This document shows, piece by piece, positions 1 to 64,000 of a stretch of DNA of 64,000 nt; position 1 is the first letter of the stretch, and each line of letters starts with the position of its first letter. The DNA lies in the NCBI GenBank assembly GCA_903873905.1, contig CAIQQJ010000106.1, positions 1-64,000 of the forward strand, in the 5' to 3' direction. The notes beneath the pieces were generated by a model. The model made no database searches, had not been told where the DNA came from, and was given only the letters and a program-made list of their open reading frames with translations. The DNA comes from an uncultured Flavobacteriales bacterium (GTDB lineage: Bacteria > Bacteroidota > Bacteroidia > Palsa-965). Position numbers and translations under genes: made by a program.

Positions 1-1280
1 AGAGATCCCCAATAAGCACCGTTTACATCAGCTCCGAATGTACCACCACAACGAGAATAGTCATTGTAGTTCCATCCACCAACACCGAATGTGTAAAGGT
101 CTCCCCAGAAGTTGTAACCACGAGCAGCATCGTTAGCAGCAACTTGTGAATAAGCGGTGCCATCATTTTGTGAATCACGAGTACGGAAACCATAAAGTGT
201 TGACTGGCCATCGCCAGTTGCGGTTAATTGCATACGGTAAACATAATCTTGGTATAAAGTCGAAGGAGGTATCGAACCATTTGAAGTCGAGGTTCCATTA
301 TCTTGAATCTGGGAATTTCCAAGTGTGGTAGCTGCAGTAAACTTCGAAATGTAATTAATAGTTCCATTTACAGTTCCTGGACCCGTTGGTCCAATAGGAC
401 CTGTTAATCCTGTCAAACCTTGAATTCCTTGTGCACCTGTTGGACCTGCTGGGCCTGCCGCGCCTGTCAATCCTGTCAAACCTTGAATTCCTTGTGCGCC
501 GGTTGCACCTGCTGCGCCTGCTGGACCTGCAGGGCCTGTCAATCCAGTTAGACCTTGAATTCCTTGTGCGCCTGTTGCGCCTGTTAATCCTGTCAAACCT
601 TGAATTCCTTGTGCGCCTGTTGCACCTGTTAATCCAGTCAATCCTTGAATTCCTTGCGCGCCTGTTGCACCTGTTAATCCTGTCAAACCTTGAATTCCTT
701 GTGCACCTGTTGCACCATCTGCTCCTGTTGCACCAGTCAAACCTTGAATTCCTTGTGCGCCTGTTGCGCCATCTGCTCCTGTTGCGCCAGCAACACCTTG
801 TGCACCTGTTGCGCCATCAGCTCCCGCTGCACCTGTTGCTCCATTAGCTCCTGTTGGTCCAGCTGGGCCACCAGTACCAGATGTTTCAGCGTACAATGCA
901 TAAGGAACAGAAATCAATTCGCTTGTTCCTGCTGCAACATAGGCATTACCACCTGTAGGATCCATCGCTACTTCCATGAAGTGTGAATCGGTTCCCCAAG
1001 AGATAGCAGAAAATGTTCCGCTAACGGGAGTGCCACGACCAACTTGAACTGCGTACAAACCAAATTGGTTGGTTGTTACAGAAAATGTTTCCTGATAAAC
1101 TGTTGGGCCTGTAGCAGAAGTTGAATGAACGGTTAATTGCAAACCAATTGCCTGTGAAGCAAGTGGATTTCCGAGTAGATCTCGCGCAATTCCTTGATAG
1201 TTGATTGCCTGCGGGGCTTGGCCAAACAAATTGGAAGCGGCACAAACAAATGCGATTAAAAGTAGACGTGTGATTTTCAT
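1..1280 (-). CDS. Collagen-like secreted protein (3' end outside window)
   Basis: The frame is open from an ATG at 1280 to the left edge, so the C-terminus is missing. A signal peptide of about 20 residues (ends near FGQA) is followed by a conserved N-terminal module ([11 protein letters not shown], later [13 protein letters not shown]). Next comes a Gly-X-Y collagen-like stretch coded by about 380-870, with repeated GIQGLTG and GATGAQ blocks, then a non-repetitive region that reads [20 protein letters not shown] near the edge. The first 125 residues are close to the protein at 2056-3312, so the two are paralogs whose C-terminal domains differ. It lies 27 bases after the small T9SS gene at 1308-1818 and is probably cotranscribed with it. 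A surface-exposed stalk is inferred from the collagen repeat; the function is unknown. Confidence 0.85.
405..800. repeat. In-frame tandem repeat coding Gly-X-Y triplets
   Basis: The string CCTTGAATTCC recurs at about 418, 481, 553, 598, 643, 688 and 742. The spacings (63, 72, 45, 45, 45, 54) are all multiples of 9, which is three codons or one Gly-X-Y triplet. On the minus strand each copy codes GIQGLTG. Repeat loss or gain would keep the frame and only change the length of the stalk. Confidence 0.8.
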
Positions 1281-1307
1281 CGATCAGTTTTAAGGGGTTA
1301 GAAAAAA

Positions 1308-1818
1308 TTATTTGGTAAGGGTAATTGGGGATACAAAAGAATTGTAATTGCCATCATTCATCAGAACTGTACATCTGATCGAATAAAAACCATTTGCAAA
1401 AGTTGAAAGATCAACATGGTCGTGTTGTACGCCTACTGATTTTTCTTCAAGGCTATTGAAGACAATTTGTCCAAGAGCATTGTAAACTTCAGTGCGAACT
1501 TTTCCAGAAGAAATCATTGAATAATCCAGATTTATTGATCCGTTGGAAGGATTTGGATATTCTGAAAATTCCAGAAAATGGTTGTTTTCAACAATTCCCG
1601 TAGCGGGGGCGGCTGGTTGTTGAAATCCTTGGGTCAGAATAAAACTTCCAGTGGTTGCAGTGGAAACCATTGCCATTTCACCTATTGTAAAGGAATTGGT
1701 AAAGGATCCTGCAACAAAATAATCACCACCAGAAGCAATTACGGTTGGGGAATTGGTTTGCGCCTTTGAGCAAAACGCAAGCAGAATTCCAATAGAAAAA
1801 AGTAGGGTTTTTTTTCAT
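1308..1818 (-). pseudogene. Short T9SS-sorted secreted protein, frameshifted at an A8 tract
   Basis: The ATG at 1818 is followed on the minus strand by eight A residues (1808-1815). In the given sequence this frame hits a stop after about 30 codons. Removing one A joins it to the downstream frame and gives MKKTLLFSIGILLAFCSKAQ, a normal signal peptide, then a protein closely matching the intact paralog at 3335-3844. Without the correction only an internal ATG at 1676 is available, which would lack the signal peptide. The C-terminus has a T9SS type A sorting domain ([13 protein letters not shown], then NGFYSIR). The frameshift may be a sequencing error, true decay or slippage; the sequence cannot tell. 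The next gene, 27 bases downstream, is the collagen-like protein. Confidence 0.75.
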
Positions 1819-1995
1819 TGTATTCAAATTAGTTTTCGTAAAAATAAAAATAAACCATGATGCGCAACATGGTTTGGTGCTGTTTTTTTAAGTATACAAC
1901 GGTGGTTTTATATTAACTTATTGTTTTTCAGTATTTTATTTTTTCGAAAAACAATACAGGAACACATATCTTATTTCAAGTAATAAAGTGAAGCC

Positions 1996-2028
1996 AAAAA
2001 AAATCTCCTGAAATTTTTCAGGAGAGAT
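1996..2028 (-). terminator. Rho-independent terminator of the 2056-3312 gene
   Basis: CTCCTGAAA (2005-2013) pairs with TTTCAGGAG (2016-2024). Reading leftwards it is followed by an A-run at 1996-2003, a U-tract in the transcript. It lies just past the stop codon at 2056. Confidence 0.75.
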
Positions 2029-2055
2029 TTTTATTTTATTTTTTTTTCGAATCGG

Positions 2056-3312
2056 CTAATTTGACCAACCTCCTGTTGCAGTATCTAGATCATCAACAAA
2101 TGACAATCCAGCAGGAAGAACCAAACTATTATTATAGAATGCCAATCGACAAAGACGAGCATTTAAATTACCAGTTGATTGCGGGAACCCAGAGGTAGAA
2201 ACAAAAATCACCGTGCTTACTTGACCTGAAGGAATTGATAAAGTCACAGCACCATTTCCGGATGCCCCAGATGACCATGTATTGGCACCATTTACGGTGA
2301 TACTTGCCATTTCGCTCCAAGGATTATAAGCTGAATAATAAAAGCTTGGGGTCCAATTGATGGCAGATCCCGTTGAATTATTTATTCTGAACAACACTGT
2401 AAATACTTCTCCATCGGTGGAACTGTAGCATTCCCAAACATCATTGCACATCATTGCATTCTCCTTGGCATACCCTTTATTCTGATACAAGGTTCTTTGC
2501 ACATCCTTATTTGGAGAAATTTGATAGGCTAAAGCATTGCCATCTGTCCAAGATGAAGGAGGAATTCCGCCAAAAAAACTTGGATCATTTCCAAACGCCC
2601 AACCAATTGTTGCATTATCATATGTATGGAAAGTTGCCCAACGATAGGTTGCCAACAAACCAGCACCTGTTGGACCTGTGGCACCTGTTACACCAGTCGC
2701 ACCTGTCGCACCAATTAATCCCGTTGCTCCAGTTGCGCCAGTCAAGCCCATTGAGCCTGTCGATCCTGTTGCGCCAGTTACACCTTGCACACCAACATCA
2801 CCTGAAGGGCCTGTTGGACCGGCAACACCTTGCGAACCAGTTGCACCATCATTTCCTGTTGCACCCTGCAAACCTGTTGCACCTGCAGGACCAGTAGGAC
2901 CACCGGTTCCAGAAGTTTCGGCGTAGAGCGCATACGGAACAGAAATCAATTCGCTTGTTCCTGCTGCAATGTAATTGCTTCCTCCAGTTGGATCCATGGC
3001 CACTTCAAGAAAGTGTGAATTTGTTCCCCAGGTAATTGCAGAAAAAGTTCCTGTCGTTGGAGCGCCTCTACCAATTTGAACGGAATATAATCCGAACTGA
3101 TTGGTTGTAACCGTAAAAGTTTCCTGATACACAGTTGGGCCAGTTAAAAACGAAGAATGAATGGTCAACTTCAATCCAACGGCTTGATTTGAAAGTGGAT
3201 TTCCCAAAAGATCTCGAGCAATTCCTTGATAGTTGATTGCTTGTGGGGCTTGGCCAAACAAATTGGAAGCGGCACAAACAAAAATGAGGAGGAGTAATCG
3301 TGTAATTTTCAT
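2056..3312 (-). CDS. Collagen-like secreted protein, complete paralog
   Basis: This 418-residue protein has a signal peptide ([20 protein letters not shown]), then the conserved [11 protein letters not shown] module to about residue 130. A Gly-X-Y collagen-like stretch follows at about 133-220, rich in GATG and GPTG triplets. The C-terminal domain of about 200 residues has no family I recognise and no T9SS sorting signature. The N-terminal module is shared with the partial gene at 1-1280, but the C-terminal domain is not. It follows the T9SS protein at 3335-3844 by 22 bases and ends at a good terminator, so the two form a two-gene operon. A role as a surface stalk or tail-fibre-like adhesin is only inferred from the collagen repeat. 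Confidence 0.88.
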
Positions 3313-3334
3313 TTTTGAATTGGTTAGGGGTAAA

Positions 3335-3844
3335 TTACTTGGTTAATGTAATTGGTGATATGAAAGAATTGTAATTGCCATCATTCATCAGAATAGTGCA
3401 TCGGATTGAATAAAAACCATTGGCAAAAGTTGAAAGGTCAAGATGGTCGTGTTGCACGCCCACTGATTTTTCTTCAAGGTTATTGAAGACAATTTGTCCA
3501 AGAGCATTGTAGACTTCAGTGCGCACTTTCCCAGCAGTAATCATGGAATAATCTAGGTTTATTGATCCGTTGGAAGGATTTGGATATTCTGAAAATTCCA
3601 AGAGATGATTGCTCTCAACAATTCCTGTTGCGGCGTCAGCGGGTTGCTGAAATCCTTGGGTGAGAATAAAACTTGCAGTGCTTGCAGTGGAAACCATTGC
3701 CATTTCACCTATGGTGAAGGAATTGGTAAATGATCCTGCAACAAAATAATTTCCACCTACTGCAATAACATTTGGAGAATTAATCTGTGCTTGAGAAATT
3801 ATTGCAAGGGAAATTCCGAGGGAAAACAATAGTGATTTTTTCAT
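3335..3844 (-). CDS. Short T9SS-sorted secreted protein
   Basis: A 169-residue protein with a signal peptide (cleavage near SQAQ), a short N-terminal region ([20 protein letters not shown]) and a T9SS type A C-terminal sorting domain starting near residue 83 ([15 protein letters not shown]) and ending PITLTK. The sorting domain makes up half of the protein. Proteins of this type are exported through the type IX machinery and anchored at the cell surface. It is the first gene of a cassette with the collagen-like gene 22 bases downstream, and it is the intact version of the frameshifted gene at 1308-1818. The passenger region is too short for a known enzyme; its function is unknown. Confidence 0.88.
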
Positions 3845-3864
3845 TGGGGTTACTGTATTTTTGG

Positions 3865-3872
3865 CAAAGGTA
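3865..3872 (-). promoter_or_regulatory. Candidate -7 element for the 3844-2056 operon
   Basis: The minus strand reads TACCTTTG, a full match to the Bacteroidota -7 consensus TAnnTTTG, 20 bases before the ATG at 3844. I see no clear TTTG -33 element at the right distance. Confidence 0.45.
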
Positions 3873-3973
3873 TTTTAATTCTTTAACCACTGAATATTAT
3901 TTTTAAAAACGCCTGCAATTCCAAACATTTGCTTCTCAAAGTATCAAACCACAAACTCATTTTGTAAAGACTT

Positions 3974-4008
3974 TTTGAGAACTTTTACTTAAAGAAGACT
4001 TACTTTTG
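3974..4008 (+). promoter_or_regulatory. Candidate promoter of the 4013 gene
   Basis: TTTG at 3974-3977 is followed after 23 bases by TACTTTTG at 4001-4008, a full match to TAnnTTTG. The ATG is at 4013, so the message would have almost no leader. Confidence 0.45.
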
Positions 4009-4012
4009 ATTT

Positions 4013-4384
4013 ATGAAAAACATCTTCCTATTCTTGATTTTGCTATTCACGGCGAAAGTTGGTTATGCTCAGGATGCTGCCACTACGCATGCAGAATTTA
4101 ATTTTCAGGGTAAAACTTACATCGCTGACTATGATGAAGTGAAACATGTTTTGAAAATGAATGAAGAAGTTTCATTTGAGGTTTATGATGAAACAGGGGA
4201 ATGTATCAAACGTTCTTCCGGATTGACAATTGATTTCAAATCAATTCTGAAGGTTGGCGAGGAAAAAACTTTAACGGTTCGCTTTTTCAAAAAATCGAAG
4301 AAAAAGAAATCCACTTCAAATAAAAATGCCTCCATTAAACAGAAGGGCGAAATCGGCATAATGGTAATTAGGGATCAGAAATAG
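4013..4384 (+). CDS. Small exported protein of unknown function
   Basis: A 123-residue protein with a signal peptide (MKNIFLFLILLFTAKVGYAQ). The mature part begins with a beta-rich stretch (NFQGKTYIADYDEVKHVL) and contains a lysine run (KKSKKKKS) near residue 100 before a short end (GEIGIMVIRDQK). I recognise no family. It stands alone: the genes on both sides are on the other strand. Its stop is followed directly by the TATTGRG heptamer array. Confidence 0.7.
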   Translation: MKNIFLFLILLFTAKVGYAQDAATTHAEFNFQGKTYIADYDEVKHVLKMNEEVSFEVYDETGECIKRSSGLTIDFKSILKVGEEKTLTVRFFKKSKKKKSTSNKNASIKQKGEIGIMVIRDQK

Positions 4385-4433
4385 TATTGAGTATTGGGTA
4401 TTGAGTATTGAGTATTGGGTATTGGGTATTGAG
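4385..4433. repeat. Heptamer tandem repeat TATTGRG x7
   Basis: Seven consecutive 7-base units, each TATTGAG or TATTGGG, start two bases after the stop codon of the 4013 gene. The same unit builds the inverted-repeat arms at 24392-24421 and 24468-24497. It lies between convergent genes. Confidence 0.85.
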
Positions 4434-4483
4434 ATGGTGGTGGAATATTAAAATAATATTTCCAAAAAAAAACTATACCCTAC

Positions 4484-7400
4484 TCAATTCGGAAGCGTTA
4501 TTGTAAACGTTGTTCCTTTTCCCAATTCACTTTCCACTTTTATTTCTCCTCCAAGTGCTTCCACTTGTGTTTTTGTCATATGCAAACCAAGACCTCTTCC
4601 TTCCTTCGAAAGGTCAAAACGTTTGTAAAGTCCGAACAATTGCTTTTGAAACATGGCAAGATCGATTCCATTGCCATTATCTACAACAGAAATCACTGTA
4701 CTTTCCTTTTGTTTGATACATGAGATTCTAATGATGGGATTTCTATTATCTGATCTATATTTTATTGAGTTGCTGACCAAATTATAAAGTATACTTTGAA
4801 GATAACTTTTGATGGTGTATAAAGTGTCATTATCACTGGCAATATCGGAAATGATCATTGCTGAACTTTCAACAATCTGTGTGTGAAGATTGTTTTTTAT
4901 GGTCTCAATTACATTGATCAACGATAGATCTTCCTTGTGCTCGTTGATCGCAGTCTGCGTTGCAAGGATCATGTTCAAATCCTTGACGAGTCCATCCATT
5001 GACAAGGCGGAATTTTGAATGTGTTTGATGATTTCTTTTTGTTCCTTGGCGTCAGTGGAAGGTTCAAACATATTGGTTAAACCAAGCAGGTTTGTAATTG
5101 GAGAACGCAGATTATGCGAAACGATATAATTGAATTGCATGAGCTGATTGTATTTATTTGTCAGTTCCAACAATAATTTTTCACGTTCAAGTTCGTTTTT
5201 CTTTTTCTCGGAAATATCCCTTGTAATTCCTTGTGTGCCTAAAACCTTTCCTTCATTATCATATCTCAGTGATAAATTACTAGATACAAAAATTCGTTTT
5301 CCGTTTTTTGTAATGTATGACGTTTCAAAATTTCGTACTGTTCCCTTTTCCATCACTTGACCAATTAACGCATCTCTAACTTCCGGAAATTCATAAATAA
5401 AGCCAATGTTTTTCCCAACAAGTTCTTCTTGTTCATAACCTAATATGTTAATACAAGAAGGGCTCACCGTGGTACATATTCCAATCAAATCTGCTTGAAA
5501 ATAAATGTCATCAATACTTTCAAATATTTTCTTGAACTTTTGCTCCGTTTCAAATAAAGCTTCGTGAGAAGTCCATATTTCTGTTATGTCTAGAAGCGTA
5601 CCGTAAACAATATTCATAGGGCCACTCAAATCTTTTTGATCGGCTCCACGAATTAAAAGTTTTTTCTCATTTCCATTCGGAGTTACAATTTTCACTTCTA
5701 CATCTTCCGATTTATACCGATTGACTGCATTTGAAAGCGCCTCTGTGAATCGTGCTACTGATTCTGGGCTCACCAATTCAATTAAATTTTTAACTTTTCC
5801 ACCGAAAGTTTCCTTACTGATTTCGAGAATATTGAACATTTCATCGCTAAGTAAAATCTGGTCTGTATCCAAATTCCATTCCCACATTCCCAGTTTTGCA
5901 ATTCGCTGTGCTTCCCTTAGAAGTGATTCACGCTTCAACAATTCTTCTTCCGCTTTTTTTCTTTCGTCAATGTTCTTGACAGAACCATACAATTCAATTA
6001 TTTCTCCCGTGTTATCCAAATGCGGACATGCATAATCTTCCACCCAACAATACTGTTCTGAAAGTCTATTTTTGACTCTATAAATTAGAGTGAGTGGTTT
6101 TTTTGTCTTGTACAATTCTTTGGCCGCCTCCATGACCAATGGAAAATCCTGCGGATGGATACTTTGATGCCAAATGGAAATAGCACTAATGAATTCTGAA
6201 GGTGAAACTCCAAATATTTCCTCCACTTGAGGGCTTGCAAAAATTATCTTGTTTCCTGAAATTTCAGGTGGATTAACTTTGCTGATGTAAAAAAACTGAT
6301 CGGAAGTTTCAATGATTTCCCGACTTTGTTTAGTAGATCTTTCAATTTGTTTTTCTCTCTGCAGTAGTGCTTTTTCGAAATCCTTGGTTTCTGTAACATC
6401 CTGAATGACTCCAATAAATGTTTTTTCTCCCCCTTCGTCTATTACCATTTCACAAGTCTCTCGCACGTTTTTTTCTGTCCCTGAAAAAGTGACAATCCGA
6501 TAATCAATCGTAAAGGAGTATGGTTTTATTTTCTGATTTTCCAGAAACTCTTTCATACGATCGAAATCATCTTCATGAATCAATTTCAAAAACAAGTCAA
6601 ATGATGGGACAATAAACTCACTGTCGATTTCAAACAAGGCATACAATTCATCACTCCAGAAAGGAACGGACTTGGAATCTTTCAGCGAATAATAACCCGT
6701 CTTGGAAAGTTTATGACTGAACGCCAACATTACTTCCCGTCGGATTAATTCCTGTTCGGCTAATTTCTTTGCGGTAATATTTTGAATAATACCAACACCA
6801 CCGATAACAACACCTTCGTCACTAAATTCCAAACGGGCAATTTCCCGCACCCATTTTGTTTCCTGATTTACAATTATTCGATGCTCAAAATCGTATTCCC
6901 TACTCTTTAATGCTGCAGCCCATTGTATCTTGAAATAATCCAAATCACTTGGATGCACAAAGGCAAAAAACTGTTCAAGTGTCATTTTTGTGCCCGGATC
7001 CACTAGGAAAAGCCTACAGGTTTCATCGGACCAATCGAGCACATTATTGACTAAATCAAAATGCCAACTTCCCAACTCTGCAATTTTCTGCGCCTCGTTT
7101 AGCTTTCTTTCATTTTCATGAATTAATGATTCTTGTTCTTTTTTAACTGTGATATCACGAACTATTAAAATAAGTTCATCGAGCGCATTTGCCTTAATTC
7201 GAGTTTCAAAAAACAGGGATTTTTCTTGAGGCATTTTTATTTCAAAATCATAACTCACAACCTTCCCGGAGTTCAAAGCTTCCCTTGCGCATTGTTTGTG
7301 TATTTCGATGCAATTCTTTGGGATCAACTTAAGGTAGCTGAGTCCCATAAGACTTCCCACCTTAGAATTAGAAAGTGATCCACCATCATTTAATTTATAA

Positions 7401-9061
7401 TCGAGTATTTTTCCTTCAGCATCAATTCTAAAAAGCAAGTCAGGGATGGATGCAATAAGTGTGGACAAATATTTTTCACTTTCCTCTAAATCATGTTCGG
7501 CTTTCTTCTTGCTCGTGATATCATGGCCTACACCAATTTGTGTTCCATTCAAGCCCATCGATTTTTTCCAACCAATCCATTTCAATTGGCCGTCTTTTGT
7601 AGATAGGAGCCTTTCGGAATAACTGTTATGTTCATTTAGTCCATGTGCAAAGATCCCCTTAACGCGATCAATTTCCCTTTGCATAAAAACATGCCCCATG
7701 GTTGTTTTTTCCCACCACATTTTTCCAAGCAATTCTTCTGGTTCAAAACCTAAAATGCTTTTTACAGAAGGACTGACAAAAGAGATGTTCGTATCGGGTT
7801 CAACAACAAGCACAATGGAATCAATGAGATTGAGTATTTCTGCCGACTCTTTAAGTTTTTTCTCGACAGCTTGTTTTTCAGTAATGTCGTTGGAATTAAA
7901 GACAACGGTTCGTTCGCCCTTACCCTTCGTAATTATTTTTCCTGTGGTTTGAAAAACCCTGTAGGTGCCGTTTGCCGCTAATATTTTATGAATGAAAACA
8001 TGATTTTTATTTGAATGAAAAAACAGTTCTTTAAAATTATTCATTGCCTCATTAGAAACTTTTTTCTGAAATAAATTAAACACCGAAGTGTCTACAATTT
8101 CATCAACTTCATATCCCAGAATGTTTTTTACGTTAGGGCTACAATAAATAATTTTTCCTGTTTCATCACAAATGCTGTAAATGTCAAATGAATTTTCCAC
8201 CAACATTCGGAATCTAGATTCATTCTCGGCCAATTTGATTTCAGCCTTTTTTTCATCCGTAATGTCGCGACCAACAGATTGATAAATGGTGACAGTGCCT
8301 TTGTCGTCAAAAAAAGCCCTGTCCGTCCATTCATGCCAAAAGAAACCGCGTTCATGGCGATAACCTTGGTGTGAGTCGGTACAAACAGGTGAGTTGGATT
8401 TTAATGAGGAAATTTTCTTTTGAACACGTTCCATTTCTTTTTTCGGAACCAAATCGAAGAAGTTTTTTTTCAACATTTCCACTTCAGAGGAATCGTGAAA
8501 ATCCAAATAACTCTTATTTACAAATACAATTTTCCCATTGGGAAGCCATCGAATGATATATTCGGTTTGATCATCTGCAACACTTCTGTATTTCTGATCA
8601 TTTTCTTCAAGTTTCCTTATTGCCGCCTTTTTCGCTTTTATTAAGGCCTCCTCCTTAAAGGCGCGTTGCAAAACAAAAGAAAGTTTTTCAAGATTGCTTT
8701 TCAAAACATAATCTGTTGCGCCATGTTTCAATACTTCCACCGCCTTTTCTTCTCCGCCATTTCCTAAAACAAAAATGAAAGGAATAGTTTCATCCAATAA
8801 TCTCACTTGAGATAAAATATCAATTCCAGAAACTTCACGCACACCAAAATCACACAAAATGGCTTTGTACTTGCCAGGAACAAAACAATTCAAAAACTCC
8901 TTGTTGTTCAAGGCGTGATCAACAGATGGCATTCCCATCTTTTTCAATTCCAATTTCACCAATTCAGCATCGGCTAGATTTTCATTTACAAGCAAAATAT
9001 TCAAATCAATTTCTGCCATATGACTAAAATAATAATAGTCCCTAATTGTTGAATTTGTCAT
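4484..9061 (-). CDS. Hybrid sensor histidine kinase: degenerate receiver, nine PAS domains, HisKA-HATPase
   Basis: 1525 residues from the ATG at 9061; the ATG at 9019 (MAEIDLNILLVNE) matches the start of its neighbour better. Order: receiver (about 18-135), nine PAS/PAC domains (about 150-1290), HisKA with H-box SHNLRSPITN, and a HATPase domain with N-box YNLVSNSIKYR, G1 DNGNGID and G2 GRGLGLHMTK. The receiver keeps the phospho-acceptor Asp (AILCDFG) and the Lys (DYVLKSN). Its acidic pair is NE and its Thr/Ser position is Gly, so it may not be phosphorylated normally. There is no membrane segment, so it should be cytoplasmic. The start overlaps the stop of the phosphatase gene upstream by 20 bases, which suggests coupled translation. 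Signals sensed are unknown. Confidence 0.93.
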   Translation of the reverse strand: MTNSTIRDYYYFSHMAEIDLNILLVNENLADAELVKLELKKMGMPSVDHALNNKEFLNCFVPGKYKAILCDFGVREVSGIDILSQVRLLDETIPFIFVLGNGGEEKAVEVLKHGATDYVLKSNLEKLSFVLQRAFKEEALIKAKKAAIRKLEENDQKYRSVADDQTEYIIRWLPNGKIVFVNKSYLDFHDSSEVEMLKKNFFDLVPKKEMERVQKKISSLKSNSPVCTDSHQGYRHERGFFWHEWTDRAFFDDKGTVTIYQSVGRDITDEKKAEIKLAENESRFRMLVENSFDIYSICDETGKIIYCSPNVKNILGYEVDEIVDTSVFNLFQKKVSNEAMNNFKELFFHSNKNHVFIHKILAANGTYRVFQTTGKIITKGKGERTVVFNSNDITEKQAVEKKLKESAEILNLIDSIVLVVEPDTNISFVSPSVKSILGFEPEELLGKMWWEKTTMGHVFMQREIDRVKGIFAHGLNEHNSYSERLLSTKDGQLKWIGWKKSMGLNGTQIGVGHDITSKKKAEHDLEESEKYLSTLIASIPDLLFRIDAEGKILDYKLNDGGSLSNSKVGSLMGLSYLKLIPKNCIEIHKQCAREALNSGKVVSYDFEIKMPQEKSLFFETRIKANALDELILIVRDITVKKEQESLIHENERKLNEAQKIAELGSWHFDLVNNVLDWSDETCRLFLVDPGTKMTLEQFFAFVHPSDLDYFKIQWAAALKSREYDFEHRIIVNQETKWVREIARLEFSDEGVVIGGVGIIQNITAKKLAEQELIRREVMLAFSHKLSKTGYYSLKDSKSVPFWSDELYALFEIDSEFIVPSFDLFLKLIHEDDFDRMKEFLENQKIKPYSFTIDYRIVTFSGTEKNVRETCEMVIDEGGEKTFIGVIQDVTETKDFEKALLQREKQIERSTKQSREIIETSDQFFYISKVNPPEISGNKIIFASPQVEEIFGVSPSEFISAISIWHQSIHPQDFPLVMEAAKELYKTKKPLTLIYRVKNRLSEQYCWVEDYACPHLDNTGEIIELYGSVKNIDERKKAEEELLKRESLLREAQRIAKLGMWEWNLDTDQILLSDEMFNILEISKETFGGKVKNLIELVSPESVARFTEALSNAVNRYKSEDVEVKIVTPNGNEKKLLIRGADQKDLSGPMNIVYGTLLDITEIWTSHEALFETEQKFKKIFESIDDIYFQADLIGICTTVSPSCINILGYEQEELVGKNIGFIYEFPEVRDALIGQVMEKGTVRNFETSYITKNGKRIFVSSNLSLRYDNEGKVLGTQGITRDISEKKKNELEREKLLLELTNKYNQLMQFNYIVSHNLRSPITNLLGLTNMFEPSTDAKEQKEIIKHIQNSALSMDGLVKDLNMILATQTAINEHKEDLSLINVIETIKNNLHTQIVESSAMIISDIASDNDTLYTIKSYLQSILYNLVSNSIKYRSDNRNPIIRISCIKQKESTVISVVDNGNGIDLAMFQKQLFGLYKRFDLSKEGRGLGLHMTKTQVEALGGEIKVESELGKGTTFTITLPN

Positions 9062-11090
9062 CCAAACGCAATCCGATTATGGTTACATCGTCAACCTGTT
9101 CAAATTCCCCTTTCCAATCAAGAAAAGTCTTTCTCAAAATTTCCTTCTGCGCTGAAAGTGAAAGGTTACGCGTGCTAAAAAATAATTCCACCAAACGTTT
9201 CTTCATGAATTTCTTTTCGTGTGGCCCGCCAAATTGATCTGCAAAACCATCTGTCAATAAATAAAAAATTGTTCCTGGAATATTTTTGACGTGCTGTGTT
9301 GTAAAGGGGAGGTGCCGAACAAAACTTCCAATTGGCTGTTTATCGGCACGCAGTTTATTCAATCGATTGTCTTGAATGTAATACAAGGGACTGTTGGCTC
9401 CCGCCCAAAAAATTTCCTTGGTTTCCATGTTAATTACCAATAAGGAAATATCCATTCCATCATTTATGGTCTGATGTGATTTATCGTTAAGAGATTCTTT
9501 TCTGACAAACGTTTCCAAAACAATTTCAGTTGCCTTGTCGAGAATTTTTCCTGGGTCAACCAAATTATATTCATTCACTGCCTTTTCAAGCGCATTTGAA
9601 CAAACCACACTTACCATCGCACCTGGAACGCCATGCCCTGTGCAATCGGCAACAGCAATCATAAAATAGTTTTTGTTTTCATGTGCCCAGAAAAAATCTC
9701 CTGCGACAATATCCTTAGGCTTGTAAATAATAAAATTTTCAGAAAAAACTGAACTGATATGATCGATGGTTGGATGAATAGCATCCTGCAGTCTTTTTGC
9801 ATATTGAATGCTGTCAGTAAAGTCTTTGTTTTTTTGCTCAATGATTTTTCTTTGCCTTACTACCTCTTCCGTTCGTTGTGAAACAAGATCCTCCAGCATG
9901 GAAAAAACTTTTTGTTGCATTTCATTTTTTTCCCTTTCCAGCTTTCTGATTTCAGTGATATCCTGGCCAACACCGATAATGGAACCATCGGTCGCCTTCG
10001 ATTTTTCCCAAGCAATCCATTTTATTCCACCCTCTTTTGTACGAAGCGCCCGCTCATCATATTGATCTTTTTCTCCAACACCGTTTTGAAGAAGTTTTTT
10101 TACACTTTTCTCTCTTTGCTCCGCTTCAAGACCACTGATCGAAGTTTTTATCCAGTATTCTTTCCCAAAAAGTTCTTCCGGTTCATATCCCAATACTTTT
10201 TTTACGGAAGGACTTACATATGAAATTTCATTGTCTGCATTCACCATTATCACAATGGAATTTACCCGTTTCAAGATTTCTTCAGAAGTTCTTCGCAGCT
10301 TTTCGTTTTCAAATTTTTCAGTAATGTCATTGGAATTCAAAATCAGAATATTCCTACCAGCGCTATCGATGGTTGACCTTGCTGCCGATTCAATAATTCG
10401 GAATTCGTTGGTAATGGAAAGAAATTTATGAATGAAAGTGAATTGACTTTCAGGCGAATTGAAAACAGTTTTCCATGTTTCTTTCACGGAATTATGATGT
10501 TCAAATGGAATAAGATCAAGACAATTTTTTTTCAAAAACTCTTCTTCATTATAACCAAGAATTCTTTCGACGTTTGGGCTGCAATAGATAAACTTTCCAT
10601 TCTCATCAATAATTGTGATAAGTCCTGCAGCGTTTTCCACCAACATTTTGAAATGCCCTTCTCGAAAGGCCGCGTCCTTTGCTGCCACCGCCTCCGCTTT
10701 TTTTACTTTTGCTTCGTTGATTGCACGTGTCAATACAAAAGGGAGCTTCTCCAATTTTTCTTTTAAAACATAATCGGTTGCGCCTTTTTTCAAAACCTCA
10801 ACGGCTCGCTCCTCTCCCACTGACTCAGAAACAAAAATGAAAGGGATGCTTGCGTCCAATAATCGGACTTCCTCTAATATTTTGATGCCTAAGTTTTCCC
10901 CAAGCAGATAATCACAGAGGATTGCATCAAATTTACCGGGAATAAAATATTGCTCATTGTCCTTTTTGTTCACAACGTGCACCACGGAAGTAATTCCCAG
11001 TTTTCTCAATTCGACTTTGATCAATTCAGCAGCTTTTTGATTCTGCTCAACAATCAAAATACTCCATTTACTGTTTTCCGTATCCATCAA
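9042..11090 (-). CDS. REC-PAS-PAS-coiled coil-PP2C (SpoIIE-type) serine phosphatase
   Basis: 682 residues. An N-terminal receiver (about 8-125; Asp in AILCDYL, Lys in YVLKEK, acidic pair replaced by EQ) is followed by two PAS domains (about 145-265 and 270-385). A coiled coil follows (about 385-445, SQRTEEVVRQRKIIEQKN), then a SpoIIE/PP2C phosphatase domain with the metal-binding motifs GDFFW, ADCTGHGVPGAM, LTDGFADQFGG and DDVTIIGL. Receiver-linked PP2C phosphatases usually act on anti-sigma-factor antagonists. Both PAS domains and the receiver resemble those of the kinase encoded next. The start is the ATG at 11090 or the next codon, also ATG. Confidence 0.92.
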   Translation of the reverse strand: MMDTENSKWSILIVEQNQKAAELIKVELRKLGITSVVHVVNKKDNEQYFIPGKFDAILCDYLLGENLGIKILEEVRLLDASIPFIFVSESVGEERAVEVLKKGATDYVLKEKLEKLPFVLTRAINEAKVKKAEAVAAKDAAFREGHFKMLVENAAGLITIIDENGKFIYCSPNVERILGYNEEEFLKKNCLDLIPFEHHNSVKETWKTVFNSPESQFTFIHKFLSITNEFRIIESAARSTIDSAGRNILILNSNDITEKFENEKLRRTSEEILKRVNSIVIMVNADNEISYVSPSVKKVLGYEPEELFGKEYWIKTSISGLEAEQREKSVKKLLQNGVGEKDQYDERALRTKEGGIKWIAWEKSKATDGSIIGVGQDITEIRKLEREKNEMQQKVFSMLEDLVSQRTEEVVRQRKIIEQKNKDFTDSIQYAKRLQDAIHPTIDHISSVFSENFIIYKPKDIVAGDFFWAHENKNYFMIAVADCTGHGVPGAMVSVVCSNALEKAVNEYNLVDPGKILDKATEIVLETFVRKESLNDKSHQTINDGMDISLLVINMETKEIFWAGANSPLYYIQDNRLNKLRADKQPIGSFVRHLPFTTQHVKNIPGTIFYLLTDGFADQFGGPHEKKFMKKRLVELFFSTRNLSLSAQKEILRKTFLDWKGEFEQVDDVTIIGLRLDDKFNN

Positions 11091-11559
11091 ACACTTTTTT
11101 CACTTTAAGATTGAATTTATCTTCTAAATGCAATCTTAGTAGGGGTTAATCACTAAGCTGTTTACTTTATCGTAATCGTAACAAGCGAAAAACAATTTTA
11201 TAAATTCACAACATTCAAAATAAGTTTGCCATGAAAAGCCGAATTGAAATGGGCAACTAATTTACCACAAAGCTATTGCTATTATTAACTTAACAACCAA
11301 AGTTAAGTGTCATTAACTTATCCGATTTCCCTGATTTCTTTCATGTGTAAGGTAAAAGCGTTTTTTGTTTAACAAAATTCAATCCGATGCTTGACTTTTG
11401 TTTCTCAAACGTTCATGATTCAAGCATTTACAATTTTTAAAACAGTTGGTTAAGCTAAACAAACCTCAAGGGCTTTAAAAATATTTTTCTTTTGAAATTT
11501 CCTATTCTATTTATATTTACATTTATGTATCATTATTAACTAGAAAACACACTTTTCAA
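11091..11559. other. Divergent intergenic region, 469 bp
   Basis: No gene is seen here. It separates the phosphatase-kinase pair (minus) from the lone receiver (plus). ACTTAAC at 11288-11294 and GTTAAGT at 11302-11308 form an inverted repeat that could be an operator. A promoter candidate for the plus strand lies at 11491-11519. Confidence 0.5.
11491..11519 (+). promoter_or_regulatory. Candidate promoter of the receiver gene
   Basis: TTTG at 11491-11494, a 17-base spacer, then TATATTTA at 11512-11519 (seven of eight positions of TAnnTTTG). The start codon is at 11560. Confidence 0.4.
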
Positions 11560-11985
11560 ATGGCCCCTAAACCCCCAAAAAGCACCTTTGAAATTGTCAT
11601 GCTAATTGATGATAATGAAATCGATAATTTCATTAATGATCGAATGATAAAGGGCTGCAACTTTTCCGAAAATGTTTATGTGAATACCGGAACGCAAAGC
11701 GCACTTGAGTTTCTAAAAAATATGACCATCAAAAAAGATGTTCGCAAGGAACATCTTCCGTCTATTATTTTTCTGGATATCAACATGCCGATTCTGGATG
11801 GGTTTCATTTTCTTGAAGAATTTGAAAAACTTGATCAAAGTCTCATCAAGGATATTAAAATTTACATGCTCACCAGCTCTATTGACCCAAGTGATCTAAG
11901 CCGTTCTGAAAAATATAAAAGTGTGAAGGGATTCCTATATAAGCCACTTACACAGGACGCACTTCAGAAATTGGCAACGGCCTGA
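11560..11985 (+). CDS. Single-domain response regulator
   Basis: A 141-residue CheY-like receiver with no output domain. The acidic pair is D17-D18 (VMLIDDNE), the phospho-acceptor D73 (IIFLDINMP), the Thr/Ser position T105 (YMLTSS) and the conserved Lys K128 (FLYKPLT), so all catalytic positions are present. This contrasts with the degenerate receivers of the divergent kinase and phosphatase genes. It could be the phosphorylation partner of the histidine kinase at 4484, which otherwise has no intact receiver nearby; this is inferred from position only. Small receivers of this type are common as shuttle proteins in Bacteroidota. Confidence 0.9.
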   Translation: MAPKPPKSTFEIVMLIDDNEIDNFINDRMIKGCNFSENVYVNTGTQSALEFLKNMTIKKDVRKEHLPSIIFLDINMPILDGFHFLEEFEKLDQSLIKDIKIYMLTSSIDPSDLSRSEKYKSVKGFLYKPLTQDALQKLATA

Positions 11986-12033
11986 CAATTTTGTTTGTTT
12001 TCTTACACACGTAACCCCTAGTATGATAATGGA

Positions 12034-12064
12034 TTTCAAGAAAATTAGCCAGCGTGTAGTTTTG
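12034..12064 (+). promoter_or_regulatory. Candidate promoter of the 12087 gene
   Basis: TTTC at 12034-12037, exactly 19 bases, then TAGTTTTG at 12057-12064, a full match to TAnnTTTG. The ATG is at 12087. Confidence 0.6.
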
Positions 12065-12086
12065 ATTTACAATAAAAATCAGAACT

Positions 12087-12599
12087 ATGAGACCCCCACA
12101 CATTTTTCAGTTCATCGCAACAATAGCAATGTTGTTTTTGAATCAGGCAATAAACGCCAATCCAAAATTTATTAATCAAGAAGGTCCTGGACTACAGATA
12201 TCTTCAACACTTATGTACAATGAGGAAAGGGTTCCCGATTATCAGTTGATCATTTATGATGAAAACCAATTAACGGATACAATTTTTGTTGCAAAGGCAA
12301 AACCAGTTTGTCTGAAACTAAGTTATGGTCACAATTATTCAATTCGATATATTAAACAAGGATTTCATGAAAGAGTTGTAATGATCGACACCAGAGTCTG
12401 TACCGCGAAACAAAACAAAATGTCAGATTTCGATTTTGAAATAGAAATGATTCCGACATACAAAAATGGGAATACGCTTTATGGTTTGCCTGTTGCGCTG
12501 ATCAATTACGATTACACCGATAATAAATTTGAATACAGCAGGAATTATCACCGACAAGTAAGAGGAAAAGAAATAAAAGAAATAGATATTGACAATTAA
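12087..12599 (+). CDS. Exported protein of unknown function
   Basis: 170 residues with a signal peptide (FIATIAMLFLNQAINA). The mature part looks beta-rich: VPDYQLIIYDENQLTDTIFV, then KLSYGHNYSIRYIKQGFHER, which resembles the small beta-sandwich domains of Bacteroidota secreted proteins that describe a carboxypeptidase-regulatory-like fold. I do not recognise a specific family. A well-spaced promoter candidate lies directly upstream, and the gene at 12709 follows after 109 bases. The C-terminus is charged (RQVRGKEIKEIDIDN) and shows no sorting domain. Confidence 0.7.
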   Translation: MRPPHIFQFIATIAMLFLNQAINANPKFINQEGPGLQISSTLMYNEERVPDYQLIIYDENQLTDTIFVAKAKPVCLKLSYGHNYSIRYIKQGFHERVVMIDTRVCTAKQNKMSDFDFEIEMIPTYKNGNTLYGLPVALINYDYTDNKFEYSRNYHRQVRGKEIKEIDIDN

Positions 12600-12708
12600 A
12601 CGCAAACTGTTTACCTTCATTGGCGTAGTTTAGCCATTAGCGATTTTTTAAATTCTAAATGGTTTTCTGACAACAAGGATGTAAGCACTTTATGATGTTT
12701 TGGTTTAT

Positions 12709-14139
12709 ATGATTAAAAAAGTAATTGAACAGCTTAACCCTGAAAATTATGAGGCCCTACACAGGGAGCTCAGTCAGAATCGTGGGGAAAAATTTTCAAA
12801 ATTATTGGAATTATATAGGGAAGGTAAATTGGAAGATGATGCAATCCGTGAGACAATTGGCATCAACTCAACTGCGTATTATGCACTCAAATCCAGATTG
12901 CTGGATAAAACCCAGGAATATCTTTTTCGCATTGCAAGTGATACGCGTGGTGATCTACTGAAAAACATTTCTTCCGTTCCGCAGCTGGTGAACAATACTC
13001 CTAGGGAAACTGCAATCAGTCTATTGGAACATCTGGAGACTGAATTAATCAAAGCCGATTTGCCAAGGGAACTTTCGAGCGTATACAACGGATTAAAAAA
13101 ACTACACCTTCATACCGATCAATATTATCATTACCAGCAATTGTACAATAAGTCTGTTGCTTATTCCTTGGCAATTGACAAGGCGGATGAACTGCTTTGT
13201 TCGTTTAATCGTGAGTTGGGTTATTACCTGCTTTCCGGTGATCAATCCAAAGTTGATATCCTTGGCCTTTACATAAAGGAATTGCGTCATCTGAATAAAT
13301 TATATGATTCGCATCGACTAAAATCCTTTTTGTATCTGGCCACTATTTCCTATTCCCTTTTCGCAGGAAATGAAAATGACATTCCTGAAACGGAAGAGAC
13401 AACAGAGGGTTTGCTGAAATTGTTTTGGGAAATTCTTGAGAAATATCCGGATGACAAACAATATAAGTTTCTGATTACTGCTTGGCATTTTTTGAATTTT
13501 GAATATTACCACAAATTAAATCTGCATAAAAACAGTATTGTTTCCTATGAATATGTAAACAGGGACCTTTCCCTCTTTCTCTTATTGGGACACACGTGTC
13601 CTGCTCCACATTTTTTCTGTTCGAAAATTGAATACGAGATACAAAACAAAAAAACATCAACGCTGTCAAATGAATATTTGGAAAATGGAATAAAGCCTTC
13701 TACTGAGAATGTGATGGAGTATTTCTATTATTCAATTTATGGCGCTGCTTGTTTTTTCCATTCCGAAAAATACCAGGAGGGCGCAGCAATTTTAAATAAT
13801 TGTCTGAATGAAATCAGTTTCAAGAATTTCCCTTTCGCGGAATTTCAGGTAAAATTATTCCAAACCTTACTGTTGCTGCTAAGTGAAAAAAACGAGTCTG
13901 CTGAAATAGTTTACCGAAGTGTTTCCAGAAAATTACAATCGGAAGATTTTCCAAATCAATTTCCTCAGGCAGTTGCATTTTCAAAATTCCTGAAAATCGC
14001 AATCAATGATAAATCAGCTGGGAAAATAAAAAAACTAAATGAGGCTTACTCCTTATTCTCATTGATAAATTCCGGTCAGCATAAATTACTGAAATTTGTT
14101 CCCCTCAGCGAAAATCAAATTCGAATTTTGACAAAATAA
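12709..14139 (+). CDS. Alpha-helical protein of unknown function
   Basis: 476 residues from the ATG at 12709; an upstream in-frame TTG at 12700 is less likely. The N-terminal part (about 1-80) is helical and charged (EQLNPENYEALHRELSQNR). The rest is a run of amphipathic helices with regular aromatic and leucine positions, as in TPR-like repeat proteins (YYHYQQLYNKSVAYSLAI, SIYGAACFFHSEKYQEGA). There is no signal peptide or membrane segment, so it is probably cytoplasmic. Long helical proteins of this kind occur in Bacteroidota as single genes without known role. No enzyme motif was seen. Confidence 0.8.
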   Translation: MIKKVIEQLNPENYEALHRELSQNRGEKFSKLLELYREGKLEDDAIRETIGINSTAYYALKSRLLDKTQEYLFRIASDTRGDLLKNISSVPQLVNNTPRETAISLLEHLETELIKADLPRELSSVYNGLKKLHLHTDQYYHYQQLYNKSVAYSLAIDKADELLCSFNRELGYYLLSGDQSKVDILGLYIKELRHLNKLYDSHRLKSFLYLATISYSLFAGNENDIPETEETTEGLLKLFWEILEKYPDDKQYKFLITAWHFLNFEYYHKLNLHKNSIVSYEYVNRDLSLFLLLGHTCPAPHFFCSKIEYEIQNKKTSTLSNEYLENGIKPSTENVMEYFYYSIYGAACFFHSEKYQEGAAILNNCLNEISFKNFPFAEFQVKLFQTLLLLLSEKNESAEIVYRSVSRKLQSEDFPNQFPQAVAFSKFLKIAINDKSAGKIKKLNEAYSLFSLINSGQHKLLKFVPLSENQIRILTK

Positions 14140-14299
14140 ATTCAGTTTCATTTCCCTTTTTATTCCATCATCCTATTTTCACTTTTCATTGCCAATCTTC
14201 ATTGGTGAAAAGTGCAATTCTTAAATTGTGTTTCAGCATTTTGCAGTTTCACAACAATTCCCCAAATCTTACACACAGTAGTTCTTGAAGGTCATTGGC

Positions 14300-14330
14300 T
14301 TTCTTGTCCCTGCAATGATTTTTATGTTTG
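14300..14330 (+). promoter_or_regulatory. Candidate promoter of the 14359 gene
   Basis: TTTC at 14300-14303, 19 bases, then TATGTTTG at 14323-14330 (full match to TAnnTTTG). It lies upstream of the ATG at 14359 but downstream of the earlier in-frame ATG at 14212, so it favours the later start. Confidence 0.6.
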
Positions 14331-14358
14331 TCATGTATTAACCCTAGCACCTACTACC

Positions 14359-15681
14359 ATGACACGCTCTACCACTCTCGCACTACTCACTGCAACCTTG
14401 ATCAGTGCTTCTGTCTTTTCCGCTCCAATAACACACGCATTGAAAATTAGCGTTGTTTACAATTCCAACCTCAGCACGCAGCAGCCCACTGCACTACTAA
14501 TGTCCTTTTCTTCCAACGGCACAGACGCATTGGACGCTTTTGATATTGGAGATCAGAATTCTGTTGGCCCAATGGGGACAATGGTTTATCCTTTCACCAT
14601 GACAAGTGACAATACCATCGTAACAAATGAAGATGCACGACCAGTCTTGGAAGGTTATACAAGAATTGCATTTGGATTTGCAACAAAGTTTCCTGTAACC
14701 ATCAAACTGCTTGCAAGCCTTTTAAGTAACAGCCTAGATACAACGAACCGACCTGCATATGCATGGCTTGAACAAATTTCTACTGGTAACATTTATCCAA
14801 TAGTTGGTGACACACTAGAACTAACGCTTCCCGCAAACCTTGCCTTCGCATCTGATTTTTATTTGCATACAGGCCCGGAAATTCTCAAAACAACAGCTAA
14901 CGCAACTTGTTTCAATTCAAATAATGGCAAAATTTCAGTTATCAATCCAAATGTCACCAATTGGAATCTTTCCATTTATAAAAATAATTTATTGGTAAAT
15001 TCTACCGCTGTAAATCAACAAGACACTACTATTGCAAATCTTGCAGCTGGCAATTATACCGTAATCTCCTCTGTAAATTCAGTCAATGTTGATTCTGCAT
15101 TTGTATTAGTAAAAAGTCCGCCTCAAATCATTCCTGCCTTCACTATCGACAATTATCATCCAACAACTGATGATGTTGTGAATTTCACCAATATTTCTGC
15201 AGGCGGAATCACTTACAATTGGAGTTTCGGAGATGGAAATACGGACACACAGAATAACACAGCACATCAATATAACAACGCTGGAAATTACGAAGTGATC
15301 CTAACAGCAATAAATAATTCAGGCTGTCAAGAAACAACATTAGATTCTGTGTTTGTAACAGCTCCTTCCTTCAGTATTCATCAAGGTCCGAACATCCATC
15401 CAAACTTTGATAATTCATCTGTGGACAATGGGGAATTCAACCATACAAGCAAATTTGATCCTGCTATAATTAATGATCAGAGCAATGAGAGAATCATGAT
15501 CATCCAAAATGAAACTGTGGAAATGACCGTGCGGATTTTGGACATGAGTGGTCGCTTCATCAGTTCCGTCACAAGTTCAAATCTCACTATCGAAATAGCA
15601 TTGCCGCAAACAGGAATTTATTTGGTGCAACTGATTTCCAAAAACGGTGAAATGAAATCAAAAACAATTTTCATCAACTAA
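14359..15681 (+). CDS. PKD-domain secreted protein with T9SS type A sorting domain
   Basis: 440 residues from the ATG at 14359, which gives a signal peptide (MTRSTTLALLTATLISASVF). The longer frame from 14212 would bury it and would start before the promoter. The N-terminal 170 residues have no family I recognise. A Cys-containing SprB-like segment follows (KTTANATCFNSNNGKISV). A PKD domain lies at about 255-335, with the typical ITYNWSFGDGNTDTQNNT and HQYNNAGNYEVILTA. The C-terminal sorting domain (VRILDMSGRFISSV, TGIYLVQLIS, KTIFIN) directs T9SS export and surface attachment. It is monocistronic: a terminator follows at about 15758. Probable surface or adhesive protein. Confidence 0.85.
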   Translation: MTRSTTLALLTATLISASVFSAPITHALKISVVYNSNLSTQQPTALLMSFSSNGTDALDAFDIGDQNSVGPMGTMVYPFTMTSDNTIVTNEDARPVLEGYTRIAFGFATKFPVTIKLLASLLSNSLDTTNRPAYAWLEQISTGNIYPIVGDTLELTLPANLAFASDFYLHTGPEILKTTANATCFNSNNGKISVINPNVTNWNLSIYKNNLLVNSTAVNQQDTTIANLAAGNYTVISSVNSVNVDSAFVLVKSPPQIIPAFTIDNYHPTTDDVVNFTNISAGGITYNWSFGDGNTDTQNNTAHQYNNAGNYEVILTAINNSGCQETTLDSVFVTAPSFSIHQGPNIHPNFDNSSVDNGEFNHTSKFDPAIINDQSNERIMIIQNETVEMTVRILDMSGRFISSVTSSNLTIEIALPQTGIYLVQLISKNGEMKSKTIFIN

Positions 15682-15757
15682 TATTTCCAAAAAAAAACAT
15701 TTATTGCTGATGTGGAAAATTAATTAAGCAGAAAAGTTAGGGTTCGGGGTTTTTTTA

Positions 15758-15790
15758 CAAAAATGAGGAGTGTGGTAGCTCCTCTTTTTT
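15758..15790 (+). terminator. Rho-independent terminator
   Basis: GAGGAG (15765-15770) pairs with CTCCTC (15779-15784) across an 8-base loop, extended by an A-run before and a T-run after the stem. It serves the gene ending at 15681. Confidence 0.8.
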
Positions 15791-15866
15791 GTTTTTTATA
15801 GTCAAAGATTGCTGAACATATTTGGATTGATTCTTACATCTGCAAGTGCAAAGACCCTATTGGCTT

Positions 15867-15895
15867 TTTGTTTGCTTCTTTCTTTCGGAATTTTG
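15867..15895 (+). promoter_or_regulatory. Weak candidate promoter of the 15925 gene
   Basis: TTTG at 15867-15870, 17 bases, then GAATTTTG at 15888-15895, which matches TAnnTTTG except at the first base. Confidence 0.3.
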
Positions 15896-15924
15896 TTGTG
15901 TACTAATTATTTATCCGCAAACAA

Positions 15925-16629
15925 ATGAAAACTCTCCGCACAACCGCCATGACATTAATTTTGCTACTGACAGGATCATTAGCAATGAACGCCAAAGACA
16001 CCTTACCAACAGAAAAAAAAATTGCCATTAATAATATTTCCTGCAATGGAACTATAAGTGGCGATGGTTTCGAAATGCAATATGTTCCATCAATAGGAAT
16101 TCGTTTTGGTAAAAGAATCGTTTTTTCAGGAGCGCCAATTTTTAGTTCTTCAAACTGGAAGAACGAAGGATACGCTTTAAGTTCTCAATATATATTAATG
16201 CGGGAAGAAGCTAGCTATAGCGGCCATATGATTTTGTCTGCAAATGTTTCCTATGATCACTTTTCCAACATTGGCCTTAGTGCTGCTACTGTCAGAAATG
16301 AAAATCGTGCATTTTCCAGTAAGGATTTTGAAAACCTTCCAAATTTCAAAGATGTCCGCTATGCTGGATATGAAGTTGCCGCAGGTTTTGGAATTAGTTA
16401 TCGCTTTCGTTGCGGATTACTTTTAAATACAGAAGCTGGATTTTCATATTACGACACAAAGCAAAAAGCGTCGAGCCAAATACTTACCATAAAGGAAAAC
16501 CAAGGTATGGGTATCTGTTTAAGCGCAGGAATTGGTTGGAAATTTGGGAAAATGATGAGTCGTCAAAAACATGATGAACTAATGAAAGACCAAGAACAAC
16601 AAGAAGAAAAATATGCTGATCAGAACTGA
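15925..16629 (+). CDS. Probable outer-membrane beta-barrel protein
   Basis: 234 residues with a signal peptide (MTLILLLTGSLAMNA). The mature part shows alternating polar/hydrophobic strands with aromatic ends, typical of small outer-membrane barrels: GFEMQYVPSIGIRFGKRI, YAGYEVAAGFGISYRFRCG, ICLSAGIGWKFGK. The final strand is followed by a charged, Gln-rich tail (about residues 212-234, KHDELMKDQEQQEEKY) that would face the periplasm or form a short helix. I recognise no specific family. It stands alone after a terminator, and the next gene is convergent. Confidence 0.7.
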   Translation: MKTLRTTAMTLILLLTGSLAMNAKDTLPTEKKIAINNISCNGTISGDGFEMQYVPSIGIRFGKRIVFSGAPIFSSSNWKNEGYALSSQYILMREEASYSGHMILSANVSYDHFSNIGLSAATVRNENRAFSSKDFENLPNFKDVRYAGYEVAAGFGISYRFRCGLLLNTEAGFSYYDTKQKASSQILTIKENQGMGICLSAGIGWKFGKMMSRQKHDELMKDQEQQEEKYADQN

Positions 16630-16700
16630 TTTTTGATTCTATCTATTGAATTCAAAAAAACTTTCATTCAAAATATCCGAGTCTGTCAAAAAAATAAAAA

Positions 16701-17747
16701 TTATTTTCCCAACAAAGCATCCCATCCCTGAGCAGTAATCGGATGTTCTGTATTACTCCTTGTTACAAGATTTACTCCTGCTTCTTTTGAGGTGATATGT
16801 CCAATGAAAGTAATATCAGGGTTGTTCTGCAACTTCTCAAAATCTTTCATGGCAATGGTGAACAACAATTCATAATCTTCGCCTCCATTCATCGCACACA
16901 TGGTAGGATCAAGACTGAATTCTCTTGCACGATCAAAAGTCATTGGATCCATAGGAATTTTTTCTTCGTACAGCTGTGCTCCCACTCCCGACTGCGTGCA
17001 AATGTGTAAGAGTTCTGAAGCAAGTCCATCAGAAATATCGATCATGGAGGTTGGTTGCACTCCACGCTCAGCAAGCATTTGAATGATATCAATTCTCGCT
17101 TCTGGTTTTAATTGTCGTTCCAAGATGTAATCATTTCCTTCAAGGTCCGGTTGAATTTTTGGATCGGATTTGAAAACTTCTTTTTCCCGCTCAAGCATTA
17201 GCAATCCCATATATGCACCACCGAGATCGCCTGTAACGCACAAAAGGTTTTTTTCCCTGGCGCCATCTCTATAAACCAACTTTTCTTTTTCAGCTTCTCC
17301 AATTGCAGTGCAGGAAATAATCAATCCACTTGTCGATGATGTAGTGTCGCCTCCAACTAAATCAACTCCGTACCGCTCACAAGCAACTAACATTCCGGAA
17401 TACAATTCTTCAATTGCATCCAATGAAAATTTGCTGGATATAGCAATGGAAACCAACAACTGTTTCGGTATTGCATTCATCGCAAAAATGTCTGAAAAAT
17501 TAACTGTCGCCGCTTTGTATCCCAAATGTTTTAAGGGAACATACGACAAGTCGAAATGAACACCTTCTACCAACATGTCAGTTGAAACAACGCTCACCTT
17601 CTTGCCACCATAATCAATGACAGCCGCATCATCACCCACTCCTTTTAGCGAAGTGGGATTTTTTATTTCAATGTTTTGGGTAAGATGATGAATTAGTCCA
17701 AATTCGCCGAGCTTGGAAAGTTCCGTTGTAGATTGATTGTCGAGCAT
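16701..17747 (-). CDS. thiL: Thiamine-monophosphate kinase
   Basis: 348 residues, the usual length. ThiL phosphorylates thiamine monophosphate to thiamine pyrophosphate, the last step of cofactor synthesis, in the cytoplasm. The AIR-synthase-like fold is marked by GEFGLI (14-19), GVGDDAAV (36-43, metal and ATP binding), TDMLVEGVHFD (56-66), GGDTTSS (132-138) and DISDGLASEL (237-246). No other thiamine gene is near. It is divergent from the suf operon, with about 250 bases between them. SufA-type scaffolds feed iron-sulfur enzymes of thiamine synthesis, but no functional link is shown by the sequence. Confidence 0.95.
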   Translation of the reverse strand: MLDNQSTTELSKLGEFGLIHHLTQNIEIKNPTSLKGVGDDAAVIDYGGKKVSVVSTDMLVEGVHFDLSYVPLKHLGYKAATVNFSDIFAMNAIPKQLLVSIAISSKFSLDAIEELYSGMLVACERYGVDLVGGDTTSSTSGLIISCTAIGEAEKEKLVYRDGAREKNLLCVTGDLGGAYMGLLMLEREKEVFKSDPKIQPDLEGNDYILERQLKPEARIDIIQMLAERGVQPTSMIDISDGLASELLHICTQSGVGAQLYEEKIPMDPMTFDRAREFSLDPTMCAMNGGEDYELLFTIAMKDFEKLQNNPDITFIGHITSKEAGVNLVTRSNTEHPITAQGWDALLGK

Positions 17748-17914
17748 TGTGTAAAGGTAGTTCGGAGTGGGGAATAGAAAGTTAGCGGATTATAGAAAAA
17801 AACATAAAATCCATTTATTGCCTCCAATGTTTTTTCCTATCCCTGCTGCAAGGAAAGACAAGAGCCTCCATTATTGAAGCAATCATAAAAAACATGAATT
17901 TTCCTGACCAAATC

Positions 17915-17946
17915 ATTGCAAATGACCGTAAAAGTAGGTAATTTTG
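17915..17946 (+). promoter_or_regulatory. Candidate suf operon promoter
   Basis: ATTG at 17915-17918, 20 bases, then TAATTTTG at 17939-17946, a full match to TAnnTTTG, 55 bases before the sufA start. Confidence 0.55.
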
Positions 17947-17958
17947 ACCACTAATTAG

Positions 17959-17971
17959 ATTTAGTCTAAAT
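17959..17971. promoter_or_regulatory. Perfect 13-base palindrome downstream of the suf promoter
   Basis: ATTTAG, T, CTAAAT is a perfect palindrome starting 12 bases after the -7 element, a position where a bound repressor would block transcription. Its core TTAGTCTAA resembles the centre of DtxR/IdeR-type iron boxes (TTAGSCTAA). This regulator assignment is a guess. Confidence 0.4.
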
Positions 17972-18001
17972 AAACGCGGTTTCATATAAAACTGATAACC
18001 A

Positions 18002-18328
18002 ATGATTACGGTAACTGAAAATGCCAAACAACATGCAATTAATCTCATCAAGGAGGAAAATCGCCCAGCTGATACTTTCATACGAGTTGGAGTAGATAGT
18101 GGTGGATGTTCTGGTCTTTCGTATAAACTTGAATTTGATAACGTCATCCAACCGAATGATCAGGTTTTCGAAGACAAGGGAATCAAAATAGTCGTGGACA
18201 AAAAAAGTTTTTTGTATTTGATCGGGACAGAATTGGATTATTCTGCGGGATTGAATGGAAAAGGTTTTGTGTTTGTCAATCCAAATGCATCGCGCACTTG
18301 CGGTTGTGGTGAAAGTTTTTCAGTATAA
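18002..18328 (+). CDS. sufA: Iron-sulfur cluster assembly carrier, SufA/IscA family
   Basis: A 108-residue HesB/IscA-fold protein. Three conserved cysteines that bind the cluster are present: C36 (SGGCSGLSY) and C100 and C102 (RTCGCGESF). SufA-type proteins take [Fe-S] clusters from the SufBCD scaffold and hand them to target enzymes in the cytoplasm. It is the first gene of the suf operon: sufB starts 6 bases after its stop. Promoter and palindrome candidates lie upstream at 17915-17971. Confidence 0.93.
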   Translation: MITVTENAKQHAINLIKEENRPADTFIRVGVDSGGCSGLSYKLEFDNVIQPNDQVFEDKGIKIVVDKKSFLYLIGTELDYSAGLNGKGFVFVNPNASRTCGCGESFSV

Positions 18329-18334
18329 TTTTTT

Positions 18335-19795
18335 ATGGCAGAGAAAAACGAGATTTTAGAAGAGTTCACGCAGGGCGAATACAAATACGGATTCACTTCT
18401 GACATTGACACGGAGTTTGCGCCGAAAGGTTTGAATGAGGATATCGTGCGATTCATTTCCAAGAAAAAGAATGAGCCAGAGTGGATGTTGGAATTTCGCT
18501 TGAAAGCATTTCGTCATTGGTTGAAAATGGAACATCCCGATCATTGGGCGCATGTGAATTTTCCTCCAATTGATTTTCAAGATTCTAGTTATTACGCAGC
18601 TCCGAAAAAAACAAAAGTGGTTGGAAGTTTGGACGAAGTGGATCAGGAATTACTGAAGACGTTTGAAAAACTCGGAATTTCATTGGAAGAACAAAAACGT
18701 TTGGTGGGAATGGAATCGAGAATTGCAGTGGATGCTGTCATTGATTCCGTTTCTGTAAAAACAACTTTCAAGGAAGTGCTCGCTGAAAAAGGAATTATTT
18801 TCTGCTCGTTTTCAGAAGCAGTGCAAGAGCATCCAGAACTGATTAAAAAATACATGGGATCAGTTGTTCCCTACACCGATAATTTTTACGCAACATTAAA
18901 TTCCGCAGTTTTCTCTGACGGATCTTTCTGTTACATTCCAAAAGGCGTTCGTTGTCCAATGGAATTGTCAACTTATTTCAGAATAAATTCTTCCGGCACA
19001 GGACAATTCGAAAGAACATTGATTGTTGCGGATGAGGGTGCTTATGTTTCATATCTAGAAGGTTGCACGGCACCCATGCGCGATGAAAACCAATTGCATG
19101 CAGCTATTGTTGAAATTGTAACACACAAGGATGCAGAAGTGAAATATTCAACTGTACAAAATTGGTATCCTGGAAACAAGGAAGGTATTGGAGGCATTTA
19201 CAATTTTGTAACTAAACGGGGGATTTGTTTAGGTGATAATTCAAAAATTTCCTGGACACAAGTCGAAACCGGTTCAGCGATTACCTGGAAATACCCATCG
19301 GTTATCTTAAAAGGCAACCATTCTGTTGGTGAGTTTTATTCTGTTGCTGTCACCAATAATTATCAGCAAGCCGATACGGGAACAAAAATGCTGCACATCG
19401 GAAAAAACACACGCAGCACCATTATCTCGAAAGGGATTTCAGTAGGGAAAAGCCAGAATTCCTATCGTGGTTTGGTTCGTATCAGCAAAGGCGCAACTAA
19501 CGCAAGAAATTTTTCACAATGTGATTCTCTTTTGATGGGCGATAAATGTGGCGCACACACTTTCCCTTATATTGAGATACATGATAAGTCGGCAGTTGTT
19601 GAACATGAAGCAACAACTTCAAAAATCGGTGAAGACCAGATTTTCTATTGCAAGCAACGTGGCATTGACACCGAAAAGGCAATTGGATTAATCGTGAATG
19701 GATATTGCAGGGAAGTTCTAAATCAATTGCCAATGGAATTTGCTGTGGAAGCACAGAAATTATTATCGGTAAGTTTAGAAGGTTCTGTTGGATAA
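18335..19795 (+). CDS. sufB: Fe-S cluster assembly scaffold SufB
   Basis: 486 residues, close to the usual 470-495. SufB forms the SufBC2D complex, on which new [Fe-S] clusters are built from sulfur delivered by SufS-SufE. Conserved features include [13 protein letters not shown]-type sequence ([14 protein letters not shown]), the [17 protein letters not shown] segment, the beta-helix core, and the C-terminal block [20 protein letters not shown] with the His/Glu-containing [15 protein letters not shown]. Its stop at 19793-19795 is intact, although the four-helix-bundle cassette begins only 5 bases later and separates it from sufC by 520 bases. Confidence 0.97.
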
Positions 19796-19800
19796 AAAGA

Positions 19801-19837
19801 GTTGGAAAGTTTGAAAGTTGCAACGTTGGAAAGTTTA
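19801..19837 (+). repeat. Left inverted repeat of the suf cassette
   Basis: Contains GTTGGAAAGTTT twice (19801-19812 and 19825-19836) around GAAAGTTGCAAC. It is an imperfect inverted match to 20272-20310, whose complement begins GTTGGAATGTTGAAATGTTT. I align roughly 30 of 36 positions, with three short gaps. Confidence 0.7.
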
Positions 19838-19849
19838 AAATAAATAAAA

Positions 19850-20313
19850 TGGGAAAGATTAATCGATTTGAAGATATCATTGCGTGGCAAAAATCTCGTG
19901 AGTTAAATAAATTTATTTACGAAGCGACTCTTAAACATCCCTTTGTAAAAGATTTTGCATTGGTTGATCAGGTTCGACGTTCCAGCATTTCCATTCTTTC
20001 AAATATTGCTGAGGGTTTTGAGCGAAAAGGAGTTCAGGAGTTTATTCAGTTTCTAAATATTGCAAAAGCATCCTGCGCAGAATTAAGAGCACAATTATAT
20101 GTTGCATCCGATTTGGAATACATATCAATAGAAAATGGGAAAGAATTAATTGAGAAGGCAACTGACATAAGTAAAATGATTAGTGGTTTAATAAAATATC
20201 TTGAAGGGAATAAATTAGATGGTCATAAATTTCATGAACCTGAGGAAGAATACGGTGACAATAAACTTGGACAACAACTTTTCAACTTTCAAACATTTCA
20301 ACATTCCAACTGA
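19850..20313 (+). CDS. Four-helix-bundle protein (23S rRNA intervening-sequence family)
   Basis: 154 residues from the ATG at 19850; an earlier ATG at 19705 lies inside sufB. The family signature is clear: FEDIIAWQKSRELNKFIYEA, QVRRSSISILSNIAEGFERK, EFIQFLNIAKASCAELRAQL and ISGLIKYLEG. Members fold as four-helix bundles, are encoded in intervening sequences of some bacterial 23S rRNA genes, and are related to the Avd protein of diversity-generating retroelements. Their function is not known. The last 15 residues (GQQLFNFQTFQHSN end) are coded by the right inverted repeat, and the stop at 20311-20313 abuts it. The gene is read with suf. A second member is at 37294-37674. Confidence 0.9.
20272..20310 (-). 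repeat. Right inverted repeat of the suf cassette
   Basis: CAACTTTCAAACATTTCAAC and the end CATTCCAAC are the inverted counterpart of 19801-19837. The repeat overlaps the last codons of the four-helix-bundle gene and ends 5 bases before sufC. Confidence 0.7.
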
Positions 20314-20315
20314 AA

Positions 20316-21071
20316 ATGATCACAATTAAAAATCTACACGCGTCAGTTGACGGAAAAGAAATCCTAAAGGGATTGAGTCTTGAAGTGAAAGACGGTGAAG
20401 TGCATGCCATCATGGGACCTAATGGTTCCGGAAAAAGCACACTCGCTTCCGTTCTTGCAGGAAAATCAGAATATGAAGTCACTGCAGGTGAAGTGATTTT
20501 CAATGGGAAAAATTTGCTTGAGCTTTCCGCTGAAGATCGTGCACGTGAAGGCGTGTTCTTGGCATTTCAATATCCTGTGGAAATTCCAGGTGTGAGCAAT
20601 ATTAATTTTCTGAAAACTTCCATCAATGAAATTCGCGCTTATAAAGGTCTTGGACCAATTGAGCCTAAAGAATTTCTCGCAATGGTAAAAGAGAAACAAA
20701 AATTGGTTGAACTCGATGGAAAATTAACAGGTCGTTCTGTGAATGAAGGATTTTCAGGTGGCGAGAAAAAAAGAAATGAGATTTTTCAAATGGCAATGCT
20801 AGAACCGAGTTTGGGAATTTTGGATGAAACCGATTCAGGGCTTGATATTGATGCGTTACGAATTGTTGCAAATGGCGTAAATAAATTACGCGACGCAAAA
20901 CGTTCTTTCATTTTAGTAACGCACTACCAACGCTTGCTCGATTATATCGTTCCTGATTTTGTTCACGTTTTGTACAATGGAAGAATTGTAAAATCGGGAA
21001 CAAAGGAATTGGCATTGGAGTTAGAAGAAAAGGGATACGATTGGTTGAAATCAGAATCTGTTGAAGCATAA
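20316..21071 (+). CDS. sufC: Fe-S cluster assembly ATPase SufC
   Basis: 251 residues. An ABC-type ATPase of the SufBC2D scaffold complex. Walker A is GPNGSGKST (34-42), the signature is SGGEKKR (147-153), Walker B is LGILDE (166-171) followed by TDSGLDIDALR, and the switch His is in LVTHYQR. It starts 2 bases after the stop of the inserted four-helix-bundle gene, and sufD starts 3 bases after it ends. If the cassette changes the message, sufC and later genes would be affected while sufA and sufB would not. Confidence 0.97.
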   Translation: MITIKNLHASVDGKEILKGLSLEVKDGEVHAIMGPNGSGKSTLASVLAGKSEYEVTAGEVIFNGKNLLELSAEDRAREGVFLAFQYPVEIPGVSNINFLKTSINEIRAYKGLGPIEPKEFLAMVKEKQKLVELDGKLTGRSVNEGFSGGEKKRNEIFQMAMLEPSLGILDETDSGLDIDALRIVANGVNKLRDAKRSFILVTHYQRLLDYIVPDFVHVLYNGRIVKSGTKELALELEEKGYDWLKSESVEA

Positions 21072-21074
21072 ATT

Positions 21075-22373
21075 ATGAACGCAACAGCAACAATTACATT
21101 TAAGGATTCTTTGCTCGCACATTTTGAGCAATCTCTTCCGTCCCTGTTCGGTGACGCGCAACTTCGTCGAAAGGCCGCTCTTTATTTTGAGGAAAAGGGA
21201 ATTCCAAATCGCAAATGGGAAGATTATAAATACATCAATCCAGAAGCAGTTCTAAAAAGTGATTTTGGTTTCCGCACGAATAGGATGCGTGAAATTACCC
21301 CACACGACATTAATGAATTCAAACTTGTAAAGGACTCGATCGTCATCGTAATTGCAAACGGAATTTATTCTGCGGAACTTTCTCCAATGAATACCTTGCC
21401 TGTTGGAATTACAATTTCGAATATTGCTGACGCTGTTGTTTCAAATGAAATTGCAAAAAAGCATTATGCAAAATACGCGAAGTTTGATGCTGATCCGTTT
21501 GTTGCCTTGAATACTGCAATGTGTGCAGGTGGTGTTTTCGTTCATGTTGCGAAAAATGTTCAGACAAAAACTCCAATTCAAATCATCCACGTTTCCAATT
21601 TCGAAACGCCTTCCATTGCTCAACCAAGAAACCTAATTGTGGTGGAAGAGTCTGCGGAAGCAATTGTGATTGAATCCTATGAAACAATTGGACCGATAAA
21701 AACTTTTCTGAATACACTTACAGAAGTTTATGTTGGGCCCAATGCAAAATTTGATCATTATCGAATTCAAACAGAAGGTGAAAATGCTTTTCAAATGAAC
21801 ACTTTGCAAGCTTCGGTTTGCGGAAATTCATTGTACAACACGTACACTTTTACTTTGGGTGGCATTTTCACCCGAAACAATCTCAACATTCTTTTCACTG
21901 AGAAAAATGGCGAGGCTCATTTGTACGGCTTGTATCCTATCACAAATTCACAAGTTGTTGACAATCACACAATCGTTGACCATGCGGTTCCGAATTGCAT
22001 GAGCAATGAATTGTACAAGGGTGTTGTGAATGAAAAAGCAAGTGCAACATTCAACGGAAAGATTTTCGTCCGTCCTGATGCGCAGAAAACAAATGCATTT
22101 CAGACCAACAGGAATATTTTGCTAAGTGATGATGCAACTGTCAATACAAAACCTCAGTTGGAAATTTATGCTGATGATGTGAAATGTTCGCATGGAACAT
22201 CAACAGGGAAAGTAAATGAAGATGCGATGTTTTATTTGCAGGCACGAGGAATTGGAAAAGAAAGTGCTCGCGCGTTACTCATTCGTGCATTCGCGGAAGA
22301 AGTGGTGGATCAAGTGAAGATTGAGGAGTTGAGAGATTACATTGACAAGAGAATTGATTCTATTTTAAAATGA
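21075..22373 (+). CDS. sufD: Fe-S cluster assembly protein SufD
   Basis: 432 residues. SufD pairs with SufB in the SufBC2D scaffold and is needed for iron entry. The N-terminal region carries GIPNRKWEDYKYINPE, and the C-terminal beta-helix block reads DDVKCSHGTSTGKVNEDAMF, with the conserved His, then YLQARGIGKESARALLIRAF. It follows sufC by 3 bases, and its TGA stop overlaps the ATG of sufS (ATGA), which points to translational coupling. Confidence 0.96.
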   Translation: MNATATITFKDSLLAHFEQSLPSLFGDAQLRRKAALYFEEKGIPNRKWEDYKYINPEAVLKSDFGFRTNRMREITPHDINEFKLVKDSIVIVIANGIYSAELSPMNTLPVGITISNIADAVVSNEIAKKHYAKYAKFDADPFVALNTAMCAGGVFVHVAKNVQTKTPIQIIHVSNFETPSIAQPRNLIVVEESAEAIVIESYETIGPIKTFLNTLTEVYVGPNAKFDHYRIQTEGENAFQMNTLQASVCGNSLYNTYTFTLGGIFTRNNLNILFTEKNGEAHLYGLYPITNSQVVDNHTIVDHAVPNCMSNELYKGVVNEKASATFNGKIFVRPDAQKTNAFQTNRNILLSDDATVNTKPQLEIYADDVKCSHGTSTGKVNEDAMFYLQARGIGKESARALLIRAFAEEVVDQVKIEELRDYIDKRIDSILK

Positions 22374-23623
22374 ACTCGCTCGTCGAAAAAGAAAACCGGA
22401 AAATGAATTACGACATCAAAAAATACCGTTCAGATTTCCCTATTCTTTCGCGTGAAGTTTATGGAAAACCTCTAGTATATTTTGACAATGGGGCAACCAC
22501 CCAAAAACCAAAATCGGTAATTGATTCCATCAGTGATTATTATTCCCGATACAACTCCAACATTCATCGCGGTGTTCATCATTTAAGTCAGAAAGCATCT
22601 TTTGCCTATGAAAATGCGCGCGCAACGGTGCAAAAACACATCAACGCAAATTCTGCAAACGAAATTATTTTCACTCGCGGCACAACGGAAAGCATTAATC
22701 TTGTTGCGTATTCCTTCTTAAGAAATCGCTTGACTCCCGGTGATGAAATTCTCATTACCGAAATGGAACATCATTCCAATATTCTTCCTTGGCAAAGTTT
22801 GTGTGAAGAAAAAGGTGCCGTTCTCCGAATTGTTCCTGTAAATGATAATGGTGAATTGGAAATTGCTTCTCTGCAAAAACTACTTTCTCCCAAAACAAAA
22901 TTTTTCGCTTTTACACATGTTTCAAACACACTCGGAACAATTAATCAAGCGAAAGAAATTATTGAACTCGCACATGCCGCAAACATCACCGTGCTCGTGG
23001 ATGGCGCGCAAGCCATTCCGCATATGCAGGTCGATGTCCAAGATTTGAATTGCGATTTTTATTGTTTCTCCGCACATAAAATTTATGGCCCAACAGGAAT
23101 TGGCGCGCTGTATGTTAAAGAAGATATTCTTAATGACATGATTCCGTATCAAACAGGAGGAGGAACCATCAAGACAGTTTCATTCGAGAAAACAGTTTAT
23201 GTTGATGGCCCTCTGAAATTTGAAGCCGGCACACCGAACATTGAGGGTGCAATTGGATTTGCAAAAGCATTGGACTATGTGAATGAAATTGGAATGGAAA
23301 ATATCGCAATGCATGAACATAAATTATTGGTGTATGCGACAGAAAAAATGAAGGCAATTCCAGCAATGAGAATCATTGGAACTGCAAAAGAAAAAGCTGG
23401 TGTAATTTCATTTGTCGTTGGAAAAATTCATCCATTCGATCTTGGAACAATTTTGGATCAACAAGGAATTGCAGTTCGCACGGGCCATCATTGCACACAA
23501 CCTTTGATGGAACGTTTCGGAGTTCCTGGAACAGTTCGCGTTTCATTCGGATTGTACAATACAAAAGAGGAAGTGGATTTATTCATTATGGCTTTGGAAA
23601 AAGCACTAAAAATGCTTTCGTAA
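22370..23623 (+). CDS. sufS: Cysteine desulfurase SufS
   Basis: 417 residues from the ATG that overlaps the sufD stop; a later ATG at 22403 (MNYDIKKYRSDF) is also possible and closer to the usual N-terminus. SufS is a PLP enzyme that takes sulfur from cysteine to form alanine and an enzyme persulfide. The PLP lysine is K237 (CFSAHKIYGPTG) and the persulfide cysteine is C375 (RTGHHCTQPLM), which places it in group II. It passes sulfur to SufE, encoded 1 base downstream. Confidence 0.96.
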   Translation: MNSLVEKENRKMNYDIKKYRSDFPILSREVYGKPLVYFDNGATTQKPKSVIDSISDYYSRYNSNIHRGVHHLSQKASFAYENARATVQKHINANSANEIIFTRGTTESINLVAYSFLRNRLTPGDEILITEMEHHSNILPWQSLCEEKGAVLRIVPVNDNGELEIASLQKLLSPKTKFFAFTHVSNTLGTINQAKEIIELAHAANITVLVDGAQAIPHMQVDVQDLNCDFYCFSAHKIYGPTGIGALYVKEDILNDMIPYQTGGGTIKTVSFEKTVYVDGPLKFEAGTPNIEGAIGFAKALDYVNEIGMENIAMHEHKLLVYATEKMKAIPAMRIIGTAKEKAGVISFVVGKIHPFDLGTILDQQGIAVRTGHHCTQPLMERFGVPGTVRVSFGLYNTKEEVDLFIMALEKALKMLS

Positions 23624-23624
23624 T

Positions 23625-24053
23625 ATGAGTATTCAGGAAATCGAGAACGAAATAGTTGAAGAGTTTTCCATGTTTGAACAATGGGATGATAAATACCAAT
23701 ATCTCATTGACATGGGAAAATCGCTGACACCCATCGAGGAAAAATATAAAACTCCTGATCGCTTAATTAAAGGTTGTCAGAGTCAGGTTTGGTTGCACAC
23801 GGAATTAACTGGCGGAAAAATTATTTTTCATGCAGACAGCGACGCCATCATTACAAAAGGAATTGTTGCATTGTTAGTTCGCGTTTTTTCAAATCACACA
23901 CCGAAAGAAATCGTCGATGCACAATTGACATTCATTAATAAGATAGGTCTTGCAGAACACCTCTCACCCACTCGCGCGAACGGATTGGTATCAATGATTA
24001 AACAAATGAAATTGGATGCATTTGCATTACAATCAAATTCAAAAATGGAATGA
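23625..24053 (+). CDS. sufE: Sulfur acceptor protein SufE
   Basis: 142 residues. SufE accepts sulfur from SufS on its conserved Cys, here C51 (RLIKGCQSQVW), and delivers it to SufB. The family pattern is complete: WDDKYQYLIDMG, the Cys loop and the final helices. Its stop overlaps the start of the DUF59 gene (ATGA at 24050), again coupled. Confidence 0.95.
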   Translation: MSIQEIENEIVEEFSMFEQWDDKYQYLIDMGKSLTPIEEKYKTPDRLIKGCQSQVWLHTELTGGKIIFHADSDAIITKGIVALLVRVFSNHTPKEIVDAQLTFINKIGLAEHLSPTRANGLVSMIKQMKLDAFALQSNSKME

Positions 24054-24388
24054 ACAACATGAACGTTAACATCGTATCCAACGATCCACAATTAACGCAA
24101 CAAGTAATTGATGCATTGAAGACTTGTTATGATCCTGAAATTCCCGTTGACATTTGGGAACTCGGATTGATTTATGAAATTGACATCAATGATGAAAAGG
24201 AAGTCAAGTTGCTCATGACTTTGACTTCTCCGAATTGTCCCGTTGCCGAATCTTTACCTGCTGATATTGCAGATAAAGTAAGAATGGTACGTGGCGTAAA
24301 ATCATGCGATATAAAACTCACCTTCACTCCACCATGGATAAAAGAGATGATGAGTGAAGTGGCACAATTGGAATTAGGGTTTATGTGA
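24050..24388 (+). CDS. DUF59/MIP18-family Fe-S assembly protein (SufT-like)
   Basis: 112 residues from the ATG overlapping sufE; a second ATG at 24059 is possible. The DUF59 core is clear: CYDPEIPVDIWELGLIYEI, TLTSPNCPVAESLPADI and LTFTPPWIKEMM. Proteins of this family assist maturation of Fe-S proteins and are regular members of suf operons in Bacteroidota and Gram-positive bacteria. The hypothetical SufT name rests on operon position. A repeat-built hairpin follows at 24392-24497 before the DUF2480 gene. Confidence 0.9.
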   Translation: MNNMNVNIVSNDPQLTQQVIDALKTCYDPEIPVDIWELGLIYEIDINDEKEVKLLMTLTSPNCPVAESLPADIADKVRMVRGVKSCDIKLTFTPPWIKEMMSEVAQLELGFM

Positions 24389-24391
24389 AAA

Positions 24392-24497
24392 AGTATTGAG
24401 TATTTAGTATTGGGTATTGAGACTGTGTGAGACAAAATATTTTTCACACACTTTCAGAATACCTTTTCTCAATACTCAATTCGCAATACTCAATACT
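24392..24497. repeat. 30-base inverted repeat of TATTGAG units between sufT-like and DUF2480 genes
   Basis: Left arm 24392-24421 (AGTATTGAGTATT ... GTATTGAG) is the inverted match of 24468-24497, with identity at 13 outer and 8 inner bases and part of the middle. A nested hairpin TGTGTGA / TCACACA lies in the loop (24424-24430 and 24444-24450). It shares its unit with the array at 4385-4433. Confidence 0.8.
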
Positions 24498-24502
24498 AGC
24501 AA

Positions 24503-25009
24503 ATGGAGGAAATCACAAACAAAGTCGCCAATAGCGGATTGATCACAATCGATCTTGGAGAATTATATCTTCCTGGCGAACGCGTGGTGATTGACATCAA
24601 GGACCAACTTTTTCAGGAATTGATTTTACGCGAAAAAGATTTTCGTGAATTTATCAAGTCGCACGATTGGTCGCAATACAAGGACAAGTATGTTGCATTA
24701 ACCTGTTCGGCAGATGCAATCATTCCGGATTGGACATGGATGTTATTGGCATCAGCATTGCAACCATTTGCAAAGAAAATTGTTTTTGGTTCAATTGAAG
24801 TTTTGGAAACTGTTTTGTTTGATGAAACACTTTTGAATTTGGATATTGAAAAATACCGCGATGCTCGAATTGTTATTAAAGGTTGTGGAGATAAACCCGT
24901 TCCAAAATCAGCTTACATCGAATTGACAAGAAAACTCCAGCCAATTGTAAAAAGTCTCATGTACGGTGAACCTTGTTCTACCGTTCCGATTTTCAAACAA
25001 GCCAAATAA
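24503..25009 (+). CDS. DUF2480 family protein
   Basis: 168 residues. The sequence matches the DUF2480 family of Bacteroidota: FDLGELYLPGER-like start (IDLGELYLPGERVVIDIKD), then DWSQYKDKYVALTCSADAII, PDWTWMLLAS, VIKGCGDKPVPKSAY and the Cys-containing end GEPCSTVPIFKQAK. The biochemical role is unknown. It regularly sits at the end of suf operons, which fits here. The three conserved cysteines (in LTCSADA, KGCGD and EPCSTV) invite a link to Fe-S or metal chemistry, but that is inference. Its last eight codons are duplicated 2980 bases downstream. Confidence 0.9.
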   Translation: MEEITNKVANSGLITIDLGELYLPGERVVIDIKDQLFQELILREKDFREFIKSHDWSQYKDKYVALTCSADAIIPDWTWMLLASALQPFAKKIVFGSIEVLETVLFDETLLNLDIEKYRDARIVIKGCGDKPVPKSAYIELTRKLQPIVKSLMYGEPCSTVPIFKQAK

Positions 25010-25140
25010 AAAACGCCCTGTATTTCTACAAGGCGTTTCTTTCAAACAACAATTTCATTTATTTCTGAACAGAAATCTTTTCAAGCTTCTGATCATTTCC
25101 TGAAGAAAGTTTCATCAAGTACATTCCTGAAGAAACATTT
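24979..25140. repeat. Direct repeat copy 1: DUF2480 3' end, terminator, T9SS tail
   Basis: 24981-25140 matches 27961-28120 with only about four differences seen by eye. It covers the last codons of DUF2480, the terminator and the C-terminal codons of the T9SS gene. Confidence 0.9.
25011..25038. terminator. Bidirectional terminator between DUF2480 and the 25059 gene
   Basis: AAACGCCCTGTA (25011-25022) pairs with TACAAGGCGTTT (25027-25038) with one C-A mismatch and a TTTC loop. A-runs and T-runs flank it, so it can serve both convergent genes. Confidence 0.85.
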
Positions 25141-27779
25141 TCCAAAATTATTTGTTTCGCGAAACCTGCATTCACATTGTTTTCCTTTGAGGTGAAAACA
25201 ACACGGCCTTCCAGATCCATCACTTCAATTAACAAGTCACCAACATTTTCATTGACAGAAACAGTGAAAATCCCATTGTTCGGATTCGGGAAAATTTCAA
25301 TTCCATTTGCAAATGTATTTTCAATAATTCCTGTACAAGCATTTACATTAATTGTAAGCAAACTTGATGCGGAACAACCGGTGATTGAATCTGTGTAATT
25401 GTAAGTGAGAATGTGCGGACCAACACCAGCACTTGTTGGATTGAATGTTGTTAAGGTTACTGCAGTTCCAGTCCAAACTCCACCAGCAGGTGTTGCTGTA
25501 AGTGAAACAACTCCATCATTCAAACATGGCGTAAAGGTTGATGCGGATGTTGTAACAACTGGATTGGAATTTACCGTTACTGTTGTTGTTGCAGTTCCCA
25601 TACATCCATTCACATCTGTTCCTGTAAGCGTATAAGTTGTGGTGCTTGACGGAAATGCGGAAACTGTATTACCAACTAAATTTCCTGGCATCCAATCATA
25701 AGTACTTGCTCCAGAAGCAGTAAGTGTCACAGATGATCCTGTGCAAATTGCAGTAGGTGATGCAATAGCTGAAACTGTTGGCAATGCATTTACTGAAATG
25801 GTTGCTGTTGTTGTTCCAATACATCCATTCACATCTGTTCCTGCAACTGTGTAAGTTGTAGCTGTTGTTGGTAAAACCATAACTGTTGCACCAGTCAAAT
25901 TTATCGGTTGCCAAACATAACTTGTCGCTCCACTTGCTGAAAGTACTGCAAAACTGCCATAACAAACAGTCAGTGGAGAACCCATTGCAATAATGGTTGG
26001 AAGTGCATTTACTGTAACAGTTGTTGTTGCTGTATTTATACACCCGAAGGCATTTGTTCCTGTTACTGTATAGGTTAATGTAGAAACGGGAACAAAAGAA
26101 ACTGCATTGATAACGCCACCCGACCAAGCATAAGTTGATGCGCCACTTCCAGAAAGTGTTACGCCACCTCCTGCACAAACAGAAGACGCAGTTGAATTCG
26201 CTGTAACCGTTGGAATAGGATTCACTGTTACCGTTGTTGTTGCTGTATTCGTACAACCGAAAGCACCAGTTCCTGTTACTGTATAGGTTAATGTAGAAAT
26301 GGGAACAAAAGAAACTGCATTGATAACTCCACCCGACCACGCATATGTTGATGCACCACTTCCAGAAAGCGTTACGCTACCTCCTGCACAAACTGATGCT
26401 GCCGTGCTATTAGCCACAACTGTTGGAATTGGATTTACTGAAACTGAAACTGAAGCAGTGTTCACACATCCAAAAGCATCAGTTCCTGTTACTGTATAAG
26501 AAGTCAATGTTGTTGGGGAGACTGAAATGGCTGCAGAATTACCGCCAGAACTCCAAGCATAAGTTGAAGCGCCACTTGCTGTGAGTGTAATACTTGATCC
26601 CAAACAAACGGAAGGAGAGGCTGGTGAAATTGCAACCGTTGGCAATGCATGTATCGTAATTGCAAGTTGTGTTGGAAGACTACTTCCGCAAGAATTATTT
26701 GCAGTAACAGTTATTGAACCAGAAGTCGATCCTGCTGACACAACAATGGCTGTCGTTCCTTGACCGCTTGTGATGGAAGATCCTGCTGGAACTGTCCATG
26801 TATAGGATGTTGCACTTGCAACAGCTGTGATTGAATAATTCAAAAGTGTTGAACCACTGCAAACAGAATTGCTTCCTGTGATACTTGTTGGAGAAACTGG
26901 CGCCGAACCTGAATTGTTATAAGTGATTACAACCATTCCATTTCCTGATCGTGTTCCTGCTGTAATTGTTGTACTGCTAAGTGTTCCTGTGAAGCAAGAT
27001 CCGCCACCGCCACCGCCGCCTGGAGTTGTGTCGGAACCATTTCCTCCTGAACCACCGCCATAATATCCACCACCACCACCACCACCGCCACCTGTTCCAT
27101 TGTAGAAAATAGTTGAACCATTGCCACCTTGCGCAAGAGTTCCATCTTGCCCTGCAGTCCAATTGGCACGAAGGCATGCAGCATTACCCGCATATGCACC
27201 ATGAATTCCTCCACCAATTTGTGTTCCACCACCAGCTCCATCTCCACCACCACCCTGACAATTGCATGGCGTTCCAACACCGAATGTTCCGCTGCCGCCT
27301 GTAAGTCCACCACCAGCTCCACCATTTCCAGCAGGACCTGCAACTTGACAACCAGGCCAAGTTCCATTGCTTCCTGCGCCACCGCCACCACCAGCAACAA
27401 TCACACGATTTGCAAGTGCATTCACATTCAAGCGAACATCAGAAGCTCCGCCGCCATTTCCTGCAAAGTCAACAGCAGGATTTCCATTCGTTCCTCCAGT
27501 TCCACCTCCATTGTATCCGTTTTGACCACCAACATAAATGTAAAGGATATCACCAGGTGTAACAGTTAAGTTTCCTGTTGCATATCCACCCAAACCCGAC
27601 GTTCCACCAATAGCAGCAACGCCGCCTTGTGCACCATAAGTCTGAAGTGTAATACTTGAAACGCAGGGCGGAACTGTAAAAGTTTGAACCGCTCCTGTGA
27701 AATTGAATGTTTGTGTTGTTTGTGCAAAGGTTAATAGTGCACAAGCAACCGCAAGGGTTGTAAGTAGGGTTTTTTTCAT
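25059..27779 (-). CDS. Glycine-rich, Ig-like repeat T9SS type A surface protein
   Basis: 906 residues from the ATG at 27779 (MKKTLLTTLAVACALLTFAQ signal peptide); the frame is open up to 27866 but that start lacks a signal. A glycine-rich domain (about 25-290: GAQGG, GGYATGNLTV, many GGGGG runs) is followed by about seven Ig/PKD-like repeats of 70-85 residues (SVCAGGSVTLSGSGASTYAW, then TYTVTGTGAFGC). Two of them are nearly identical, which implies recent internal duplication. The end is a T9SS sorting domain (IEIFPNPNNGIFTVSV, GMYLMKLSSG, ISVQK). Probably a large surface adhesin. Its CTD is close to that of the gene at 28039. Confidence 0.88.
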   Translation of the reverse strand: MKKTLLTTLAVACALLTFAQTTQTFNFTGAVQTFTVPPCVSSITLQTYGAQGGVAAIGGTSGLGGYATGNLTVTPGDILYIYVGGQNGYNGGGTGGTNGNPAVDFAGNGGGASDVRLNVNALANRVIVAGGGGGAGSNGTWPGCQVAGPAGNGGAGGGLTGGSGTFGVGTPCNCQGGGGDGAGGGTQIGGGIHGAYAGNAACLRANWTAGQDGTLAQGGNGSTIFYNGTGGGGGGGGGYYGGGSGGNGSDTTPGGGGGGGSCFTGTLSSTTITAGTRSGNGMVVITYNNSGSAPVSPTSITGSNSVCSGSTLLNYSITAVASATSYTWTVPAGSSITSGQGTTAIVVSAGSTSGSITVTANNSCGSSLPTQLAITIHALPTVAISPASPSVCLGSSITLTASGASTYAWSSGGNSAAISVSPTTLTSYTVTGTDAFGCVNTASVSVSVNPIPTVVANSTAASVCAGGSVTLSGSGASTYAWSGGVINAVSFVPISTLTYTVTGTGAFGCTNTATTTVTVNPIPTVTANSTASSVCAGGGVTLSGSGASTYAWSGGVINAVSFVPVSTLTYTVTGTNAFGCINTATTTVTVNALPTIIAMGSPLTVCYGSFAVLSASGATSYVWQPINLTGATVMVLPTTATTYTVAGTDVNGCIGTTTATISVNALPTVSAIASPTAICTGSSVTLTASGASTYDWMPGNLVGNTVSAFPSSTTTYTLTGTDVNGCMGTATTTVTVNSNPVVTTSASTFTPCLNDGVVSLTATPAGGVWTGTAVTLTTFNPTSAGVGPHILTYNYTDSITGCSASSLLTINVNACTGIIENTFANGIEIFPNPNNGIFTVSVNENVGDLLIEVMDLEGRVVFTSKENNVNAGFAKQIILENVSSGMYLMKLSSGNDQKLEKISVQK

Positions 27780-27866
27780 GAAAAGTTTTTTGTGGGGTAA
27801 ATACTGACGGATTTTTAACAGAAGAAAGATACAAAATAAATCTTCTGTGAATAAATAATTCCACAA

Positions 27867-27960
27867 ATTAGAGAATGAAAATTATTCGGGCGTGCCCTTC
27901 GTGCCTCAGGTCGGGCTAACCGCTTTTACTCCTTCCCAACAATATTGTTGAGATGGGGTA
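27867..27960. repeat. Truncated GGGCGTGCC-type intergenic repeat
   Basis: GGGCGTGCCCTTCGTGCC (from 27889), GGTCGGGCTAACCGCT and CAACAATATTGTTG recur at about 35951 and 50272. The unit ends abruptly at 27960, where the DUF2480-derived stub begins. Confidence 0.6.
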
Positions 27961-28120
27961 CCGTTTCGATTTTCAAACAAGTCAAATAAAAAACGCCCTG
28001 TATTTCTACAAGGCGTTTCTTTCAAACAACAATTTCATTTATTTCTGAACAGAAATCTTTTCAAGCTTCTGATCATTTCCTGAAGAAAGTTTCATCATGT
28101 ACATTCCTGAAGAAATATTT
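27961..28120. repeat. Direct repeat copy 2 with a stub of the DUF2480 gene
   Basis: Codes the stub of PIFKQAK, here with a Gln-Val change, plus the terminator and the end of the neighbouring T9SS gene. Copy 1 is at 24981-25140. The stub has no upstream gene of its own. Confidence 0.9.
27991..28018. terminator. Terminator of the 28039 gene (duplicate copy)
   Basis: Identical hairpin to 25011-25038, with a T-run for the minus-strand gene ending at 28039. Confidence 0.8.
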
Positions 28121-30285
28121 TCAAGACTAATTTGTTTCACGAAGCCAGAAGCAACATTGTTTTCCATAGAAGAGAAAACCACGCGACCTTGAAGATCCAT
28201 TACTTCAATCAACACTTCGGTTGCTGATGCATTGATTGCAACATTGAATGTTCCGCTGTTTGGATTTGGATAAACTGAAATTCCATTTGCGAAGGTGGTT
28301 TCAACAACACCCGCACACGCATCCACAATAACGACATCGGTGGCAAAATCAACACAACCACTTGCACTATCTGTTACAGTGTAAGTAAGGTTAAAAGTTC
28401 CATTACCGGAAAGTGCAGGGAAGAAAACTGTTCCACTAGCATTTGTTCCAACTCCAATGCCGGAATAAGACCCACCCAAAGGCAAACCTTGTGAAAGCAA
28501 TTGTGCGCCATCATTCAAACAAACGGTTGCTGAAGGAAAATTGAAAGTAACATCAGCGGGAACATTTACCGTAACAATTGAAGGACATCCAAGTCCGCTT
28601 GCTGAGCATGATGCTTCTGAAAAAGCAGCATCGGAATAACCCAATGTTTCAGCTGATCCACCGAAAGTAGAAGTAGAACCTTCGTAATGCCAGTACCAAC
28701 GGTTGTTCCAAGGACAGAAAATTAAACTTGCCATGTCACTCAAGTCTCCGAAGCTTCCAACTGATGTAACGGGGCCATTCGGCAATACACGGCGGTGAAT
28801 GTCTGCATCATTATAATCGCGATAAACAACAGAGAAAGTTCCATCGCAAGTTGCTTCAAGTATACCCCAGTCACTCCAGTTTTCAGAACCATAAAACTGT
28901 GGTGAATTCAAATAACCCAAGTCGGTTACAAAACCATTATCCAAATCAACAACATACCAATGTTGTGTGTCTCCACTGTATAATCCTAAATAACCGTAAC
29001 CTGCAAAAATTCCATTCTGCTGATTGTAGGTTCCCATATCAATGGATTGAGAAAGCTGAATGATTTCATTCGTGAATGCAAGATTGCTATCCAAACCACG
29101 GATTGCATCAACTGTAAATTGGCTTGGACCTCCTTGTGGATCAGAAGCGAGTGCATTATTCCATAATGTCCAAATTTTCGCAGAACGAAGATCAGAGAAC
29201 ATTCCATCACGAATTGGCAATGGCACACCTGAAGCAGGATTCAAATCAAGATCATAACGAACACAATTGTTATCACCATTTAAATAAACGTGTGTATGGG
29301 TAATTGCCATTCCACCACGATCATCTCCTGCAATATTATTCTCATCCACAATCAATGAATCAAAAGCCAATAATGTATCAACGGTAAAACTTTCCATAAA
29401 GTCAATAGCCGAAACGTAATAGGCTGTGCTTGTTGTAAGAGAAGGAGTTGTATAAATTATTGCTGAATCCAAAAACTGTGTTTGATTAACATCTGAGAAC
29501 CAAGCGAATTGTGTTCCACCGGAAGCATTCAAATTGATGGAAGTTCCATAACATGCATAATTTGTACTGTTATTATTTACAATTGGACTCGAACCGACAG
29601 CAACATATAAATTTCCTGTTGTCATACATCCATTAGCGTCAGTTGCAGTATACAATAAATTATAGGAGCCTGAATTGAGATTGATGGGGTTGAAATTTGA
29701 ACCCGTAACTCCCGGACCAGAAAACATTCCTCCTGCAGGTGATCCTGTAAGAGGATAAACTCCTCCTAACGCGCATGTAGAAGTGTCACTAATGGAGAGT
29801 GCTGAAAATTGAACAGGAGGTCCATTTAAGCAATAATTATAAGTGAGTTTCATGCGAACCTTATTCAATGCACAGAACCCTGTTCCACCTGAAGGAATCA
29901 AAAGAAAATCGATGGAGTCATTGGCATTCCATGAACTTATATCTACCGAACTGAAGGTCCAAATTGTTGAGTCCTCGGGAGCGCAGTTAAACATACTGTA
30001 GTTTGTACTTCCTTGATAGTTTGTGGTTTCATCGTACAAATTAAGATAATCATTGTAAAAATTTCCTTGGTAATAAACGACCAAAGTTGCCGTCCCAAAA
30101 GGAATGGAATGGGTGTTTGCAAATCGGAATAACAATGAATCGTTTGGTGCATTACTTAGGGTATCAAATAATGAATTGTTGTTATTCACAGCTCTTCCAA
30201 GAGCGGAATAGGTTTGTGCATTCGACAAGTTTGGAACAAACCAAACAGCCAATGCAACTAGTAGGCGGAGTACTAATTTTTTCAT
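28039..30285 (-). CDS. T9SS type A surface protein with Ig-like repeats
   Basis: 748 residues with a signal peptide (LVALAVWFVPNLSNAQ). The N-terminal 150 residues read like a carbohydrate-binding-like beta domain (LLFRFANTHSIPFGTATLVV, FLLIPSGGTGFCALNKVRMK). Ig-like segments follow (GVYPLTGSPAGGMFSGPGV, SINLNASGGTQFAW), then a central part of about 250 residues that could form a propeller-like domain (GYLGLYSGDTQHWYVVDLDN). The end has one more Ig-like unit and a T9SS sorting domain (ISVYPNPNSGTFNVAI, GMYMMKLSSG, ISVQK). The CTD is nearly that of the 25059 gene. Function unknown; surface exposure is inferred from the sorting domain. Confidence 0.87.
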   Translation of the reverse strand: MKKLVLRLLVALAVWFVPNLSNAQTYSALGRAVNNNNSLFDTLSNAPNDSLLFRFANTHSIPFGTATLVVYYQGNFYNDYLNLYDETTNYQGSTNYSMFNCAPEDSTIWTFSSVDISSWNANDSIDFLLIPSGGTGFCALNKVRMKLTYNYCLNGPPVQFSALSISDTSTCALGGVYPLTGSPAGGMFSGPGVTGSNFNPINLNSGSYNLLYTATDANGCMTTGNLYVAVGSSPIVNNNSTNYACYGTSINLNASGGTQFAWFSDVNQTQFLDSAIIYTTPSLTTSTAYYVSAIDFMESFTVDTLLAFDSLIVDENNIAGDDRGGMAITHTHVYLNGDNNCVRYDLDLNPASGVPLPIRDGMFSDLRSAKIWTLWNNALASDPQGGPSQFTVDAIRGLDSNLAFTNEIIQLSQSIDMGTYNQQNGIFAGYGYLGLYSGDTQHWYVVDLDNGFVTDLGYLNSPQFYGSENWSDWGILEATCDGTFSVVYRDYNDADIHRRVLPNGPVTSVGSFGDLSDMASLIFCPWNNRWYWHYEGSTSTFGGSAETLGYSDAAFSEASCSASGLGCPSIVTVNVPADVTFNFPSATVCLNDGAQLLSQGLPLGGSYSGIGVGTNASGTVFFPALSGNGTFNLTYTVTDSASGCVDFATDVVIVDACAGVVETTFANGISVYPNPNSGTFNVAINASATEVLIEVMDLQGRVVFSSMENNVASGFVKQISLENISSGMYMMKLSSGNDQKLEKISVQK

Positions 30286-30322
30286 TTTGTTTTTTTAAGG
30301 GTTAAGGAAATTTTAAGAGGCG

Positions 30323-30355
30323 CAAACTTACGCTTATTCAGTTGAAAAAAAACAA
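30323..30355 (-). promoter_or_regulatory. Candidate promoter of the 28039-30285 gene
   Basis: On the minus strand TTG (30355-30353) is followed after 22 bases by TAAGTTTG (30330-30323), a full TAnnTTTG match, about 38 bases before the ATG. Confidence 0.5.
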
Positions 30356-30555
30356 TAAAATAAAAAACTTCAGCGCTTCTTTGAAATAAAAACAAATAAA
30401 TTCATATGGAAGGAATGTTATTGAAATCAATCGGCATTTAATTGAATTGCGAAAGCCTAAATGAAAATACCTTGTCCTTGAATAATTATTTCAATCGACT
30501 AATTTGTTACCTTTCTATCAACTGCTATAACTTTATAGCAGCGTTAAAAAAAAAC

Positions 30556-30906
30556 ATGAAAAAATATTTTTTATTTATTGCTTTGGGAGTTTTTCAGATC
30601 ATTTTTCTCAATGGACAAACGAATGCTAGAAGTGTCGATGTTCAATCGAAGATTATAAGTGATACAATTGTTGCAAATTCAAAATTAATTCTAGACACCA
30701 ACATAACCGACACCCGTATAATCCGTTTTAATGCAACTTTTACCAGAGGAGGCATTTCCATTACCCAAACTATTAAAGGCAACCATTTCACGCCTTCCTA
30801 CTATGGCTGTAAATCTGGCGACATTATAATTGTAGAGGAAATTTATGCCAAAGATAAAACTGGAAAGAAAATAAAACTTCCCGTTCGAAAATATGTGATC
30901 CGATAA
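30556..30906 (+). CDS. Small exported protein resembling the C-terminal domain of GldM
   Basis: 116 residues from the ATG at 30556, which starts a good signal peptide (MKKYFLFIALGVFQIIFLNG); the frame is open from 30442 without a signal. The last 65 residues (FNATFTRGGISITQTIKGNH, then KSGDIIIVEEIYAKDKTGKK) resemble the C-terminal beta domain of the gliding/T9SS periplasmic protein GldM. In that domain the final strands read SGD-x-I-x-I-E-x-I-x-A. GldM itself is about 500 residues with a membrane helix; here only a signal peptide and one domain exist. A periplasmic role is inferred. The match is by eye and should be tested by profile search. Confidence 0.6.
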   Translation: MKKYFLFIALGVFQIIFLNGQTNARSVDVQSKIISDTIVANSKLILDTNITDTRIIRFNATFTRGGISITQTIKGNHFTPSYYGCKSGDIIIVEEIYAKDKTGKKIKLPVRKYVIR

Positions 30907-31029
30907 ACTTCATAATGAAGACTTTTGGGATATGCAAAAAACGGTTTTGAAAGGTGAGCTTCCAAATCAATTCAAAACAACCTTTCAGCTCATCTGCACA
31001 TCTGAAATTTGCACATCTACACATCATTC

Positions 31030-32925
31030 TCAATAAGCCCGAACGTTCTTTCCTTCCATGTAATAAATGAAAGCACGGTTCGCTACTTTATTGCCACCAG
31101 GTGTTGGATAATCGCCAGTGAAATACCAATCACCCAAATGTCCTGGACACGCATTGTGAAGTCCTTCTATCGTTTGATAAATTATTTCAACTTTCGTATT
31201 TAGTCCAACTGGCGTAAGCAATTCAGAAATCTTAAGTGAAATTTCTTCTGCAGTAAATAATTTATAAAGCTCCTTCACAACATTGACAACTTGGTCCGCT
31301 GGAAGATGATCAAGCGCTTTTGCTTTTTCATAAACTTCATCCAAAAGATTTTCCTTGTTATTTTCTTTCAATAATTCAACCACCGCTTGGAATGCAATAA
31401 AATCTCCCATCTTCGCCATGTCGATTCCGTAACAATCGGGATAGCGAATTTGTGGTGCGGAAGAAACAATCACTATTTTTTTCGGTTGCAGGCGATCCAG
31501 AATTTTTAGAATGCTTTGCTTCAATGTTGTTCCTCGTACAATGGAATCATCAAGCATGACCAAATTATCTGTAGGATGAATTACTCCGTATGTCGTATCG
31601 TACACATGCGAAACCATATCATCACGCGTGGAATCACTGCTAATGAAGGTGCGCAACTTCGCATCCTTCAATGCAATTTTTTCAATCCGCGGTTGCATGT
31701 TGAGAATTTCAGACAATTCAGGATCAGTTACGGTTTTCATAGTGAGGATCTTTACTTTCTTCACCGTATTGAGATAGGAATGCAATCCTTCCACCAATCC
31801 ATAAAACGCAACCTCCGCAGTATTTGGGATAAACGAAAAAACCGTATTCTTCAAATCAAAACCAATCGACTTCAAAACACCGGATGTCAATTGTCGTCCC
31901 AAACTCTTTCTTTCCTCATAAATATCTTTGTCATTGCCACGCGAAAAATAAATGCGTTCGAAGGAACATGATTTTTTTTCTTTCGGCGTGCGAACCTGAT
32001 GTTCACCGTAATCTCCGTTCTTTTTTATTATGAGCGCGCAGCCTGGTGTGAGTTCTTTTATTTCCTCAACCGGAACATTAAATGCAGTTTGAATTTGTGG
32101 ACGCTCGGAAGTAACAACAACAACCTCATCATTTGCATACCAAAACGCAGGACGAATTCCATTTGGATCACGCAACACAAACGCGTCTCCATGTCCGAAC
32201 ATTCCTGCCATGGTATAACCACCATCCCATTTCTTTCCCGCATCCGTCAGAATTTTTCGAATGTCTAAATCACGTGCAATAAGTTTGGTGATATCCTCAT
32301 TGGAATTTCCCTGTGATTTATAAACACCAAACAATCGATCCACTTCACGATCAAGAAAGTGTCCGATTTTTTCCATCACCGTTACAGTATCCGCTTTCTC
32401 TTTTGGATGTTGTCCCAATTCAACGAGCTGATCAAAAAGTTCATCAACATTGGTGAGATTGAAATTACCTGCAACAACAAGATTTCTGGTAATCCAATTA
32501 TTCTGACGAAGGAATGGATGACAATTTTCAATGCTGTTTCCACCATACGTTCCATATCGCAAATGACCCAGCATTAATTCACCTGCAAATGCAACATGTT
32601 TTTTCACCCACTTCTCATCCGACATTTTTTCCGGATGTTTTTTATTGGCATCAACAAACTTGTCGTTTATTTTTCCGAAAATATCCTTGATCGCAGTTGG
32701 TGCCGTAGAACGGTAACGGGAAATATATTTTGTTCCAGGTGCTACATCAAATTTTATGGTTGCAACACCAGCGCCATCTTGTCCGCGATTGTGTTGCTTT
32801 TCCATTAACAGGTACAGCTTATTCAACCCATACATGGGCGTGCCATACTTGTCGATGTAATATTGGTAAGGTTTGAGTAGACGAATAAGTGCGATCCCGC
32901 ACTCATGCTTGATCTGTTCGCTCAT
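31030..32925 (-). CDS. purF: Amidophosphoribosyltransferase (PurF-type, long Bacteroidota form)
   Basis: 631 residues, longer than the 470-510 of E. coli or Bacillus PurF but usual for this Bacteroidota type. It moves ammonia from glutamine to PRPP, the first step of purine synthesis. The N-terminal glutaminase domain has the catalytic Cys at position 9 (KHECGIALIRL; no propeptide beyond 8 residues), then EKQHNRGQDGAGVA. The phosphoribosyltransferase part carries the PRPP loop (NLVMLDDSIVRGTTLKQS). Differences in length suggest it may be a second PurF paralog, which I cannot check. It is monocistronic here. The C-terminus carries an extension (GNKVANRAFIYYMEGKN). Confidence 0.9.
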   Translation of the reverse strand: MSEQIKHECGIALIRLLKPYQYYIDKYGTPMYGLNKLYLLMEKQHNRGQDGAGVATIKFDVAPGTKYISRYRSTAPTAIKDIFGKINDKFVDANKKHPEKMSDEKWVKKHVAFAGELMLGHLRYGTYGGNSIENCHPFLRQNNWITRNLVVAGNFNLTNVDELFDQLVELGQHPKEKADTVTVMEKIGHFLDREVDRLFGVYKSQGNSNEDITKLIARDLDIRKILTDAGKKWDGGYTMAGMFGHGDAFVLRDPNGIRPAFWYANDEVVVVTSERPQIQTAFNVPVEEIKELTPGCALIIKKNGDYGEHQVRTPKEKKSCSFERIYFSRGNDKDIYEERKSLGRQLTSGVLKSIGFDLKNTVFSFIPNTAEVAFYGLVEGLHSYLNTVKKVKILTMKTVTDPELSEILNMQPRIEKIALKDAKLRTFISSDSTRDDMVSHVYDTTYGVIHPTDNLVMLDDSIVRGTTLKQSILKILDRLQPKKIVIVSSAPQIRYPDCYGIDMAKMGDFIAFQAVVELLKENNKENLLDEVYEKAKALDHLPADQVVNVVKELYKLFTAEEISLKISELLTPVGLNTKVEIIYQTIEGLHNACPGHLGDWYFTGDYPTPGGNKVANRAFIYYMEGKNVRAY

Positions 32926-33169
32926 GGTATTTTCCGTTGACCCTTTTTTTCCAACTGTGCTGTCCTGAACGAATCAGTTTTCGCAGTTCAATTTTTCAAT
33001 CATCCGGGGCACAAATTTACGATTTTACAACAGACAAAATATTTAAAATGACGAATGCGTGAAACTAAACATTGAGGAAGGTTTTAGGTAAGATGATCCA
33101 ACTAAATTTTGAATGCTGATATTAGAACTTAACGCCAATTCTAAATTCACAACTAATAATTCAAAATGA

Positions 33170-35764
33170 TCAATAGCTCCACTTATTCGTAAACGTATTG
33201 AAAAAGCTTACACCAACTTTCCAGGTAATGGTTGGATTCGAAAGATTGTTATCGGCCGTAACGGCAAAGATTCCATAACGGAATAATTGTTTTCTGATTC
33301 TCACAATTCGTTCAACACCTACAAAAAATTCTTCGTGATGAAAATTCTGACTTGGAATCATCAACAATCCTCCACCTACCGTTGTTGTGATTTTCAATTT
33401 ATTGTACAAGGGAATTTTGCTCCCGAAACACCCATCGAAATGATGAATACAGTTTAATCTGAAATAAGCATCAGCAGTATTCAAGGATGGACCTAACAAT
33501 TGAAAGGATCGCGTCGGATCGGAAAAAATGAAGGAATCTGAACCCCGGAAATATTTGTATTCGAGCACACGCAAATTATTTTTGTTCACGAATGCGCCCA
33601 TGCAAATATTCCAATCACTCGTGCCGAATCGGGCAAATTTGAATTCATCGGAGGAACTGAATTCGATGTAATCATAATTCACTTCACTTCCGAAAATCCC
33701 AGGAATTCCTTTGCGATACAAAAACCTGATCTCAGGATATTTTGTTCCAACAATGATTTTCTTGTTTTTCTTAATGATGTATTTCTGACGGAAACGGTAT
33801 TTCAATTCCAACCGAACTTCTGATTTTATGTACCGTTGAAATTCCACCGGTTTATTGATGCTCAAAGTATCATAAATGTAATGCGTCCAATAATCCGATT
33901 TCATTCCTGTAATCGGATTTTGATCACTGTATTCTAAAGTCAATTCACCAAACAAACCATTTACGATTTCCATGCGCTGTGCGATGCTGAATTGTTTTGC
34001 ACGCACATAGTTGCTTCTGCTGAAAAGTGTCGAAATGGAAGAATAATTATTGATCATGTCGTAATAATCTCCGAAGCGCACAAACGTTCGAACAAAATGC
34101 AATGGAAAATAAGTCAAACCGATTCCGCCTTTTCCTCGCACATCCTTATTCCCAAAACCATAATCAACATGCTCTTCCGTTTCCAACAACATGCCATTGT
34201 GCAAATCATAATTGAAATACCCTCCAAAGCGATAACGAAATCCGCCCACTCCAAATGGAACCAATTGTGCTAAAAGCGGATCAATGCCCCACTCCGTTCC
34301 ATGCACCCGACTGCGATGATAAACGCCATTGAGCACAAAACTCCAAATATTTAAATGATTGAAAACCGAATCAGCATGCGACAAATATTTCGGGCTGTCA
34401 TAATAGGCAACCAAACTGTCCGCTTCGTGTATGTAGGAAATTTCCTTGTCATCCAAACTGATGGTGCGATGTTGTGACCAATACAAACTATCCTTATCAT
34501 AAGCATCAACCGAATAATGTTTCACTTCATCATTGAAAAGTTTTGCAGGCAATTCCCCATTGACAACATAATCGGAATGATCCACGCGTGTATTACCAAT
34601 GACATTATATTTTCCATCACGAATTGTATACATAAACTCCCTACGCACGGGTAGAAAAATTTTCGGAGCTGCTTCTTCATAATCAATGATCACACAAAAT
34701 TCCTTGCAGAACAAAAGCACATCCGCATCAACACACAAATTCACAGATACAATTGCCCATGTATCCTTCTGAACAAAAATCAATCCCGAAAAAAGCGCAT
34801 CCGATTTGAAAATGGGATTCACTCCAATTTTGTAAACCATCTTTCCATTTTCCTCAATGGAATCGAGCAAGTCAAATTTGTAATTCAGAAAGGCGGTTGC
34901 TGCTGCCGGCGAAAGCAAGGGGCGTGAACAAATGTTCGGAACATCAATTTCATTTTTATAAATATTGAAATCCATACTCTGCGCATCACTCACCAGCAAA
35001 TAAGGATTTTCGGCAGAATATTCTATCGGTGCAATTTCATGTTCACCATATTCAATACTTCCTTCATATCCTTTCCCCTCATAATGTTTTTGCTCTGCAT
35101 AATCATGATAGGCAAGAATGTTTTCCTTGAAGGTGTTCGGTGAACGGAAATAAGTCTCCGTCACACTCTCTATCAAATTCAGCTTTTTGTCTTTGATTGC
35201 GGCTTCCAGATTATCACCCTTATCCTTTTTGTTTTTTTTTGTGCTGGTCGTGTCTTTTGGTAACGGCGGAGCAATCACCAATCCGGGAATAGAATCATGC
35301 GGTTTCTCAATCAGAAATTTTTCAAGCGAGGATTTTACATAGGTGTTGCATTTGTAATTCTCCACACGATTCCAGTAATCATTTCTGCTGTCAATCACAT
35401 GATGCATGATTTCTTTTCCCTTATCGCGATCACCATGCGCTTTTACTTCGAAGGTGCTCAGTTCTTTCGCTGATGTTTTCATTTTCACATTCAGCACAAC
35501 TGATTTTTCATCCGCAATCGTAACAACATGCTCTTGCGTCAACAATCCGATTTGCGAAAACACAAGGGTGTAATTTCCCGGTTTCAATTCCAGAAAATAT
35601 TCTCCCGCCATATTGGAATTGACTCCGTAAGAGGAATTTTTTACACCCACCACAACATAAGGAATCGGCTGACCGGTAGTGTCACGAATCACACCCTTCA
35701 CAATTCCTGCCCGGACTGCAAAAGACGAAGTGAAAAGAAATATAAAAAGTAAAAGTTTTCGCAT
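33170..35764 (-). CDS. DUF5686 outer-membrane protein with carboxypeptidase-regulatory-like domain
   Basis: 864 residues with a signal peptide (MRKLLLFIFLFTSSFAVRAG). A carboxypeptidase-regulatory-like beta domain spans about 21-105 (GVIRDTTGQPIPYVVVGVKN, then GEYFLELKPGNYTLVF). A DUF5686 region follows (EIMHHVIDSRNDYWNRVENY), then a C-terminal half of amphipathic strands ending with an aromatic (NTFTNKWSY), typical of an outer-membrane barrel. Members are found throughout Bacteroidota, often near transport or cell-envelope genes; the exact role is unknown. It has no close operon partner: the next genes are 240 bases away on one side and a repeat region on the other. Confidence 0.88.
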   Translation of the reverse strand: MRKLLLFIFLFTSSFAVRAGIVKGVIRDTTGQPIPYVVVGVKNSSYGVNSNMAGEYFLELKPGNYTLVFSQIGLLTQEHVVTIADEKSVVLNVKMKTSAKELSTFEVKAHGDRDKGKEIMHHVIDSRNDYWNRVENYKCNTYVKSSLEKFLIEKPHDSIPGLVIAPPLPKDTTSTKKNKKDKGDNLEAAIKDKKLNLIESVTETYFRSPNTFKENILAYHDYAEQKHYEGKGYEGSIEYGEHEIAPIEYSAENPYLLVSDAQSMDFNIYKNEIDVPNICSRPLLSPAAATAFLNYKFDLLDSIEENGKMVYKIGVNPIFKSDALFSGLIFVQKDTWAIVSVNLCVDADVLLFCKEFCVIIDYEEAAPKIFLPVRREFMYTIRDGKYNVIGNTRVDHSDYVVNGELPAKLFNDEVKHYSVDAYDKDSLYWSQHRTISLDDKEISYIHEADSLVAYYDSPKYLSHADSVFNHLNIWSFVLNGVYHRSRVHGTEWGIDPLLAQLVPFGVGGFRYRFGGYFNYDLHNGMLLETEEHVDYGFGNKDVRGKGGIGLTYFPLHFVRTFVRFGDYYDMINNYSSISTLFSRSNYVRAKQFSIAQRMEIVNGLFGELTLEYSDQNPITGMKSDYWTHYIYDTLSINKPVEFQRYIKSEVRLELKYRFRQKYIIKKNKKIIVGTKYPEIRFLYRKGIPGIFGSEVNYDYIEFSSSDEFKFARFGTSDWNICMGAFVNKNNLRVLEYKYFRGSDSFIFSDPTRSFQLLGPSLNTADAYFRLNCIHHFDGCFGSKIPLYNKLKITTTVGGGLLMIPSQNFHHEEFFVGVERIVRIRKQLFRYGIFAVTADNNLSNPTITWKVGVSFFNTFTNKWSY

Positions 35765-36236
35765 GCAGGGAAAAGCCTCGCAAATGTAAGATTCTATGAC
35801 TGATGAATGTGTTAATTCACTTTATTACTTAAAAGACGATCTGATCTAATGATTTGTTACAGCTACAATGTTGCTTTTTCATTCATTTTTCAGAAAGAAA
35901 ATTGACAATCATCAAGTTTTCTCCAAATACTGGTTGCGCACTTATTTCTTGGGCGTGCCACACACAGTACTGCGGGGTAGGGCTCATTCGCTTCAAGTCT
36001 CCCAACAATACTGTTGGGAGGCTTTCTCCCGAAGGGACCACTATGTGGCGTACTATCCCTCACGCAAAAAAAGAATTGCCACAAAGGCCCAGCGCCACAG
36101 CGTTTTTCAATCTGCGAAAATCTGCGAAATCTGTGGCTACAATCCCTCACGCAAAAAAAAATTGCCACAAAGGCACTAAAGCACAAAGGCCCGCAGAAAT
36201 TCAACTATCACTTTAATATTCGTTATTCAAAATCGC
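35765..36236. repeat. Intergenic repeat cluster, no gene
   Basis: Contains a GGGCGTGCC unit (from 35951) and a hairpin CCCAACAATACTGTTGGG. It also holds two copies of CCCTCACGCAAAAAAA followed by ATTGCCACAAAGGC (about 36057 and 36151), separated by AATCTGCGAAATCTGTGG. Open frames on both strands (for example 35854-36216) consist only of repeat sequence and differ between copies. I find no gene. Confidence 0.75.
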
Positions 36237-37253
36237 TTAGATAAAATCCGTTTTTTTCATATTCAACCACTCCATAGCAGCTCCACTCAAAACCATTTCC
36301 TTTTTCGCATCATCCCAATTCATAGAACGAATTAGTTCGCCAGGAATATTTTCTCCCAATGGAAAAGGATAATCACTTCCTAAAGCAACACGATTTGCGC
36401 CAAATTGATTCACTACAAAATCCAACATGTTCGGATCGTGCACGAGTGAATCAATCCAGAATTTACCAATGTAATTTTTGGGAGAAACATCATTGTCAAT
36501 CGCAACCAAATCGGGACGACAATCAAAACCGTGTTGCAATCTTCCAACTGTCGAGGGAAAAGATCCCCCACCGTGTGCGAATGCAATTCGAAGTTTGGGT
36601 AATTTTTCCATCACACCGCCAAAAACCAATGAAGCGATTGCACGCGTAGTTTCTGCTGGCATTCCCACGAGCCATGGCAACCAATATTTCTGCATTTCCT
36701 TTTCACCCATCATTTCCCAAGGATGAATAAAAACAGCCATGTCCAATGTTTCACACGCTGAAAATATTTCAAGAAATTTTGATTCATTCAAATTTTCCTG
36801 ATTGATGTTTGTCCCAATCTGAATTCCTTTCAGTCCGATATTTTTACAACGTTCCAATTCCTGTATCGCCAATTTTGAATCTTGCATGGGAATTGTTCCG
36901 AGACCCGCAAACCGTTTTGGATAACGAGTGACGATTTCCGCAATATGATCATTGAGAAATTTTGAAATCTCCAAACAGTCATTCGGTTTTGCCCAATAGG
37001 AAAACATTACCGGCACAGTGGAAAGCACTTGCACATTCACATGATGCTGATCGCATTCTTTCATCCGCTTCTCTGCGCTCCAACAATTATCTTCAATTTC
37101 ACGAAAGAATTTTCCGTCATCACGAATCATCCTCGCACAACAATTTTTATGGTGATCCAATTGAATGAATCCGCCATACCCGAATTTTTCTTTCCAACCC
37201 GGAATGTTTTCTGGAAGAATGTGGGTGTGGATATCGATGGAGAAGTGGTTCAT
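36237..37253 (-). CDS. 2-amino-3-carboxymuconate-6-semialdehyde decarboxylase (ACMSD)
   Basis: 338 residues, the usual length. ACMSD removes CO2 from the ring-opened product of 3-hydroxyanthranilate and steers tryptophan carbon away from quinolinate. It is an amidohydrolase-fold zinc enzyme. The metal ligands are in the expected places: H9 and H11 (DIHTHIL), H177 (FIHPWE), H227 (AFAHGGGSF) and D294 (GSDYPFPLG), very close to the numbering known for Pseudomonas ACMSD. The preceding enzyme (3-hydroxyanthranilate dioxygenase) is encoded upstream, separated only by the four-helix-bundle cassette. The start at 37253 lies 8 bases past the cassette. Confidence 0.95.
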   Translation of the reverse strand: MNHFSIDIHTHILPENIPGWKEKFGYGGFIQLDHHKNCCARMIRDDGKFFREIEDNCWSAEKRMKECDQHHVNVQVLSTVPVMFSYWAKPNDCLEISKFLNDHIAEIVTRYPKRFAGLGTIPMQDSKLAIQELERCKNIGLKGIQIGTNINQENLNESKFLEIFSACETLDMAVFIHPWEMMGEKEMQKYWLPWLVGMPAETTRAIASLVFGGVMEKLPKLRIAFAHGGGSFPSTVGRLQHGFDCRPDLVAIDNDVSPKNYIGKFWIDSLVHDPNMLDFVVNQFGANRVALGSDYPFPLGENIPGELIRSMNWDDAKKEMVLSGAAMEWLNMKKTDFI

Positions 37254-37261
37254 AAAAATTG

Positions 37262-37287
37262 TGTGGTCTGTGCATTGTGCACAGTGC
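37262..37287 (+). repeat. Inverted repeat of the kynurenine cassette (distal to the 4HB start)
   Basis: TGTGGTCTGTGC, A, TTGTGCACAGTGC. It matches the complement of 37684-37709 at 25 of 26 positions (A versus T in the middle). Inside it CTGTGCA and TGCACAG form a small hairpin. Confidence 0.9.
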
Positions 37288-37293
37288 GCGGTT

Positions 37294-37674
37294 TTATTTG
37301 ATTGCGATTTTCTTTTCGTAATGTTTTATGAGTCCGCTCAAAAGTTTTCTTGTGGTTGAAACGCTTTCAAAAATTTGAGCCAGGTCAGTATTCTTTAAAT
37401 AATCTAAATCCTGTGCTAAATAAAGTTGTGTTTCTACTTCATAAAGTGATCCACGAGCAATAAAGAGAAACTTCTTTGTATCCTTTGCGGAATTTCTTCC
37501 AATACCCTCAGCAATATTTGAAGGAATTGAAACAGCAGCTCTCCTGATTTGATTTGTAAGTCCAAATTGTTCCGCATGTGGAAAATCAGTCGATGCTGTA
37601 TAGATTGACTTAACTAATTTTCGTGCTTCTTTCCAAGCATTCAATTCTGTGTAACTTTTACTAGTTGTTTCCAT
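37294..37674 (-). CDS. Four-helix-bundle protein (23S rRNA intervening-sequence family)
   Basis: 126 residues from the ATG at 37674. The frame is open to 37710, but that start would lie inside the inverted repeat. Family signature: ELNAWKEARKLVKSIYTAST, GLTNQIRRAAVSIPSNIAEG, KKFLFIARGSLYEVETQLYL and LLSGLIKHYEKK, a close counterpart of the protein at 19850-20313, with the same family signatures throughout. Such proteins form four-helix bundles and are encoded in rRNA intervening sequences; the role is unknown. The gene lies entirely between the two inverted repeats and is read in the same direction as the host operon. Confidence 0.92.
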   Translation of the reverse strand: METTSKSYTELNAWKEARKLVKSIYTASTDFPHAEQFGLTNQIRRAAVSIPSNIAEGIGRNSAKDTKKFLFIARGSLYEVETQLYLAQDLDYLKNTDLAQIFESVSTTRKLLSGLIKHYEKKIAIK

Positions 37675-37683
37675 AAACACACA

Positions 37684-37709
37684 GCACTGTGCACAAAGCA
37701 CAGACCACA
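37684..37709 (-). repeat. Inverted repeat of the kynurenine cassette (proximal to the 4HB start)
   Basis: Plus strand reads GCACTGTGCACAAAGC then ACAGACCACA, the inverted copy of 37262-37287. In the minus-strand transcript it comes 5 bases after the dioxygenase stop. Confidence 0.9.
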
Positions 37710-37714
37710 TTTTT

Positions 37715-38248
37715 TTAATGACTACTAACTTTTACTTCTTCTGGTGGAATCATTACATAACCACATTTCTTGCATGTCCTTAAATCTTCACTGCCATAAA
37801 ATTTCGCGAACACACCTTGAAATTGATTGACAATATCGGTAAGCGCAAAATATTCTTCGTACAATTTTGAATTGCATTTTTCACAGAACCAAAGCAAACC
37901 ATCTTTTTCATTTGCGTGTCGTTTGCGTTCCATAACGAGCCCAATTGAATTTGCTCCTCGAACAGGATTATGTGGAACATTCGGTGGCAAGAGAAAAATA
38001 TCACCTTCCCTAATCGGAACATCAATTGATTTTCCATCTTCCTGAATTTTCACGAGAATATCCCCTTCGAGTTGATAGAAAAACTCTTCGCTCTCATTGA
38101 AGTGATAATCCTTTCTGGAATTTGGTCCGCCGACCACCATTACGATGAATTCGGTGTCTTTGTAAACAACTTTATTGTTTACGGGCGGTTTTAATAAATG
38201 ACGATTTTCGTCAATCCATTTTTTGAAGTTAAACGGACGTGTGATCAT
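37715..38248 (-). CDS. nbaC: 3-hydroxyanthranilate 3,4-dioxygenase
   Basis: 177 residues. A cupin enzyme that opens the ring of 3-hydroxyanthranilate in tryptophan (kynurenine) breakdown. Fe(II) ligands are H49, E55 and H93 (YHFNESEEF and NVPHNP). A C-terminal rubredoxin-like metal site has C122, C125, C159 and C162 (FCEKC and CKKC), as in the bacterial enzymes. Its product is the substrate of the ACMSD gene downstream, from which it is separated by the cassette at 37262-37709. The start lies divergent to the zinc-ribbon gene at 38412. Confidence 0.95.
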   Translation of the reverse strand: MITRPFNFKKWIDENRHLLKPPVNNKVVYKDTEFIVMVVGGPNSRKDYHFNESEEFFYQLEGDILVKIQEDGKSIDVPIREGDIFLLPPNVPHNPVRGANSIGLVMERKRHANEKDGLLWFCEKCNSKLYEEYFALTDIVNQFQGVFAKFYGSEDLRTCKKCGYVMIPPEEVKVSSH

Positions 38249-38411
38249 GGTTTTGGCGGATTTTTTACTTCACGAAGTTAACAAGAAATAAGATTGATTT
38301 GCGAATGAAAATGAATAGAATTAATATTGCATTTCAATTGCTCATTGTGACCATAGGATGGATTTTTTCTCATCTTTGAAGCAAGCTTTTTTACTGAAAA
38401 AATAAAGTAAT

Positions 38412-39752
38412 ATGTCAGGTACAATCCAATGTCCTCAATGTGGGGCGGCAAGTTCTGCAAAGGTTTCTGAAACAGAATATCATTGCGCCTACTGTGAAAG
38501 TAATTTTACGATAGGAATGTCGAAGGAAGACATGATTGCTAATATCTTGAAAAAGGTTGGCGCCAGTCAAGGAACAAGTTCCACTTCATTTACATACAGC
38601 CCTGAAAAAATTGCTGAAATGCGTGCGGCCGCTATGGCTTCAGCACAGGCTTCAAAAAAAGGGGGGAGAATTCTTCTTATTATTTTCCTCGCAATTATCA
38701 TTAGCATTGTTGGTGTTGTTGCTTTTTCCGTCAAAAAAGCTACAAGTGGAATTACAGATGTTGTCAATAACGTCATTAAAAACTCAACCGTTTCCAATTT
38801 CAAGGTAATGAGCGGAAGCAAAGGACCTGTTATTTGGATGTTACAGGAGCAAAGTGCTTCCATGCAAGACAGCACGCATTTTATTTTGTCCATAATTGAT
38901 CCACAAAGCAAAAAACATTTAGAAGATCTTGAATACCTTCCTGCAATGACTTGGGAGGGTGCATTTAATTCGGGCAAATATCTTGGAGAGTTTTATGCAT
39001 TTGGGGATACGTGTTGGATTGTGTCGGAACATTTTGGATTGACTGCGCGCGACATTTACACTGGGAAAATACTTATAGATTCGAAGAAACTGAGCAAGAT
39101 GCATCCTGAATTGGAGCAAGGAATTACAAAAGCGGAATGGGGTTATTCCAACCGATATTTTTCATTGACGACAAATGATGGTTTTGAATTTATTTTCCTT
39201 CCCGATCAAAAGAAGATTTTCAAAAAAGAAGATTTTGACAATCAAAAGAGAGATGAAAGCAAAATGGTTAAAAGAAATTTTTTCATGCTTTCCGAATCCA
39301 AACGCCCAGGCCTTTTTGTTTCAGTGGAAAACACTTCACCTTTTGCAACTTCATCACAAACATATAGCGGTGATCTTGAAAATGCTAACCCGCATTACAA
39401 AAACAGAGCTCTTTTGTCGCTTACGCATATTCTCCCCGATTTGATTTTCTTCAACGGGTATATTCTGCATTCTGATAATGACAAAACGCTCATTGCGTAT
39501 CAAAACACTGTTGCGAAAAATTCCGCTTTGCACTTTTCATGTATTGATTCAAATGGAAAGGTTTTGTGGAATATTTCAGGAAAAGAAATTGAGCCTTTCG
39601 AAAAAGATTTTTCTGATAACAATCGTGCCATTGATTTCGTCGGCTCCAAAAATGTTGCGGTCCTTTTTACCGATTATGCAGATCACGATGCAATTGGAAT
39701 TGATTGGACGAGCGGAAAGATTCTATGGCAATTCTCAACAGCAAAAAAATGA
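38412..39752 (+). CDS. Zinc-ribbon membrane protein of unknown function
   Basis: 446 residues. An N-terminal zinc ribbon (CPQCGA at 7-12, CAYCES at 25-30) is followed by a helical linker (about 40-80), a single membrane helix (about 85-107, RILLIIFLAIIISIVGVVAF), and a C-terminal domain of about 320 residues. That domain resembles a quinoprotein-like or beta-propeller fold (ALHFSCIDSNGKVLWNISGK, SGKILWQFSTAKK). The ribbon would face the cytoplasm and the large domain the periplasm. I do not recognise the family. The SDR gene follows after 61 bases. Confidence 0.7.
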   Translation: MSGTIQCPQCGAASSAKVSETEYHCAYCESNFTIGMSKEDMIANILKKVGASQGTSSTSFTYSPEKIAEMRAAAMASAQASKKGGRILLIIFLAIIISIVGVVAFSVKKATSGITDVVNNVIKNSTVSNFKVMSGSKGPVIWMLQEQSASMQDSTHFILSIIDPQSKKHLEDLEYLPAMTWEGAFNSGKYLGEFYAFGDTCWIVSEHFGLTARDIYTGKILIDSKKLSKMHPELEQGITKAEWGYSNRYFSLTTNDGFEFIFLPDQKKIFKKEDFDNQKRDESKMVKRNFFMLSESKRPGLFVSVENTSPFATSSQTYSGDLENANPHYKNRALLSLTHILPDLIFFNGYILHSDNDKTLIAYQNTVAKNSALHFSCIDSNGKVLWNISGKEIEPFEKDFSDNNRAIDFVGSKNVAVLFTDYADHDAIGIDWTSGKILWQFSTAKK

Positions 39753-39813
39753 TTGGGCAAAACAAACTTGTCCATGTTACTTGCCCCATGCCACTTGTCA
39801 CTATCTTTACCAA

Positions 39814-40596
39814 ATGAATTTAGATTTAACTGGAAAACACGCGCTTGTTTGTGGGAGCACACAGGGAATTGGCAAGGCCGCTGCAATTGAACTGGCTTCT
39901 TTAGGCGCAGACATAACACTCGTCGCACGTAATGAGGCACGATTGAAAAATGCTGTGGCAGATCTTCCAGGCAAGGGTAAACATGATTATTTCATTGCTG
40001 ATTTTACAAATCCTGAACACCTGAGAACTGCTTTGGGAAAATATTTATTGAAAGAAAAAACCATTCACATTCTCATCAACAATACTGGTGGACCTCCAGG
40101 CGGAGCGATTACTGAAGCAACTCCAGAGGAATTTACAAATGCATTTTCAAATCATTTGTTGTGCAACCATATTCTTGTACAATCACTTTTGCCGGGAATG
40201 AAAAATGCACAATTCGGGCGCATCATAAATATTATTTCCACTTCAGTAAAACAACCTTTGCGTGGACTCGGCGTGTCAAACACCATTCGTGCAGCTGTTG
40301 CCAATTGGGCAAAAACACTTTCACTGGAAGTTGGGCAATTCGGAATTACTGTCAATAACATTTTACCAGGAGCAACTGCAACACAAAGGCTCGCAAGTAT
40401 ACTCGAAAGCAAATCCGTAAAGTCAGGTGTAACAAAAGAAGTTGCGGAAAAAGAAATGCTGGATGAAATTCCTGCAGGAAGATTTGGTCAGCCAGAAGAA
40501 GTTGCTGCAGCCATTGCCTTCCTTGCATCACCTGCAGCTGCGTACATTAACGGAATTAATCTTCCTGTTGATGGTGGACGCACTGGAAATCTTTAA
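39814..40596 (+). CDS. SDR-family oxidoreductase lacking the Tyr-x-x-x-Lys catalytic pair
   Basis: 260 residues from the ATG at 39814. A longer frame from 39478 overlaps the previous gene and is rejected. The Rossmann motif (CGSTQGIGKAAA) and INNTGGP block are clear, as is the C-terminal PAGRFGQPEEVAAAIAFLAS. Where classical SDRs have YxxxK this protein reads SNTIR (in GVSNTIRAAVANW), so Tyr and Lys are replaced by Ser and Arg. This is a known divergent SDR subgroup. Members are found in Bacteroidota kynurenine/3-hydroxyanthranilate gene sets, which fits the two kynurenine genes 1.5 kb away; the substrate is unknown. Confidence 0.85.
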   Translation: MNLDLTGKHALVCGSTQGIGKAAAIELASLGADITLVARNEARLKNAVADLPGKGKHDYFIADFTNPEHLRTALGKYLLKEKTIHILINNTGGPPGGAITEATPEEFTNAFSNHLLCNHILVQSLLPGMKNAQFGRIINIISTSVKQPLRGLGVSNTIRAAVANWAKTLSLEVGQFGITVNNILPGATATQRLASILESKSVKSGVTKEVAEKEMLDEIPAGRFGQPEEVAAAIAFLASPAAAYINGINLPVDGGRTGNL

Positions 40597-40643
40597 GTCA
40601 AAAATCAAATTATTTTTTCACACAAATCATTAATAAAAATAAA

Positions 40644-41033
40644 ATGGGAGTAATCAAGGAATTCAAGGATTTTGCAATTAAGGGCAATGTAATCGATCTT
40701 GCTATTGGTGTCGTTATTGGTGCCGCCTTCGGAAAAATTGTCAATTCACTTATTGAAGATGTAATTACACCTTTGATTTTGAAACCTGCATTGGATGCAG
40801 CTCATTTGACAAAACTATCAGAGCTAACAGTATTGGGATCTGTAAAATACGGTAGTTTTTTGGCTGCTGTTATCAATTTTATTTTAGTTGCCCTCACCCT
40901 TTTCATGATTATTAAAGGTATCAACGCTGCCAAGAAAAGAGATGCGGCAAAACCAAAACCTCCTGTGGAACCAACAAAACAGGAATTGTTACTTACTGAA
41001 ATTCGTGATCTTCTCGCGGAAAAACAAAAATAA
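40644..41033 (+). CDS. mscL: Large-conductance mechanosensitive channel MscL
   Basis: 129 residues, usual length. MscL opens under membrane stretch and protects cells from osmotic downshock. The N-terminal helix (KEFKDFAIKGNVIDLAIGVV) and first membrane helix with the pore-lining IGAAFGKIVNSL are conserved, followed by the periplasmic loop, the second membrane helix (FILVALTLFMIIKGIN) and a cytoplasmic helix (TKQELLLTEIRDLLAE). It forms a homopentamer. The DUF3078 gene starts 20 bases later. Confidence 0.96.
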   Translation: MGVIKEFKDFAIKGNVIDLAIGVVIGAAFGKIVNSLIEDVITPLILKPALDAAHLTKLSELTVLGSVKYGSFLAAVINFILVALTLFMIIKGINAAKKRDAAKPKPPVEPTKQELLLTEIRDLLAEKQK

Positions 41034-41052
41034 TCTTAATATTCCCTTTTTT

Positions 41053-41988
41053 ATGAAACGTGTTTTCCTAATTACTCTTGCTTTCGTTAACAGTTGTCTT
41101 TTTGCACAACACCTTCCCGATAGTTTGCGACATTGGCATCGCGGCGGAGCTGTCGGTTTGAATTTTACACAAACCTCATTTACAAATTGGGCTACTGGCG
41201 GTGAAAATTCCGTTTCAGGACAAGGATTACTTGGCTTATTTGTCAACTATAAAAAGGATTCCACGAGTTGGGACAACAGTGTTGATTTCGCTTATGGTGT
41301 GCTACATCAGGGGAAGGATAAGTTCACAAAAAAAACAGACGATAAAATTGACTTTACTTCTAAATATGGACGGTACGCTTTTAAAAAAGTTTGGTATTAC
41401 ACTGCACTCTTTAGTTTCAAAACGCAATCTTCGCCAGGTTATATTTATTCCGACGATACAAGTAAAACGGTGATTTCTGATTTTATGGCACCTGGGTATA
41501 CGCTTCTCGCGCTTGGACTCGATTACAAACCCAACAAGACCGTATCGGTTTTTTTCGCGCCGTTCACAGGGAAAACCACTTATGTGTTGAATCAAACACT
41601 TGCTGATGCAGGAGCATTCGGTGTGGATAAAGCGATTTTTGATAATGCAGGAATTAAAACAAAAGACGGACAGAACATAAGAAATGAATTTGGCGGTTAT
41701 GTTCGCTTTCAGTATAAAGCAGAAGTGATGACCAACATTACACTCAATGCACGTTGCGAATTATTTTCAAATTATCTGAAGGATCCACAAAACATAGATG
41801 TCAATGCAGAAATCATTTTGAACATGAAAGTGAATAAATATTTTTCTGCAAACCTAAATATTCAAGGCGTTTATGATAACGATGTGCTGATTGCAGTAGA
41901 CAGAAACCATGATGGCATTTTGGATGGAGTTGGGCCTCGTTTCCAATTGAGACAAGTTTTGGGAGTTGGGTTTTCTGCGAAATTCTAA
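41053..41988 (+). CDS. DUF3078 outer-membrane barrel-like protein
   Basis: 311 residues from the ATG at 41053, which gives a signal peptide (MKRVFLITLAFVNSCLFAQ); the longer frame from 40942 overlaps mscL. The family pattern is clear: GLNFTQTSFTNWATGGENS, then DKIDFTSKYGRYAFKKVWYY. Alternating strands with aromatics continue to the end (QVLGVGFSAKF). DUF3078 proteins are Bacteroidota outer-membrane proteins of unknown role. Confidence 0.85.
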   Translation: MKRVFLITLAFVNSCLFAQHLPDSLRHWHRGGAVGLNFTQTSFTNWATGGENSVSGQGLLGLFVNYKKDSTSWDNSVDFAYGVLHQGKDKFTKKTDDKIDFTSKYGRYAFKKVWYYTALFSFKTQSSPGYIYSDDTSKTVISDFMAPGYTLLALGLDYKPNKTVSVFFAPFTGKTTYVLNQTLADAGAFGVDKAIFDNAGIKTKDGQNIRNEFGGYVRFQYKAEVMTNITLNARCELFSNYLKDPQNIDVNAEIILNMKVNKYFSANLNIQGVYDNDVLIAVDRNHDGILDGVGPRFQLRQVLGVGFSAKF

Positions 41989-42073
41989 TGAGCAGCTTTT
42001 AAAAAAAATCATTTCGTTTTTTTAATAAACTTAATTTTTCTCTCTACACAAACAACTCCAAAACTTTGACCCC

Positions 42074-43171
42074 ATGAAAATAAAAGTTTCCCTGCTTGCT
42101 ATTTTTATAAGCACATTCCTTTCCGCACAAATTACGGTTTCACTCCTGAGTTCAACTGCAAGTTGTCTTTTGCCATGCAACGGAACCGTGAACGTAATTG
42201 CAACAGGAGGAACTCCACCGTATTCATACACTATTCTTCCCAATGCAATTAACAATGCCACTGGTAGTTTCACAGGTATTTGTTCTGGTTCTTACACTGT
42301 CACTGTTACAGATGCAACTTTTAACATTGGAACTTATTCTTCAACAGTTGCAACCATTTCTGCGCCGAGTATCACAACTGTCACCACAACTGGAATATTG
42401 CCACCTTCAAACTACGAAGCAACTGTTACTTATACAGGTGGACAACCGCGATACATTGTGCAATGGTTCTATGAGCCATCCGGAGTGATGATTAGACAGG
42501 ATCTTGTTTCGACAATGAATGATACAATAACACATCTCTCTCCTGGAGATTATGGTGTGATCGTAACTGATTCCGTCAATAGTGTTTCTGGATGCCAAGG
42601 ATTAAATCAAGCACCCTATTTATTTTCCATCTGTGACCCATCTATTGGTGTAGGCTTTATCAATTACACACCAAATGACACCGTATGTCCTGGCACACCA
42701 ATTACGATCAATTACATTACTGTACCTATGGGTCAGATCAATATTTTATATCAGGTTTTCATGTCCGATAATCCAAATTGTGATCCTTCCGCATCCAATG
42801 GCACTTTTTCATGCAACATAAGTCAAACAACAACATTCACTGGTTTTTGGGCTTATTCAGCTACTTGTGCTCCTATTCCCTTTGCACCAGTCACCATTAC
42901 CGTTCTTCCATGTGTGGGAATAAATGAGCAGCAGTCGACTAATTTTGTTTCCATTTTTCCAAATCCTGGCAATGGAGCTTTCACTTTAAAAACGAATCAG
43001 ACTACTGCAGTTCAATTGGAGATCTTTGATGAAACAGGAAGGAACTGTTATACTTCATCTTCAAAAAATGGAGACGAAATTTTTACTGGACTGAAATCTG
43101 GAATTTATTTCATTCGCATTCTTTCTGATGCTGGAACCAAAATAGAAAAGTTGGTGATTACCAATAAGTAA
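42074..43171 (+). CDS. SprB-repeat-like T9SS type A secreted protein
   Basis: 365 residues with a signal peptide (MKIKVSLLAIFISTFLSAQ). At about 30-100 is a SprB-like repeat (CLLPCNGTVNVIATGGTPPY, then GSYTVTVTDATFN). A second SprB-like or Ig-like region follows to about 280, and the C-terminal T9SS sorting domain reads VSIFPNPGNGAFTLKT, then SGIYFIRILSD and EKLVITNK. Probably a surface protein. No close partners; the next gene is convergent beyond a repeat element. Confidence 0.83.
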   Translation: MKIKVSLLAIFISTFLSAQITVSLLSSTASCLLPCNGTVNVIATGGTPPYSYTILPNAINNATGSFTGICSGSYTVTVTDATFNIGTYSSTVATISAPSITTVTTTGILPPSNYEATVTYTGGQPRYIVQWFYEPSGVMIRQDLVSTMNDTITHLSPGDYGVIVTDSVNSVSGCQGLNQAPYLFSICDPSIGVGFINYTPNDTVCPGTPITINYITVPMGQINILYQVFMSDNPNCDPSASNGTFSCNISQTTTFTGFWAYSATCAPIPFAPVTITVLPCVGINEQQSTNFVSIFPNPGNGAFTLKTNQTTAVQLEIFDETGRNCYTSSSKNGDEIFTGLKSGIYFIRILSDAGTKIEKLVITNK

Positions 43172-43417
43172 CCTCACCCCTTTTGTGAGTTTGTTTTAAG
43201 CAGAAACTTTGGAGAATTCCCCTCTCCGAAGGAGAGGGGTGAGTGAGACCTCAGATGAAGGAGAAGCAATTAATATTAGTTTGTTCAGAAATTTCAATTT
43301 CAAAAAACACATACTCGAAATATTTTTGAATACCGAGAACGTTCTCGCCCCTCTCCTTCGGAGAGGGGGATTCTGAAATGTTTCTCACAATTACAAACTC
43401 CGTAAAGGGGTGAGGTT
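43170..43417. repeat. MITE-like repeat element with terminal inverted repeats
   Basis: AACCTCACCCCTTT (from 43170) and its inverted copy near 43404-43417 bound the element, with GAGTTTG also shared. Two perfect hairpins lie inside: CCCCTCTCCGAAGGAGAGGG (43219-43239) and CCCCTCTCCTTCGGAGAGGG (43348-43368). It fills the space between two convergent genes and may act as terminator. No gene inside. Confidence 0.75.
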
Positions 43418-44114
43418 ATTTTGCAATCAAACGGAATCCTCTTCCGTGAATATTCATGATTTCTACGGTTGGATCATCCTTCAAATATTTTCTAAGCTTC
43501 GCGATATATACATCCATACTGCGTGAATTGAAATAACTGTCGTCACCCCAAATTGTATTCAATGCGAATGAACGATCAAGTACTTCGTTTTTATGAAGCG
43601 CCAGCAAACGCAAAAGATCCGCTTCTTTCGAAGTAAGTTTCTGCGGCTTATTGCCGAATTCCAACATTTGTCTTGTATAATCGTATTTGTAATCGCCGAT
43701 CGTAAAAAGAGTTTGCTCCATGTTGAGCGCGCCACCTTTTGTTCTTCGGAGAATTGCCTTTAAACGCAACAGCAATTCTTCCATGCTGAATGGTTTGGTA
43801 ATATAATCATCGGCACCAGCATTGAATCCCTCAATTGTATCTTCCTTCATCGACTTCGCGGTGAGAAATACAACAGGAATGTCCTTGTTGATGGTTCGGA
43901 TTTCTTTCGCGAGTGTGTAACCGTCTTTAACGGGCATCATCACATCGAGCAGACAGAGATCAAAAGTTCCTTTTCGGAACTGATCAAATCCTTCTTTTCC
44001 GTTTGTCGCGAGAACGGTTGCATATCCCTTCGCGTCGAGATATTCCTGCAGAAGTTTTCCGAGATTCGGATCGTCCTCAGCGAGGAGAATTTTGGCTTTT
44101 GTTTCTGTACTCAT
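43416..44114 (-). CDS. OmpR-family response regulator (RprY-like)
   Basis: 232 residues. Receiver with D14-D15, phospho-acceptor D57 (LCLLDVMMP), T85 and K107 (YITKPFS), all present, followed by a winged-helix DNA-binding domain (about 130-230: KLTSKEADLLRLLALHKNEV, then YFNSRSMDVYIAKLRKYLKD). The pair with the kinase gene upstream resembles Bacteroides RprXY. The ATG overlaps the kinase stop (ATGA at 44111-44114), so kinase and regulator are coupled. Confidence 0.95.
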   Translation of the reverse strand: MSTETKAKILLAEDDPNLGKLLQEYLDAKGYATVLATNGKEGFDQFRKGTFDLCLLDVMMPVKDGYTLAKEIRTINKDIPVVFLTAKSMKEDTIEGFNAGADDYITKPFSMEELLLRLKAILRRTKGGALNMEQTLFTIGDYKYDYTRQMLEFGNKPQKLTSKEADLLRLLALHKNEVLDRSFALNTIWGDDSYFNSRSMDVYIAKLRKYLKDDPTVEIMNIHGRGFRLIAK

Positions 44115-45673
44115 GACAATGGTTTTTCATTCAAGATGTATGGCAACCGCACATGAAAATTACTTCCATGTCCCGGTTCACTTTCTACCCACACTTCACC
44201 ACCGTGTTTTTCCACAATTGCTTTTACATAACTCAATCCGAGTCCAAAGCCTTTTACATCGTGAATATTACCGGTGGGAACGCGGTAAAGTTTTTCGAAA
44301 ATCTTTTTCTGATTTTCGCGTGCGATTCCGATTCCATTATCCTGTACACAGAACTCAATTCCATTGGCAAGGTCCTGGGTGTAGATTTTAATACTCGGTT
44401 TTACTGGTGTGTATTTAATCGCGTTATCAAGCAAGTTGTAAATAATATTTTGAATATGTGTATGATCGGCATAAATTTCGTGCTTGTCCGCTTTAAGTTC
44501 AGCAGAAATTTCTCCTTCCTTTTTGTCAATTGCCAACTGCACACTTCCAATAGCCTGAAGAATGATATCGTGCAAATCAATGTTGATCGGTTTGAGTTTG
44601 AAATTGCCTTTGTCGAGAAGTGCCGTTTGCAAAACATTTTCCACCAATATTCCCAATCGCTTATTTTCTTCCTTGATCATGGTGAGATAACGATCAGTCC
44701 GTTCTTTCGTTTTGGAAATATCCTCATCCCCCAACACTTCGCAAGCAAGAGAAATGGTTGAAATTGGCGTCTTCAGCTCATGCGTCATATTGCTGATAAA
44801 ATCGTTTTTGATTTCTGAAAGATGTTTCTGTCGAAAAATGGTGGAGATGGAATAATAAAAAAGCCAAATGATAAACAGAATGAAAAATGCAGAGATGATC
44901 AGCATGATCCACATCGATTTTAAAATAAATCCTCTTTCATTTGGGAAATAAATTGACAACATTTTCGGCTGGGCAAACAAACTTTCCGCAGTAAGATTAA
45001 CGCGATAGTGACTTGTAAGCAAACTGTCTTTTATTGAATTTCCAGTTGAACGTTTGCAATCGAAAGTACAAGGAGGGGAATTAAGAATAGCATAAACATA
45101 ATGCGTATTGATCCCACGACTCACAAATTCATTTCGCAACAAAGAATCAACTAATGAAGTGTCAATGTAATTCGAGTAATCATTGTAAACATTAATGTGA
45201 ACCACTTCATCAAAAAGATTGTTGAACATTCCTGCTGTGGCATTCAAATCATTCGGTGACGAAATATTGGATGGCCGATGTGCATTCGCAGAAATGAGAT
45301 TTGCCGAAACGTTGGCATTAAATTCGCGCCCAAGTGTATCTCCTGGATATGATTTTGTTCTTGAACTCGTGTTGCGTTTTCCTGCAGAATCAGAAACAAA
45401 TTCTTCATACACATTCACTCTTCCCGATTGTGCCATATAAGGATTGGTCACAAAACTTTGCCGGCGATAACTGAGTTGACGACGCAAACGTAAACCCATT
45501 TGATTATGACTATATTTTTTTGAAACCTGCACCAAAGCCTCCCGCACATCCTGCGCGAAATGTTCACGCTTCTGATCTATCGCTCCGCTGATCCAATAAT
45601 ACTGAATCACGCAAAGCCCCATCAAGGCGGCACCTGCAAGAAACGTAATCAGTTTTGGCGATACTATTTTCAT
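44111..45673 (-). CDS. Membrane sensor histidine kinase (RprX-like)
   Basis: 520 residues from the ATG at 45673 (MKIVSPKLITFLAG); the frame is open to 45691. First membrane helix about 8-28, periplasmic sensor domain about 30-255, second helix about 258-280 (MLIISAFFILFIIWLFYY). HisKA has the H-box SNMTHELKTPISTI. The HATPase has N-box YNLLDNAIKYTP, G1 DNGIGIA and G2 GFGLGLSYVK. It faces its regulator at 43416-44114 and is the first gene of that operon. The stimulus is unknown. Confidence 0.95.
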   Translation of the reverse strand: MKIVSPKLITFLAGAALMGLCVIQYYWISGAIDQKREHFAQDVREALVQVSKKYSHNQMGLRLRRQLSYRRQSFVTNPYMAQSGRVNVYEEFVSDSAGKRNTSSRTKSYPGDTLGREFNANVSANLISANAHRPSNISSPNDLNATAGMFNNLFDEVVHINVYNDYSNYIDTSLVDSLLRNEFVSRGINTHYVYAILNSPPCTFDCKRSTGNSIKDSLLTSHYRVNLTAESLFAQPKMLSIYFPNERGFILKSMWIMLIISAFFILFIIWLFYYSISTIFRQKHLSEIKNDFISNMTHELKTPISTISLACEVLGDEDISKTKERTDRYLTMIKEENKRLGILVENVLQTALLDKGNFKLKPINIDLHDIILQAIGSVQLAIDKKEGEISAELKADKHEIYADHTHIQNIIYNLLDNAIKYTPVKPSIKIYTQDLANGIEFCVQDNGIGIARENQKKIFEKLYRVPTGNIHDVKGFGLGLSYVKAIVEKHGGEVWVESEPGHGSNFHVRLPYILNEKPLS

Positions 45674-45816
45674 TCCTAACAAAATTAACAATCAACAACC
45701 CTCCTAAAGCCGAATGAATCATGGGTTAACAATCTTTAACGGCACTAAAAATTAGGTAAAAAAGTGATTTAGGAGACATAAAACCAACTTATCATTCAAT
45801 ACAATCGGTAAAGAAT

Positions 45817-45824
45817 TACTTTTG
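45817..45824 (+). promoter_or_regulatory. Candidate -7 element of the 45844 gene
   Basis: TACTTTTG is a full match to TAnnTTTG, 19 bases before the ATG. The -33 element is weak. Confidence 0.4.
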
Positions 45825-45843
45825 TAAAAAAAAAATAACCTAC

Positions 45844-47235
45844 ATGAAACATAAATTACTTTTTACCATTAGTCTGTTTGTTGCAATGGCAATGAGCGCT
45901 CAAACAATTCCGAACAGTGGATTTGAATTCTGGAACGCTTCTTCAATTGACAATCCATTGTATTATCCACAAACTTCCAATCAACAGGCACTTCAAGCTG
46001 GCCTTCCGCAAAATGCGTTGAAAGTTACAGATCCACAACAAGGAACATTAGCCATTCAATTAAACACGGTTACCAATGGCGTTGATACAATGTTTGGATA
46101 TTTTCTCAATGGAGATCCAAATTCACTTGCTGGAGGAATTCCTTATTCACAACATCCAATTACGCTAACGGGCTATTACAAATGCAACGTCATGGCGGGT
46201 GACACTGCTTTCGTTTTTATCGTTTTTAAACAAGGAGGAATTGCGGTTAGTCAGGATTTCGCAATATTCACTGGTAATCATTCTTCCGCTTATGTACCAT
46301 TTACACTCACTTTAACAATTCCTGCACTTGCAACTCCCGATAGCATAATCGTTGGGGCGGCATCAAGCAATGCGTTTGTCAACCGTGGAATTCCAGGCAG
46401 CATGTTGCAACTTGATAATCTCACTTTCACTGGAGTTTCTAGTCAACCTACAATGATGAACGGAAGTTTTGAAAATTGGATTTCCATCAACACTAGCACG
46501 CCACAAAATTGGGGAACTGCAGGTGATTTGATTTATCAAACTAATGATGCACACACCGGAACTTACGCAGTGGAGATGAATACTTTTTCATATGGAGGTC
46601 CTAACGTAAGTCCTTCCTACATCACCAATGGAATTTTCCCTCCTCAATCAGGTCCACAAGGTGGGCGTCCTTACACTTTGTTGAATGATACACTTTGCGG
46701 TTGGTATAAATACATCCCAGTTGGCATTGACAGCGCAACAATTTACCTTTCAACATCTCAAAATACAGTTGGTGTTGGAGGCGGAGTTCTTGGATTGCCC
46801 CCAGTTTCTGTTTATACATTTTTCTCGATGCCATTTTCAAGTTTCATGCAACCTGACACCTTGTTGATTGTTCTTGCATCAGGATACAATGGATCGGACG
46901 CTTCGAATGTTGGAAGTGTTTTCAAAGTCGATGATCTTTATTTGAAATCTTCTGCTGTTGGTATTGCTGTTTTGAACTGGAATACTTTTGGAAAAGTTCA
47001 ACTATATCCTAATCCTTCAAGTGTGGATTGTTGGATGGAATTCGACAATAATGAGAATTCCCCAATGAAAATGACAGTCACCGATGAACTTGGAAAAACA
47101 GTTTCTGAAATTGAAATAACAGGAACAGGACACCAGCGTCAGCACATTGACACGTCTGTTTTGTCAAAAGGAATTTATGTTGTTACCCTTACACAAAACG
47201 GAAATCATACTTCTAGAAAGCTTTTCGTAGATTAA
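45844..47235 (+). CDS. T9SS type A secreted protein with two jelly-roll-like domains
   Basis: 463 residues with a signal peptide (MKHKLLFTISLFVAMAMSAQ). Two similar domains of about 180 residues each begin with IPNSGFEFWNA and MMNGSFENWIS and carry LTGYYKCNVMAGDTAFVFIV and LCGWYKYIPVGIDSATIYL. Such folds are seen in carbohydrate-binding and PCMD-like domains of Bacteroidota. The C-terminal sorting domain reads VQLYPNPSSVDCWMEF and KGIYVVTLTQ, then KLFVD. Probably a surface glycan-binding protein; this is inference. It is divergent from the RprX-like gene. Confidence 0.84.
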   Translation: MKHKLLFTISLFVAMAMSAQTIPNSGFEFWNASSIDNPLYYPQTSNQQALQAGLPQNALKVTDPQQGTLAIQLNTVTNGVDTMFGYFLNGDPNSLAGGIPYSQHPITLTGYYKCNVMAGDTAFVFIVFKQGGIAVSQDFAIFTGNHSSAYVPFTLTLTIPALATPDSIIVGAASSNAFVNRGIPGSMLQLDNLTFTGVSSQPTMMNGSFENWISINTSTPQNWGTAGDLIYQTNDAHTGTYAVEMNTFSYGGPNVSPSYITNGIFPPQSGPQGGRPYTLLNDTLCGWYKYIPVGIDSATIYLSTSQNTVGVGGGVLGLPPVSVYTFFSMPFSSFMQPDTLLIVLASGYNGSDASNVGSVFKVDDLYLKSSAVGIAVLNWNTFGKVQLYPNPSSVDCWMEFDNNENSPMKMTVTDELGKTVSEIEITGTGHQRQHIDTSVLSKGIYVVTLTQNGNHTSRKLFVD

Positions 47236-47242
47236 AATTATT

Positions 47243-47329
47243 GGGTACGAATTACGAATTTTTGCGAATAAATACGAAAAATGAAAATGCAATTCGTAAC
47301 TATTCGTTTTTGATTCGTAATTCGTACCC
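47243..47329. repeat. 17-base perfect inverted repeat between convergent genes
   Basis: GGGTACGAATTACGAAT (47243-47259) is the exact inverted copy of 47313-47329, with further TACGAA pairing inside. The stem could terminate both convergent genes. Confidence 0.75.
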
Positions 47330-47871
47330 TATTTTTTCAACGACCATATCGCAGAATCCCACCAGCCTTTGTAAAAATAATTTTCCTTGTAATAGGCTTC
47401 CATTTGGAATCCTAATTTTTCAAGCACACGTTTCGAAGCCATGTGATCGGGAGTGATATTCGCCTCGATGGAATGTAAATTCATTTTATTGAATCCGAAT
47501 TCAATTACAGCTTTAACGGCTTCCGTCATAATGCCCTTATTCCAAAATTCAGGATTCAATTCATAACCCATATCGGCTCGGAAATGCTGATGAACTATTT
47601 TTTTGAATCCAACAGACCCAATTAATTTTCCGCTTTCCTTTTCCTCAATTCCCCATCGCACCCCATTTCCCTCCGCGAACAGTTTTTGCCAAGAATAAAT
47701 TAATTTTTCGGCTTGTTTTATTTCTTCAAAAACAGGCTCGCCTCGTTGTAACATTACACGCGGATCAGCATATAAATGGAAAATTATTGGAGCATCAATT
47801 CCCGATACCAAACGTAAGCGCAAACGTTCGGTATGTAATGCTGGGAATATTTTTGGAAAACTTAATTCCAT
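47329..47871 (-). CDS. GNAT-family N-acetyltransferase (RimJ/RimL type)
   Basis: 180 residues from the ATG at 47871 (MELSFPKIFPALHTERLRLR); the frame is open to 47895. Family features: TERLRLRLVSG start, GSVGFKKI, YELNPEFWNKGIMTEAVKAV and HMASKRVLEKLGF (the acetyl-CoA region and the conserved end). Such enzymes transfer acetyl groups to proteins, for example N-terminal amines, or to small molecules; the substrate is unknown. The stop lies inside the inverted repeat. Confidence 0.88.
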   Translation of the reverse strand: MELSFPKIFPALHTERLRLRLVSGIDAPIIFHLYADPRVMLQRGEPVFEEIKQAEKLIYSWQKLFAEGNGVRWGIEEKESGKLIGSVGFKKIVHQHFRADMGYELNPEFWNKGIMTEAVKAVIEFGFNKMNLHSIEANITPDHMASKRVLEKLGFQMEAYYKENYFYKGWWDSAIWSLKK

Positions 47872-47945
47872 TTGATAGCTAAGATAATGGAACAATTGTT
47901 ACAACAAATCATAAGGTCTTCTGCTTATCTTTACAATTCGAAATA

Positions 47946-48758
47946 ATGGAATACTTCGCCTATCCTGCCGCCATCATCATGGGCATACTTCTTGGTTTAA
48001 TCGGTGGTGGAGGATCTATCCTCACACTTCCTTTGCTCGTTTACCTGTTGCACATTCCAACAACGGAGGCTACTACGTATTCACTTTTCATTGTTGGCCT
48101 TACCGCTTTTTTCGGTGCGTCCTATTATGTGAAAAATAATTTTGTCTGCTGGAAAACCATGTTGTTTTTTGGTGTGCCTTCCCTATCCGCCACCTATTTT
48201 ACAAGAGCAAAAATTCTCCCTTCGTTTCCCAATACATTTTCAATTTTCGGTTCTGAAATATCCAAAGATCTTTTCATTATGATCTTATTTGCCGTATTAA
48301 TGCTTGCCGCTTCCTATTCCATGATTCGCCCTCTGAAAGTTATTCGCCAAGGAGATTATCCTGAGACAAAACGTTATCGTTATGTATTAATTCTTCTTGG
48401 AGGATTAATGGTCGGAACAATTGTGGGAATGCTTGGTGCGGGTGGTGGGTTTTTAATTATTCCCACACTTGTTATTCTTGCAAATCTCCCAATGAAAAAA
48501 GCAATCGGAACTTCTTTGGGCTTGATCTTCATTAATTGCACAATTGGTTTTGGTGGCGATTTATTTCACAGCGTCCATCCAGATTGGATTTTGCTTTTGA
48601 GATTCTCTGCCTTCTCTATTGTTGGAATGGCAATTGGTCTTTGGCTTTCACGCTATATTTCTGGAAACAAATTGAAACCGGCCTTCGGTTGGTTTATTCT
48701 CATAATTGGAATTTTCATTTTAGTAAAGGAATATTTAATTCATCATCAACATTCTTAA
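47946..48758 (+). CDS. TSUP/TauE-SafE family membrane transporter
   Basis: 270 residues with about eight membrane helices. Family features: the GGGGSILTLPLLVYLL-type start (LIGGGGSILTLPLLVYLLHI), TEATTYSLFIVGLTA and the mirrored GMLGAGGGFLIIPTLVILAN. TSUP proteins move sulfur compounds such as sulfite or thiosulfate. The next gene, 10 bases downstream, is a persulfide-dioxygenase/rhodanese-type protein, so a joint sulfur-handling role is likely. Confidence 0.88.
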   Translation: MEYFAYPAAIIMGILLGLIGGGGSILTLPLLVYLLHIPTTEATTYSLFIVGLTAFFGASYYVKNNFVCWKTMLFFGVPSLSATYFTRAKILPSFPNTFSIFGSEISKDLFIMILFAVLMLAASYSMIRPLKVIRQGDYPETKRYRYVLILLGGLMVGTIVGMLGAGGGFLIIPTLVILANLPMKKAIGTSLGLIFINCTIGFGGDLFHSVHPDWILLLRFSAFSIVGMAIGLWLSRYISGNKLKPAFGWFILIIGIFILVKEYLIHHQHS

Positions 48759-48768
48759 AAAATCCGCC

Positions 48769-50166
48769 ATGTACATTGAACAACTTTATACAAATTGTCT
48801 TGCCGAAGCGGCCTATTGGATTGAATCCGATGGCGAAGCTGCGGTCATTGATCCTCTTCGTGAAACGGAACCGTATTTGAAAAAAGCTGCTGAACGCGGA
48901 GTGAAAATTAAATACGTTTTCGAAACACACTTCCATGCCGATTTTGTTTCCGGTCATATCGATTTGGCAAAAGCTACTGGTGCTACAATTGTTTTTGGTC
49001 CAACTGCCGAAACAAATTATGAAGCACACACTGCTGTTGATGGAGAGGAATTTTCATTGGGGAAAATTACTTTGCGCGTTTTGCACACACCCGGTCACAC
49101 ACCTGAATCTACTTGCTATTTATTGCTCGATGAAAATAAAAAAGAACATTCTGTCTTCACAGGAGATACCCTTTTTGTTGGCGATGTTGGCCGTCCCGAT
49201 TTGTTGGATGGAAAAATGTCGAAAGAAACATTGGCTTCCATGTTGTATGATTCCTTGAACAACAAATTAAAAAAATTGGGTGATGATGTAATGGTTTATC
49301 CTGCGCATGGTCCTGGAAGTTCTTGCGGAAAAAACATTGGCAAGGAAACCTGGTCTACCATTGGCGAACAGAAAAAAACAAATTACGCGATGTTGGAAAA
49401 TGATCGTGAGAAATTTATTCTTGCCGTCACTGATGGACTTTCTGCGCCTCCACAATATTTTTTCAAGGATGCGATGATCAATAAAAAGGGTTATGAAAAT
49501 ATTGAAAATATTTTAGAACGAAACAGCATTCCACTCTCTCCTGAAAAAGCGAAACAAGCAATTGAAAATGGTGCGCTTGTTTTAGATACGCGCATTGCCG
49601 ATAATTTTGAAACAGGATTTATTCCCGGCGCAATTAACATTGGTCTTGATGGAACTTTTGCCGTTTGGGTTGGAACTTTAATTGATATCAATGTTCCGAT
49701 TTTAGTTGTTGCCGCTCCTGGAAAAGAAATTGAATCCATCCTGCGGCTTGCTAGAGTTGGATTTGAAAATGTTGTCGGTTTTCTGGAAGGTGGAATTGAA
49801 GCATGGGAAAAAGCGGGATTCCCAACCGAAACAATTCAGTCCATCAATCCCGACGAATTTGCAAAAGCAGTTCGCAGTAGAGAAAATGAAAGAACAATTT
49901 TGGATGTTCGTCGCCCAGGAGAATTTGAAGCGGGGCATGTGAAAGGCGCAAATCTTCTTTGCCTAACCAGTTTTTCCAATCCAAAGAATTTGTCAACGCT
50001 CTCATTGGAAAAACCATATTACATTCATTGCGGAGGTGGATACCGTTCCATGATTGCAGCAACTATTCTGAAAGCAAAAGGCTTCACGAATATTGTGAAT
50101 GTAAGACAAGGTTGGAGTGGAATTAAAAATCAGGATTTGCCTTTGGTGTTGCCGGAGAAAGTTTGA
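48769..50166 (+). CDS. Metallo-beta-lactamase-fold hydrolase with two rhodanese domains
   Basis: 465 residues. The N-terminal metallo-hydrolase domain (about 1-230) has the metal motif H54-x-H56-x-D58 and H63 (THFHADFVSGH), H110 (HTPGHTPES) and D133 (FTGDTLFVGD), as in persulfide dioxygenases of the ETHE1 type. Two rhodanese domains follow. The first (about 265-345) lacks the catalytic Cys (VVAAPGKEIES), while the second (about 360-460) has it (IHCGGGYRSMI). The set fits glutathione-persulfide or thiosulfate oxidation and sulfur transfer. It is 10 bases from the TSUP gene. Its 3' end is partly duplicated at 51856-51882. Confidence 0.92.
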   Translation: MYIEQLYTNCLAEAAYWIESDGEAAVIDPLRETEPYLKKAAERGVKIKYVFETHFHADFVSGHIDLAKATGATIVFGPTAETNYEAHTAVDGEEFSLGKITLRVLHTPGHTPESTCYLLLDENKKEHSVFTGDTLFVGDVGRPDLLDGKMSKETLASMLYDSLNNKLKKLGDDVMVYPAHGPGSSCGKNIGKETWSTIGEQKKTNYAMLENDREKFILAVTDGLSAPPQYFFKDAMINKKGYENIENILERNSIPLSPEKAKQAIENGALVLDTRIADNFETGFIPGAINIGLDGTFAVWVGTLIDINVPILVVAAPGKEIESILRLARVGFENVVGFLEGGIEAWEKAGFPTETIQSINPDEFAKAVRSRENERTILDVRRPGEFEAGHVKGANLLCLTSFSNPKNLSTLSLEKPYYIHCGGGYRSMIAATILKAKGFTNIVNVRQGWSGIKNQDLPLVLPEKV

Positions 50167-50770
50167 GTTGACGATTTGAAAATTCGACATTCGATATTTT
50201 ACATTGGATATTCGATATTCATTTTTCGCCTGCCTCCTGCCCCTTTTTTGCCTGTCCCTCTTTAAAAATCTGGGCGTGCCCTAAAGGTCGGGCTATCCGC
50301 TACAAGTCCGTCAACGCTAAATGCAAACGCACTTCGGGCTTTCCACTGCTATCCCTCACGCAAAAAACAATTGTAATACCATTAGCCAATATATAGTAGT
50401 CTGGCGTTTACATAACCTACAAACATTTTCTAAGGAAACTTTATAGCCTAATTTAATAATCGTGGAATAGGAAATTATCTAGTACATGAAACAGGCCGCT
50501 CCTACGGCGCTGATCATGAATTGAGAAAATTTTCAGCTCCAGAGGAGCGCCCCGTTTGTAATAAAAAATGCAAAAAATAATTAAAGCGCTGTAGGCGCGA
50601 CCTGTTAGGTGCACACCAATAAATTGATTTGGAATCAGAGAAAATGAGATTGAATATTGGTCTATATTATATTGGCAAGTGGTATAAATTGGCAATTAAT
50701 GATTTGAAAATTCGATATTCGATATTTTACATTGGATATTCGATATTTACTTTCATTCACCACACATAAC
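50167..50770. repeat. Repeat-filled intergenic region, no gene
   Basis: A 47-base direct repeat (50173-50219 and 50701-50747, one difference; starts GATTTGAAAATTCGA) flanks about 480 bases. Inside are a GGGCGTGCC unit (50272-50350, ending in CCCTCACGCAAAAAAC) and a block with GCTCCTACGGCGCT, CTCCAGAGGAGCGC and GCGCTGTAGGCGCGACCTGT (about 50491-50610), the palindromic signature of another interspersed repeat. No gene is seen. Confidence 0.75.
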
Positions 50771-51802
50771 TCAATAAAAAACAAATTCCACTCTTCTGTT
50801 TTTCGCAGGATCATTACTGATTGGTTTTGATGAACCATAACCTTTTGTTTTTATTCGCTTGGGAATTATTCCCTTTGAAATAAAGTAATTTGCAACAGCG
50901 CGTGCGCGTGCCTCCGAAAGTTTTTGATTCGCTTCTGGAGTTCCGGTATTATCTGTGTGACCGTCAATTTCAACTTTTAGGTTGGGTTGCTTTTTTAATT
51001 CTGAAATTATTTCATCCAAGGCAGGATAAGAATCAGCACTCAAAGTGGAATCACCTGTTTTGAAATGAATATTGTCTTTGACTATTTTTTTCCCTGGAGC
51101 GATGGCAGGAGATTCCTTGTCATTCGAAATGATCATTGAAAAATCGTCAAATAAGTAGGATGAGCCAAGTGTATGGCTTACGTTTTTTTTAACCGGTGGC
51201 TGCTTTTTAAAATTCCCAACAATAAAATATTTCTCACCACCAATTGCCGTATAGTATCCTGAAATTTCAACCCATTTACACTTTTCCACAAACGCATTCT
51301 TTATGCCAATTTGCAACTGAGGTATTATGTAGGTCATTACATTATTGGTATTCTGCGAAACCTTACTCTTATTGAAGAAAACACCTACTGTATCAACCGC
51401 ATACGTACTATGAAAACCGAGTGCCATATGCATTGAAAATTTATATCGTTTACCTAATTCAAGTGGTTTTGAAAACTCACCTCCAATATACATCCTCTCA
51501 CCTCCATCCCAATACAAAGCCCCTTGAACATATGAATCTCCTGAGCAGGGTTTGGTTGGTTCAAGAAACCTAATCGGATCAAAATTTTCCGTCGTATCAT
51601 AAAAATGAATGGAAGAATTGGTAGGAACATACCATCCTTTTATATTGTGATTGGCAAAACTATCTGTTACGGAAATATTTGTTACAAATGTATCGTGCTC
51701 TTCAAATCCAGGGTTAATGACAAGGTTTTGAGAAAACAAAACAGAACCAAATCCTAAAATGAAGAAGAAGAAGAAGAAGAAACAAAATGATTTCCTGAAC
51801 AT
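50771..51802 (-). CDS. OmpA-family peptidoglycan-binding outer-membrane protein
   Basis: 343 residues. The signal peptide has a run of seven Phe, coded by a (GAA)n run on the plus strand (51761-51782). The N-terminal domain (about 27-210) resembles a carbohydrate-binding-like fold (QNLVINPGFEEHDTF, GEFSKPLELGKRYKFSMHMA). The C-terminal OmpA domain (about 235-343) has GHTDNTGTPEANQKLSEARA, RIKTKGYGSSKPI and NRRVEFVFY, the peptidoglycan-binding motif. Known role: anchoring the outer membrane to the cell wall. Monocistronic. Confidence 0.9.
   Translation of the reverse strand: MFRKSFCFFFFFFFILGFGSVLFSQNLVINPGFEEHDTFVTNISVTDSFANHNIKGWYVPTNSSIHFYDTTENFDPIRFLEPTKPCSGDSYVQGALYWDGGERMYIGGEFSKPLELGKRYKFSMHMALGFHSTYAVDTVGVFFNKSKVSQNTNNVMTYIIPQLQIGIKNAFVEKCKWVEISGYYTAIGGEKYFIVGNFKKQPPVKKNVSHTLGSSYLFDDFSMIISNDKESPAIAPGKKIVKDNIHFKTGDSTLSADSYPALDEIISELKKQPNLKVEIDGHTDNTGTPEANQKLSEARARAVANYFISKGIIPKRIKTKGYGSSKPISNDPAKNRRVEFVFY
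51761..51782. repeat. (GAA)n triplet run coding a Phe tract in a signal peptide
   Basis: Seven GAA units on the plus strand are TTC codons on the minus strand in the signal peptide of the OmpA-like protein. Length change by triplets keeps the frame. Confidence 0.85.
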
Positions 51803-51855
51803 TATAAGTTCTGTTTTTAATTCATTACAAGTTAGATAAAATAAGGTTCTTCATT

Positions 51856-51882
51856 GGGTGTTGCTGGAGAAAGTTTGAGTTT
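51856..51882 (+). repeat. Stub of the rhodanese gene 3' end
   Basis: GGTGTTGCTGGAGAAAGTTT and GAGTT match the end of the gene at 50145-50170 at 25 of 26 positions. No reading frame upstream belongs to it. Confidence 0.75.
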
Positions 51883-51893
51883 TAATTTAAACG

Positions 51894-51929
51894 AAAAAGA
51901 GCAAGAAAATAAATTTCCTTGCTCTTTCC
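51894..51929 (-). terminator. Rho-independent terminator of the 51946 gene
   Basis: AAAGAGCAAG pairs with CTTGCTCTTT around an AT loop; the A-run at 51894 becomes a U-tract in the minus-strand transcript. Confidence 0.75.
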
Positions 51930-51945
51930 TTCAAAAACTCCAAAC

Positions 51946-54129
51946 TTATTTCTGCACCATAATTTTTTCCCTAAGTATTCCCTTCTCCGTTTCAATCATC
52001 AAAAAGTAAACACCATTCGGAAAATCTGATAAATCAATTTCAGAATTGCCACTTGCGTTTTTTTGATCCAACAACAATTCTCCTGAGAGATTATAGATTT
52101 TCATTTCCGCATTCACATTGACAGTATTGGGCAACGAAACAAAAAACTTTCCTTCAGAAGGATTCGGGTAAACCAAAATTCCACCGGCATTATTCGCTGC
52201 ATCAATTCCTGAAATAATGGAAACAAGCATCACAAGCGTATCTGCATCACATGAATTACTTGCAATGAGTGTTACGGTAAAATTGCCAATGCCTCCATAC
52301 GTGTGTGAAGGATTTTGTGAAGTGCTGGTATTCGCATCACCGAAATTCCATTGGTAATTTGTCGCATTGGAGGAAGTGTTGGTAAATGTCACCACATTAT
52401 TCACAATGGAATTGGAAGCAATTGCGTGGACGGCAAGATTATTTGTATTCATTGCTGTATCTGAAATCCCTTCACTCAAATTCCAATACGTTCCGCTCGG
52501 AGATTGTTGCAAAAGAATTGCACGAACCATGTAAGTATAAATTCCAGGATACAACAAGCATGGATCAGTAAAAGAATTTCCAATGATGGTGCTTGGGGAA
52601 ACACGAACATAATTGGTCATCGTGTCGTTCTTCATGTAAACGTAATAGCCAAGAACCGTATCAGTCGAAGCTGTCCATGTGATGTTGCAATTTGTTCCCA
52701 CCGTTGTTGCAACCACATTTGAAACTGGAGCAATGATATCATTTCTCAAAGTTGGATCACCCATTAATGCAACGTGTACAAATCGTCCTCCGTAATTGTA
52801 ATAATAAAGCGAGGAATTATTTTGAGAAACACGCACATCATAACCAATGTTTTCTCCCATTGCCATATGGTGAAATTGCCAATGCGGTCTTCCACTCCAA
52901 ACATCTGTGAGTGTTGTACCGGAACAAAGTGGTGCGCGTAAAAAATCATTCTGAGAATCCCAATCGCCGAAATAACTTCCGAACAACATGGAAAAAACAC
53001 CTTGCAAATTGGAACTTGCAAAATCAGAAGTCTGTCCAATTCCACCCGCACTTGTAAATGTTCCACCACCACATCCATACGACCACAAATAACTATTGCC
53101 ATTCATGGCGGTGAAATAATCATTCGCAGTAACGTTACTTGTTCCAACCAAAGGCCCGAAGTTTTTATAGCCGCTTGCTGCAAAAGCTTCACCTGAAAAA
53201 TATCCAAAACCATCATCAATTACAGCGCGATGCACTGCCGTGAAAATTTTATTTCTGTAATCGTGATCCTTGTCCAAATAATTTCCGAGCAATTGTTCTT
53301 CCGTCAATGAAAAAGCGGGCATGTTTGAAAAATCAACTCTTCCAATTTGCAATTCGAGATTACTTGGTATTACGCTCTCATCAAATTTTCCATCACCGGG
53401 AATATTTCGATTGCGTGGATCACCCGCCACCACATCATTAATGGAAACATCCAACCAGAGTCCATCCATATCCGCGTAATAACTATCGGCAGGCCACGCA
53501 CCTAAATGATCAGGATGTCCATCAGGATTTATATCTCCGCTGTACGGAACGGGAACATGTCCCAATAAAAAAACCGCTTGCGTATTGGCAGGATCAAGAT
53601 TGTAATCCGCAAAAATCATCGCTTTCACATGTGTGACTGAATCGGTAGGTGAAACGTAATGCGTAATTATTTTCCAACCATCACCTTCCAAATCATTTTG
53701 CAATCTTTTTATTTTAACGGCGAGTGTAGAAACAAAAGTGCTATCAACAACAAGAATCAAAACACCACGATTTTCCGTTGGAGCAATTGCAATTCCAGAA
53801 TTGATATATCCATAACCGAAAAAATTAGGTCCCACTCGATAGACTTTATATTCATAGGAAATTCCAACAGCAACAGTTGAATCAATGTATTGCGTAGCGG
53901 TTCCTGCTAATGTTGCCACCGCAACTCCCCAAGCGCCGGAGGTTTTTAATTTTCTATAAATCTTGTGTTGTGTGGCTGTAGCATTGGCAACCCAATTAAG
54001 TGTGATTCGAGCTGGCGAATTTTGCACGACAGCACTCAGTTCAACACTTACATCCTGACAGGTTTGGGAAAAACTTTTTTCTGCAAAAAGAAAAAAGAGA
54101 ATTGAAATGAAAAGTAATTTTTGTTTCAT
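51946..54129 (-). CDS. Gingipain-like (C25-fold) T9SS type A secreted protein
   Basis: 727 residues with a signal peptide (LLFISILFFLFAEKSFSQ). A fibronectin-III-like part (to about 115) is followed by a region of about 350 residues that looks like a C25 peptidase fold: ILVVDSTFVSTL, VFLLGHVPVPY, LQIGRVDFSNMP, then YLWSYGCGGGTFTSAG and ALMGDPTLRND. A Cys sits in the position expected for the nucleophile. A PKD unit (NYQWNFGDANTSTSQNPSHT) and a T9SS sorting domain (ILVYPNPSEGKFFVSL, GVYFLMIET) close it. Protease activity is inferred by eye only and should be treated as tentative. Confidence 0.72.
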   Translation of the reverse strand: MKQKLLFISILFFLFAEKSFSQTCQDVSVELSAVVQNSPARITLNWVANATATQHKIYRKLKTSGAWGVAVATLAGTATQYIDSTVAVGISYEYKVYRVGPNFFGYGYINSGIAIAPTENRGVLILVVDSTFVSTLAVKIKRLQNDLEGDGWKIITHYVSPTDSVTHVKAMIFADYNLDPANTQAVFLLGHVPVPYSGDINPDGHPDHLGAWPADSYYADMDGLWLDVSINDVVAGDPRNRNIPGDGKFDESVIPSNLELQIGRVDFSNMPAFSLTEEQLLGNYLDKDHDYRNKIFTAVHRAVIDDGFGYFSGEAFAASGYKNFGPLVGTSNVTANDYFTAMNGNSYLWSYGCGGGTFTSAGGIGQTSDFASSNLQGVFSMLFGSYFGDWDSQNDFLRAPLCSGTTLTDVWSGRPHWQFHHMAMGENIGYDVRVSQNNSSLYYYNYGGRFVHVALMGDPTLRNDIIAPVSNVVATTVGTNCNITWTASTDTVLGYYVYMKNDTMTNYVRVSPSTIIGNSFTDPCLLYPGIYTYMVRAILLQQSPSGTYWNLSEGISDTAMNTNNLAVHAIASNSIVNNVVTFTNTSSNATNYQWNFGDANTSTSQNPSHTYGGIGNFTVTLIASNSCDADTLVMLVSIISGIDAANNAGGILVYPNPSEGKFFVSLPNTVNVNAEMKIYNLSGELLLDQKNASGNSEIDLSDFPNGVYFLMIETEKGILREKIMVQK

Positions 54130-54165
54130 GGAAATTGTATTGAGAAAGTAAGGTACAAAATGTTT

Positions 54166-54780
54166 TCAGGCCAATAGCCCAAACTCAAATCCTCTTCCCT
54201 GCATTTCTTCAATAAATTTCGGAAGTGCAAACAACATTCGGTCTTTCGCTTTTTCGCTATCATGAAAAACCACAATTGATCCTTCTCGGGAATATTTCAA
54301 TGCAGTTTGCAAACAATTTTCTCCACTCCATTCCTTGTCAAAATCGTAAGTCAAAACATCCCACAATACAATTTTATATTTCCGCTGTATTTGTTTCCGC
54401 TGAGGTTTGCGCATTCTTCCATAGGGCGGACGGAAAATGTTGGAGGAAAATTGTTCTGAACACAGTTGCACTTCCTTCAAATAATTTTTTGTTGTTGTAT
54501 TCCATCCATCCGCATGACCGAACGTGTGATTGCCAACTGCGTGTCCTTCGGAAATGATTTGTTTGAAAATTTCTGGATGCTTCTGCACATTATTTCCAAC
54601 GCAGAAAAAAGTTGCTTTCACATTGAACTGCTGTAAAACAGAAAGTGCCTCAGGAGTTACCCCGGGCACTGGTCCGTCATCAAATGTGAGATAGATTTTT
54701 TTTTCTGACTTGTTCATTCTCCACAATGCACCAGGAAATAATTTCCTGAACAAATAGGGCGGACGAACAAGCGCTCGCAT
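54166..54780 (-). CDS. Polysaccharide deacetylase family protein
   Basis: 204 residues. NodB-homology domain with TFDDGP (32-37; catalytic base and metal Asp), H85 and H89 (GNHTFGH metal pair), and the RPPYGRM motif (R117). It would remove acetyl groups from a cell-wall or surface polysaccharide. No signal peptide is seen; the N-terminus is short. It starts 3 bases past the stop of the DUF2723 gene, so the two are cotranscribed. Confidence 0.93.
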   Translation of the reverse strand: MRALVRPPYLFRKLFPGALWRMNKSEKKIYLTFDDGPVPGVTPEALSVLQQFNVKATFFCVGNNVQKHPEIFKQIISEGHAVGNHTFGHADGWNTTTKNYLKEVQLCSEQFSSNIFRPPYGRMRKPQRKQIQRKYKIVLWDVLTYDFDKEWSGENCLQTALKYSREGSIVVFHDSEKAKDRMLFALPKFIEEMQGRGFEFGLLA

Positions 54781-54783
54781 ATT

Positions 54784-57700
54784 TTATTTTCCTGATTTCG
54801 TAGCAGATGCGCCTGCTTTTGCAGAATCTCTCTGCATAGCTTGCATGAACGAATCGATTTGGTGTTGCGTTGGTCCTTGACCTTGTTGTTGGCCACGCTG
54901 ACTATTCTGTTGTTCCTCTTCAGTTGGAATTCCCATTGCTCTCAATCGAGCTGCATAAGAATCGGCAATATCTTTTTGTCCGTATTGTTTTGCTGAAGCC
55001 TGCAACATTTGCAACGCGCGTTGAATGTTTCCAGAATCACTATCATATGATTCTGTAGCACTTGCTTTCATGGTAAGTGCGCTGTAGAATTTATATTCTT
55101 CTTCACACTGATCAAAAAGTATTTTCGAAAGTTTGTTCGCTTTATCATTTCCATTCGCGACATAGTAGGAACTTACCATGTATGCCATCAATGGTTCATA
55201 AGGAACATGTTCTTGTGGCATCACTTCCAAACAACGATCGAGCACCTTGATAGCCTGTTCGTGTTTGCCATCATCATTCAGGAAGTTTGCAAGCGTAATC
55301 ATTTGCAAACGCTGATTGGTAGTGAAGCGAAGATTATTTTCATCCATGTAAATCTTTTTGGATTTATCTTCCAATCCACCCCATGCAAATCCAGGGAATT
55401 CTTTTGATCCAGCAACACCCATCATTTTATTGTACATGAGTTGAGTATTGCAAAGTACATTTCCATTGAAGCTTTGACGATTTGCAACCATAGGAACAAG
55501 ATGATAAGCAAGTCCTTCTAATTGGAAGAATCCTTCAAGATTGAGATAACTGTCGTTACCAGCAGTCACCGCAAAATACACAGGGCGTTTCCAATTATTA
55601 GTTGCAAGCAAATCAAGAATCATCAAATCAGCTTTCAACAAATATTGTTTGTTGATGGTCCATTCAACACGATCCAAAATTAAACTGTCAGGTGTATTTG
55701 CAGGAACAGTTCCGTTTGCTTTTACAAGCGCTTTGTCAACTGGAATGTAAACTCTGTTTGTAGGAAGAACAAAAACAGTGTCAGGGAAACTTTCGCCGTT
55801 ATCATCTGGGCGATATTGAACTTCCATTGCATCCTTGTTTTCATTCTTGATCAAATCAACAAGTTCGCGAGCGCTCATGGGTTTTCCTTCCTTCGGTTTA
55901 TTTTTATCAAACAAAGTCTGATCAAAGAAAACCTGATCGCAAGATCCTTGACGTGTGCGATAAGTTGGAAGAGAGAAAGGAACGCGATCTGATTCGTAAG
56001 CTTTACGAGAAGCTTGTTCGATATACCAATCCGTATTCAAGAGTGATAAATTCAATACGCGCATGTCGGTTCTATAACCTTCAACTTCTTGCACGTACCA
56101 TAAAGGGAAAGTGTCATTATCGCCATTGGTAAACAGAATCGCGTTTTTGTCACAAGTCGATAAATAATTTTTTGCAAAATCGCGAGCGGTGAAACGGTGC
56201 GAACGATCATGATCATCCCAACCTTGCGATCCCATCATGAAAGGAACAACTCCACTCATGACTACAGCCAAACCGGCCGCGGTCACTTCTTTGAGTTTCA
56301 CATATTTCACTATTAAGTCGTAAAGTCCATAAACTCCGAATCCAATCCAGAATGCAAATGCATAGAATGACCCCGCATACGCATAGTCACGTTCACGCGG
56401 TTGCAAAGGATATTGATTCAGGTAAACCACAATGGCCAGACCCGTAAACATGAACATCAGTGTAACCACCAAAGCGCTTTTCCAATCCTGTTTGAAGTGG
56501 AACCAGAGTCCAAGCAAACCAAGTATAAGCGGAAGCATAAAATAATTATTGTTAGCATAATTGTTACGCATTCGACTTGGCATTTGAACCTTGTCCACTT
56601 TATTTTTATTCAATCCGCTTTGCCAATTTCCATCGGTAAGATTTCCGTGACCTTGAATGTCATTTTGTTTTCCAGCAAAATTCCAAAGGAAATAACGCAT
56701 GTACATCCAATTCAATTGGTACCGTGCAAAATATCGGAGATTCGCACCAAACGTAGGCTTCTTGTATTTTTTCATTTCGCCCGTTTGGCGATCCCGTACT
56801 TCAACGGTTGTGTGATTATTAGCGAAGTCACTCCAGTTTTCATATTCTTTCACATGCGATCGCTGTTGTGATTCCCACATACGAGGGAAAACTGTCGACA
56901 TTTCTGGAGCATAATTGTAAACGGTTTGTTTACGGGAATCAATTATTCCATAGTTGCCATTTTTTGCATCCTGTGCATAAACAGGATTTCCATCATCAGC
57001 AGTATTTTCTGCATCGAGTGGCGCATTGTAATAAGGACCGTATGCAATTGGCCAATCACCATATTGTTCACGATTCAAATAAGCAAGAAGACTGATCGCG
57101 TTCTCTGGATTGTTTTCATCCATTGGTGTATTCGCTTTGGAACGAATAACAAGAACGAAGAAACTGGAATAACCAATGAGCAATACAGTGAAACAAAGAA
57201 TGACTGTATTGAGGATAACACGATGATCGCGGTATTTATAAATTAAGAAACCTACACCTACCACAGTTAAGAATGGCAATAAAATTTTTCCGTAGATCGC
57301 TGCACCAACTAAAGTGAAGAAGAAAAACGTTCCTGTTATTCCCAAGAAAATTTTGAAAAGTTTTTGTCCGCCTTTCGTTGTGTACATCAAACCTGAAACG
57401 ATCATTCCAATTAACAGAAGGAAATAAATAATTGTTCCGGCATTGAATGGAAGTCCAACTGTATTCACGAAAAACAATTCAAAATTCGCAGCAGCAGAAA
57501 CGACACCAGGGATAATTCCATTCTGAATAACACCAAGCAAACCAACAGCACAAAGCATCGCAATGATTAATCCTTTACGGTTTGGCTCTTTGAATTTTTT
57601 GAAATAAATAATAAATACGATGGAAGGAATGGTAAGTAAGTTCAATAAGTGGACTCCAACAGAAAGTCCCATCATATAAGCGATGAACACAATCCATTTG

Positions 57701-58221
57701 TCGGCACGCGGACTATCATCAGCATCCCATTTCAAGATTCCCCAGAACACAAGTGCCGTAAAGAAAGACGACATCGCATAAACCTCACCCTCAACAGCTG
57801 AGAACCAGAACGAATCGCAAAAACAATAAGCCATTGCCCCAACAAATCCGCTACCAAGAATTGCATACATGCGGCCATCTGTCAATTCTTGCTTCATGGC
57901 TGTAATTAATTTTCTGCCAAGAAGTGTGATGGAAAAATACATGAACATAATTGTACCCGCACTAGCAACGGCCGACATGGTATTCACTGCCGCAGCCACA
58001 TATTTTGTATCGCTAGCGAAAAGAGAGAAAAGGCGACCTATGAGAAGGAAAAATGGCGCACCGGGAGGGTGACCAACTTCGAGTTTGAAGCTACAAGCGA
58101 TATATTCCCCACAATCCCAGAAGGAGGCTGTAGGTTCGATTGTGGAAATGAAAACGATGGAGGCGATCACGAAAATGATCAAGCCCAATACGTTATTTAG
58201 CAGTTTGTATCTGGATGTCAT
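54784..58221 (-). CDS. DUF2723 multi-pass membrane protein (PMT-like fold)
   Basis: 1145 residues. The N-terminal half has about a dozen membrane helices with the family start FIASIVFISTIEPTASFWDC, then GECYIACSFKLEVGHPPGAP-like sequence (CGEYIACSFKLEVGHPPGAP). DUF2723 proteins are related to protein O-mannosyltransferases and the acidic EYIA motif fits a metal-binding active site. The C-terminal half (from about 650) is soluble, with TPR-like helices near 1000-1100 and a Gln-rich end (QRGQQQGQGPTQHQID). A role in protein glycosylation, common in Bacteroidota, is inferred. The deacetylase follows. Confidence 0.9.
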   Translation of the reverse strand: MTSRYKLLNNVLGLIIFVIASIVFISTIEPTASFWDCGEYIACSFKLEVGHPPGAPFFLLIGRLFSLFASDTKYVAAAVNTMSAVASAGTIMFMYFSITLLGRKLITAMKQELTDGRMYAILGSGFVGAMAYCFCDSFWFSAVEGEVYAMSSFFTALVFWGILKWDADDSPRADKWIVFIAYMMGLSVGVHLLNLLTIPSIVFIIYFKKFKEPNRKGLIIAMLCAVGLLGVIQNGIIPGVVSAAANFELFFVNTVGLPFNAGTIIYFLLLIGMIVSGLMYTTKGGQKLFKIFLGITGTFFFFTLVGAAIYGKILLPFLTVVGVGFLIYKYRDHRVILNTVILCFTVLLIGYSSFFVLVIRSKANTPMDENNPENAISLLAYLNREQYGDWPIAYGPYYNAPLDAENTADDGNPVYAQDAKNGNYGIIDSRKQTVYNYAPEMSTVFPRMWESQQRSHVKEYENWSDFANNHTTVEVRDRQTGEMKKYKKPTFGANLRYFARYQLNWMYMRYFLWNFAGKQNDIQGHGNLTDGNWQSGLNKNKVDKVQMPSRMRNNYANNNYFMLPLILGLLGLWFHFKQDWKSALVVTLMFMFTGLAIVVYLNQYPLQPRERDYAYAGSFYAFAFWIGFGVYGLYDLIVKYVKLKEVTAAGLAVVMSGVVPFMMGSQGWDDHDRSHRFTARDFAKNYLSTCDKNAILFTNGDNDTFPLWYVQEVEGYRTDMRVLNLSLLNTDWYIEQASRKAYESDRVPFSLPTYRTRQGSCDQVFFDQTLFDKNKPKEGKPMSARELVDLIKNENKDAMEVQYRPDDNGESFPDTVFVLPTNRVYIPVDKALVKANGTVPANTPDSLILDRVEWTINKQYLLKADLMILDLLATNNWKRPVYFAVTAGNDSYLNLEGFFQLEGLAYHLVPMVANRQSFNGNVLCNTQLMYNKMMGVAGSKEFPGFAWGGLEDKSKKIYMDENNLRFTTNQRLQMITLANFLNDDGKHEQAIKVLDRCLEVMPQEHVPYEPLMAYMVSSYYVANGNDKANKLSKILFDQCEEEYKFYSALTMKASATESYDSDSGNIQRALQMLQASAKQYGQKDIADSYAARLRAMGIPTEEEQQNSQRGQQQGQGPTQHQIDSFMQAMQRDSAKAGASATKSGK

Positions 58222-58310
58222 GGAATTGTGATAAGATTCAACAATTATGCGGGCGAAGATAGGAATTTAGGGTATTTATCTCCTGTTAATTAGGCCAAGT
58301 TGAATCTAAA

Positions 58311-58342
58311 TTTTGTGAAAAAACATATTGTAACTACATTTG
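58311..58342 (+). promoter_or_regulatory. Promoter of tRNA-Gln
   Basis: TTTTG at 58311-58315, exactly 19 bases, then TACATTTG at 58335-58342: the canonical Bacteroidota arrangement. Confidence 0.75.
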
Positions 58343-58372
58343 CGACCCCGCTGAATAAATAGGTGGTGGAAA

Positions 58373-58446
58373 TTGACCGATGGTGTAACTGGCAACACGT
58401 TTGGTTTTGGTCCAAAAGAGTCCAGGTTCGAGCCCTGGTCGGTCAA
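58373..58446 (+). tRNA. tRNA-Gln (anticodon TTG)
   Basis: The acceptor stem TGACCGA (58373-58379) pairs with TCGGTCA (58439-58445) over seven bases. The anticodon stem TTTGG / CCAAA bounds the loop TTTTGGT, with TTG at the anticodon position. The T-arm reads CCAGG TTCGAGC CCTGG. The CCA end is not encoded (the sequence continues ACAG). A strong promoter is upstream and a terminator follows. Confidence 0.95.
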
Positions 58447-58449
58447 CAG

Positions 58450-58481
58450 AAAAGCTTCTCATTTATGAGAGGCTTTTTTTG
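58450..58481 (+). terminator. Terminator of tRNA-Gln
   Basis: AAAGCTTCTCAT pairs with ATGAGAGGCTTT, with a short loop and a following T-run. Confidence 0.85.
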
Positions 58482-58813
58482 TTTTGTGCCAATTTTTCAT
58501 TGGGGGAATTGCCAATTGTATAATTGCCGATTTCCAATTGGTTTGTTTTCAAATGCGTTAAAATTCTGTTTATGCGATCACTTGTTTTTGTTTCGTGGCT
58601 TTGCAGCTTGTGTGATTTCAATTTATTGGTGGAGTTTTCAGCGAAAGAATGATTTTTCACATAGAAATGTTATTTATGTTATTGATATCTAAATAGTTAG
58701 GCTTTTTCACAAAAAAAACATTGCCACAAAAGCACCAAAACACAAACCATTTCTAAAAAACCATTTTAAAATTTAAAATCAATAACACCAAAAAATCAAT
58801 CGGAAATTCGAAT
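58482..58813. other. Intergenic region without a clear gene
   Basis: No convincing gene. TTGCCAATT recurs in part. At about 58707 there is AAAAAAAACATTGCCACAAA, a remnant of the repeat seen near 36151. Confidence 0.45.
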
Positions 58814-59057
58814 TCATTTCGCTTCCCTAGACTTCAACATTTGTATTGTCAATATTCCAAGTATAATAATCACGAAGTCATTTGCGACATAGGTAATTAT
58901 TTTGTCTTTGAAATATTTCGAATCGTAAACAAGTGCAATACCTCATCAATGCTGAAAAATAAATTTGCATAATGGAAGGATCAGTTCTTAAAATGAAAGC
59001 AGGTTTGCCAATTGAACTACCTACAAGAACTTCAAATTGAGCATTAGCATTGCCAAT
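58814..59057 (-). pseudogene. Decayed fragment of a membrane protein gene
   Basis: Two minus-strand frames join in sense. The first codes QFEVLVGSSIGKPAFILRTD, then PSIMQIYFSALMR; after a shift near 58942 the second codes GIALVYDSKYFKDKIITYVA, then NDFVIIILGILTIQMLKSRE and a stop at 58814. A single-base deletion would link them. The 5' end is cut by a stop near 59060 that lies next to the panD promoter. It looks like a remnant of a small membrane protein; the family is unknown. Confidence 0.5.
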
Positions 59058-59065
59058 TTATCCGC

Positions 59066-59095
59066 TTTCATTTTTGGCAGTTTTCAGTACCTTTG
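59066..59095 (+). promoter_or_regulatory. Candidate promoter of the panD operon
   Basis: TTTC at 59066-59069, 18 bases, then TACCTTTG at 59088-59095, a full match to TAnnTTTG, 8 bases before the panD start. Confidence 0.55.
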
Positions 59096-59103
59096 ACACC
59101 GCT

Positions 59104-59457
59104 ATGACAATTCAAGTTTTAAAATCAAAACTTCACCGTGTCCGTGTTACAGAGGCCGATCTTAATTACATCGGAAGTGTAACCATTGATGAAAATTTAA
59201 TGGATGCGGCGAACTTGATCGAAAACGAACAGGTTCATGTATTTAATTACAGAAATGGTGAACGCATTATTACTTATGTAATCAAAGGCGCTCGTGATTC
59301 TGGCGTGATTTGTTTGAACGGACCTGCAGCTTTGAAATTCTCTCCGAATGACGAAGTGATTATTGTTTCTTATGCGGGAATGACAGTGGAAGAAGCAAAG
59401 TTGTTTCAACCAGCTGTTGTTTTTCCGGAATCAAAGACCAATAAATTAAAATCCTAA
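59104..59457 (+). CDS. panD: Aspartate 1-decarboxylase
   Basis: 117 residues from the ATG at 59104; the frame is open to 59050 but the promoter and family length favour this start. PanD makes beta-alanine for pantothenate and coenzyme A. It self-cleaves between G24 and S25 (NYIGSVTID) to form a pyruvoyl group. The family order continues [19 protein letters not shown] and [14 protein letters not shown]. It is the first gene of a three-gene operon. Confidence 0.96.
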
Positions 59458-59460
59458 GAC

Positions 59461-60471
59461 TTGAAAAAGTCGAAACTTCGTCAACTATTACAATTTGTCC
59501 TGTTCTTCGGACTTGGTGTTGGTTTGATGTATTGGCAATTCAGTCGGTTTGATGCAAATCAAAAAGCTCAATTTTTTATTGGATTAAAAACGGCAAATTA
59601 CAAATGGTTTGTGCTTGCCATTTTCATTGGAGCGCTTGCACATTTGAGTCGCGCAATTCGTTGGCAACAATTACTGCATCCATTGGGCAGAAAAGTTGGA
59701 TTGGGAAATCGTTTTTATGCGGTGATGATCGGTTATCTCGCGAATTATGGATTGCCGCGTTCTGGAGAATTTGTGAGAGGCGGATTATTATTGGAAAGCG
59801 ATGGTGTTCCATTTAGTGAAGCGTTTGGAACCATAGTCGTTGAAAGAATTGTTGATACACTCTGTTTATTATTGGTATTTCTGCTTGTATTACTTTTTCA
59901 ATTTTCCCAATTGCAAACTTTATGGGTTCAATATATTTGGGATCCTGCATTATTGAAAATAACCGCACTTGCAGCGAATACAACGACCTTGATAATTTTG
60001 ATTTCTGCAGTAGTTCTTTTTTTAGGAGTGCTTATTTTTTTCAGAAGAAAAATCGGGAAATTTTTTACTGGCAAACTTGGAAAGTTTTTGACAGGATTCA
60101 AGAATGGTATATTGGCCGTGAAGCGTGTTCCGAATCCTGGTTGGTTTATTTTCCATTCACTTTTCATTTGGACATGTTATTTGTTGTCGCTTTACACTTG
60201 TTTTTTCTGTTTCCCGGAAACATCAGGACTTTCACTCTACACGGCTTTGATACTTTTATTGTTCGGAACATTCGGAGTCATTTTCACTCCCGGCGGAATG
60301 GGCGCATATCAAATCATCATCACTACTTTACTCATTCGCATGTTTGAATCAACAACACCAGCTGCTGCACCATTCTCTTGGTTGAGTTGGGGAGCACAAG
60401 TAATTACGGTAATTATTTTTTGCGGAATTGCTGTTGCCATAAAACCTCTCCTAAATCGCGTCAAGAAATGA
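59461..60471 (+). CDS. Flippase-like (LPG synthase transmembrane-domain) membrane protein
   Basis: 336 residues. The start is TTG at 59461, three bases after the panD stop; there is no in-frame ATG before about residue 19, and the first membrane helix needs this start. About eight membrane helices, with the family motifs [27 protein letters not shown] and [10 protein letters not shown]. Proteins of this superfamily lack a catalytic soluble domain and are thought to flip lipids. The stop overlaps the next ATG (60468). Confidence 0.88.
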
Positions 60472-60992
60472 ACACGCCCGATCTTCTGAAAAATAAAATT
60501 CACACGCGCGAATCGATCAAACATTTATTGGGGCGCCAACATTTTTTCAAAAGGAAAATTGTTTTTACGAATGGCTGTTTCGACATTCTTCACTTAGGAC
60601 ATGTCGATTATTTAGCGAAAGCATCTGATTTCGGCGATTTTTTTGTGTTGGGATTGAACAGCGATGCATCAGTGAAAATGTTGAACAAGGGAAGTAATCG
60701 TCCATTGCAGGATGAACATTCCCGCGCGATGCTAATTGCTGCGATGGATTTTGTAGATGCTGTGGTTTTATTTGATGAGGCAACTCCTTTGGAGTTAATT
60801 CAATTTGTGAAACCGGACGTATTGGTAAAAGGTGCCGATTATGATGCACATGAAAAAGACCCGAAGAACAAAAAATATATTGTGGGATCTGATGTGGTAA
60901 GGGCGAATGGTGGTGAAGTGAAGACGATTGAATTTGTGGAAGGTTATTCTACATCAGCTATTGAAAAGAAAATTAGAGACTCAAAGATTTAA
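60468..60992 (+). CDS. RfaE2-like nucleotidyltransferase (heptose-1-phosphate adenylyltransferase type)
   Basis: 174 residues from the ATG at 60468, which overlaps the previous stop; a longer frame from 60378 is rejected. The cytidylyltransferase fold is marked by [16 protein letters not shown] (with the HLGH motif) and [15 protein letters not shown], then [11 protein letters not shown] and [12 protein letters not shown]. It would activate a sugar phosphate for lipopolysaccharide inner core. It is a stand-alone RfaE2 module, as in many Bacteroidota. Confidence 0.9.
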
Positions 60993-61060
60993 GAATTACT
61001 AAATTCATCTCAAAAAAAAATCAAAAAAAAATTCGCAGACCTTTCGGATAAGTGAAAAAT

Positions 61061-61088
61061 GAAAGCCGCACAAAAAATGTGCGGCTTC
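61061..61088. terminator. Bidirectional terminator
   Basis: AAGCCGCACA (61063-61072) pairs with TGTGCGGCTT (61078-61087), loop AAAAA, between two convergent genes. Confidence 0.85.
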
Positions 61089-61114
61089 TTAATTCATACT
61101 CCACCAATCTAGTA

Positions 61115-62206
61115 CTAATAAAAAATCGATCTAGACATCTTCGGATTGAAAGGGTTGGGGAAAGCAAAGCGCAACGAAAGTTCAAGTCCTCCCTTTTTTG
61201 CACTCGCCGTTTGAAGTCCTGATGTGTTAATGTCATAACTCACACCGAATGAATAACTGGAATATTCTAAAAGAACAGTTGCTGTAACAGCATCTTTTGC
61301 ACGAACAAAAATTCCTGCAGAAATTGCCGCACCACTTTTGAATCCAGTATACCTTGCGTCATCACGTAAGGTGGCATAACGAAAAAGTGCACCAGCAAAT
61401 ATCTCTTGACTCGGCCCTTGTCTGGTGTAAACAAAACTAGGCACCAAAGAAAAACAAGAATTCGGAATTCCATATAACATTCCGCCGTGCACAACAGTCT
61501 TCATATAAAGTTTGGAATCTGAAGAAGCATAATATGAATATCCTGGTTGATTGACATGAAAAAATGCAAGACCAAAATTTCCCTTAAATGCATGGTTGTT
61601 TATTACTGGGTCAGATCCCATGGCGTTATCAAAATTCCAAAATATTCCTCCACTAAGGTCTGCGTATGAAAATGAATTCGACATGTTTGAGGTTTCTCCA
61701 GAAAAGAGACCTGGATTGAATGCGGACACATCGTATTGATTTCCCCATTGAAGAGCACCAGCGTTCATACTGTGTTGAGCAAATCCCACTTGAAATCCGG
61801 CTCCAACAGTATTGTAGGAATTCAAAACAACATGATAAGCGCCTGTCAAATTTCCTTGTGAAGTCCCAATTTTTGCATCGCCTGCTTTATCACTGAAAAA
61901 ATTTATTCCCGCAGCAGCAAAACCTTTCTTTGAAGTTTTTTTTGTTCTGAACCTCATGTCATACGAAAACGCAATTGTTTTATACGGCGTGGCCACACTT
62001 TGCCATTGATCTTTGTAATTAAAAATAGCTTGCATAGCGTGTTGAGCGCCTGCAGTCGCAGGATTTAATGTCAAAGGCGAAAAATCAAATTGCGAAAAAT
62101 GGATGTCTTGCGCTAACGCGCGTTGCGTAACAAAACAAAAAAGAAAAATCGCAACAACAAATAATTTGCTATTTATTTTGGCAGAAACTGTTTTCTTGTC
62201 TTTCAT
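61115..62206 (-). CDS. PorP/SprF-family T9SS outer-membrane protein
   Basis: 363 residues with a signal peptide (LFVVAIFLFCFVTQRALAQ). The family start is QDIHFSQFDFSPLTLNPATA, then QHAMQAIFNYKDQW. The rest is a 14-strand-like barrel (GAYHVVLNSYNTVGAGFQVG, SYSFGVSYDINTSG). PorP/SprF proteins anchor type B sorted surface proteins. The gene starts 2 bases after the SprB-like adhesin gene, matching the sprB-sprF order. Confidence 0.94.
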   Translation of the reverse strand: MKDKKTVSAKINSKLFVVAIFLFCFVTQRALAQDIHFSQFDFSPLTLNPATAGAQHAMQAIFNYKDQWQSVATPYKTIAFSYDMRFRTKKTSKKGFAAAGINFFSDKAGDAKIGTSQGNLTGAYHVVLNSYNTVGAGFQVGFAQHSMNAGALQWGNQYDVSAFNPGLFSGETSNMSNSFSYADLSGGIFWNFDNAMGSDPVINNHAFKGNFGLAFFHVNQPGYSYYASSDSKLYMKTVVHGGMLYGIPNSCFSLVPSFVYTRQGPSQEIFAGALFRYATLRDDARYTGFKSGAAISAGIFVRAKDAVTATVLLEYSSYSFGVSYDINTSGLQTASAKKGGLELSLRFAFPNPFNPKMSRSIFY

Positions 62207-62208
62207 TT

Positions 62209-64000
62209 TTATCGTAATAATGTAATGTTTCCTTTTTTAGAAATCTGTTTTCCATCAAAGCCCATACCTTCTAGAAAATAGACAAACACAGCAGAGTCAA
62301 GTGTCTTCCCTTTATATGTTCCATCCCAACAATCATTTGGATTCTCGGTTTCAAAAACCTTTTCTCCCCATCTATCAAAAATGGAAAAGTGAATTGTCTT
62401 GACACATTGTTTTCCATAAATACACAACAGATCATTTTCATTATCTCCATTTGGCGAAAATACATTTGGAACAAAAAGCTCAGGACATGTTTCGTCAACA
62501 GTTACAGTCACACAAGCGGTGTCGGAGCATAAATTTGCATCTGATACGATAACACAATACATGGTCGTTTGAACTGGTGCCGCAACAGGATTCGTGCAAT
62601 TGGTACAATTCAAACCTGTTGAAGGATTCCAATCGTATGTTGTTCCTCCTGTTGCTGAAAGTGTTGTGTTGCTTCCAATTTGAATGGAGATGTCTGTACT
62701 GATTCCTGCAATTGGATTAGCATTTGTTAGAACTATTACACTAGAAGATTGTACACAACCATTTGCATCCGTAATAGTGCAAGAATAATTTCCCGCCGAA
62801 AGTCCACTAATTGTGGAGGAATTTCCCGCTGCAGGATTCCAACTAAACGTCAACGGCGCCGTTCCTCCGTTTGCAATTGCAACTGCATTTCCATTATTCA
62901 ATCCGCACGCAGGAGAAGAGGTTACTGTCAACGAAATTTGTGTTGGTTGGGTAATTGTAAAAGTGGGTGTCAATGTACACCCGTTTGCATCGGTGATAAT
63001 GCAAGAGTAATTTCCTGCAACAAGCGAGGACGCGCTTGCACTCGTTCCACCTGATGGTGACCATACATATGTATAAGTTGGCGTTCCACCTGATGCGTTC
63101 ACTGTTGCCATTCCATTATTACCACCATTGCACAAAATGTCTGTTTGAGTAGACGTTACCGAAATAACAGTTGGCTGCACTATATTAACGGATGCTGTAA
63201 TTGAACAACCGTTTGCATCGGTGATCGTACAAGAATAATTTCCAGCGGTAAGTGAGCTTGCGGTTGCTGCATTTCCTCCTGATGGGGTCCAAGAGTAGGA
63301 ATAACTAGCCGTTCCTCCAGTAGCAATAACAATTGCAGCGCCGGTATTTCCCCCATAACACAAAATGTTGGTTTGTGAGCTTGTTGCCGCTAATACAGAA
63401 GGTTCGGTAATTGTAATTGATTGTGTTGTAATACAACCATTGGCATCTGTGATGGTACAAGAATAATTTCCAGGAGTGAGGGATGATGCTGTTGCTGCAT
63501 TTCCTCCAGAAGGGGCCCAAGCATAGGAATATGCAGGTGTTCCTCCATTTGTAATTACGGTAGCTGAGCCATTCCCATTTCCATTGCATGAAACATTCGA
63601 TTGTGAAGAGGTCGCTGTCAATAAATTTGGTTCAGTAATACTAAATGTTTGTGTCAACGAACAACCATTCGCATCTGTTATAACACAACTATAAATTCCA
63701 GTTGTTAGTGAAGTTGCGTTTGATGCGTTTCCTCCAGTAGGTGACCAGGAATAGGAATACCCAGGATTACCTCCACTTACCACCACAGTTGCAGAACCGG
63801 TATTTCCTCCATTACACAACACATCTGTTTGTGATGCTGTATTGGCAAGGGTGGAGGGTTGTGTTATGACAAAACTTTGATTTAAAGAACAAGAATTTGC
63901 ATCGGTAATGGTGCAAGTATAACTCCCAACTGCCAATGAAGTCGCGGTCGCTCCTGTTCCTCCTGATGGTGCCCATGAGTAGGTATAGGAAGGTGTTCCT
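62209..64000 (-). CDS. SprB-repeat adhesin with T9SS type B sorting domain (5' end outside window)
   Basis: At least 597 residues; the frame is open to the right edge. Its C-terminal part has at least six SprB-type repeats of about 76 residues (TDVLCNGGNTGSATVVVSGG, then YSCTITDANGC), each with two Cys. A further Ig-like unit follows, then a type B (gliding-associated) sorting domain: FVPNVFSPNGDNENDLLCIY and FDRWGEKVFETENPNDCWDG. SprB of gliding Flavobacteria moves along the surface. With PorP/SprF directly downstream it should be exported and anchored by T9SS. Total length is unknown. Confidence 0.93.
   Translation of the reverse strand, partial: GTPSYTYSWAPSGGTGATATSLAVGSYTCTITDANSCSLNQSFVITQPSTLANTASQTDVLCNGGNTGSATVVVSGGNPGYSYSWSPTGGNASNATSLTTGIYSCVITDANGCSLTQTFSITEPNLLTATSSQSNVSCNGNGNGSATVITNGGTPAYSYAWAPSGGNAATASSLTPGNYSCTITDANGCITTQSITITEPSVLAATSSQTNILCYGGNTGAAIVIATGGTASYSYSWTPSGGNAATASSLTAGNYSCTITDANGCSITASVNIVQPTVISVTSTQTDILCNGGNNGMATVNASGGTPTYTYVWSPSGGTSASASSLVAGNYSCIITDANGCTLTPTFTITQPTQISLTVTSSPACGLNNGNAVAIANGGTAPLTFSWNPAAGNSSTISGLSAGNYSCTITDANGCVQSSSVIVLTNANPIAGISTDISIQIGSNTTLSATGGTTYDWNPSTGLNCTNCTNPVAAPVQTTMYCVIVSDANLCSDTACVTVTVDETCPELFVPNVFSPNGDNENDLLCIYGKQCVKTIHFSIFDRWGEKVFETENPNDCWDGTYKGKTLDSAVFVYFLEGMGFDGKQISKKGNITLLR

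Follow-up and report, generated by a model that had tools for sequence, protein, structure and literature searches.

Four-helix-bundle genes framed by inverted arrays of seven- or eight-nucleotide units: a candidate class of transposase-less mobile elements in bacterial operons

In the window, by which we mean the whole 64,000-nucleotide stretch of DNA from an uncultured Flavobacteriales bacterium that was analyzed, a small gene separates the gene for 3-hydroxyanthranilate 3,4-dioxygenase from that for an amidohydrolase resembling ACMSD (Table 1). Its product belongs to the four-helix-bundle (FHB) family, also called 23S rRNA IVP (PF05635), which it matches at E 1.6e-37 (128.4 bits against a cut-off of 33.8), and it matches TIGR02436 (four helix bundle protein) at 124.3 bits against a cut-off of 24. 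The mechanically predicted ORF (37294-37710) begins within one of the flanking repeats, and the ATG at 37674, giving 126 aa, is the likelier start. A preliminary description of this DNA had reported one such gene enclosed by inverted repeats matching at 25 of 26 bases, 5 nt past the dioxygenase stop and 8 nt ahead of the next start; the complementarity of the repeats, the family assignment and both gaps were borne out. Its naming of the host enzymes held for the dioxygenase, which has an NCBIfam match, and in part for the second enzyme, for which no NCBIfam model reached threshold and whose PF04909 match is consistent with ACMSD.

Table 1. Positions of the FHB elements, their host genes and related repeats in the window.
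Feature	Position	Strand	Remarks
5' arm of the window element (gene sense)	37684..37709	-	heptamer array GTGGTCT GTGCTTT GTGCACA GTGC
3' arm of the window element	37262..37287	-	25/26 complementary to 5' arm; imperfect pairing on to 37250/37721
FHB gene (PF05635 / TIGR02436)	37294..37674	-	126 aa, pI 9.4, between the arms
3-hydroxyanthranilate 3,4-dioxygenase, upstream host gene	37715..38248	-	NCBIfam match
PF04909 amidohydrolase, ACMSD-like, downstream host gene	36237..37253	-	profile match
5' arm of the second FHB element	19801..19828	+	octamers GTTGGAAA..
Second FHB gene, 154 aa	19849..20313	+	between sufB (18335-19795) and sufC (20316-21071)
3' arm of the second FHB element	20275..20302	+	overlaps the 3' end of its ORF
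Gene-less heptamer hairpin, AGTATTG family	24392..24497	+	3 nt past one suf cluster gene, 5 nt ahead of the next co-directional gene
Gene-less heptamer hairpin, TACGAAT family	47243..47329	.	between convergent genes
AGTATTG heptamer array	4382..4434	.	inverted partner not detected

The two repeats, hereafter the arms, continue as imperfect pairing to a length of 38 nt (87%). The 396 nt between them contain the FHB gene only and encode no transposase. Their score is 23, while Markov versions of the window yield 0-2 hairpins scoring at least 13. The repeats around both FHB genes rank among the longest inverted repeats of the window, and no window gene other than these two is so flanked; a scan with mechanical gene bounds returned no window gene with flanking inverted repeats scoring at least 13, both FHB genes being missed there as their longest ORFs enter the arms. 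The element lies between two protein-coding genes, outside any 23S rRNA gene; Rfam covariance models detect no rRNA in the window, where they find only a tRNA (58374-58446), and they assign no RNA family to the window element or to four FHB loci. The ends of the element are fuzzy and no target-site duplication is evident by eye. Each arm is a tandem array of the heptamer GTGCNNN, and the small internal hairpin noted previously does exist (GTGCA..TGCAC), as a by-product of these units. Overlooked in the preliminary description were the array structure itself, in units of 7 or 8 nt, the very large size of the class and the second copy in the same window. Two further repeats were recorded in the window. 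The longest inverted repeat of the window (43166-43421; 78 nt, 81%, with 100 nt between its arms) is of different make (CCCCTCTCC..GGAGAGGGG), and just downstream of the ACMSD-like gene, at 36051-36200, a stretch that ends in GCCACAAAGGC and resembles the AGGCACAA arm family occurs twice in direct orientation (95%).

The genome contains 16 PF05635 matches, most with long inverted repeats whose sequences differ. Across the same taxonomic class, locus-specific arms were detected at 87 of 103 FHB loci, against 1.8% of control flanks mismatched between genomes, and under a stricter score at 72 of 103 against 0.6%; neighboring ORFs reached the lower score in 4 of 110 cases, and 16 of the 103 FHB genes have no detectable arms. 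The association reaches further, since in named genomes (80 relatives) arms accompany 35 of 55 loci in Bacteroidota and 18 of 25 in other phyla, with a control rate of 4%. The arm period is 7 in 48 of 72 loci and 8 in 18, with a median of 4 units per arm, and variants of the unit are mirrored between the arms (identity 0.87 in register versus 0.74 when shifted by one unit). The 5' arm is G-rich. Distances from arm to gene are short, often 0-50 nt ahead of the start and 0-25 nt past the stop. On the protein side, 61% of FHB proteins have a pI above 8.5, and five chains make up the entry of 2gsc, a homologue of known structure. The solved homologue XCC0516 is a toroidal homopentamer (PMC4990558).

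Arm similarity rises with the identity of the enclosed protein. Among pairs with at least 55% protein identity and no homologous flank, it averaged 8.97 compared with 5.70 after permutation (0 of 5000 permutations), and unit length agreed in 91%. When the 7- or 8-nt label is placed on the FHB tree it requires 13 changes, against 23.3 for shuffled labels (0 of 500), and one marked clade, with members from KSB1, Desulfobacteraceae, Nitrospirae, Flavobacterium and Chitinophagaceae, has AGGCACAA-type octamers in common. Because arm sequence and unit length thus track the FHB clade at non-syntenic loci, gene and arms travel together. The four close pairs with computable dS gave dN/dS of 0.07-0.12 and dS of about 2, a saturation which argues that shared arm units do not simply reflect recent common ancestry. 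A comparison of own arms with those of orthologs gave 48/48; it is partly circular, the arms having been picked for pairing within their own locus, and carries little weight. No near-identical FHB copies were found within a single genome, the best pair sharing 79% protein identity, so activity is either slow or long past.

For three arm families the genome of origin was searched, and dispersed gene-less relatives turned up for all three: six hairpins with loops of 11-40 nt for the TGTGC family of the window element, more than ten loci for the AGTATTG family and about twenty for the AGTTCGG family, with some matches in the latter two lacking a detected partner arm. One FHB-bearing member was found in each family, that of the hairpin at 24392..24497 being the element at G000:C171:44575-45039, and a foreign arm gave four weak matches. 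The loops of the gene-less hairpins show no apparent conservation, in contrast to what simple copy-paste products would show. A comparison of hairpin density with the number of FHB genes, on 80-kb stretches from 10 genomes, met too few hairpins for a verdict. The excess of gene-less over FHB-bearing members within the same arm families of this genome, together with the various gene-less hairpins at the dioxygenase-ACMSD junction of relatives, could suggest that FHB genes insert into hairpins already present, so that the arms belong to the host and not to the element. We regard this as improbable, given that at non-syntenic sites, in different genomes and even different phyla, the arm units go with the clade of the FHB.

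The junction itself was compared among relatives. In several of them just a few to about 45 nt lie between the dioxygenase gene and the ACMSD-like one, the distance before the start codon being 3 nt in L037, 8 in L042, 9 in both L044 and L053, 17 in L043, 33 in L039, 41 in L032 and 43 in L034, so that the short clean junctions expected in the preliminary description are indeed seen. A relative of the same genus (L027) carries a gene-less heptamer hairpin of different sequence here, a third type of hairpin is present in L046 but not in L042 of the same genus, whose junction is clean, and L036, from another family, has an armless FHB gene. Empty, hairpin-only and gene-bearing states thus all occur, which makes this junction a hot spot for insertions. 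The two outcomes named beforehand as contrary to a mobile cassette, an armless gene at this place in all relatives or other genome copies without inverted repeats, were both absent.

Placement within operons is general. FHB genes are co-directional with both neighbors in 134 of 169 cases (79%), against 247 of 511 control genes (48%), and junctions confirmed by NCBIfam include FadB|thiolase, SufB|SufC, SdhA|SdhB, NuoH|NuoI, ScoA|ScoB, CimA/LeuA|LeuB, PdhA|E2, the N and C parts of MetH, an ArgE/DapE-family gene|ArgH and HemC|HemE. Many junctions recur across families. Junction labels are clustered on the FHB tree (10 changes, with a minimum of 6 and 25 when shuffled), implying long retention, and several junctions look mostly vertically inherited. 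A single origin of the sufB|sufC FHBs was rejected (AU p=0.0003), and the same test gave no rejection at fadB|thiolase (p 0.22) or sdhA|sdhB (p 0.20). The earlier suggestion of a mobile cassette without a transposase is well supported by the clean short junctions in several relatives, the arms moving with the gene to other sites, the dispersed gene-less copies and the rejected single origin at sufB|sufC.

Much of this evidence would also suit a host regulatory module, in which the FHB protein would be a nucleic-acid-binding regulator, the arrays its sites, the gene-less hairpins its regulon and its own arms a means of autoregulation. Such a module would explain the specific co-variation of protein and arms, the strong purifying selection, the long retention at orthologous junctions and the position inside pathway operons, and paired inverted heptamer and octamer arrays in Geobacter metallireducens have been interpreted as sites of a global regulator (PMC2700814). 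It accounts poorly for genomes with up to 16 diverged FHBs and different arms, for host junctions that share no evident physiological theme, for the patchy presence at the dioxygenase-ACMSD junction among relatives and for single junctions that can house unrelated FHB clades, and we consider it unlikely, though deserving of serious attention.

The preliminary description had also stressed a transcript able to fold end to end. The fold forms in silico (472 nt, z = -6.6), and with the location of the elements inside operons and the cutting of the Coxiella IVS RNA by RNase III (PMC4990558) it could point to an mRNA-processing element, where RNase III would cut the stem to separate the host messages and selection would act on the RNA stem. 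Against this, the mismatches in 152 arm pairs, read as sense RNA, comprise 161 G.U and 250 A.C, with no G.U enrichment; the bias is the opposite one, to which the richness of the upstream arm in A contributes. The stem can form, its status as a selected or key feature is not supported, and mRNA processing appears highly improbable as the basis of the class.

We lean towards the interpretation that these are selfish, intervening-sequence-like elements whose FHB protein recognizes its own arrays, in a manner resembling REP-RAYT systems. The element consists of an FHB gene between two inverted arrays, each with about four repeats of 7 or 8 nt, and gene and arms would be inherited, be transferred and diversify jointly. 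Having no transposase of its own, the element would settle co-directionally between operon genes, where read-through could express the FHB gene, and it may depend on this. The co-variation of protein and arms suggests that the FHB protein, which is basic and in XCC0516 forms a pentameric ring, binds its own tandem-unit arrays, presumably both in cis and in trans. Recognition of the arrays would then promote the upkeep or spread of the cassette and, in trans, of its gene-less hairpin relatives, in much the way that RAYT acts on REPs, while a host or trans-acting enzyme would provide strand cleavage and synthesis. Against the selfish-element interpretation, no transposition has been observed and no target-site duplication seen. 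The missing near-identical copies, the mostly vertical inheritance at several junctions, the armless FHB genes, the seemingly unconserved hairpin loops and the Coxiella FHB protein, which is probably not made, also count against it.

In its logic the REP-RAYT system is the nearest analogue (PMC2817692): there too a gene lies between two co-evolving inverted repeats and the genome has abundant gene-less cognate repeats, whereas here the gene encodes an FHB protein and no transposase, and the arms are tandem 7/8-nt arrays. Another explanation would have the arms as MITE ends moved by a known transposase (such as Y1/RAYT), or by a reverse transcriptase as for Avd of diversity-generating retroelements. 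Counts of FHB and strong Y1 matches do correlate (Spearman 0.53, 33 genomes), and Avd is remotely related to the four-helix-bundle proteins (NCBIfam E 4.5e-4, below cut-off). However, RAYT genes are flanked by REP-like palindromes and not by 7/8-mer arrays, genomes with 12 and 8 FHBs have no strong Y1 matches, and reverse transcriptase is absent from most FHB-bearing relatives; unlike in a diversity-generating retroelement there is none at the locus, the only match in the genome lying on another contig. Reverse transcriptase and RAYT are thus unlikely partners, and we give this explanation hardly any credence. The RAYT-type Y1 genes of the same genomes (PF01797 loci L319-L366) often have REP-like palindromes and form a separate system.

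The selfish-element interpretation would also place the 23S rRNA intervening sequences (IVS) that contain an FHB gene, which would be members that landed in rRNA helices. The IVS of Coxiella burnetii, in rRNA helix 45, measures about 430 nt; its 28-bp inverted-repeat stem closes a loop with an S23p/FHB ORF, and heptameric GACAGAT repeats precede the ORF. This IVS is excised by RNase III, and its ORF is decaying and the protein probably not made (PMC4990558). Like this IVS, and that of Leptospira, the window element has an FHB ORF inside a long inverted-repeat stem, with arms of 26 nt beside the 28 bp in Coxiella; unlike it, the elements here occupy protein-coding operons and their ORF family is under purifying selection. 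The Geobacter metallireducens arrays are likewise inverted pairs of 3-5 tandem 7/8-nt units, dispersed and variably spaced, but the accessible part of that source reads them as IHF/HU-type global regulator sites and makes no link to FHBs (PMC2700814).

Hairpins of short units inside operons have been described case by case, whether as sites for regulators or as simple repeats. The FHB family is known as '23S rRNA intervening sequence protein' and, to our knowledge, has had no role assigned to it. No statement linking FHBs to short-unit inverted repeats was found in the literature searched, subscription literature and supplements lying outside the search. More tentatively, we propose that FHBs are the sequence-specific partners of the widespread operon hairpins with 7/8-nt units and that together they constitute a phylum-spanning, transposase-less mobile class of which the rRNA intervening sequences are one branch; each protomer of the FHB ring might read a single repeat unit. 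If FHBs and hairpins do form one system, the origin and spread of both rRNA intervening sequences and hairpins become directly testable, the sequence and unit length of an array would be predictable from its FHB, which gives binding and mobility assays ready-made matched and mismatched substrates, and many core operons (suf, sdh, nuo, metH, pdh, hem) would contain inserted genes annotated just as 'four helix bundle protein'.

No FHB relative was found in phage records, and plasmid records contain 27 plasmids with FHB relatives, mostly cyanobacterial; those on Nostoc, Calothrix and Anabaena plasmids (H1-H20) are annotated as S23 ribosomal or four helix bundle protein. In a Nitrospirae MAG (L218), an FHB gene with AGGCACAG arms apparently has, judged by translation, a cas1-like gene on one side and a CRISPR-like array on the other. 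At another locus (L223), the heptamer arrays enter the coding sequence of the downstream gene and appear in its protein as a repeated DHRSQIT.
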